A stretch of DNA of 39,738 bases from NCBI GenBank assembly GCA_937936805.1, contig CALDDP010000149.1, forward strand, positions 1-39,738. The letters are read 5' to 3'. Every line of letters starts with the position of its first letter. Position 1 is the first letter of the stretch. The notes beneath the pieces are model-generated. The model saw nothing but the letters and a program-made list of their open reading frames with translations. It was not told the origin of the DNA and ran no database searches. The stretch comes from an uncultured Gammaproteobacteria bacterium. Lineage in GTDB: Bacteria; Pseudomonadota; Gammaproteobacteria; GCA-001735895. The translations under genes were made by a program, and so were the position numbers. Shown one piece after another: positions 1-39,738 of this stretch.

Positions 1-1
1 C

Positions 2-850
2 CTGCTACGTCTGATATCCCTGTTGCCTTACCGGGCCGGACTATTCACTGGCCGCCTGATTGGCCGTTTAATCTCCCTGCTTTCGGGTCGGCGCAAGCGC
101 ATCGTTGATATCAATCTGGCGCATTGTTTTCCGGAAAAAACCCGCCGTGAAAGAGATCATATCAAGGCCGGCTGTTATCAGAATATCGGTATTTCACTGG
201 TCGAAATGGCCATGTGCTGGTGGTGGAAAGCAGAACAGCTTGAAGCAATCGTCGAAATCGCAGGACGCGAACACCTCGACGCGGTACTCGATAGCGGTCG
301 CGGGGCCATCTTGCTCACCGGACATTTCTCCAGTCTCGAAATCGGGGCGCGCCTGCTGGCCCTTTCTATGCCGGTACAGGTGATGTACCGCACCCAGCGC
401 AATAGCCTGTTCGACAGCTACCTTTTTACGCGACGCAGCAGTTATTTCGTCAACACGGTTTCACGCAAAAATACCCGCCAGTTGATCAAGGGTATCAAAA
501 ACAGGGTCCCGACCTGGTATGCCCCGGATCAGGATTTCAGGCGCGAACGCAACGTGTTCGCTCCTTTCATGGGCATTGCCACGGCCACGATTACGGCGAG
601 TGCCCGCCTGGCAGACTCATCCGGAGCGGCGATGCTACCCTTTTATCCGGAGCGCAAAAAGGATGGCACGGGCTATATTCTTCACATCGATGCGCCGTTG
701 CCGGATTTCCCCAGCGGCGACGACTTGAAGGATGCCGCCGCGGTCAATCAATCGATTGAAAAGTACGTGCGCCTGTTTCCTGAAAATTACATCTGGATAC
801 ATAAACGCTTCAAGACACGTCCGCCAGGCGAACCACCCTTTTACCGGTGA
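2..850 (+). CDS. lpxL: Lipid A biosynthesis lauroyl/acyltransferase (LpxL/HtrB family), 5' truncated by window edge
   Basis: Open frame extends to the window start (LLRLISLLPYRAGLF...); GHFSSLEIG catalytic-type motif, late FPENYIWIHKRFKTRP typical of the LpxL/HtrB family. Confidence 0.88.
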   Translation: MLRLISLLPYRAGLFTGRLIGRLISLLSGRRKRIVDINLAHCFPEKTRRERDHIKAGCYQNIGISLVEMAMCWWWKAEQLEAIVEIAGREHLDAVLDSGRGAILLTGHFSSLEIGARLLALSMPVQVMYRTQRNSLFDSYLFTRRSSYFVNTVSRKNTRQLIKGIKNRVPTWYAPDQDFRRERNVFAPFMGIATATITASARLADSSGAAMLPFYPERKKDGTGYILHIDAPLPDFPSGDDLKDAAAVNQSIEKYVRLFPENYIWIHKRFKTRPPGEPPFYR

Positions 851-2088
851 ACACACATAATACAAGCATAAGTTCACCGGGTCCGGGATACCGCCTGTTG
901 TCGTATCCGTTGTACCTGTTGTGGACCTTGCATGCGTTGAGACACGGTTACAAACATGGCTTGCCGCGCTACCTGAAACTGCGCATGAACGGCGGTGACA
1001 GTGACCACCAGCAACGGATCTGGGTGCACGCCGCGTCGGTGGGTGAGGTACGCGCCGTCACGCCGCTGGTACAGGCGTTGCTGCAGGAGGGTGAAAAAAT
1101 ACTGTTCACCAGCTTTACCGCAACCGGCTACCTGGCGATTCAAAACGGTTTTGCCGATTCGGTGTCCAGTAGCGTAATTCCCTTCGAGCACCGCTGGCAT
1201 TGCCGCAGATTTTTCCGCCGGCACAGGATCAGGCTCGGCCTGGTAGTGGAAACCGAACTCTGGCCCGAATTAATGTATCAGGCACGCAAACGGGATATAA
1301 CGCTGGTGCTGGTCAACGCTCGACTGTCCGCTAAGTCGCTGCAGGCAGGCAAGTATGTAAGGGCTCTGCTGTCGACGACGCTTGGTTACTTCGAACGTAT
1401 CCTGGTGCGCAACAGCAAAGACCGTGCCGCGTTGCTCAGCATGGGTGTCAGCGATGACAGGATTGAGATTACGGGAAATCTAAAGGCATATGTTACTGCG
1501 AAGCCACAGCAACCCAGGTTGATCGACCGTGACTACCTGCTCCTGGCGTCCAGTCACAAGGACGAGGAACAACAGTTTCTGCAGGCACGTCCCGCCGAAC
1601 TCAAACATTATTTACTGGTACTTGCTCCTCGACACCCGGATCGCAGCGCGGCGATTCAGTCTCAAATTGAAACCCTGGGGATGAGTTTCGCGGTGCGCAG
1701 CAAGGCGCAGACTATCGCTCAGGACACCGAGGTATACCTCGCCGACACCCTGGGAGAACTGGATTCGTTAATGGCCCATGCGCGGGTGGTGATTATGGGA
1801 GGTTCTTTCGATACCACCGGAGGCCATAACCTGCTGGAGCCGGCTGCTCTCGGTTGCGCCATTATCACCGGTGCCTCCGACAGCAATATTGTCGAGGATC
1901 TTGAAATGCTGGGTCTCGATCAGGGTGTCCTGCAGGTAGAATCCATGACTGCCTGCTGGCAGACGATAACGCGATTAATCAATCACCCGCAAGAGGCGCT
2001 GGCGCTTGGGCGTGAGGCCCGGTCCCGACTCGAGCAACAAGCCGATATCGTGCACAGGTATATGGCTACGATCAGATCCTGGCTCTAG
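847..2088 (+). CDS. waaA: 3-deoxy-D-manno-octulosonic acid transferase
   Basis: WVHAASVGEVRA, LVVETELWPEL, GGSFDTTGGHNLLEPAALG motifs of KdtA/WaaA; GTG start overlapping the upstream stop. Confidence 0.95.
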   Translation: MNTHNTSISSPGPGYRLLSYPLYLLWTLHALRHGYKHGLPRYLKLRMNGGDSDHQQRIWVHAASVGEVRAVTPLVQALLQEGEKILFTSFTATGYLAIQNGFADSVSSSVIPFEHRWHCRRFFRRHRIRLGLVVETELWPELMYQARKRDITLVLVNARLSAKSLQAGKYVRALLSTTLGYFERILVRNSKDRAALLSMGVSDDRIEITGNLKAYVTAKPQQPRLIDRDYLLLASSHKDEEQQFLQARPAELKHYLLVLAPRHPDRSAAIQSQIETLGMSFAVRSKAQTIAQDTEVYLADTLGELDSLMAHARVVIMGGSFDTTGGHNLLEPAALGCAIITGASDSNIVEDLEMLGLDQGVLQVESMTACWQTITRLINHPQEALALGREARSRLEQQADIVHRYMATIRSWL

Positions 2089-2099
2089 CACAACATCAT

Positions 2100-2816
2100 T
2101 TATGACTGGTAACCATCCATCAGAGCTTGCCAGTCGTCATCATCGAAATGAAGCTTCCTGTTTCTATGTCTCTTTTCGAGCGAGCGCTGAAAGCGATACA
2201 GCGGCCGCCACTGCCAGTCACCGATAACGTTCATCACCCGCGCCATGTCGAAGTCAATCAGGTAAAAGCGATCGCGGCTGTCGATCAACAAGTTATCGGA
2301 AGTAAGATCGCTATGGCGGATGCCCGCGGCATGCATGCGTTTAAGCAGTAACCCGATGCGATGCCAGGATCCGGGCTTCAGCACTTCCCGCTCCAGGCGC
2401 TGGGTCAACATTTCGGTATCTTGCAGGTAAGCCGTTATCAATACTGCGCGATACCACAGACCGGAGCGACAGATACAGGCCGCGATCGGTTCGGGCACCG
2501 GCAGTCCCGCTCTGCGTGCCCGCTCTAGGATTTTCCATTCCCGCCAGGGGCGAGACAGAATTTTACCCATCCACAGGTATTGATCGCTGAGCAGTTTGCC
2601 CACCGCGCCGCCGCGGTGATAACGGCGCAGAACAGCGTCTCTGCCGTCCAGCCCGATGCGCACACTGCCACCTCGGCCACTGCTGATTACCTCGAAGCCG
2701 GGACGTTGCCGCCAATAATCAGCTTCAAATTGCTCCTTGAGAAACTGGCTCTCGTCATCCCGTTGCTGCAGGATGTAACAGTTCGATGACTTAACTTCGC
2801 GCACCAAATCGTCCAA
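2100..2816 (-). CDS. kdkA: 3-deoxy-D-manno-octulosonic acid kinase
   Basis: Kinase-like fold motifs RHSDLTSDNLLID and FYLIDFDMAR; convergent to waaA. Confidence 0.85.
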   Translation of the reverse strand: MDDLVREVKSSNCYILQQRDDESQFLKEQFEADYWRQRPGFEVISSGRGGSVRIGLDGRDAVLRRYHRGGAVGKLLSDQYLWMGKILSRPWREWKILERARRAGLPVPEPIAACICRSGLWYRAVLITAYLQDTEMLTQRLEREVLKPGSWHRIGLLLKRMHAAGIRHSDLTSDNLLIDSRDRFYLIDFDMARVMNVIGDWQWRPLYRFQRSLEKRHRNRKLHFDDDDWQALMDGYQS

Positions 2817-4128
2817 TGTCAGCGACCGCGATCTGCGGCCGATTTACCTTATTGACCAGCATGGAGCCATCAGCCGAGACCCCGTCGATACTGACTTCGG
2901 TAATACTGGCTGCGTCGATCCCGTGATTCATCGTAGTGATTTTATGGTAGTGCGGCGTGTAACCGATCCACTGACCCTGTTCGCTGTTCACCTGCTGCTC
3001 CCATAGCACTTCAGCCCGGGTTCCCTGGTGCCGCGTCAATTCACGTTGCTTCAACTCAGCCGCGAGCGCATGCATTTCGCGACTGCGTGCCTTTTTAATC
3101 GAGCCGTCCAACTGTTCCGGCAACCTCGCCGCCTTGGTGCCTGCACGCGCTGAAAACGGAAATATATGCACGTGCCCGAATCCGGTTCTGGCAACAAAAT
3201 TCATCGTCTGACGCCATTCCTGCTCACTTTCCCCGGGAAAACCGGTAATCAGGTCTGTGGTCACATTGAACAGCGGGATCGCCTCGCGCGCCTTATCGAC
3301 CAGGCGTGCGAATTCGGCAGTCTTGCAGCGTCGTGCCATACGCCGCAGCACTGAGTCGCTGCCGCTCTGGATCGGCAGGTGCATATGCGGCATAAGACGC
3401 GGCTCGCTGAACAATTCAAAAAAGTTATCCGGCAGATCCCAGGGTTCGACCGAGGCCAGCCGTATTCGAGGCATATCGCTATGCTGCAGAATCTCGTTCA
3501 GCAAACGGTACAAACTGGAGCCGATATCACTGCCGTAACCGCCTACGTGAACCCCGGTCAGGGCAACTTCGCGCACGCCCTGCCTATACAGGAGATTGAT
3601 TTCGGACAGAATTTCGGCCTCGCTGCGGCTGCGCTCAGCCCCCCTGGCAATGGTAACGATGCAATAGGTACAACGGTATCGACAACCATCCTGTATCTTG
3701 ATGAAACCGCGGTGGCGGCCACGCAGCAGCAATGCATTCGGGGATTCGCCAAACACCGGTTCAACAGTGCTGCTGTTCCCTGCCTGGGCGGTAAGTAATC
3801 CAAGCGTCTGCTCAACCAGGTCGTCTTTCTGCTGGTTGTCCACCACCAGGTCCACACCCAGGTAATTTTTGACCGTGTCGGTATTCAAACTCGCGTGACA
3901 TCCCGTGACCACCAGGGCGGCGGCGGGATTTTTGCGCTGCAGGCGACCAATTTGCTGGCGTGATTTCCGATCTGCCTGGGCGGTAACCGCGCAGGAATTG
4001 AACACCACGACATCAGCTTCAGCGGTATCGGTAGTCACCTGGTGACCATGCTGCATGAACTGGTTTGCCCAGGTTTCAAGCTCAGCTTCATTGAGCCTGC
4101 AGCCTAGTGCCTGGAAATTGATATACAC
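2791..4128 (-). CDS. mtaB: tRNA (N6-threonylcarbamoyladenosine(37)-C2)-methylthiotransferase MtaB
   Basis: Radical SAM CRYRCTYCIV, N-terminal GCRLNEAELE, TGVHVGGYG; MTTase architecture. Confidence 0.93.
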   Translation of the reverse strand: MYINFQALGCRLNEAELETWANQFMQHGHQVTTDTAEADVVVFNSCAVTAQADRKSRQQIGRLQRKNPAAALVVTGCHASLNTDTVKNYLGVDLVVDNQQKDDLVEQTLGLLTAQAGNSSTVEPVFGESPNALLLRGRHRGFIKIQDGCRYRCTYCIVTIARGAERSRSEAEILSEINLLYRQGVREVALTGVHVGGYGSDIGSSLYRLLNEILQHSDMPRIRLASVEPWDLPDNFFELFSEPRLMPHMHLPIQSGSDSVLRRMARRCKTAEFARLVDKAREAIPLFNVTTDLITGFPGESEQEWRQTMNFVARTGFGHVHIFPFSARAGTKAARLPEQLDGSIKKARSREMHALAAELKQRELTRHQGTRAEVLWEQQVNSEQGQWIGYTPHYHKITTMNHGIDAASITEVSIDGVSADGSMLVNKVNRPQIAVADIGRFGARS

Positions 4129-4186
4129 GGTTCGAAGGCTCGTTAAAAAAGTTCGCGGATTCTAGCAAGAAAATACTCTCTATATA

Positions 4187-4275
4187 AGGTTATCCCCGCG
4201 AAAGCGGTATCTTGCAGCGGCCAGGTATTACAAGATTCTGCTGGATACCGCGGTCAAGCCGCGGTATGACAGGTT
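4187..4275. repeat. Two inverted REP/BIME-like palindromic units
   Basis: Unit 2: ATACCGCGG (4245-4253) TCAAG CCGCGGTAT (4259-4267), perfect 9-bp stem. Unit 1: CCGC (4196-4199) GAAA GCGG (4204-4207). TATCTTGCAG (4208-4217) and CTGCTGGATA (4238-4247) are complementary at 8/10 positions, so the units are inverted relative to each other. Confidence 0.75.
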
Positions 4276-4300
4276 GTTGTAATGTGCAGGTGACAGATAA

Positions 4301-4612
4301 CTAACGGACCTTGGCAGTCGCCGAATCCGAGTTGCCACGGTTGTCGAGCCAGGAGATCGTAATAGTATCGCCCTTGCGGCCGGGAATTTGAAACGACAGG
4401 AAGGGGTTTCTTGAGATCGACTTGCCCCAGAACGCTTCCATAACAATTTTCCGGTTGCGGCTGACGATGACTTCCCTGATAAAGTGCGACGGAATTTTCT
4501 TACCGGTCTTCTTGATTTTGCGCGGCCCGGTTTCCATTGGATGGCTAATGATGCTCTTTACGGTCACCTCGCCATCAAATTCATAGGCGCGAATTTTTAT
4601 CGACCCGGCCAT
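4301..4612 (-). CDS. soxZ: Thiosulfate oxidation carrier complex protein SoxZ
   Basis: HPMETGPRKIKKTGKKIPSHFIREV...NPFLSFQIPGRKGDTITISWLDNRG; start moved to the internal ATG (MAGSIKI) just after the soxY stop. Confidence 0.92.
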   Translation of the reverse strand: MAGSIKIRAYEFDGEVTVKSIISHPMETGPRKIKKTGKKIPSHFIREVIVSRNRKIVMEAFWGKSISRNPFLSFQIPGRKGDTITISWLDNRGNSDSATAKVR

Positions 4613-4614
4613 GG

Positions 4615-5058
4615 CTATGCTCCACAACTATTGCGACCAACCCGAATCGGTCGAGAGTTTGCGTACAGCACTCCGTCAGCCTTGACGACAACCAGTAAAT
4701 CGCTGGTATCGCTCATCCTTATGCGTGTGGAGACGAAGCTTTGTGATTCGTAAAGCTTGAAGTAAGCGGTAAAAGGCGATTTGTTACCTGCCACCACTAG
4801 CGCTATTGACTCGGTATTTGCAAGGCCGGATTTAATCCTGACCGGTACTATGTTGGCATCACTGGCTATATGCGGCGCCTCGATTTCAATCTGCTCGCTT
4901 TCGCCAATATCGGAAGTTCCAAATGCCTCGCGCAAGACATCGGGCATCTCCTTTGCCAGAAACGCCTTGGTGGGATACGCGCCGCTCGCCGCCCGTGGCA
5001 GGATCATCCCCGCCAGGCCTAACTGAAGGCTCGCTTTCAATAGGGTTCTTCGTTGCAT
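4615..5058 (-). CDS. soxY: SoxY-like sulfur carrier protein with Tat-like signal and atypical C-terminus
   Basis: N-terminal MQRRTLLKASLQLGLAGMILP; SoxY domain (IPVRIKSGLANTESIALVVAGNKSPFTAYFKL); adjacent to soxZ; ends ...VGRNSCGA. Confidence 0.85.
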   Translation of the reverse strand: MQRRTLLKASLQLGLAGMILPRAASGAYPTKAFLAKEMPDVLREAFGTSDIGESEQIEIEAPHIASDANIVPVRIKSGLANTESIALVVAGNKSPFTAYFKLYESQSFVSTRIRMSDTSDLLVVVKADGVLYANSRPIRVGRNSCGA

Positions 5059-5090
5059 GCTGAATGCCCGCTTCCGCTAAACAAATTCCA

Positions 5091-5116
5091 GGTAACACAA
5101 TGTTTCTAACGTTACC
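5091..5116. promoter_or_regulatory. Inverted repeat upstream of soxY (candidate operator)
   Basis: GGTAAC (5091-5096) and GTTACC (5111-5116), perfect 6-bp arms with a 14-nt spacer in the bepA-soxY gap. Confidence 0.35.
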
Positions 5117-5145
5117 CGGCCTGTATCGGCAAGAGGGATGAAAGC

Positions 5146-6558
5146 TTAATAGCTCGAACTAATGTTTTTTCGTTCCAGCAATAGCAGACGTTTTTCGCGT
5201 GCCTTTGACTCCGTGGCGTGATCTGCATCGGGTGACACAAGAACCTGATCGTAAAGCTTTATCGCCTGCAGTCGATTTCCAGTGATTCGATGGAACTCCG
5301 CTTCAGCCATCATTTGCAGCGCGGGTCGGTTCAGGGCCTGATAAATTTCCGATAATTCAAAATAAACCTGCTGATTTTCCGGGAACTCGATTTCAAGGCG
5401 GCGCGCAATCACCAGGGCCGATTGATAGCGCCCGGCAAGCTTGAGCAAACCCAGCAGACGCATCGAGAGTATGTAGTCTCCCGGGAATATATCGAGCAAA
5501 CGTCGGTATACCAGTTCAGCCTCGGCCTCACGTCCCAGGTGTTCCAGATTGACCGCAAAAGCGATGCTATACCAGATGTTTTCATTGTCCTGATTGTACA
5601 GACGGTCAAGCAACGCATCGGCACGTTGGTACTCCCCGGCCTGGATCGATGCCAGTGCGCGCAGGAACTGGCTTCCGGCAACGGGTAGATGGTCGCTACT
5701 CACAAACTGCAGGTAATCCTTGAACAGCGGGTAATCGTCTACCTGGTCACCTCCGCGAGCATTTTTATCAACCCGCCCCGCCGCCTCTGCGATACGATTG
5801 ACACCCACCGGATGGGTACGTAAATACTCGATATTGCCGATTTCAGAGCCGCCTGAAAGTTGCGTCATGATGGTAAAAAACTCGACCATGCCATTGGGAT
5901 CAAACTGCCCACCGTACATAAGTTGCATGCCGAGTCGATCGGCCTCGTATTCATTCTCCCGCGTATAGTTGATCATTGCCTGCTGGGTACCGGCAATTCC
6001 ACCGAACAGCACCGCCGAGCCTACTTCCGAATCAACCGATCCCAGCAACAAACCCGCGAGCATCGACAGAATTGCAGCAGTATTCAAACCCTTGCTTTTT
6101 TCCATCATATCCATGCCGTGGCGCAAGCGCACGTGCGCTATTTCATGCGCCAGCACCGAAGCCAGTTGATGCTGGGTACGCGCCTGCATGATCAGCCCCC
6201 TGTTAACACCGATAAAGCCGCCCGGCAGTGCGAATGCGTTAACCGCGTTATCACGAATGATAAAAAACCGGTAGTCACGCAAGCGGTTATCGAGCCCGGC
6301 CAGCAATCTAAAACCGAGGTCATTGATATAACGATCAAGCAAGGGATCTGTTTCGATATAACCCCTGGCGAGGAGTTTTTCATAAACTGAACGCCCTAAC
6401 TGGGTTTCACGTTCGATGTTGATAGCTGAATTTTCGCCGAGACCTGGTAGTTCCGTGCTTGCGCCGACCGCAAAACCCGACAGGGTGAAGATAAACACGG
6501 CAAGCCACTGCCAGACCGGAAGGCGGCATTTTTGCAATATTCGGTTATGCAGTGACAT
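5146..6558 (-). CDS. bepA: M48 family metalloprotease, BepA-like (TPR C-terminal part)
   Basis: HEIAHVRLRHGMDM (HExxH), NEYEADRLGMQLM, secretion signal, helical-repeat C-terminus. Confidence 0.9.
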   Translation of the reverse strand: MSLHNRILQKCRLPVWQWLAVFIFTLSGFAVGASTELPGLGENSAINIERETQLGRSVYEKLLARGYIETDPLLDRYINDLGFRLLAGLDNRLRDYRFFIIRDNAVNAFALPGGFIGVNRGLIMQARTQHQLASVLAHEIAHVRLRHGMDMMEKSKGLNTAAILSMLAGLLLGSVDSEVGSAVLFGGIAGTQQAMINYTRENEYEADRLGMQLMYGGQFDPNGMVEFFTIMTQLSGGSEIGNIEYLRTHPVGVNRIAEAAGRVDKNARGGDQVDDYPLFKDYLQFVSSDHLPVAGSQFLRALASIQAGEYQRADALLDRLYNQDNENIWYSIAFAVNLEHLGREAEAELVYRRLLDIFPGDYILSMRLLGLLKLAGRYQSALVIARRLEIEFPENQQVYFELSEIYQALNRPALQMMAEAEFHRITGNRLQAIKLYDQVLVSPDADHATESKAREKRLLLLERKNISSSY

Positions 6559-6641
6559 GTGAAACGGTTCGATTGGAAATAAAGCTATATTAGAATATTA
6601 TCGACTTATCCGTATAGCAATCGTTCCCTAACTATAAGCCA

Positions 6642-6986
6642 ATGCCACGAATCAAAGAAATCAGTGTTTCCGATCTGCATCGCATGTTACGCAAGGAACA
6701 TCATTTCGATTTGCTCGATATTCGTACTCCGGCTGAAATCGAACGCGGCGTGTTGCCTAACGCCAGGACCCTAGCAATGCACCTGATACCCTTGAAACTA
6801 AGTTTATTCTCGGAATCAGGCAAACAAATTGTCATCTACTGCCGCACCGGTAGTCGTTCGGCGCAGGTGTGTCGTTTTTTAAACCAGCAAGGTATAAATA
6901 ATGTAATCAGTTTGCGCGGCGGCGTGGTCAAGTGGGCATCGGCGGGTCACCCCATGGACCCCAAGCCCCTTGAAGTGATTGCCTAG
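6642..6986 (+). CDS. Rhodanese-like domain protein
   Basis: FDLLDIRTPAEIERG, active-site loop VIYCRTGSRSAQV, LRGGVVKWASAGHP. Confidence 0.92.
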   Translation: MPRIKEISVSDLHRMLRKEHHFDLLDIRTPAEIERGVLPNARTLAMHLIPLKLSLFSESGKQIVIYCRTGSRSAQVCRFLNQQGINNVISLRGGVVKWASAGHPMDPKPLEVIA

Positions 6987-7071
6987 TCTTACCGGCTTGC
7001 CTTTTAAGGTCCACTGGCATATAAATGCAACCTGTCCGCTATACCCCGAACTACACCTATGGAGAACTCTA

Positions 7072-7302
7072 ATGGCCGACTTTGACCGCGAACTTGACGC
7101 CACCGGACTAAACTGTCCACTACCGATATTACGTGCCAAGAAAGCACTCGGAGACATGGAACGGGGCCAGGTCCTGAAAATAATCGCGACCGACCAGGGT
7201 TCGGTAAAAGATTTCGAAGCTTTTTCCAAGCAAACCCATAACCCCCTGCTTTCTTCGGTCGAAGAAGCTGGAAAGTTCGTTTTCATGCTGCAAAAATCCT
7301 GA
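7072..7302 (+). CDS. TusA-family sulfurtransferase
   Basis: LDATGLNCPLPILRAKKAL (CPxP motif); ATG at 7072 preceded by GGAG; ORF-track start at 6979 is too long. Confidence 0.92.
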   Translation: MADFDRELDATGLNCPLPILRAKKALGDMERGQVLKIIATDQGSVKDFEAFSKQTHNPLLSSVEEAGKFVFMLQKS

Positions 7303-7375
7303 CGATTGACACCTCTCGCAGGCATCGTCTGCGCACCCGGAGGAAATCGACGCAGTACGACATTTAACGGTAAAT

Positions 7376-7408
7376 CGGGCCCTGCTTCCCAAAATCGGCC
7401 TTTTTTTT
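7376..7408 (+). terminator. Putative weak rho-independent terminator downstream of the tusA-like gene
   Basis: GGGCC (7377-7381) pairs with GGCC (7397-7400) followed by T8 (7401-7408); short stem. Confidence 0.45.
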
Positions 7409-7522
7409 GAGTTTCATCCGCAAATCCAGGCTGTTATTCGTGCATTTGTAATTTAACCATAATAAAATTTTGGGTTTGGCGTTACAAAAGCGCCTTGTAT
7501 CAATGGCACAACAGAGGTCAGC

Positions 7523-9274
7523 GTGGAATTATCGGGTTCAGAAATAATAATCCAGTTTTTGAAGGACGAAGGTGTGGAACATGTCTTCGGTTACCCGGGT
7601 GGTGCTGTATTGCATATTTACGATGCAATACAGAAACAGGACGATGTAAAACATATCCTGGTGCGCCATGAACAGGGCGCTTCGCATGCCGCCGACGGAT
7701 ACGCACGCGCTACCGGAAAACCGGGTGTTTGCCTGGTAACCTCCGGACCGGGTGCGACCAATGCCGTTACCGGCATCGCCACGGCCTTCATGGATTCGAT
7801 CCCCCTGGTCGTGATCACCGGACAGGTTCCCAGCCACGCAATCGGCAGCGACGCTTTCCAGGAAGTCGATGCGGTCGGCATCACGCGTGCCTGCGTCAAG
7901 CATAATTTCCTGGTCAAGGATTTGAACAAACTCGCGGAAACACTGAAAAAGGCTTTTTATGTCGCGACTACCGGGCGCCCGGGGCCGGTCGTCGTTGATA
8001 TTCCTAAAGACATCACCGCTCCGCATATTAAAATCCCCTATGAATACCCGGAAAATATCAAGCTGCGCTCGTATAATCCGAACTTCAAGGGCCATCCTCG
8101 CCAGATAAAGCGCGCCGTCGATTTACTGCTCAATGCCAAGCGTCCGATGATTTACACCGGCGGTGGCATCATTCTGGATAATGCATCCGACGAACTGAGA
8201 ACCTTCGTGCGTAAGCTCGGCTACCCGATTACGCAAACCCTGATGGGTCTGGGCGCTTTCCCCGGAACCGACCCGCTGTTCATCGGCATGCTCGGCATGC
8301 ACGGCACTTACGAAGCCAATATGGCAATGCATGAATGCGATGTCCTGATCTGTATCGGCGCACGCTTCGACGATCGCATTACCGGTGTGACCAGCAAGTT
8401 CTGCCCTTATGCTCAAATCATTCATATCGATATTGACCCGGCATCGATTTCCAAGACGATCAACGCCGATATCCCAATTGTGGGCGGTGCCAAACAGGTG
8501 CTCAGCGAAATGAACAAGCTGCTCGACAGCGCGGAACCAGCAAGCAACCAGGCCGCGCTTGAAAGCTGGTGGAACACCATCAAATCATGGCAGGCGCAAA
8601 ACAGCTTTGCTTACGCGCAAAAGGGAGACCTGATCCAGCCACAGGCTGCTGTCGAGGAACTCTATCGAGTCACCGGGGGAGACGCCTATATCACCTCGGA
8701 TGTCGGCCAGCACCAGATGTTTGCCGCACAGTTCTACCCTTTTGACGAGCCGCGCCGCTGGATCAATTCCGGTGGCCTCGGCACGATGGGTTTCGGCCTG
8801 CCCGCAGCTATGGGCGTCAAACTGGCCTTCCCCGACAAGGACGTTGCCTGCGTAACCGGTGAAGGCAGTATCCAGATGTGTATCCAGGAACTATCCACCT
8901 GCCTGCAGTACGATCTGCCGGTCAAGATTATCAATCTGAATAACCGTTATCTTGGCATGGTGCGTCAGTGGCAGGAGTTCTTCTATGAGAAGCGTTATTC
9001 ACATGTTTACATGGATTCCCTGCCTGATTTCGTCAAACTCACCGAGGCTTACGGGCACGTTGGTATCCGCGTCGATCATCCTGACGATTTACATGACGCG
9101 ATGCAAGAAGCCTTCAAGCTGAAAGACCGAACCGTCTTCCTCGATATCATTACTGACCAGGAAGCTAATGTTTATCCGATGATATCTGCCGGCAAAGCCC
9201 ATAATGAAATGGATATTTCTCCACTGCAGCAGGAAGTACAGGCATCCTTGAAAGCAAAAGGAGAACTGGTTTAA
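7523..9274 (+). CDS. ilvB: Acetolactate synthase large subunit
   Basis: VFGYPGGAVLHIYDAI, RHEQGASHAADGYARATGKPGVCLVTSGPGATN; ThDP enzyme motifs GEGSIQMCIQEL; GTG start. Confidence 0.97.
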   Translation: MELSGSEIIIQFLKDEGVEHVFGYPGGAVLHIYDAIQKQDDVKHILVRHEQGASHAADGYARATGKPGVCLVTSGPGATNAVTGIATAFMDSIPLVVITGQVPSHAIGSDAFQEVDAVGITRACVKHNFLVKDLNKLAETLKKAFYVATTGRPGPVVVDIPKDITAPHIKIPYEYPENIKLRSYNPNFKGHPRQIKRAVDLLLNAKRPMIYTGGGIILDNASDELRTFVRKLGYPITQTLMGLGAFPGTDPLFIGMLGMHGTYEANMAMHECDVLICIGARFDDRITGVTSKFCPYAQIIHIDIDPASISKTINADIPIVGGAKQVLSEMNKLLDSAEPASNQAALESWWNTIKSWQAQNSFAYAQKGDLIQPQAAVEELYRVTGGDAYITSDVGQHQMFAAQFYPFDEPRRWINSGGLGTMGFGLPAAMGVKLAFPDKDVACVTGEGSIQMCIQELSTCLQYDLPVKIINLNNRYLGMVRQWQEFFYEKRYSHVYMDSLPDFVKLTEAYGHVGIRVDHPDDLHDAMQEAFKLKDRTVFLDIITDQEANVYPMISAGKAHNEMDISPLQQEVQASLKAKGELV

Positions 9275-9768
9275 TGCGACACATTATTTCTTTGCTGGTC
9301 GAGAATGAGTCCGGTGCACTATCTCGGATTTCCGGATTGTTCTCCGCGCGCGGCTATAATATTGAATCGCTGACTGTAGCCACCACGGAAGACCAGACGC
9401 TATCCCGAATGACCATCATTACGGTGGGCTCCGATCGCATCATCGAGCAGATATCCAAGCAACTCAATAAGCTGGTGGACGTGGTCAAACTGCAGGACTT
9501 TACCGAAGGCAACTTCATCGAGCGCGAAATGATGTTCGTCAAGGTCAGGGCCGAGGGTGACTCGCAGCGTGCCGAAGTCAAACGTCTCTCCGACATATTC
9601 CGCGCGCGCATCATCGATGTGACTGATACAACGTTCTGCATCGAGCTCACCGGGTCGGGAGACAAGCTCGACGCATATATCAGGTCCATGCACGAAAACA
9701 ATATAATCGAAGTTGTACGCTCTGGCTCGATGGGTATATTACGTGGAGAAAAAGCGCTTACCCTCTAG
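9274..9768 (+). CDS. ilvH: Acetolactate synthase small subunit
   Basis: MRHIISLLVENESGALSRISGLFSARGYNIESLTVATTED, ACT domain. Confidence 0.97.
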   Translation: MRHIISLLVENESGALSRISGLFSARGYNIESLTVATTEDQTLSRMTIITVGSDRIIEQISKQLNKLVDVVKLQDFTEGNFIEREMMFVKVRAEGDSQRAEVKRLSDIFRARIIDVTDTTFCIELTGSGDKLDAYIRSMHENNIIEVVRSGSMGILRGEKALTL

Positions 9769-9816
9769 TTCCGGACATAAAACATTTTCTATAACAACAC
9801 AATTAACCAGGTGTGA

Positions 9817-10845
<1,029 letters not shown>

Positions 10846-10852
10846 CAGCGCC

Positions 10853-10873
10853 GGCGGGCGCCGTGCGCCCGCC
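10853..10873 (+). promoter_or_regulatory. Strong GC hairpin between ilvC and pssA
   Basis: GGCGGGCGC (10853-10861) CGT GCGCCCGCC (10865-10873): perfect 9-bp stem, 3-nt loop, no following U-run, ends 8 nt before the pssA ATG. Confidence 0.7.
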
Positions 10874-10881
10874 TGACTAAT

Positions 10882-11682
10882 ATGGACGACAGCAACCCCA
10901 AAGAAACCCGCAAGAACATGCGCAAAGGCATTTTCCTGCTGCCTAACATGTTTACCACGGCGGCGTTATTTGCCGGGTTCTACGCCATTATTGCCGCGAT
11001 GAACGGGCGTTTCGAAGTTGCTGCAATTGCCATCTTCCTGGCCGGCTTGCTCGACGGCCTCGATGGCCGCGTGGCTCGCATGACCAACACCCAGTCAGCT
11101 TTCGGAGCCGAGTACGACAGTCTCTCTGATATGGTCTCGTTCGGTGTTGCACCGGCACTTATCGTATACCTGTGGTCATTAGTTCACCTGCGTGAAGTAT
11201 CGACTTTCATGGGCAAGCTGGGCTGGCTGGCGGCATTCATCTTTGCAACCTGCGCCGCGCTGCGACTGGCGCGTTTTAACACCCAGATCGGCGTCGCCGA
11301 CAAACGTTATTTTCAGGGCCTTGCCAGCCCCGCCGCGGCCGGAGTGGTGATGGGCGCTGTCTGGGTCTGTGAAAGCTACCATATACTCGGCTCGGACATC
11401 CCCTACGCGGCTCTGGTACTGACACTTGCAGCCGGCACGCTGATGGTTTCGAGGTTTTCCTACTATAGTTTCAAGGATCTCGATTTACGCGAACGGGTAC
11501 CTTTCGTGACCCTGCTGTTAGTAGTGCTGGTGTTTGTTTTCCTGTCGATCGAGACCGCGATCGTTTTATTTTCATTTTTCTTCCTCTACATGTTATCGGG
11601 ACCGATCGTTTCCCTGTTCCGCTGGAATCGAAAGCGTATGCGCCAGTCAGATCCTAAAGAAAAGGCGACCTCTAAACAGTAG
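10882..11682 (+). CDS. pssA: CDP-diacylglycerol--serine O-phosphatidyltransferase
   Basis: FLPNMFTTAALFAGFYA; CDP-alcohol phosphotransferase signature DGLDGRVARMTNTQSAFGAEYDSLSD. Confidence 0.95.
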   Translation: MDDSNPKETRKNMRKGIFLLPNMFTTAALFAGFYAIIAAMNGRFEVAAIAIFLAGLLDGLDGRVARMTNTQSAFGAEYDSLSDMVSFGVAPALIVYLWSLVHLREVSTFMGKLGWLAAFIFATCAALRLARFNTQIGVADKRYFQGLASPAAAGVVMGAVWVCESYHILGSDIPYAALVLTLAAGTLMVSRFSYYSFKDLDLRERVPFVTLLLVVLVFVFLSIETAIVLFSFFFLYMLSGPIVSLFRWNRKRMRQSDPKEKATSKQ

Positions 11683-11696
11683 GCCGGATTTTTTAC

Positions 11697-11725
11697 TTGG
11701 CAAGCTTGCCCGAGTTGGCTATATT
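11697..11725 (+). promoter_or_regulatory. Sigma-70-like promoter upstream of leuA
   Basis: TTGGCA (11697-11702), 17-nt spacer, TATATT (11720-11725); 5/6 matches in each box. Confidence 0.55.
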
Positions 11726-11732
11726 TCTTCGC

Positions 11733-11834
11733 ATGCAATTCCGCTACGCCAGTTTTCAGCTACCCTCTCCAACCAGCCCGAGATTCCTGCCTGCTCGCCT
11801 GCTGCTATCTCAGCCACTCACTCTGCTGCCTTAG
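11733..11834 (+). CDS. Candidate Leu-rich leader peptide (33 aa) upstream of leuA
   Basis: ATG-started ORF translating as MQFRYASFQLPSPTSPRFLPARLLLSQPLTLLP*, 8 Leu codons including a CTG-CTG-CTA run; no visible SD; ATG at the predicted transcription start. Confidence 0.35.
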   Translation: MQFRYASFQLPSPTSPRFLPARLLLSQPLTLLP

Positions 11835-11909
11835 GGCAGAACAGAGAATCCTGACGAGGGCAAACGTGAAATCAACCATATTTATAACGTTCAGACAAAC
11901 GAGATAGCA

Positions 11910-13457
11910 ATGAACAAAAGCAAGTTAATTATTTTTGACACCACTTTGCGCGACGGCGAGCAAAGTCCGGGTGCCTCGATGACACGCGACGAAAAAGTTC
12001 GTATCGCGCGCGCCCTCGAGCTGATGAAAGTCGACATCATCGAAGCCGGTTTTCCGATCGCCAGTGACGGTGATTTCGAATCGGTGAAGGCAGTTGCCAA
12101 AATCATCAAAGACAGTACCGTGTGTGGATTGGCACGTGCCAAACAGGTGGATATCGAACGTGCCGGAGAAGCGATTAAAGCGGCTAATTCGGGGCGCATT
12201 CATACTTTTCTTGCGACTTCGCCGATTCACATGCAACACAAATTGCGCATGCAGCCGGACGAGGTGGTGGAAGCCGCGGTGTCGTCAATACGCATGGCAC
12301 GGCAGTATACCGATGACATCGAGTTTTCACCGGAAGACGCGGGACGCTCTGAACCCGACTTTCTATGTCGAGTAATCGAAGCGGTGATAGATGCGGGGGC
12401 TACCACCATCAATATCCCGGACACGGTCGGTTATAATGTGCCGCACCAGTTCGGTGACCTGATCCGGCACCTGATCGAACGGGTTCCGAATTCGGACAGG
12501 GCTGTCTTTTCCGTACATTGTCACAATGACCTGGGCCTGGCAGTCGGTAACTCATTGTCAGCAGTACTGAACGGGGCACGCCAGGTGGAATGCACGATAA
12601 ATGGACTCGGTGAGCGGGCCGGTAACGCATCGCTGGAAGAGATCGTCATGGCGGTGCGTACCAGGCAGGATATTTTCCCCTGCGATACCGACCTGGACAC
12701 CACGCAAATCATGAATTGCTCGAAGATGGTTTCAGGCATTACCGGATTCAACGTGCAGCCCAACAAGGCGATTGTCGGCGCCAATGCGTTCGCACATGAA
12801 TCCGGCATTCACCAGGATGGAATCTTGAAGTCGCGCGAGACTTACGAAATCATGCGTGCCCAGGATGTTGGCTGGACCACTAACAAGCTGGTGCTGGGCA
12901 AACACTCCGGCCGAAATGCCTTCAAGACCCGTATGGCGGAACTGAATATCGAGTTCCCTTCCGAGGAAGATCTGAACGAGGTATTTGCACGCTTCAAGGA
13001 ACTGGCAGACAAGAAACACGATATTTTCGATGAAGATTTGCTCGCACTGGTGAATGAAGCCACTTTCGAAACCGAAAATGAAAACATTAAACTGGTCAGC
13101 CTCAGGGTTTGCTGCGAAACCGGCGAAACACCATCTGCCACCATGACTCTCAATATCAATGGTAAGGAACAGCAGGCCGTGGCCAGTGGGGACGGCCCGG
13201 TTGACGCATGTTTCAAGGCAATTGAAAAGCTGACCGAGACCGGGGTCAAGCTCCAGCTCTACTCGGTAAACGCGATAACCACCGGAACTGATTCGCAGGG
13301 TGAAGTCACCGTCAGAGTTGAAAAAGACGGGCAGGTTATTAACGGACAAGGTGCGGATACGGATATCGTCATCGCTTCGGCCAAGTCCTACATCAATGCG
13401 TTGAACAAGGTTGTCAACCGCACGGGTCGAACCCATCCCCAGCTGGGAGATGTGTAA
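11910..13457 (+). CDS. leuA: 2-isopropylmalate synthase
   Basis: [18 protein letters not shown], NTIxD-type and [14 protein letters not shown] motifs, [14 protein letters not shown]-terminal regulatory domain. Confidence 0.98.
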
Positions 13458-13463
13458 CCGTCG

Positions 13464-14345
13464 ATGTTGACTACCCGGCAACAACACTGCCTCAGGGGAA
13501 TCGGTATCGACCTGTGGACCGAACGCGAGGTAAACAGCGGCAGCGAGCCTGCTGCGAAGCCTGTTACCGATATCCTCAGCGTTACGGACCTGGAAGATAT
13601 CCGCCGTTTCCAAAACGGGGACAGACCACGTTTATCCGGGCAGATCGAAGCGCCGACTAATCAGCCGCAAAACGGCGAATCAGATCTGGAAAAGCGTGAT
13701 CTGTCCCCTGTTTCGCCGCCTGAGGACCAGCCGAATACCGATGCCCTGCCCCCCAGCCCTGCGCCTGAGGTTGACGCCCCGGCCCCGGCAAAGCTGGATT
13801 CATGGGATGCGATCATCGAATCGATTCATCGATGCACTGCCTGTGAGCTGGCGCAAAACTGCACCCGCAAAGTACCGGGGGTTGGCAACCGCGAGGCCGA
13901 TTTGTTAATTGTCGGCGAAGGTCCCGGGCATGATGAAGATATCCGTGGTGAACCGTTCGTCGGACGTTCGGGCCAGTTACTCGATCGCATGCTGGCTGCA
14001 ATTGGCATTACCCGCGAGCAGGTCTACATTACCAATATTGTGAAATGCCGACCTCCTGACAACCGCGATCCGAAGCAACAGGAAGCGCAGCAATGTCGCT
14101 CCTTCCTCGAAGCACAGATAGAACAGCTTGCGCCAAAAGTGATTCTATCGGTTGGCCGCGTTTCGGCGCACAACCTGTTAGCCAGCAACCTGCCTGTCGG
14201 CAAGCTCATTCAGCAGGTGCACAGATTGCCGGGAACTGAAATTCCGCTCAAGGTTACCTACCATCCCGCCTATTTACTGCGTAATCCGTCTGCCAAGGCG
14301 ATCGCATGGCAGGACTTGAAACTGCTCCGCCAGATGCTGCAATGA
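13464..14345 (+). CDS. Family 4 (type) uracil-DNA glycosylase with long low-complexity N-terminal linker
   Basis: CTACELAQNCTRKVPGVGNREADLLIVGEGPGHDEDIRGEPFVGRSGQLLDRML, 4 Cys Fe-S arrangement, VTYHPAYLLRNP. Confidence 0.93.
   Translation: MLTTRQQHCLRGIGIDLWTEREVNSGSEPAAKPVTDILSVTDLEDIRRFQNGDRPRLSGQIEAPTNQPQNGESDLEKRDLSPVSPPEDQPNTDALPPSPAPEVDAPAPAKLDSWDAIIESIHRCTACELAQNCTRKVPGVGNREADLLIVGEGPGHDEDIRGEPFVGRSGQLLDRMLAAIGITREQVYITNIVKCRPPDNRDPKQQEAQQCRSFLEAQIEQLAPKVILSVGRVSAHNLLASNLPVGKLIQQVHRLPGTEIPLKVTYHPAYLLRNPSAKAIAWQDLKLLRQMLQ
13613..13714. repeat. Nested inverted repeat (REP/RAYT-type element-like) within the udg linker
   Basis: Outer arms GGGGACAGACCACG (13617-13630) and CGTGATCTGTCCCC (13695-13708), 13/14 complementary; inner arms CAGATC (13641-13646)/GATCTG (13683-13688) and CGCCG (13651-13655)/CGGCG (13673-13677). 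Confidence 0.75.
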
Positions 14346-14818
14346 GCAATCTCGACTTGTGGTTTCGGCGCATGACGCTTGGCGACGTCGAGCGGGTCAT
14401 GAAAGTCGAGCAGGAGGTTTACGAGTTTCCGTGGACCGAGAGGATTTTCAGCGACTGTATTCGAGTCGGTTATTACTGCTGGCTGGCACTGCAACAGCAA
14501 AACATCGTTGGTCATGCGGTAATCAGTGTTACCGCCGGTGAAAGCCACATGCTCAACCTGTCGATTGCCAGTAAGTACCAGGGTAAAGGCTTTGGCAGGC
14601 AGTTCATCGAGTTTCTGCTCAGCGAGGCGCAGGCGAAACAGGCGCGAACCATGTTACTGGAAGTTCGCCCCAGTAATACCGCGGCGATTAATTGCTATAA
14701 TGCGGCAGGATTTAACGAAATCGGATCCCGTAAAGATTATTACCCCGCCCGGGAAGGCCGGGAAGATGCATTACTTTTCGCAAGACAGATAGTTGCGACT
14801 GACGATGCCCTCAACTAG
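14342..14818 (+). CDS. rimI: Ribosomal protein S18-alanine N-acetyltransferase (RimI-like GNAT)
   Basis: MTLGDVERVMKVEQEVYEFPWTERIF, LNLSIASKYQGKGFGRQF, LEVRPSNTAAINCYNAAGFNEIGSRKDYYPA; ATGA overlap with udg. Confidence 0.92.
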   Translation: MSNLDLWFRRMTLGDVERVMKVEQEVYEFPWTERIFSDCIRVGYYCWLALQQQNIVGHAVISVTAGESHMLNLSIASKYQGKGFGRQFIEFLLSEAQAKQARTMLLEVRPSNTAAINCYNAAGFNEIGSRKDYYPAREGREDALLFARQIVATDDALN

Positions 14819-14850
14819 CCGACCCTGATAAACCCTACTGGAATTAATAG

Positions 14851-16446
14851 ATGTCAGACATTGACGAAATGCGTCGACGCCGCACTTTTGCAATTATTTC
14901 GCACCCGGACGCCGGCAAGACCACAGTGACCGAGAAACTGTTGCTGTTCGGTAAAGCGATCCAGATGGCGGGTACAGTAAAGAGCCGCAAAGCGGCCAGG
15001 CATGCAACTTCCGACTGGATGGAACTGGAAAAGCAACGCGGCATCTCGGTTACTTCATCGGTGATGCAGTTCCCGTATCGCGACAGTATCATCAACCTGC
15101 TGGATACACCGGGACACGAGGATTTTTCTGAAGACACCTATCGCACCCTGACCGCGGTCGACTCTGCCCTGATGGTCATTGATTGCGCCAAGGGCGTCGA
15201 AGAACGAACGATCAAGTTAATGGACGTGTGCCGCCTGCGCGATACCCCGATTATTACTTTTATCAATAAACTCGATCGCGAGGGACGTGATCCTATCGAC
15301 CTGCTCGACGAAGTCGAAAAGGTACTTAGCATTAGCTGTGCACCCATTACCTGGCCAATCGGCATGGGTAAAAACCTGAAAGGCGTCTTTCATCTGCTTA
15401 ATGACTCGGTGCACCTGTTCTCAGCGAGTCATTCAGACAAGGTATCCTCGGGCGAAATCATCGAGGGACTGAATAACCCCAAACTCGATACAGTGTTAGG
15501 CGCGATGGCCGATGACTTTCGCGAGGAGATCGAACTGGTGCGCGGTGCTTCGAGTGAATTCGATCTCGACAGCTATCTTGCCGGCGAGCTGACGCCGGTT
15601 TTTTTTGGTTCGGCGATCAATAATTTTGGCATGGCCGAACTGCTCGATGCCTTTAACGAATATGCACCGTCACCGCGGCCACGTCCTACCAGGAGTCGCA
15701 TCGTTTCCCCTGAAGAGGACAAGCTTAGCGGTTTCGTTTTCAAAATCCAGGCCAATATGGACAAGCAACACCGTGATCGAATCGCCTTCATGCGGATCTG
15801 TTCCGGTAAATACACCCGCGGTATGAAAGTAAGGCATGTACGTCTTGGCAAGGACATGAAAATACCCGACGCTTTGACTTTTTTTGCCGCTGATCGAGGA
15901 CATGTTGAGGAAGCATTTACCGGTGATATCATCGGCATTCACAACCATGGCACCATCCGTATCGGCGACAGCTTCAGCCAGGGGGAACAACTTGCATTTA
16001 CCGGGATACCCAATTTTGCTCCGGAACTGTTCAGACGCGCGCAACTGAAAGACCCGCTCAAGATGAAGGCCTTGTTAAAAGGTTTGACCCAGTTGTGCGA
16101 GGAGGGCGCTACCCAGCTATTCCGGCCGCTTGCCAACAATGACCTGATCCTTGGTGCAGTCGGTATTTTGCAGTTCGACGTGGTTGCGCACCGGCTCAAG
16201 GATGAATATGGTGTCGACTGCCAGTTTGAAGCGGTCAACGTTAATACGGCGCGCTGGGTCTCCAGCAGCGACAACAAAAAACTCGAGGAATTCAAGGTAA
16301 AACTGCGCAGTAATCTCGCCCTGGACCACGCCGGCGATCTCGCTTACGTCGCACCTTCGCGGGTCAACCTGACGATGACGCAGGAGCGCTGGCCTGAAAT
16401 CGAGTTTCTCGCTACGCGTGAACACGGTGACTATGAAACAGACTAG
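14851..16446 (+). CDS. prfC: Peptide chain release factor 3
   Basis: GTPase motifs [34 protein letters not shown]; full RF3 length. Confidence 0.97.
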
Positions 16447-17395
16447 CGCGATCGCATTGCTTACCGGCATGCTGGCTTTTACCAGCAGCCATGCCGCGAA
16501 CACTGCCGCGGGTCTGGCTACGCGCGACCTCAACCCGATACTGCAACCTATCTATATACCCGCTTATACACCCTTCGGCAGCGGCGATGGCTGGCGCATC
16601 GACCATAGTGTATATGTAACCAATACCAGCCAGCTGGAAAGTGCAGGAGACGAATACCTGGCTCTCGATGTCGAAAATTATCGCTACGAACTGGGGCTTA
16701 GATACCGCAGGGATAACTGGCTCGGCCAGGTGAACGTACCTTTCATCGCCAACCGCGGTGGCGAACTCGACGGCGCCATAGACAGCTTTCATGATTTGTT
16801 CGGTTTGCCGGATGGCGATCGCAAAGACCTCCCGAAAGATGACATTAACGTGGAATACATCCGTGATGGCAAGGTCGAATATTCCCAGGACAGATCCAGT
16901 AGCGGTCTCGCCGACATCAGCATCGCGCTCGGCTACCAGCTGACCGAGGGAACCCGGTATTTCGTTGGTATCGAGCTACCCACCGGCTCTGAGTCCGATT
17001 ATAGCGGCAATGAAGCGTTCGATTTCGCGACCTGGTTGACGCACGCAATGCCAGTCAACAACGAAATGTCAATCTATGGCCTGTTCGGGGTAAGCTTTCC
17101 CGGCGACGACGGTAATCTGCAAGGGCTGCTCGTCGATGAAATCTGGGTTGCGCAACTGGGGACCCAGTATTTCTTCAATGACGGAATCGCTGGAACGGTT
17201 CAACTGGACTGGCATTCACAGGTTATCGACGACAGTGATTTAAAAGCCTTCGGCGACTCGCTGCAAATTCAGCTCGGCCTCGGTTTTCTCAAGCTGTTCG
17301 ACGATCATCGACTCGATCTGTTTTTCTCCGAGGACATCAAGGTCGAATCGGCACCTGATATCACTTTCGGCCTGCGCCTGGCGCGGGAGTTTTAA
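16433..17395 (+). CDS. DUF3187-like secreted/outer-membrane protein
   Basis: Signal-peptide-like N-terminus [22 protein letters not shown], beta-rich body (alternating residues, C-terminal ...FGLRLAREF); family assignment from recall. GTG start at 16418 also possible. Confidence 0.7.
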
Positions 17396-17399
17396 GACA

Positions 17400-18620
17400 C
17401 TACTCGACCAGCTCGGTAACAATTTTCGGGTCGCTTTCCAGGGTGCGATGTACGGGACACTTGTCGGCAATTTCAAGCAACTTGCCTCGCTGCTCCTCGG
17501 TCAGCTCACCGCGCAGAGAAATACGTCGGGTGATACGTTCAACCTTGCTTTCACAATCGACACAGTCTTCAGCGTGAACGCGCTCATGTATCAGTCGGAC
17601 ACTGACATCCTCAAGCGGCAATTTTTTTAGATTGGCATACATTCGCAACGTCATCGAGGTACAGGCACCTAGCGACATTAACAACAGGTCGTAGGGCGAT
17701 GGCCCCAAATTCTTGCCACCATACTTGAGCGGTTCGTCCGCGCGCAGAAAATGCTCATTGCTGTACATGCCGCGTAAAAACTTGTGGTCGAGTTCTTTAA
17801 TCAGCACCTCACCGTCGGCCAGATCGAGACTGGCCGGCTGCGCATCATCCTGCTCGAGATCAAGATATCTACTCACCCATGATGCAATGGTGGTTGCGAC
17901 ATACTCAGCGTCTGCCGCCCTGCTTAGCAAGTGGTCAGCCTTGTCGAGTGACACAAAGCTCTTCGGATGCAGCGCGGCCTGGAAAATACTGCCGGCCTCA
18001 TCGATCGAAACTATCGTATCCAGGGGCGAATGAAAGACGAGTAAAGCGGCACCCAGGTTGCGTATTTTTTCGGTCGATGAGTACTGGTCGATGTCATCGA
18101 GAAACTGCTTTTTGATCGAGAACTCGCGTGCACCGAGGGCCACTACCGCCTCGCCCTGTGCCTGGATCTGCGCTTCTTTCTCCTTGAACAGATGCGCCAC
18201 GTGCTGCGCAGTTGCCGGTGCGCCGATGGTCACCACCGCTTTGATCGAGTCCAGCTTTGCCGCCGCAGCCAGCACCGCCGCACCACCGAGGCTATGCCCT
18301 ATCAAAATCTGCGGAGCTCGATATTGTGCCTCGAGCGCTTTGGCAGCCTGCACCAGGTCTTCGATATTAGATGAGAAATTGGTGTTGGCAAAATCACCAT
18401 CACTATTTCCCAGACCGGTAAAGTCAAAGCGCAGCACCGCGATACCCTGCGCCGCCAGGGCGCGACTGATGCGAGATGCCGCGGCAATATCCTTGCCGCA
18501 GGTAAAACAATGCGCAAACAGGGCGAAACTGGAAATTTCATCGACCCGCTCGGGCAGCTCCAGTAATCCTGCCAGTACCTCACCATTGGAATTTTCAAAT
18601 TCCAGCCTGATTTTTTTCAT
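17400..18620 (-). CDS. Bifunctional alpha/beta hydrolase / OsmC family protein
   Basis: N-terminal hydrolase with GHSLGG nucleophile elbow; C-terminal OsmC domain [17 protein letters not shown]...CPVHRTL. Confidence 0.92.
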
Positions 18621-18677
18621 TCGATCGTCTCCGAGGGGTTATCATTCTGTGACTAACCGTTTGTCTACAGGTTCCCG

Positions 18678-21107
18678 TTGAAAAAACAGTTTAATCGATT
18701 TCTTAGCTGGATATTGTTTCTCTGGATCCGGGTAGAGGTTTTACCCGAGGAGGATCCGCGTCCGCTGATAGATCCAGCGCGACCCGTACTATATGTTCTC
18801 GCCGATCGCGGACTCAGCGATTTACTGGTGTTAAACAATATAACAGCTCACTACGATCTTCCCGACCCACTTGCAAAGATTTCCATCGAGACCGGCAGGC
18901 AATATCATTCGGTCTACAGTATTGCGTCGCGTAGCCCGTTGGGTGACTGGATAAAGGGTCGCGGCAAGCATTCAGCGATGCTAACCGATTTGATGCAGGT
19001 CCTTGCCGCTAACGACAGCCTCGAAGTGCAGATCGTGCCGGTATCGGTATTCTGGGGTCGCCCACTGGCCCGGCATAAACACTGGTTTCAGGCGTTGTTC
19101 GCCGATACCTGGGCTTTCGCCGGACGCACGCGCAAGTTTTTTACCATTCTGATTCACGGCCGTAACACCCGGCTGATTTTTTCACCGACATTGAGTATGC
19201 GCGATATCGTTACCGATAATCGAAATGATGCACAGAGCCTGCAGGAATTACTGGTTGCTACGCTGCGCCGACAGCGTGAAGCTACCTTTGGACCGCAGAT
19301 CACCAGCCACAAACTACTTACCGCACAGGTTATCGAAGACCCGAATGTAGAGGAACTGATACCCAGGAACAACGATGGCTCTCGACGCGATTACAGCCGG
19401 GCGCAACGATATTGCCGTGAGATGTTCGCCGACTGCACCCAGCTCACCATCGAGGTAATGCTGCGCTTGCTGCGTGCTTTCTGGCGCAGGTATTACAGCG
19501 GCATCCAGATCTACAATGCGAATCGTATTCGGCAAGCGGCCCTCACCCATCAGCTGGTATACGTGCCCTGCCACCGCAGTCACGTCGATTACCTGTTGCT
19601 GTCTTACGTCATTTACAATGAAAATCTTGCCCTGCCCTATATAGCGGCAGGCAACAATCTCGACATCCCCTTCATCGGACGCATACTGCGAGGCGGGGGA
19701 GCTTTCTTCATCCGCCGCAGTTTCAAGGACAACCCGCTCTACAACGCAGTTATACGCGCTTATGTATATCAACTCGTAAAGCTCGGAGTACCGCTGGAAT
19801 ATTTCATCGAGGGTGGTCGCAGCCGCAGCGGCAGAATGCTCAAGCCCAAATTCGGCATGCTGGGCATGACCGTCGATGCCTATATAAAAAGCCAGGCGCG
19901 GCCAATGGCTTTCGTGCCGGTTTACCTCGGCTACGAAAAACTGATTGAAGGCAGGTCTTACATTGGCGAGCTGTATGGCGGCAAGAAAAAAAGAGAGTCT
20001 ACCCTGGGGGCGCTGGGCGCAATATTCAGGCTTAAGGGACACTTCGGCAAGGTTACGGTCAGTTTTGGTAAGCCTGTGCAGCTCAACCAACTGTTAGAGC
20101 AACACTGCAGCGACTGGCCGGATCGCGCCGGGGAAATCATGCAAAGACCTGACTGGTATCGCGCTGGTCTGCAGCATCTGTCCCGCGAGATTATGCACGG
20201 CATTAACCGCGCCTGTGTGATAAACCCGGTCAATTCGATTGCCACCATACTGCTCGCGACCCCCAGGCATAGCATCGAAATCGAAGAACTGCTGAGCCAG
20301 GCGGAACTGCATCACCGACTAATCCGTGGTGCCCCCAGCCTGGAATCGATCCGCATCGAAGGCAAGGTGAGCATGAAACAGATCCGCCGCCTTGCCGAGC
20401 AAAAGATAGTCCATATCCGCCAAACTGAACTGGGGGATATCGTCTATCTGAAATCCGAGGATTCGGCGCTCATCGGCTACTACCGCAACAACAGCCTGCA
20501 TAGCCTTATTATTCCGGCATTTATAGCCTGTTGCTTCACCAATATACGCCGCGTCTCAAACGCCAGTATCAAGCGCAAAATAGGCCTGTTATACCCTTTT
20601 CTGGAATCTGAGCTACAACTCGAATGGCAGGAATCCGAGCTGGCGGATGTTATCGATCAATTCATCACCTGCCTGGTTGACGCATCCCTGCTCGAGCGGG
20701 TCAAAAATGATTTACGCCGTCCACCACGGCACAGTAGGCGGTTTATTCAGTTGATCAGGCTGGGACACGTAGTGCAGCCGATTCTCGAGCGTTACTACAT
20801 GACTTTTGTCGTGTTATGGCAGACATCGGCAGCGCCACTCGTGGAAGCAGAACTGGAACATCGCTGTCATTTACTCGCGCAAAAAATCTCGATGATTTAC
20901 GGCATCAATTCGCCCGACTTTTTCGACCGCCTGTTGTTTCGAGACTTCATCAATACCGCGTTGAAAAGCGAATACCTGGTTAAAAACGATCAATTACAGC
21001 TCGAACTGAAACAGGGTTTCAACTACGCCAGCCTGGACCTGCGCAACCTGCTGAGCACCGAAGTCCGCAGCAGCATCCTGTCGTTGATCAAAACCACCCC
21101 GCATTAG
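18678..21107 (+). CDS. plsB: Glycerol-3-phosphate 1-O-acyltransferase
   Basis: YVPCHRSHVDYLLLSYVI (HxxxxD), FIEGGRSRSGRMLKPKFGML, full-length 809 aa. Confidence 0.97.
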   Translation: MKKQFNRFLSWILFLWIRVEVLPEEDPRPLIDPARPVLYVLADRGLSDLLVLNNITAHYDLPDPLAKISIETGRQYHSVYSIASRSPLGDWIKGRGKHSAMLTDLMQVLAANDSLEVQIVPVSVFWGRPLARHKHWFQALFADTWAFAGRTRKFFTILIHGRNTRLIFSPTLSMRDIVTDNRNDAQSLQELLVATLRRQREATFGPQITSHKLLTAQVIEDPNVEELIPRNNDGSRRDYSRAQRYCREMFADCTQLTIEVMLRLLRAFWRRYYSGIQIYNANRIRQAALTHQLVYVPCHRSHVDYLLLSYVIYNENLALPYIAAGNNLDIPFIGRILRGGGAFFIRRSFKDNPLYNAVIRAYVYQLVKLGVPLEYFIEGGRSRSGRMLKPKFGMLGMTVDAYIKSQARPMAFVPVYLGYEKLIEGRSYIGELYGGKKKRESTLGALGAIFRLKGHFGKVTVSFGKPVQLNQLLEQHCSDWPDRAGEIMQRPDWYRAGLQHLSREIMHGINRACVINPVNSIATILLATPRHSIEIEELLSQAELHHRLIRGAPSLESIRIEGKVSMKQIRRLAEQKIVHIRQTELGDIVYLKSEDSALIGYYRNNSLHSLIIPAFIACCFTNIRRVSNASIKRKIGLLYPFLESELQLEWQESELADVIDQFITCLVDASLLERVKNDLRRPPRHSRRFIQLIRLGHVVQPILERYYMTFVVLWQTSAAPLVEAELEHRCHLLAQKISMIYGINSPDFFDRLLFRDFINTALKSEYLVKNDQLQLELKQGFNYASLDLRNLLSTEVRSSILSLIKTTPH

Positions 21108-21460
21108 CCAGCCGGCATTGACTGGAGCCAGATACCGGGAATCGGTTTTTTGCCGTGGCATAGATCCGCCTTGACGATATACATCCAGGCGTCACCGTAG
21201 CTGGTATCAATTTCGATACGTTGATAAAAGTACGGATACCACTCGAGGTCATCGAGCATCCTGAACTGGTGATCGGTTACCAGAAATATTTCACCCTCGA
21301 TCGCGTGCTCGCCATGCAGGCACACGGCAGGATAATCTTCAAATTCGTACATTGAGTAAACACTTCGCGTAATGAACTCGCCAACAAATTCCGCGTCACG
21401 CAGAAAATGATAGTTTCGCTGGCCCCTTTTCAGGGTGCCATAAACGAAAACACGATTCAT
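21104..21460 (-). CDS. Gamma-glutamylcyclotransferase-like (AIG2/YtfP family)
   Basis: VFVYGTLKRGQRNYHFL, LDDLEWYPYFYQR. Confidence 0.88.
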   Translation of the reverse strand: MNRVFVYGTLKRGQRNYHFLRDAEFVGEFITRSVYSMYEFEDYPAVCLHGEHAIEGEIFLVTDHQFRMLDDLEWYPYFYQRIEIDTSYGDAWMYIVKADLCHGKKPIPGIWLQSMPAG

Positions 21461-21849
21461 GATTTACGAATGAACTGGCGTATTTGTCGGCGTTGCTTTT
21501 TGTCTGGACGCGATTCAGAACGCGGCCGCTGCATTATCGCCAGCCTGCGCTTTTCCGCTTCACTGGCACGCTTCTCGACACTGCTTTCAGTCTCCCGATA
21601 CAGCGCCTGAGCAGCATCAGCCGGGCCACGGCGTTCGCTAAGCCCGGTCACAATGACTTCATAGCACTCATAACCACGGCGGACTTCAAAACAGTCACCA
21701 ATTTTTACGCTGCGTGACGGTTTTACGCGTCGCCCCGCCAGGTGCACCCTGCCTCCGCTTACCGCTTCGCTGGCAATTGCCCTGGTTTTATAAAAACGTG
21801 CCGCCCATAGCCACTTGTCCAGGCGTACCTTTATATCCTCGCCGTTCAC
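21457..21849 (-). CDS. hslR: Heat shock protein Hsp15-like S4-domain RNA-binding protein
   Basis: VRLDKWLWAARFYKTRAIASEAVSGGRVHLAGRRVKPSRSVKIGD. Confidence 0.92.
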   Translation of the reverse strand: MNGEDIKVRLDKWLWAARFYKTRAIASEAVSGGRVHLAGRRVKPSRSVKIGDCFEVRRGYECYEVIVTGLSERRGPADAAQALYRETESSVEKRASEAEKRRLAIMQRPRSESRPDKKQRRQIRQFIRKS

Positions 21850-21876
21850 CAGGTCACCGGCGTTCGATTTTTTGTG

Positions 21877-22881
21877 TCAGGCATGGTGCCTGTGGATATA
21901 TTTCATAATACGGTCGGCCATCGAAAAACCGCTTAACACGGCACCTTCGATACGAGGTGCGGTACACCAGTCCCCGCAGGCTCCGATCGCCTGCGCGTCG
22001 TCAAACAGGGAATCCTCGTCAATCGGATTTATCGGCAGTGCATGTTTCCAGCAGTGCACTCCGGCAGATACAGGTTTGTCGGGACTCAAATCGGTAGCCT
22101 CCCAGAACGCATCAAGCAAAGCATGCATGACTCGTCCGCGAAAACTGGCGGCATATTGCTGCGACCATTCGGGTGACGCGTGCAGTATCCAGCAATCGGC
22201 ATCGTTGGCAGCGTCGGTGAATTGATATCGGGATATCCATGACAATGGTGAATCCAGCACGAAAGCCGCATCATAGGGAATGTCTAGCGATTTCTCAAAG
22301 GCAAACATGCCACTCCAGCATACGGTCATATCGACCTTATCGGCAGCATCGCTAATGGCCGTAATCGGGCGACACAAATCAGCTACCTGATGCGCCGAGG
22401 TGGCGATAATGACGATGTCATAGGCACCCAGGTAGTCGCCACGATCGTTAAACAACCGCCAACCACCGTCGTCCTGACGTTCCAGTTCGGATATGTTGGC
22501 CGAGGTGACCAGTTCACATTGCCGGGCCAGGTTTTCAGCAACCGTCTGCATGCGTGGCACACCGACAAACCTTTGCGTTGCCATATCGCTGTTGATGACC
22601 TGACCCTTTTGCAGCTCAACGATCCAGCCATCCCAGGGACGTACGAAGCCCTGGGTTTGCCAGGCCGAGACAATATTCCAGAACAGGGGGTTATTTACGG
22701 TGAAATACTGCGCGCCGTTGTTGAACTCATACTCTCCCGCGCGAAAGCGATTGATTCGTCCGCCGGGGAAAACATTTTTCTCAAAGATTTTTACGTTTTC
22801 GACAAGGCCTTTTAATGCTGTTCCACAGGTAAGACCCGCCAGACCTGCGCCAATGATGGCGACTGATGGCATTTTGCCCAT
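21877..22881 (-). CDS. NAD(P)/FAD-dependent oxidoreductase (renalase-like flavoprotein)
   Basis: VAIIGAGLAGLTCGTALKG Rossmann motif, GGRINRF; C-terminal GDWCTAPRIEGAVLSGFSMADRI. Confidence 0.85.
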   Translation of the reverse strand: MGKMPSVAIIGAGLAGLTCGTALKGLVENVKIFEKNVFPGGRINRFRAGEYEFNNGAQYFTVNNPLFWNIVSAWQTQGFVRPWDGWIVELQKGQVINSDMATQRFVGVPRMQTVAENLARQCELVTSANISELERQDDGGWRLFNDRGDYLGAYDIVIIATSAHQVADLCRPITAISDAADKVDMTVCWSGMFAFEKSLDIPYDAAFVLDSPLSWISRYQFTDAANDADCWILHASPEWSQQYAASFRGRVMHALLDAFWEATDLSPDKPVSAGVHCWKHALPINPIDEDSLFDDAQAIGACGDWCTAPRIEGAVLSGFSMADRIMKYIHRHHA

Positions 22882-22888
22882 TGCCTGG

Positions 22889-23329
22889 TCAAAGCGCCGG
22901 GAAATCGCCGGCGTACTTCGAAATCCACTCCCCTGCTGCTTCCTGGGAGGAGAGTGTCCGACCCTCCAGTTTCTCGACCTCCTTGCGATAGTGTTCGATA
23001 TGGCAGATCTGTTCGATCATGCGCAAACGAAACACATCCCTCGATTTTTCGAACTCGATACCTACTTCATAGCCCTTGCGGTTTTTTTCGCACCATACGA
23101 CGTTGCCTACCAGGTGGGCTTCCTGCTGCGGGAGGGGAATGCAGATCTTGACCCGCTGCAAAACCTCGAGCGGCGTTTGCGACATAAACGCAAGACCGCC
23201 GAGGCTTACATTGGTAATTGTCCGGTCTACATTTTCATCGTTTTCATCTTCCACCCAGTCCATTGTGACCTGTATCGGCACATCCGCAGGGTGGCGGATA
23301 AATTTTCGTCTAGTCGTTTTATCTGGCAA
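22889..23329 (-). CDS. PilZ domain protein
   Basis: [13 protein letters not shown] and [11 protein letters not shown]: RxxxR plus (D/N)xSxxG c-di-GMP binding motifs. Confidence 0.88.
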
Positions 23330-25223
23330 TGGTTACCAACATTTGGTTTAGCTTCGCGACAAAGCCAGCTGGATCATCCAGTTGACCGCCTTCCGCCAGT
23401 AGCGCCTGATCGAACAGTATATCGGACCAGTCCGCAAACTTGGTCTTCGATTTCTCCGCGTCAAGCTTCTTAACTATAGGATGATCCGGGTTAATTTCAA
23501 GAATCGGCTTCGAACTCGGCAAATCGTGTCCAGCCTCCTTCAACAATCGCTGCATATGCATCGCCATGTCCTGTTCGTTCAACACGATACAGGCTGGCGA
23601 ATCGGTCAGCCGATTAGTCACGCGGACATCCTCAACCTTATCCTGAAGAGCCTTCTTCATACGTTTGAGCAGTTTTCCAGCCGACTTTGCTTTCTCTTCG
23701 AGTTCTTTCTCGGACTCTTCATCCGCACCCAGGTCAAGCTCACCCTTGGCAACCGATTGCAGCTTTTTACCTTCGTATTCCATCAAGTGCGATGTCAACC
23801 ATTCGTCTACGCGATCGGACAGCAGCAGAACCTCGATTCCTTTCTTACGGAATATTTCCAGGTGCGGGCTGTTTTTGGCAGCCGCGTGCGAATCGGCAGC
23901 GATATAGTAAATCTTGTCCTGGCCTTCCTGCATGCGTCCGATGTAGTCATCCAGCGAAACGCTTTGTTCCTCGTCTCCGGTATGCGTCGTAGCAAAGCGC
24001 AGCAGTTTGCCGATTTTTTCTCGATTGGCGAAATCTTCCGCCGGTCCTTCTTTGATTACCTTGCCGAACTCTCGCCAGAACTTCTGATATTTCTCAGGAT
24101 CGTTTTTGGCAATTTTCTCGAGCATGCTTAACACTTTTTTAACCGAACCGCTGCGAATACTGTCAATGACCTTGCTGCCCTGCAGGATTTCCCGCGAAAC
24201 GTTGAGCGGTAGATTATTCGAATCGATTACTCCGCGCACGAAACGAAGGTAACGCGGCATTAACTTTTCGGCGTCTTCCATGATGAACACGCGCTGCACG
24301 TATAGCTTGATACCGCTGTGCGATTCACGATCATAAAGGTCGTAGGGGGCACGCGCAGGGATGTAGAGTAATGAAGTGTACTCGTTGGTACCTTCGACAC
24401 GATTGTGGCTCCAGTCGATCGGATCTTCGAAATCGTGGGCAACATGCTTGTAGAATTCCTTGTACTCGTCATCCTTGATTTCAGATCTGGCGCGGGTCCA
24501 CAAAGCCGATGCCTGGTTGACTGTTTCCTCTTCAATCGAGGCTTCCTCATTTTCCGCGTCGGCATCGGGTTCGATTTTTTTATCCATGACTACCGGGAAA
24601 TCGATATGATCGGAGTACGAGGTGATAATCGAGCGCAATTTCCAGTCGTTCAGTAACTCGTCTTCCCCTTCCCGCAGATGCAGGGTAATTTCGGTTCCCC
24701 GACTGCTCTTGTCCAGCGAAGCGATTTTGTACTCGCCCTTGCCCTTTGATACCCACTCGACTCCCTTGTCGGCTGGTTCCCCGGCCTTGCGCGTGCGCAG
24801 GGTCACCTCATCGGCTACGATGAACGACGAGTAAAAACCTACCCCGAACTGGCCGATAAGCTTGGCATCCTTTTTTTCGTCACCGGTTATCGAATCGAGG
24901 AACGAGCGGGTTCCTGATTTTGCGATGGTGCCAATATGATCGATTACCTCTTCGCGAGTCATACCGATACCGTTGTCACTAATCGTTATGGTGCGCTGCT
25001 CCTTGTCATAGCTGACCTTGATCTTGAGCTCGATGTCTTCCTCGTAAAGACTGCCATCAGAGATAGCACTGAAACGCAGGCGGTCACAGGCATCGGAGGC
25101 GTTGGAAATCAGCTCGCGCAGGAAAATTTCCTTATTCGAGTAGAGCGAGTGGATCATTAAATCCAGCAACTGGTTTACTTCGGTTTCAAAGCCCCGGGTT
25201 TCGGTATTGGCAGCAGTCGACAT
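23319..25223 (-). CDS. htpG: Molecular chaperone HtpG (Hsp90)
   Basis: [43 protein letters not shown]; start at the internal ATG (MSTAANTE) preceded by GGGAG. Confidence 0.98.
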
Positions 25224-25262
25224 GTTATTTCTCCCCGTCAAGAATGGTGATATAGCGGCAAT

Positions 25263-25291
25263 ATATGCGGTTACGCGAATCAGTTTTCAAG
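25263..25291 (-). promoter_or_regulatory. Sigma-32-like heat-shock promoter of htpG
   Basis: On the minus strand: CTTGAAA (25285-25291), 14-nt spacer, CCGCATAT (25263-25270), close to the CTTGAAA-N13-15-CCCCATnT consensus, about 40 nt upstream of the htpG ATG. Confidence 0.75.
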
Positions 25292-25324
25292 CATGTGCGC
25301 AGATTTTAGCCCTCGGAGTACTGA

Positions 25325-27079
25325 CTACTGGGCAGCCTGGGTTAACCAGAGTTGCTGTATCTTGTGATTCAATACCGAGCGGCGGGCCACATCCTGCGTA
25401 ACACTGAGGAGCTCTTCGTATATGCGGCGCGCATCATCGATCAACCCTGACTCCTGCAGGCTTTCCGCGGCATTAAACCTTGCGGTCTGGGCCCAGGGAT
25501 CCATTGCATCCGGTGACGGCAGCATTGCGGATTGCAGGTAGAGCAAAGCGGCCTGCTCGAACTTCTCCAGGCCGCGGTATGAGTCCGCTATCCAGAAGAG
25601 AATTTCACGCCTTTGCCCGGGATCGAGTTCCAGCAGCAATAGCTGGTTGAAATGAGCAATCGATTCAGCGTAAAGGTTAACGGTTTGCAAATCGAACAAT
25701 ACCTGCAGTATCCGGTCGGTAGATTCCGTGTCTGCCTCACGATATTCACCGATCAGGCTCTGCAACACCTGGTTTCCCTCCTCGTAACGACCGCCCAGGA
25801 TCAACACCCGGGACTGGCGTAATTGCCAGTCGAAACGACTGGTTCCCGCTGGAACCGTGTTCAGGCCGGACATCAGGCGTGTGGCCTCTTCGATGTCGGC
25901 CGACCGTAACGCCAGGTCAACTAACTGGTACCTTATCCCGGCAGGAATGTCGCGTGCGCTGGGAAAAGTGCCGCTATGATTGAACAGGTTTTGCAACAGG
26001 TGATGCTCGGCTTCATCAATTTCGGCGAAAGTTCCCATGTATCCGGTGGCCGCACGATTCGCGACTTCGCTATCGACCGACTTCAACATCAGCATCGCAT
26101 ACAGTGACCGGGCCTTGACCGGTGTCTCCTTGCTCGTCCTGGCTGCCAGCTCCAGCCACTTTTCATCTGCCCCAAGCAGCAATTCGGAACGATTGCCGAC
26201 CAGCTCGGCATACTGCAGATATGCCTGCCACAGTAAATCGACAGGTAACTGAAATAACTGCAACGGCGATTCGACCTCGCTGCGAAACAAAGATTCCAGG
26301 GCGACAACACGGTCCACCGGCGCCATTTTTTCCGCTGCAAAATATCCAAGCGCCCATAAACTTGCTCGTTCCTGCGCTTCCACCGTTTCTTCTTCACTGC
26401 GCTTTCTTACCTGCGCCCAGAGTTCACCCTGATCGATCTGCTTCAGCCTGAAGCTGGCCAACATACTGGTCAGCCGTGCCTGCCAGGCTTTTTGATCACG
26501 CAAAACCAGGATCGCCTGTTCGTGCCTGCCGGATTCGATAAGTACTCTTGCACGCAGCAACAACCAGGCAAGATCAGTGCTATCGAAATCCTGGTCGAAG
26601 CGAAGCATTGCCACTCGAGCATCCTCGATGCGGCCATCTTCGATATAGGATTCTATAATTTGCCGGCGCCAGGTCTCGTACTGCGGCGCTTCACTGGCAA
26701 CCGTCTGCCAGAGCTGCTGGCGCAGTATTTTGCGCGCCGTTACGGTTTGCCCGAGTTCAAGGAAAGCCCTGGCCTGGTAAGTCGCGGCCTGTTGTTTAAA
26801 CTGCTGCGGAATATCGTCGGGCAAACCTTCGATTCGAACCAGTAGCATATCCCACTGCTTCCAGTGCGCCAGAATCGCAAGCCGCTCCTGTTCCCAAAGT
26901 ATCCATTCATACAGATCTGCATCGACTTTTGGCTGCGCCTGGTCGAGCATCTTAATGGTCAACTCTGGCGCTCCCGCAGCTGAAATATTCTTCAGCAGGT
27001 CGAGCCGCTCGTCGGCGACTGCCGTAAACGCCATCCCGATGCCGGCGGTTATTAGCAGTAAAATCTTGATGTTTACCAT
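25325..27079 (-). CDS. Secreted TPR-like helical repeat protein of unknown function
   Basis: Signal peptide MVNIKILLLITAGIGMAFTAVADE; many helical-repeat segments; start set to MVNIKI because the upstream ORF extension covers the rplS terminator. Confidence 0.75.
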   Translation of the reverse strand: MVNIKILLLITAGIGMAFTAVADERLDLLKNISAAGAPELTIKMLDQAQPKVDADLYEWILWEQERLAILAHWKQWDMLLVRIEGLPDDIPQQFKQQAATYQARAFLELGQTVTARKILRQQLWQTVASEAPQYETWRRQIIESYIEDGRIEDARVAMLRFDQDFDSTDLAWLLLRARVLIESGRHEQAILVLRDQKAWQARLTSMLASFRLKQIDQGELWAQVRKRSEEETVEAQERASLWALGYFAAEKMAPVDRVVALESLFRSEVESPLQLFQLPVDLLWQAYLQYAELVGNRSELLLGADEKWLELAARTSKETPVKARSLYAMLMLKSVDSEVANRAATGYMGTFAEIDEAEHHLLQNLFNHSGTFPSARDIPAGIRYQLVDLALRSADIEEATRLMSGLNTVPAGTSRFDWQLRQSRVLILGGRYEEGNQVLQSLIGEYREADTESTDRILQVLFDLQTVNLYAESIAHFNQLLLLELDPGQRREILFWIADSYRGLEKFEQAALLYLQSAMLPSPDAMDPWAQTARFNAAESLQESGLIDDARRIYEELLSVTQDVARRSVLNHKIQQLWLTQAAQ

Positions 27080-27098
27080 CACTTCCCGGATTGCTTCA

Positions 27099-27133
27099 AA
27101 AAAAAAGCGTGCAGCCCTGGCGTACACGCTTTT
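27099..27133 (-). terminator. Rho-independent terminator of the rpsP-rimM-trmD-rplS operon
   Basis: On the plus strand AAAAGCGTG (27103-27111) pairs with CACGCTTTT (27125-27133); flanking A-run on plus is a U-run in the minus-strand transcript; lies just after the rplS stop. Confidence 0.85.
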
Positions 27134-27161
27134 CGAAATAGCATTTCTGCCCGGCAGCCGC

Positions 27162-27506
27162 TTATAGCTTTTCCCTGATACGCGCTGCTTTTCCGGTACG
27201 TCCACGCAGGTAGTATAACTTGGCACGGCGCACGTTACCGCGGCGTTTGACCTTGATCTCGGCAATCAGCGGGCTATGCGTCTGGAAGACACGCTCCACG
27301 CCTTCGCCATGAGATATCTTGCGCACTGTAAAGGCTGAATTAATGCCCCGGTTACGCTTTGCGATAACCACCCCTTCATACGCCTGCAAACGTTCGCGTG
27401 TTCCTTCCTTGACCCGTACCTGCACCACCACGGTGTCTCCAGGAGAAAACGCGGGAACATCGGATTTCATTCCTTCCGCTTCGAGTTGTGCAATTATGTT
27501 GCTCAT
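27162..27506 (-). CDS. rplS: 50S ribosomal protein L19
   Basis: [60 protein letters not shown]. Confidence 0.98.
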
Positions 27507-27544
27507 GTCAATTCCTCAAAAAATCACTTCCAACGCGGTGTCAC

Positions 27545-28318
27545 TCACCGCTTCCGAGTTTGCTCTAACTCGGCGATAAATTTATCCAGCATAGCCTGCT
27601 GCTCCGGACTCAGTTCGATATTCTCGAGCAGATCCGGGCGCCGTTGCCAGGTGCGTCCGAGCGCCTGCTGCTGTCGCCAGGCGTCGATTTCACGGTGATT
27701 ACCATTCATCAACACCTCCGGTACCCGGTCACCGAGATAATCCTCGGGCCGCGTGTAGTGAGGGCAGTCCAACAGACCATCACTAAATGAATCCTGTTGC
27801 GCCGAATCTTCATGACCCAGGGCTCCCGGAATCAAGCGGGTCATCGCATCGATACATACCATCGCTGCGAGCTCCCCGCCACTGATGACATAATCACCAA
27901 TCGACCATTCTTCGTCCACTTCCCGCTGGACCAGGCGTTCGTCGATACCCTCGTAACGACCGCATAAAAAAATAACCGATCCCTGTTCAACCTGCCGCGC
28001 CAGCCTTTCCTGGGTAAGCAGTGTTCCCTGCGGACTGAGATATACCAGGCGCGCAGCGCCGTTATGTTCTCTTGCCGCGGCTATTGCGTCCTGCAAAGGT
28101 TGCACCTTCATTAACATTCCAGGTCCGCCGCCGTAGGGACGATCATCGACCGTACGATGCCTGTCGCGGGTATAGTCGCGAGGATTCCAGCACTGCAGCT
28201 CAACTAACCCCTGCTCTGCGGCGCGACCCACGACTCCGCAACTGGTGACCTGTCTGACCAGCTCGGGAAACAGCGTGATTACATCGATTCGCATCTCAGT
28301 AATCAGGTGACCAGTCAA
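27545..28318 (-). CDS. trmD: tRNA (guanosine(37)-N1)-methyltransferase
   Basis: [47 protein letters not shown]. The true start may be the downstream MRIDVITLF at codon 9. Confidence 0.97.
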
Positions 28319-28805
28319 CCACTAATCGCCGGCTGTCCAGGTCCACCTCCATGACGATCTGATCCATTACAAACGGTATCAGGCGTTCACGTTCGCCTTT
28401 CAATACCATCACATCGTCCGCCCCGGTCTCCATCATCGAGGCTACTTTCCCGAGCGATTCCCCCTGCAGGGTTTCGACGGTCAGTCCAATCAGATCAGAC
28501 CAGTAGTACTCTCCCGCTTCAAGCCCGGGTAACTGCTCCGGGTTAATAAAAATCTGACAGCCGGTCAGTTCATCAGCCTGGTTACGATCCGCGATCCCTT
28601 CCAGCCTGGCTACCACGTTCTTGCCCTGCAAACGTCCCTGCACCGCAGTTTCCTTGAGAACGCCGCCCTGCTCGATAAGCCAGGGACTGTATTTCACTAT
28701 ATTTTCGCGTGGGCTGGTACTAGAAAAAACCCTGACCCAGCCTTTAATTCCCTGCGAACCCAGAATATGACCAACACAGATCAGATCATCATCGTGCTGG
28801 CTCAT
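28296..28805 (-). CDS. rimM: Ribosome maturation factor RimM
   Basis: [21 protein letters not shown]-barrel half; operon position between rpsP and trmD. Confidence 0.96.
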
Positions 28806-28811
28806 CCGTGC

Positions 28812-29063
28812 TTAAGCCGCAGCCTTGCGTGCTCCCTTAATCAGGCTGGCTACACGCTCACTGGGTTTCGCTCCTTTGGAAATCCAGTAATCGATACGTG
28901 TATCGTCGAGCCGCAATTCTTCTTCCTGGCCACGAGCCTGGGGATTGAAGAAACCGACGCGCTCGATATAGCGGCCATCTCTCGGGCTACGGCTGTCGCT
29001 TACCACGACGTGGTAAAACGGGCGTTTTTTAGCGCCGCCGCGTGCCAATCGAATTGAAACCAT
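28812..29063 (-). CDS. rpsP: 30S ribosomal protein S16
   Basis: [41 protein letters not shown]; start corrected to the ATG at 29063. Confidence 0.98.
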
Positions 29064-29177
29064 AAAAATTCTCCAGTATAAATCGACCCCATTGGTCGAT
29101 CCAAACAACTACCATGGCATACGTCACAACTTATCAGGCAACAGCATGCCGCTGACCCGACGGTCAGAGGGCCGCAT

Positions 29178-29205
29178 ATTGTACCTAAATAAACCCGTCT
29201 GTGAA
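29178..29205 (-). promoter_or_regulatory. Sigma-70-like promoter of the rpsP operon
   Basis: On the minus strand TTCACA (29200-29205), 16-nt spacer, TACAAT (29178-29183); 5/6 matches in each box. Confidence 0.6.
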
Positions 29206-29418
29206 GTCCGCAAGCCCTGTTTTTGCGTTGAAAATCCGAGAAATATCCATCTATAACGCTTTTTTGCAACAACAGCAGGCCAATAGCGCGCGCTCGACTC
29301 GGGGACGCGGCGATACACGGTTTCGGGGGCGTGACGAAACAGGCGCTCAGAGCCAGGTTGAGGGTGCCACCATCATCCGCGCGCGACGCCGGTCCCTGTA
29401 TGCTAGAAGAGGATACCT

Positions 29419-30783
29419 TTAAAAAGACATTCCGGGGGGAAGCTTGCCTTTCATGCCACGCATCATGTTAGCCATGCCGCCCTTACTGCCCATTTTCTTC
29501 ATCATGCGTTGCATCTGTTTATGTTGCTTGAGCAAACGATTGACGTCCTGTATCTGGGTCCCCGAACCCTGTGCGACCCGGCGCTTACGCGAACCATTGA
29601 TGACTTCGGGTTTACGCCGTTCCAGTGGCGTCATGGAATCGATAATCGCTACCATACTTTTCATTTGTCGGGCATGCGCCGGATTCTGCATCGCCTGCGC
29701 GACCCCGGAACCCATACCTGGTAGTTTATCGATCAGGCTACCCAGCCCACCCATATTCTCCATCTGGGTAAACTGATCACGCAGATCCTCCAGATCAAAA
29801 CCTTTACCCCGCTTGACCTTGCGCGCGAGTTTTTCTGCTTTGTCATGATCAACTTTTTCCTGTGCCTGCTCTACCAGCGACAGGATGTCTCCCATACCCA
29901 GAATTCGTGACGCGATGCGATCGGGATGGAAGGCTTCCAGCGCATCGGTTTTCTCCCCGGAGCCAATAAACTTGATCGGCTTGCCGGTGATATGCCTGAC
30001 CGACAAAGCCGCACCGCCGCGCGCGTCGCCATCGGTCTTGGTCAGCACAACCCCACTCAATGGCAGCGCATCGTTAAACGCCTTCGCGGTAGCCGCGGCA
30101 TCCTGACCGGTCATACTATCCACCACGAACAGGGTTTCAGCCGGATTCACCTCGTCATGAATAGCGCGGATCTCATCCATCATCTGCTGATCGATAGCCA
30201 GTCGTCCGGCGGTATCGAGAATGAGTATGTCCGCGCCTGACCTGCGAGCCGCGGCAACCGCATCACGGGCTATAGCAACCGGTTTTTGCTGGTTATCACT
30301 GGGGAAAAAATCAGCACCTACTTCCGCGGCGAGGGTTTTCAACTGGTCGATCGCAGCCGGACGATAAACGTCGGCGCTGGCGACCATAACCGACTTTTTA
30401 TCGACCTCTGACAGACGGCGCGCGAGTTTAGCCACGGTAGTGGTTTTACCGGCACCCTGCAAACCTGCCATCAATACGATTACCGGTGGTTTACGCTGCA
30501 GATCAAGTTTGTCGTGGGCTTCGCCCATGATCGAAACCAGCTCATCATTGACGACCTTGATCAGTGCCTGGCCGGGTGAAAGGCTGGCAATGACTTCCTG
30601 ACCCATGGCCTTTACGCGCACCGCCTCGATAAAATCCTTGACTACCGGCAAGGCAACGTCAGCCTCGAGCAGGGCCATACGCACTTCACGCAGGCTTTCG
30701 CGAATATTAGTTTCGCTTAAACGGCCCTGGCCGCGCAGATTCTGCAGTGTTCTGGATAAGCGATCAGTCAGGTTTTCGAACAT
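29419..30783 (-). CDS. ffh: Signal recognition particle protein
   Basis: MFENLTDRLSRTLQNLRGQGRLSE, GLQGAGKTTTVAKLA, DTAGRL, C-terminal Met-rich M domain. Confidence 0.98.
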   Translation of the reverse strand: MFENLTDRLSRTLQNLRGQGRLSETNIRESLREVRMALLEADVALPVVKDFIEAVRVKAMGQEVIASLSPGQALIKVVNDELVSIMGEAHDKLDLQRKPPVIVLMAGLQGAGKTTTVAKLARRLSEVDKKSVMVASADVYRPAAIDQLKTLAAEVGADFFPSDNQQKPVAIARDAVAAARRSGADILILDTAGRLAIDQQMMDEIRAIHDEVNPAETLFVVDSMTGQDAAATAKAFNDALPLSGVVLTKTDGDARGGAALSVRHITGKPIKFIGSGEKTDALEAFHPDRIASRILGMGDILSLVEQAQEKVDHDKAEKLARKVKRGKGFDLEDLRDQFTQMENMGGLGSLIDKLPGMGSGVAQAMQNPAHARQMKSMVAIIDSMTPLERRKPEVINGSRKRRVAQGSGTQIQDVNRLLKQHKQMQRMMKKMGSKGGMANMMRGMKGKLPPGMSF

Positions 30784-30843
30784 CGGACGGTTCCATTACG
30801 GTACAAAGGCGTGATTATAACAGCGCGCTCCGTCGAAAAAAGC

Positions 30844-31608
30844 TCAGAATTTGAATACTTCGCCGCCCTTCAGCTGGTGTACTTTGAAATCGGGCATGGC
30901 TGCCACACATTCATGATAAATCAATGCTTCGTCTCCCGGCTTGAAATGTGTCAGCCAGACGTCGGGACGATGTTTCATTTTCAGGATATCTTCACCCAGC
31001 AGCTGCGGGCAATAATGTTTCGAAATCTTGCTGATTTCGAGATCATTGTTCGAGAAAGCAGTCTCGACAAATAACAAATCAATATTTTCGTAACCATCGA
31101 GCACGCTCCACAGCGTGTCATTGGTGGTGGTATCACCGCTAAAGACTACGTTTGCGCGTTGCGTCGACACACAGTAGCCAACTCCGGGCACGGTATGATT
31201 AACCGGTATCATTTCGATTTCGCGCGATCTGATGTTCACCTTGTCGCCCGGATTCATGATTTCGAAACGAATCGACGGATTTTCCCTGCTCGGCAGTTCC
31301 GAAAAATCAGGCCAGATGACCCAGTTGAAAATATGCGCCTTCAGGGCTTCGATAGTTTCCTTCTGCGCATACACTATGACGGGTTCGTCGTGCACACCAA
31401 ACATACTGTCGGCTAGCAGTGGCAAACCCACGACATGATCCATGTGCGAGTGGGTAAGAAATATATGCCGGATACCGGTCATCTGGTTGAGTGGCAGATC
31501 ACCAAGCCCAGTACCGGCGTCAATTAACAGGTCCTCATCGATGAGAAAAGAGGTGGTGCGCAGATTGGCGCCTATTCCGCCTGCCCATCCCAGAATCTTT
31601 ATTTGCAT
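30844..31608 (-). CDS. MBL-fold hydrolase resembling class II 3',5'-cyclic-nucleotide phosphodiesterase
   Basis: HIFLTHSHMDHVVGLPLLADS resembles the PDEase II signature; NVVFSGDTTTND. Confidence 0.8.
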   Translation of the reverse strand: MQIKILGWAGGIGANLRTTSFLIDEDLLIDAGTGLGDLPLNQMTGIRHIFLTHSHMDHVVGLPLLADSMFGVHDEPVIVYAQKETIEALKAHIFNWVIWPDFSELPSRENPSIRFEIMNPGDKVNIRSREIEMIPVNHTVPGVGYCVSTQRANVVFSGDTTTNDTLWSVLDGYENIDLLFVETAFSNNDLEISKISKHYCPQLLGEDILKMKHRPDVWLTHFKPGDEALIYHECVAAMPDFKVHQLKGGEVFKF

Positions 31609-31893
31609 ATACTTAAATCGATTTCCCGGCTAACAAAAATAAGGAAATATCCGCTTTCAGCCCAATTCTATAGCAAACGTGGACCGTAATAGCGCACTTT
31701 TTATCCTGACTTAAGGCTGCCGGGAATAGATGTGAATGCGCACGAGGCAACTATAGTACAGCACTGCCGCCATAAATCCGCGCTGGTTCACAATTCTCAC
31801 CCTGACCGAAACGCTTAATTTCGGCGTTTACTGGTAGTGCGATAGCCTGGATTTTCAGTTACACTTTGACGTCTGAGACACTGATCGAAAATA

Positions 31894-32682
31894 ATGTTCC
31901 CCACCACCGCAAGCACGCTCGCTGCCCTACTCTACTGCTTGTCTGCATTTTTGATTTTCAAACAGCTCGGTTCAGCACAACATCAACGATGGGTTGCCAT
32001 GGCACCGGCGCTGGTCGCTATGCTGCTGCAGGCGACTGCCCTTAACTCGCTGATTATCCAGCCACAGGGACTCAACCTGGGTTTTTTCGCCGCTCTCTCG
32101 TTGATCACCTGGCTGATCTCCATCCAGATTTTACTGAGCAGCATTTATCGCCGCATCGAAAGCCTCGGAATCGTCGTTTTCCCGGTCAGCGGCTTCGCCT
32201 GCGTAATCGCCAGCCTGCACATCTCGGATCACTTGATCAGCATTACCAGCAATGCTGTACAGGGACATATCATGATCTCGGTTATCGCTTACAGCCTGAT
32301 TACACTGGGTGCGTTTCAGGCCGGTTTGCTCGCCTACCAGGACCACTCCATCAGGCAACATCATCCCGGCGGCTTCATCCGCTACCTGCCACCACTGCAT
32401 GATATGGAAACCCTGCTGTTTCAATTTCTAGGTTTCGGATTCATCTGCCTCAGCGCGTCGCTATTGAGTGGCTTTGTCTATCTGGAAGACATATTCGCGC
32501 AGCAGCTGGTCCACAAAACCGTGCTGTCCATCATCGGCTGGGTCATCCTCGGTGTTCTGCTTTTTGGCCGCTATAAATTTGGCTGGCGCGGTAAGAAAGC
32601 GATTAGCTGGACACTCTCGGCATTCGCCTTCCTGATGCTGGCTTTTTTTGGTAGCAAGCTGGTGCTTGAATTTATCCTTTAA
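31894..32682 (+). CDS. Cytochrome c assembly (CcsA/YpjD-like) inner membrane protein
   Basis: Multi-TM protein, conserved location upstream of a CorB-like gene; GHIMISVIAYSLITLGAFQAGLLAYQ. Confidence 0.85.
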   Translation: MFPTTASTLAALLYCLSAFLIFKQLGSAQHQRWVAMAPALVAMLLQATALNSLIIQPQGLNLGFFAALSLITWLISIQILLSSIYRRIESLGIVVFPVSGFACVIASLHISDHLISITSNAVQGHIMISVIAYSLITLGAFQAGLLAYQDHSIRQHHPGGFIRYLPPLHDMETLLFQFLGFGFICLSASLLSGFVYLEDIFAQQLVHKTVLSIIGWVILGVLLFGRYKFGWRGKKAISWTLSAFAFLMLAFFGSKLVLEFIL

Positions 32683-32700
32683 TATCGTGCGCCAACTCAG

Positions 32701-34002
32701 TTGAACGACATCCCCTTAACCTGGCTATTCATCACCTTCATTGTGCTGATCCTGATGTCGGGCTTCTTTTCGAGCTCGGAAACCGGGTTGATGAGCCTCA
32801 ATCGCTACCGGCTCAAACACCTTGCCGGTAAAAAACACGGTGGCGCCGTGCGCGCCGTATCGTTGTTAAAACAACCAGACAAGCTGATTACCCTGATCTT
32901 GCTTGGCAATAACTTCGTTAACATCCTGATTACCCAGCTGGCGACTTATATCGGCTATCGATTGTATGGCGAGGCCGGCATAGCAATCGCGGCGGGCCTG
33001 TTGACGCTGATACTGCTCCTGTTTGCCGAAGTAACGCCAAAGACCCTGGCCGCTGCTTATCCGGAGAAAATTGCCCTGCCGGCCGCCTATGTCTACCAGC
33101 CACTGTCAAAGATTTTTCACCCCGTGGTCTGGGTTATCAACTGGCTGGCCAGGCTGGTGTTGAAGATATTTCTGATATCGGATAAAAACTCCGACAACGA
33201 TGCACTGAACTCCGAGGAGCTGCGCGTTGCGGTTAACGAAACCAGTGGCCTGATCCCGGACTCACACCGGGACATGCTGCTCAGCATACTCGACCTGGAG
33301 AGGGTGACGGTTGACGACATCATGGTGCCGCGTAGCGAAATAATCGGTATCGATCTCGAAGATGACTGGCACGAAACCTTAAAGCTGATCAACAATTTAT
33401 CTTACACGCGCATTCCTATTTACACGGATAATATCGATAACCTGATCGGTATTGCACAATTGCGTAAAGTCCTGCCCCTGCTGTTAAACGACGAGTTCAA
33501 CCCGGAAAGCCTGGTCAACCTGACTCGCGAAGGATATTTTATTCCGGAGGGCACCCCGCTCACCACCCAGCTGATCAACTTTCGCAAGAACAAGCGTCGC
33601 ATTGGATTTGTTGTCGATGAGTACGGGGATATCCAGGGACTGGTTGCTATCGAGGATATCCTCGAGGAAATAGTCGGTGAATTCACAACCGATCCCACCG
33701 CCCTGCACCAGGACTTTTTCCGTGACGCGGACGGCAGTTTTCTGGTTGATGGGGCGACTCATATTCGCGACATTAATCGCAATCTTGAGATTCAATTGCC
33801 CAGTGAAGGCCCGCGCACACTTAACGGACTGATTCTCGAGCACATGGAATTTATTCCTGAATCCGGCACCAGTTTAAAGATCAGTGGCTACCCGGTCGAA
33901 ATCATGCAGGTAAAAAACAACATGGTGAAGACGGCACGGATTTCCTTGCCAGCGGATGCGCCCGCCACCAGCCCACAGTCCGAGCTGCCGTTAAATGGCT
34001 AA
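32701..34002 (+). CDS. HlyC/CorC (CorB/YfjD-like) CNNM-domain transporter
   Basis: GFFSSSETGLMSLNRYRLKHLA, CBS domains (DDIMVPRSEIIGID), GFVVDEYGDIQGLVAIEDILEEIVGEFTT. Confidence 0.93.
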   Translation: MNDIPLTWLFITFIVLILMSGFFSSSETGLMSLNRYRLKHLAGKKHGGAVRAVSLLKQPDKLITLILLGNNFVNILITQLATYIGYRLYGEAGIAIAAGLLTLILLLFAEVTPKTLAAAYPEKIALPAAYVYQPLSKIFHPVVWVINWLARLVLKIFLISDKNSDNDALNSEELRVAVNETSGLIPDSHRDMLLSILDLERVTVDDIMVPRSEIIGIDLEDDWHETLKLINNLSYTRIPIYTDNIDNLIGIAQLRKVLPLLLNDEFNPESLVNLTREGYFIPEGTPLTTQLINFRKNKRRIGFVVDEYGDIQGLVAIEDILEEIVGEFTTDPTALHQDFFRDADGSFLVDGATHIRDINRNLEIQLPSEGPRTLNGLILEHMEFIPESGTSLKISGYPVEIMQVKNNMVKTARISLPADAPATSPQSELPLNG

Positions 34003-35356
34003 ACAGCACGCACAGTTTCAATGCCGCGAGTGCGCGACCCTGTGGCCAAAATGGTCCGGGCAGTGCCAGGATTGCAAAAGCTGGAACAGCATTGAAGAAA
34101 TTCCGGCGCTGCAGGCGGGTTCCGCAAGAGGCTCCAACTGGCACGGGTCTGCCGGTCAATCCAGCGTGATTACCCTCGACCAGATTCCGACCAGCGAGAC
34201 GCCACGCTTCGGCAGTCAGATCGATGAACTCGACCGGGTGCTTGGCGGTGGTCTGGTAGAAGGTTCGGTAGTATTACTCGGTGGGGATCCAGGGATCGGC
34301 AAATCAACCATCCTGCTACAAAGCATGACGTTGATCAGCCAGCAGCGCAACGCCCTCTACGTAACCGGGGAGGAATCCCCGCAGCAGGTCAGTATGCGTG
34401 CCAGGCGCCTCGGACTTCCCGGTGACCATTTACAGTTGCTGAGTTCTACCTGTGTTGAGGATATTATCGCGCAGGCCGCAACCTGCAAGCCGGAGATAAT
34501 GGTGATCGACTCGATACAGACCATATTCAGCAACAGCCTGCAATCGGCACCCGGTTCGGTGGGCCAGATCAGGGAGAGCACCGCAATACTGGTCAGACTC
34601 GCCAAACAATCCAATATCACCATTTTCCTCGTCGGACATGTCACCAAGGAAGGGCAGCTGGCGGGGCCGCGGGTACTCGAACACATGGTCGACACGGTAC
34701 TGTACTTCGAGGGCGACGCGACAACGCGATATCGTGTTATACGAGCGGTCAAGAATCGATTCGGCGCTGTAAACGAGCTGGGTATCTTCGCTATGACCGA
34801 CGAAGGCCTGAAACCGGTAACCAATCCATCGGCGATATTCCTGGCGCAGCACGATCAACCGGTACCGGGCAGCGTAGTTATGGTTTCGCGTGAAGGTACG
34901 CGTCCCTTTCTGGTCGAAATCCAGGCGCTGGTAAGTGAATGCCATAGTGGCCATCCGCGACGACTCAGCGTTGGTCTCGAGTCGAACCGACTGGCCATGC
35001 TTATCGCCATATTGCAACGGCATGGTAGCGTGCCACTTTATGAGCAGGATGTTTTTATCAATGCGGTCGGGGGCGTACGCATTACCGAAACAGGTGCCGA
35101 CCTCGCTATTATCCTGGCAATCTTATCCAGTTACCGCGATCGTCCGCTGAACCGGCGCTCACTGGTTTTTGGTGAAGTCGGTTTGTCCGGAGAAATCAGG
35201 CCGGTCGCAAACGGTGAAGAGCGGCTGCGCGAGGCCAGCAAGCATGGCTTTGAAACGGCGATAATCCCGCGCGCCAATATGCCCAAACGGGGGACTTTCA
35301 AAGACCTCGAGTTAATCCCGGTTAGTCATTTAGCTGATACCCTGGATGCTTTATAA
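33995..35356 (+). CDS. radA: DNA repair protein RadA
   Basis: C4 zinc finger CREC...CQDC, LLGGDPGIGKSTILLQ, KNRFGAVNELGIFAMT. Confidence 0.97.
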   Translation: MAKQHAQFQCRECATLWPKWSGQCQDCKSWNSIEEIPALQAGSARGSNWHGSAGQSSVITLDQIPTSETPRFGSQIDELDRVLGGGLVEGSVVLLGGDPGIGKSTILLQSMTLISQQRNALYVTGEESPQQVSMRARRLGLPGDHLQLLSSTCVEDIIAQAATCKPEIMVIDSIQTIFSNSLQSAPGSVGQIRESTAILVRLAKQSNITIFLVGHVTKEGQLAGPRVLEHMVDTVLYFEGDATTRYRVIRAVKNRFGAVNELGIFAMTDEGLKPVTNPSAIFLAQHDQPVPGSVVMVSREGTRPFLVEIQALVSECHSGHPRRLSVGLESNRLAMLIAILQRHGSVPLYEQDVFINAVGGVRITETGADLAIILAILSSYRDRPLNRRSLVFGEVGLSGEIRPVANGEERLREASKHGFETAIIPRANMPKRGTFKDLELIPVSHLADTLDAL

Positions 35357-35384
35357 TTGCGTCAACCCGAAAGCGAGCAACGAA

Positions 35385-35630
35385 ATGAGCGAAACTAAAG
35401 ACCAACTCAAGGATTTCGAAAAATCCATGCAGAACCTGGAAAAAATCGTCAGCAATATGGAATCCGGCGAACTGGGACTGGAAGAGTCACTTGAACAATT
35501 TGAAAAAGGAATCAAGCTGGCAAAGAGTTGCCAGGATACGTTGGCCAATGCCGAATTGCGGGTCGAACAATTAATCGAAAAGAACGGGCTACAGCAAACC
35601 GCTGCCTTCGAAGATCTTGATGAAGATTGA
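35385..35630 (+). CDS. xseB: Exodeoxyribonuclease VII small subunit
   Basis: DFEKSMQNLEKIVSNMESGELGLEESLEQFEKGIKLAKSCQ; start set to ATG (MSETKD). Confidence 0.96.
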   Translation: MSETKDQLKDFEKSMQNLEKIVSNMESGELGLEESLEQFEKGIKLAKSCQDTLANAELRVEQLIEKNGLQQTAAFEDLDED

Positions 35631-36525
35631 TGTGCAGGACTTCGAGTCTCTGGTCGAAAATTTTCAGCAGCGGGTAGACCGGGCGCTCGATCAATGGTTA
35701 CCCGCGGCAGATGTCAATCCGTTGGAGTTGCATCAGGCAATGCGTTACGCGGCGCTGGCGCCCGGCAAACGAGTGCGCCCGATCCTGGTTTATGCTACCG
35801 CTTCTGCGTTGGATATCCCGCTGGATAGAGTCGATGGGGCAGCTAGCGCAGTAGAAATCATTCACGCCTATTCGCTGATTCATGATGACCTGCCGGCAAT
35901 GGACGATGACGATTTACGTCGCGGCCGACCCACCTGTCATCGCCAGTTCAATGAAGCCACCGCTATTCTTGCAGGTGACGCGTTGCAGGCGCTGGCATTT
36001 TATATCCTGAGCCACGATCCGCGGATGACTGAAAATGCCTCTGCACGCCTGCAAATGATTGAAAATCTATCTTTGTTTTCCGGTTCACGCGGTATGGCCG
36101 GCGGCCAGGCGATCGATCTGGCGGCGGTTGGCAAAACCCTGAATATCGCTGAGCTAGAAACCATGCATATTCATAAAACAGGGGCGTTGATTCGAACCTG
36201 CGTGCAACTGGCCGCGCTTAGTACTGAAAGTCTCGATGAGACACAATTCAGGGCGCTTGACTCCTATGCCAAATGCATAGGCCTGTCATTCCAGATACAG
36301 GATGATATTCTTGATGTCACTGGTGAAACTGCCACGCTAGGTAAAAAGCAGGGTTCCGATAGTGCACTTAACAAACCTACTTTCCCATCGGTGATTGGCC
36401 TCGAAGCTTCATATGAAAAAGCGCAGGAACTGCACCAGCATGCATTGCAGGCACTTTCGATATTTGGTGAGGAAGCCGATATATTGAGGTATATTTCGGC
36501 CTGGTTCGTCCAGCGGAAAAACTAA
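35617..36525 (+). CDS. ispA: (2E,6E)-farnesyl diphosphate synthase
   Basis: LIHDDLPAMDDDDLRRGRPTCH (first Asp-rich motif), FQIQDDILDVTG (second). Confidence 0.97.
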   Translation: MMKIDVQDFESLVENFQQRVDRALDQWLPAADVNPLELHQAMRYAALAPGKRVRPILVYATASALDIPLDRVDGAASAVEIIHAYSLIHDDLPAMDDDDLRRGRPTCHRQFNEATAILAGDALQALAFYILSHDPRMTENASARLQMIENLSLFSGSRGMAGGQAIDLAAVGKTLNIAELETMHIHKTGALIRTCVQLAALSTESLDETQFRALDSYAKCIGLSFQIQDDILDVTGETATLGKKQGSDSALNKPTFPSVIGLEASYEKAQELHQHALQALSIFGEEADILRYISAWFVQRKN

Positions 36526-36535
36526 GCGAGGCGTC

Positions 36536-38422
36536 GTGCCGGATAGCAACCCATTGAATAACATAACCCAAAGTTTCCCCATACTGTCGCAGATCGACAG
36601 CCCCGCCGACCTGCGCGAGCTTGACGAAGACCAGTTGCCGGAACTAGCGGAAGAGATTCGCGCCTTCCTGTTGCAAAGCCTTGCGCAAACCGGGGGTCAC
36701 CTCGCTTCCGGCCTGGGGTCCGTGGAGATAACGATCGCGCTGCATTATCTGTTCGACACCCCGAATGATCGCCTGATCTGGGACGTTGGTCATCAATGTT
36801 ATCCGCATAAAATTCTCACCGGCCGGCGCGATCAGATGGCTGGACTGAGGCAACAGGGCGGACTTTCCGGTTTCCCCAATATCACCGAGTCGGAATACGA
36901 CCACTTTGGTGCCGGCCACTCGAGCACATCTATCAGCGCCGCTTTGGGTATGGCGATTGCTGCCAACTCACAAGGTATCGATCGCCAGGCCGTGGCTATT
37001 ATCGGTGACGGTGGCATGACTGCCGGAATGGCCTACGAGGCACTCAATCATGGCGGTGCCATCGACACCGATTTGCTGGTTATCCTGAATGATAACGAAA
37101 TGTCGATTTCGCCCAATGTCGGCGCCATGTCGAAATATTTATCCAGCATCTGGTCGGGGAAAATTTACACCAGCCTGCGTTCGGGAAGTAAAAAAGTACT
37201 GAAAAGAATTCCCAGTGCCTGGGAACTGGCCAAACGCGCCGAAGAACACGTCAAGGGAATGGTCACACCGGGAACCCTGTTCGAGGAACTCGGGTTCTCG
37301 TACTTCGGCCCCATCGACGGTCACAACCTGGGCGACTTACTATCTTTGATACGCAATTTACAGCAGTTATCCGGTCCGCGGATGTTGCATATAGTCACGC
37401 GCAAGGGTAAGGGTTATCCACCTGCAGAGGAGGATGCCTGCAAGTTTCACGGGGTTGGACCATTTGATCCCGAGACTGGTGTGGTTAAATCCTCGAGCAA
37501 ACCGGGCCTGCAGTCTTATACCAATATATTTTCTGACTGGCTGGTCGCCAAGGGCCGGCAGGAGTCGCAGCTGCATGCAATCACTCCGGCCATGCGTGAA
37601 GGTTCGGGGCTGGTCAAATTTTCCGCAGAGATACCGGAACGTTATCACGATGTCGGCATCGCCGAGCAACACGCGGTAACCCTGGCCGCCGGAATGGCCT
37701 GCGACGGCCTTAAACCGGTGGTTGCGATTTATTCCACGTTTCTGCAACGTGCCTACGACCAGTTTATCCACGATGTCGCTGTCCAGGGGCTCGATGTAAC
37801 CTTTGCGGTCGACCGGGCCGGCATAGTCGGCGCAGACGGCGCGACCCACACCGGTAATTTTGATGTCGCTTTCTGTCGTTGTATACCTGACATCATCATG
37901 ATGGCGCCGGCACATGGCCGGGACATGCAGGAACTACTCAACACCGCCTACCGGTATCCCGGACCTGCCCTGGTTCGTTACCCAAGAGACAGTGTCTCTC
38001 AGCCCGCTACGGTAGACACCGAGACCTGCGTCGAGATCGGCAAGGCATTGCAGGTCCGCAGCGGCAAACAAACCGCCCTGCTTGTATTTGGCAGCCTTTT
38101 TGGTATCGCCGAACCTATCGCAGAAGACCTGGACCTGAGCCTGGTTAACATGCGCTTTATCAAGCCTCTCGACGAATCGATGATCAAGGATATGGCCTCC
38201 AGTCACGATTACCTCGTCACCCTGGAAGACGCCAGTATCGAGGGCGGAGCAGGATCGGCAGTTCTCGAGTTTCTCAATCAGCAACGAATCAGTATCCCTG
38301 TTTTACGCCTCGGCCTCAGTGACGAGTTTCCGTCGCAGGGCAGTCGTGAACAGGTACTCGAAGATTATGGGCTCGACCCGGCAACGTTACGTCATTCGAT
38401 CCTCGACTTCACCCGGGCCTGA
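36536..38422 (+). CDS. dxs: 1-deoxy-D-xylulose-5-phosphate synthase
   Basis: DVGHQCYPHKILTGRRDQM, GDGGMTAGMAYEALNH, VGIAEQHAVTLAAGMA. Confidence 0.98.
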   Translation: MPDSNPLNNITQSFPILSQIDSPADLRELDEDQLPELAEEIRAFLLQSLAQTGGHLASGLGSVEITIALHYLFDTPNDRLIWDVGHQCYPHKILTGRRDQMAGLRQQGGLSGFPNITESEYDHFGAGHSSTSISAALGMAIAANSQGIDRQAVAIIGDGGMTAGMAYEALNHGGAIDTDLLVILNDNEMSISPNVGAMSKYLSSIWSGKIYTSLRSGSKKVLKRIPSAWELAKRAEEHVKGMVTPGTLFEELGFSYFGPIDGHNLGDLLSLIRNLQQLSGPRMLHIVTRKGKGYPPAEEDACKFHGVGPFDPETGVVKSSSKPGLQSYTNIFSDWLVAKGRQESQLHAITPAMREGSGLVKFSAEIPERYHDVGIAEQHAVTLAAGMACDGLKPVVAIYSTFLQRAYDQFIHDVAVQGLDVTFAVDRAGIVGADGATHTGNFDVAFCRCIPDIIMMAPAHGRDMQELLNTAYRYPGPALVRYPRDSVSQPATVDTETCVEIGKALQVRSGKQTALLVFGSLFGIAEPIAEDLDLSLVNMRFIKPLDESMIKDMASSHDYLVTLEDASIEGGAGSAVLEFLNQQRISIPVLRLGLSDEFPSQGSREQVLEDYGLDPATLRHSILDFTRA

Positions 38423-38471
38423 TCGGCTGCCTGACCAGGTCGAAGCGGATACAATATATCTGTTATCGGCT

Positions 38472-38500
38472 CTGACAAAATGCTCAAATCGGTTTAAATA
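38472..38500 (+). promoter_or_regulatory. Possible promoter for the csp gene
   Basis: CTGACA (38472-38477), 17-nt spacer, TAAATA (38495-38500); good -35, poor -10; would give a leader of roughly 85 nt. Confidence 0.3.
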
Positions 38501-38593
38501 ATGGCTTCCGCACAGGGTTTATCCTACAATGCGGCTTGTCGGGCTAGAAAATCCGGCAAAAAAACATCATCAAGCTACAGAGTAAGTAATATT

Positions 38594-38803
38594 ATGTCAG
38601 AAACAGTAACCGGCACAGTTAAGTGGTTTAACGATGCCAAAGGCTATGGTTTTATTTCACAAGAAGGTGGTAAAGACGTTTTCGTTCATTACAGCGCTAT
38701 TCAGTCTGAAGGTCATAAAACCCTTCAGGAAGGCCAGGCCGTAACCATGAAGGTTACCGATGGCGCCAAGGGCCCGCAGGCTGAAGACGTTTCACCCGCT
38801 TAG
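38594..38803 (+). CDS. Cold-shock protein (CspA family)
   Basis: [32 protein letters not shown]; start set to ATG (MSETVTG), ORF-track start is too far upstream. Confidence 0.97.
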
Positions 38804-38985
38804 ACCAGAATAATAAAAACAGATTTATCTACCCCCTGATTCCGGCCTCCGACCGGTCGGTTCAGTGCCAGGGCGAGATCGTCGATTTCGCCACCTGCCT
38901 CGTTGTGGTCAAACAATTCGATTATCGTTAGCTGGCATGCTATCGCTATCGGTGTTGGTTAGTGGGATAATCGCATAATGAATAT

Positions 38986-39013
38986 TTGCCTTAGACTCGA
39001 TGCGCAGTATAAT
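38986..39013 (+). promoter_or_regulatory. Sigma-70-like promoter upstream of folE2
   Basis: TTGCCT (38986-38991), 16-nt spacer, TATAAT (39008-39013). Confidence 0.55.
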
Positions 39014-39119
39014 AACCAACCTTTTTGCTCGGTTATTGCCATGCTACACCTATCCCCCCGGGTAAAGCTCCTGGCGCAAACTGCAGCAACGCAACCATGA
39101 CTTGTATCAGGATTAAGTA

Positions 39120-39738
39120 ATGAATGGTGACCCAGCAACTACCCCGGTCTCGACGATTCCCGATGTTCAGGGATCCGCGGACACACGGGAGCTCGCAATC
39201 AACAAAGTCGGCATCAAGGACATCCGTCACCCGGTTATAGTCAAGGATCGTTCAGACGGCCAACAACATACCATCGCCACGTTTAGCATGTTTGTGTTCC
39301 TGCCACACCAGTTCAAAGGCACACACATGTCGCGCTTCGTCTCGATCCTTAACGATCATGAAAAGGAAATATCCTATACCTCGTTTAATGAAATGCTCAG
39401 GGAAATGGCGACCTTGCTCGAGGCAGAATCGGGTTACATTGAAATGAATTTTCCTTACTTCGTGAATAAGCAGGCTCCAGTATCGGGGGTGGAGTCGTTA
39501 CTCGATTATGAAGTATCGCTGATTGGAGAAATAAATTCCGGTGTTACCAGCACCCGAATCAAAGTGCAGATTCCAGTAACCAGCCTGTGCCCGTGTTCCA
39601 AGTCTATTTCTGACTACGGGGCCCATAATCAACGCTCGCATGTCACGCTTGATGCAAAGACCAGCGGCTTTATCTGGATAGAAGAGCTCATCGACATTGT
39701 CGAAAAGCAGGCTTCATGTGAACTTTATGGATTGCTCA
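39120..39738 (+). CDS. folE2: GTP cyclohydrolase I type 2 (FolE2), 3' truncated by window edge
   Basis: Own translation from ATG at 39120: [41 protein letters not shown]...[25 protein letters not shown]; open to the window end so absent from the ORF track. Confidence 0.95.

Follow-up and report, generated by a model that had tools for sequence, protein, structure and literature searches.

A putative TIRYT-type TIR dimer read in frame within a uracil-DNA glycosylase (family 4) linker

How a palindrome came to be read as protein within a DNA-repair gene, and whether the enzyme benefits from it, are the questions raised by the udg gene of the window, by which we mean the whole analysed stretch of 39,738 nucleotides from an uncultured gammaproteobacterium (contig CALDDP010000149.1). 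The initial annotation, made from the sequence alone, had proposed that a REP/RAYT-type palindromic element was exapted as an in-frame linker. The features relevant to this proposal are as follows (G000 denotes the genome of the window).

13464-14345, + strand: udg, family-4 uracil-DNA glycosylase, 293 aa (TIGR00758, PF03167, AlphaFold2)
13536-13571, + strand: eroded remnant of a second linker palindrome, 8/14 Watson-Crick pairs in G000
13613-13616, + strand: AAAC located 5' of the arm, with weak complementarity to GTTT at 13710-13713
13617-13708, + strand: 92-bp palindrome, putatively a TIR dimer, in frame and encoding udg residues 52-82, GDRPRLSGQIEAPTNQPQNGESDLEKRDLSP
13617-13637, + strand: 5' TIR arm GGGGACAGACCACGTTTATCC (genus consensus GGGGACAGACCACGTTTTTC)
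13688-13708, - strand: 3' TIR arm, inverted, reading GGAAAAGCGTGATCTGTCCCC on the + strand

The udg product scored 209.9 bits against TIGR00758 (UDG_fam4; cut-off 125.3) and also matched PF03167, while the four cysteines of the iron-sulphur site (C124, C127, C195 and C211) are invariant; on these sequence grounds the protein is assigned as a family-4 uracil-DNA glycosylase and is predicted to bind an iron-sulphur cluster. The gene is located in the order ilvB-ilvH-ilvC-pssA-leuA-udg-rimI-prfC (neighbouring genes being named by reading their translations), and its product consists of a conserved N-terminal motif (MLTxRQQ..GIGI..W), a disordered linker and a catalytic domain starting at approximately residue 111, with the motif and the domain on either side of the linker being conserved and in one frame. 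Across the genus the linker is hypervariable, differs widely in length and is rich in proline and alanine codons. AlphaFold2 modelling returned block means of 86-98 for the UDG domain and pLDDT values below 50 at residues 52-81, coinciding with the palindrome-encoded residues 52-82, which are predicted to be disordered. In one congener (G020; L069 / L174) the C-terminus of udg with the conserved HPAYLLR motif is absent and the frame continues into rimI, reflecting either a real deletion (and possibly a pseudogene) or an assembly error.

The palindrome at 13617-13708 is real. Its outer arms, GGGGACAGACCACG (13617-13630) and CGTGATCTGTCCCC (13695-13708), match as inverted repeats at 13 of 14 positions, as had been described, and ungapped extension produces 26-nt arms (13612-13637 and 13688-13713) that are 81% complementary. 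Both ends carry GGGGACAG, and the AAAC at 13613-13616 may be part of the element or of its flank. The predicted RNA fold is one long stem that incorporates the outer stem and the two nested inverted repeats noted previously (CAGATC/GATCTG and CGCCG/CGGCG), with an MFE of -46.9 kcal/mol; compared with dinucleotide-shuffled sequences, z is -4.79. The stem is paired at 17 of 20 positions, compared to a mean of 11.2 following synonymous recoding, and only 3 of 5000 recodings scored as high. The location in the UDG linker, the frame and the translation are also as annotated: the udg frame reads GDRPRLSGQ...EKRDLSP through the palindrome, with peptides GDRPGFSGEDLPR and GLSPVSAVSEVDQ spanning the encoded segment. 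An Rfam search of 13000-14400 returned no relevant match.

A genomic search for further copies, as had been suggested, was clearly positive. The exact arm (Y form) is present in eight copies in the whole genome of the window (87% complete; reversed control, 0) and in 115 copies over 31 congeneric genomes (reversed control, 1), these being mostly metagenome assemblies of varying completeness. The copies reside mostly in intergenic palindromes of 38-106 bp, and approximately 50 paired elements in the genus have the arm consensus GGGGACAGACCACGTTTTTC in common, with differing cores and with lengths clustering at 56, 62 and 73-76 bp. G000 itself carries ten arm pairs including the udg copy, two of which represent the variant GGGGTCAGACCACG; this sister TIR family (GGGGTCAGACCACG / GGGGTCAGAGCACG) forms 73-bp palindromes (L053 2697-2769, C43; L054 814-886, C267). 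Additionally, the 5' flanks of the approximately 50 elements are A-rich, with AAATA preferred directly before GGGG; this sequence may belong to the TIR or reflect a preferred target. A single genome, G005 (L179-L201), holds 61 exact arms, many of them clustered on contig C131, an apparently recent amplification.

The paired elements are nearly all intergenic. Among some 55 pairs examined, one-mismatch loci included, udg was the only recognizable gene to contain one, although a crude ORF call assigns approximately 92% of the sampled DNA to coding sequence. The one-mismatch loci added no further pair in a recognizable gene. Three loci considered as other in-frame copies were rejected: L048 lies 5' of the likely gene start, L143 is situated in an integrase-like transposase fragment and L184 is not in a recognizable gene. 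A search for the source of the udg copy through a core in common with intergenic copies gave no convincing match (best z of 4.1 among many comparisons). Since each of the 50 paired copies can be read without a stop in one frame or more, and the GDRPR...LSP frame is open in 20 of them with a length of 2 mod 3, the family is suited by its sequence to read-through.

Y1_Tnp genes are present in 27 of the 31 congeners. On contig C131 of G005, the genome with the most arm copies, the gene for a 229-aa Y1 protein with an HUH motif (TNHVH) and tyrosine (CYRYIELNP) is located between inverted arms, GGGGACAGGCCACGATTA / GGGGACAGACCACGATTA (12830-12843, +, and 13608-13621, -), the distance being 87 bp on the upstream side of the gene and 18 bp on the downstream side. 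Further Y1 genes of this genus have GGGGTCAGATCACA, GGGGACAGTTTACC or GGGGTCAGGTCTTTG repeats at their flanks. The only Y1 gene assembled in G000, whose product is 44% identical to the 229-aa protein, has no such TIR beside it, and no TIR-flanked transposase is assembled in that genome; the anticipated link to a RAYT/Y1 gene was thus observed in a congener and not in the genome of the window itself. TIRs with the consensus GGGGWSAS have been described as inverted repeats that flank Y1/HUH transposase genes and also occur as dispersed dimers or clusters (Di Nocera et al. 2013, PMC3733652). The GGGGWSAS motif, the inverted flanks of a Y1/HUH gene (in G005) and dimers dispersed in the genome were all observed here, and by sequence comparison the udg palindrome is classed as a TIRYT-type TIR dimer (TIRtron family). 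Identity with GTAG REPs or REPINs, which are palindromes of 20-40 nt ending on one side in a GTAG tetranucleotide, was rejected, as the arms start with GGGGACAG and GTAG is absent from their consensus. The transposases scored 74.4 and 72.0 bits on NF047646 (REP_Tyr_transpos), just under its cut-off of 80 and thus short of a RAYT assignment, and exceeded the cut-off of PF01797. The REP/RAYT designation of the initial annotation therefore holds as regards dispersal and linkage to Y1 genes in the genus, but is replaced by the TIRYT class.

In-frame copies with a strong stem were identified in the udg linkers of four species, namely G000 (92 bp), G039 (recorded as the Gamma 3 endosymbiont of Olavius algarvensis; 74 bp), G006 (74 bp) and G020 (92 bp, its 20-bp stem being perfect). 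A further four species have eroded copies, measuring exactly 74 bp in G016, G018 and G044 and 92 bp in G013, with ends chosen by us from the alignable arms. All copies are at codon phase 0 (74 bp, n=5; 92 bp, n=3), and stems are paired at 17-20 of 20 positions in the four species with strong stems and at 8-14 of 20 in the four with eroded copies. Because these eroded copies are orthologous and lie in related species, the insertion is not recent. Many congeners have a udg without the palindrome, including G021, a close sister of G020. As in coding palindromes of the Rickettsia palindromic element (RPE) kind, the element is in frame in a conserved gene, some orthologues of which lack it. The suggested check for a clean insertion did not reveal one: the G020 copy replaces approximately 60 nt relative to G021, and the orthologues included no pair that shows the site before and after insertion across a clean junction.

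A tree built on catalytic-domain DNA did not reject a single clade for the seven main species (p-AU 0.084), while a clade including G020 was rejected (p-AU 1.7e-7), and the G020 copy was probably inserted separately. The gene tree requires three changes for the seven species, so that more gains or losses are possible; we conclude that there were at least two gains of the palindrome, or one gain with several losses. The arms of G000 and G039 are near the mobile consensus despite near saturation at 4-fold sites (44% identical), a state poorly explained if a single old insertion had drifted in a purely neutral way. The udg of G014 (L066 1047-1800) contains a tandem array with a 201-bp period and arms GGGGACAGAGCGCG / CGCGGTCTGTCCCC, giving a UDG of approximately 397 aa; this arm variant is essentially confined to the array, which is apparently independent.

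Upstream in the linker lies the second palindrome, of 36 nt with a 14-bp stem, which aligns without gaps in nine species. In seven relatives (G002, G009, G045, G007, G021, G016 and G018) it is in frame and retains 12-14 of 14 pairs, with compensatory changes and pairing far above that of synonymous recoding. Both sides have changed in 8 of 14 pairs, and covariation is 0.446 as opposed to 0.26 (shuffled) and at most 0.25 (slid). This may reflect selection on the structure, hairpin-templated mutation by which both arms are rewritten, or the replacement of one palindrome by a different one. Of 26 udg linkers, 8 contain a perfect inverted repeat of 11 bp or more, whereas coding DNA has 4.3 such repeats in every 100 kb, making them approximately 35 times commoner in the linkers than in coding sequence at large. 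G008 and G017 (L070, L073), which belong to a separate branch of the genus, have a short linker hairpin of another kind, TCCTCTGCTCC/GGAGCAGAGGA, whose loop is 4 nt long.

The explanation we prefer, and hold to be probable, is that 13617-13708 is a non-autonomous Y1/HUH TIR dimer which inserted in the ancestral udg linker and is now translated and drifting. It starts from membership of the sequence family, the association of TIR and transposase within the genus, the in-frame coding context and the eroded orthologous copies. The dimer would be built from the TIR that belongs to a family of Y1/HUH transposases (the TIRYTs, which are related to RAYTs) and would be mobilised in trans by such a transposase; entry into the linker would have occurred in the ancestor of part of the genus, presumably with a single origin in the main group, followed by nearly neutral drift. 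Survival in udg may be explained by arms that are stop-free in all frames, a length that keeps the frame and a disordered linker of variable length. An inverted repeat arising by chance or composition in a low-complexity linker, without any tie to mobile DNA, might be suggested by the hypervariable, proline and alanine codon-rich nature of the region, but is extremely improbable given eight exact arms against none in the reversed control, an arm consensus common to udg and intergenic copies and the linkage of the repeat to a Y1 transposase in G005. That palindromes entered the linker several times independently at a favoured target, in place of one old insertion, is possible though on balance unlikely: the perfect stem of G020 next to a sister without a copy, the different array with GGGGACAGAGCGCG arms in G014 and the near-consensus arms of G000 and G039 agree with such a history, but the phase, 74-bp length and similar 3' flank common to G039, G016, G018, G044 and G006, eroded copies included, and the unrejected clade of seven species argue against it.

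True exaptation, whereby an mRNA or ssDNA hairpin or the encoded peptide benefits udg and selection keeps the arms, appears improbable. Stems in G000, G006, G039 and G020 that are equalled in at most 3 of 5000 synonymous recodings, the compensatory changes of the upstream palindrome and the excess of perfect inverted repeats in udg linkers are consistent with it, yet stem pairing has been degraded in G013, G016, G018 and G044, many congeners lack the palindrome, and the linker is widely variable in length and predicted to be disordered. A further reading, likewise improbable, is that the linker repeatedly receives TIR dimers whose hairpin arms are then rewritten together, either because the hairpin templates its own correction or because its structure is selected; palindrome dynamics would then generate new protein linker sequence in a DNA-repair gene. 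Returning to the inserted and drifting TIR dimer, a tolerated passenger that supplies linker sequence is favoured over a benefit to the enzyme, because pairing is lost in four species, many species lack the element and the region is disordered. The exaptation originally proposed is thus retained insofar as the palindrome is read as linker protein, and not as regards a useful function.

Literature searches for the arm sequence, and for REP, intragenic and uracil-DNA glycosylase in combination, yielded no relevant paper. REPINs and RAYTs similarly combine a short repeat, paired in inverted orientation, with a relative of Y1; here, however, the GTAG tag is missing, single arms are not palindromes and the transposases fall just under the REP_Tyr_transpos cut-off. 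RPEs, of approximately 100-150 bp, are likewise mobile palindromes translated in frame in conserved genes (Ogata et al. 2000, reviewed in PMC2229807 and PMC10969869), but they occupy many genes and the accounts of them in these reviews, as far as they bear on this comparison, note no linked transposase, whereas the present Y1-linked family occupies essentially one gene. The TIRYT TIR repeats and TIRtrons (PMC3733652) are also GGGGWSAS repeats in inverted orientation around Y1/HUH genes and in dimers, although the intragenic elements listed in that study are GTAG and CGTC REPs, in contrast to a TIR dimer that lies in a gene and is orthologous in several species. Those REPs are in frame in uvrA, recB, dnaE2 and ligase genes, often as dimers encoding 20-30 aa; flexible linkers were suggested by the authors, who speculated in 2013 that in-frame palindromes alter repair (PMC3733652). 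The udg element resembles them as an in-frame palindrome in a repair gene, but belongs to a different repeat family, in a gene that the main text of that study does not mention, and with its erosion documented across species. In-frame palindromes in repair genes are therefore a known but rare phenomenon of which udg is a well-documented new case, the novelty residing in the TIR class, the gene and the erosion series between species. One gene in one genus provides a graded series, from absent through intact and eroded to tandem array, making the fate of an insertion (passenger, function or decay) directly testable, and adds TIRYT repeats, a class that has been less studied, to the palindromes known within genes.
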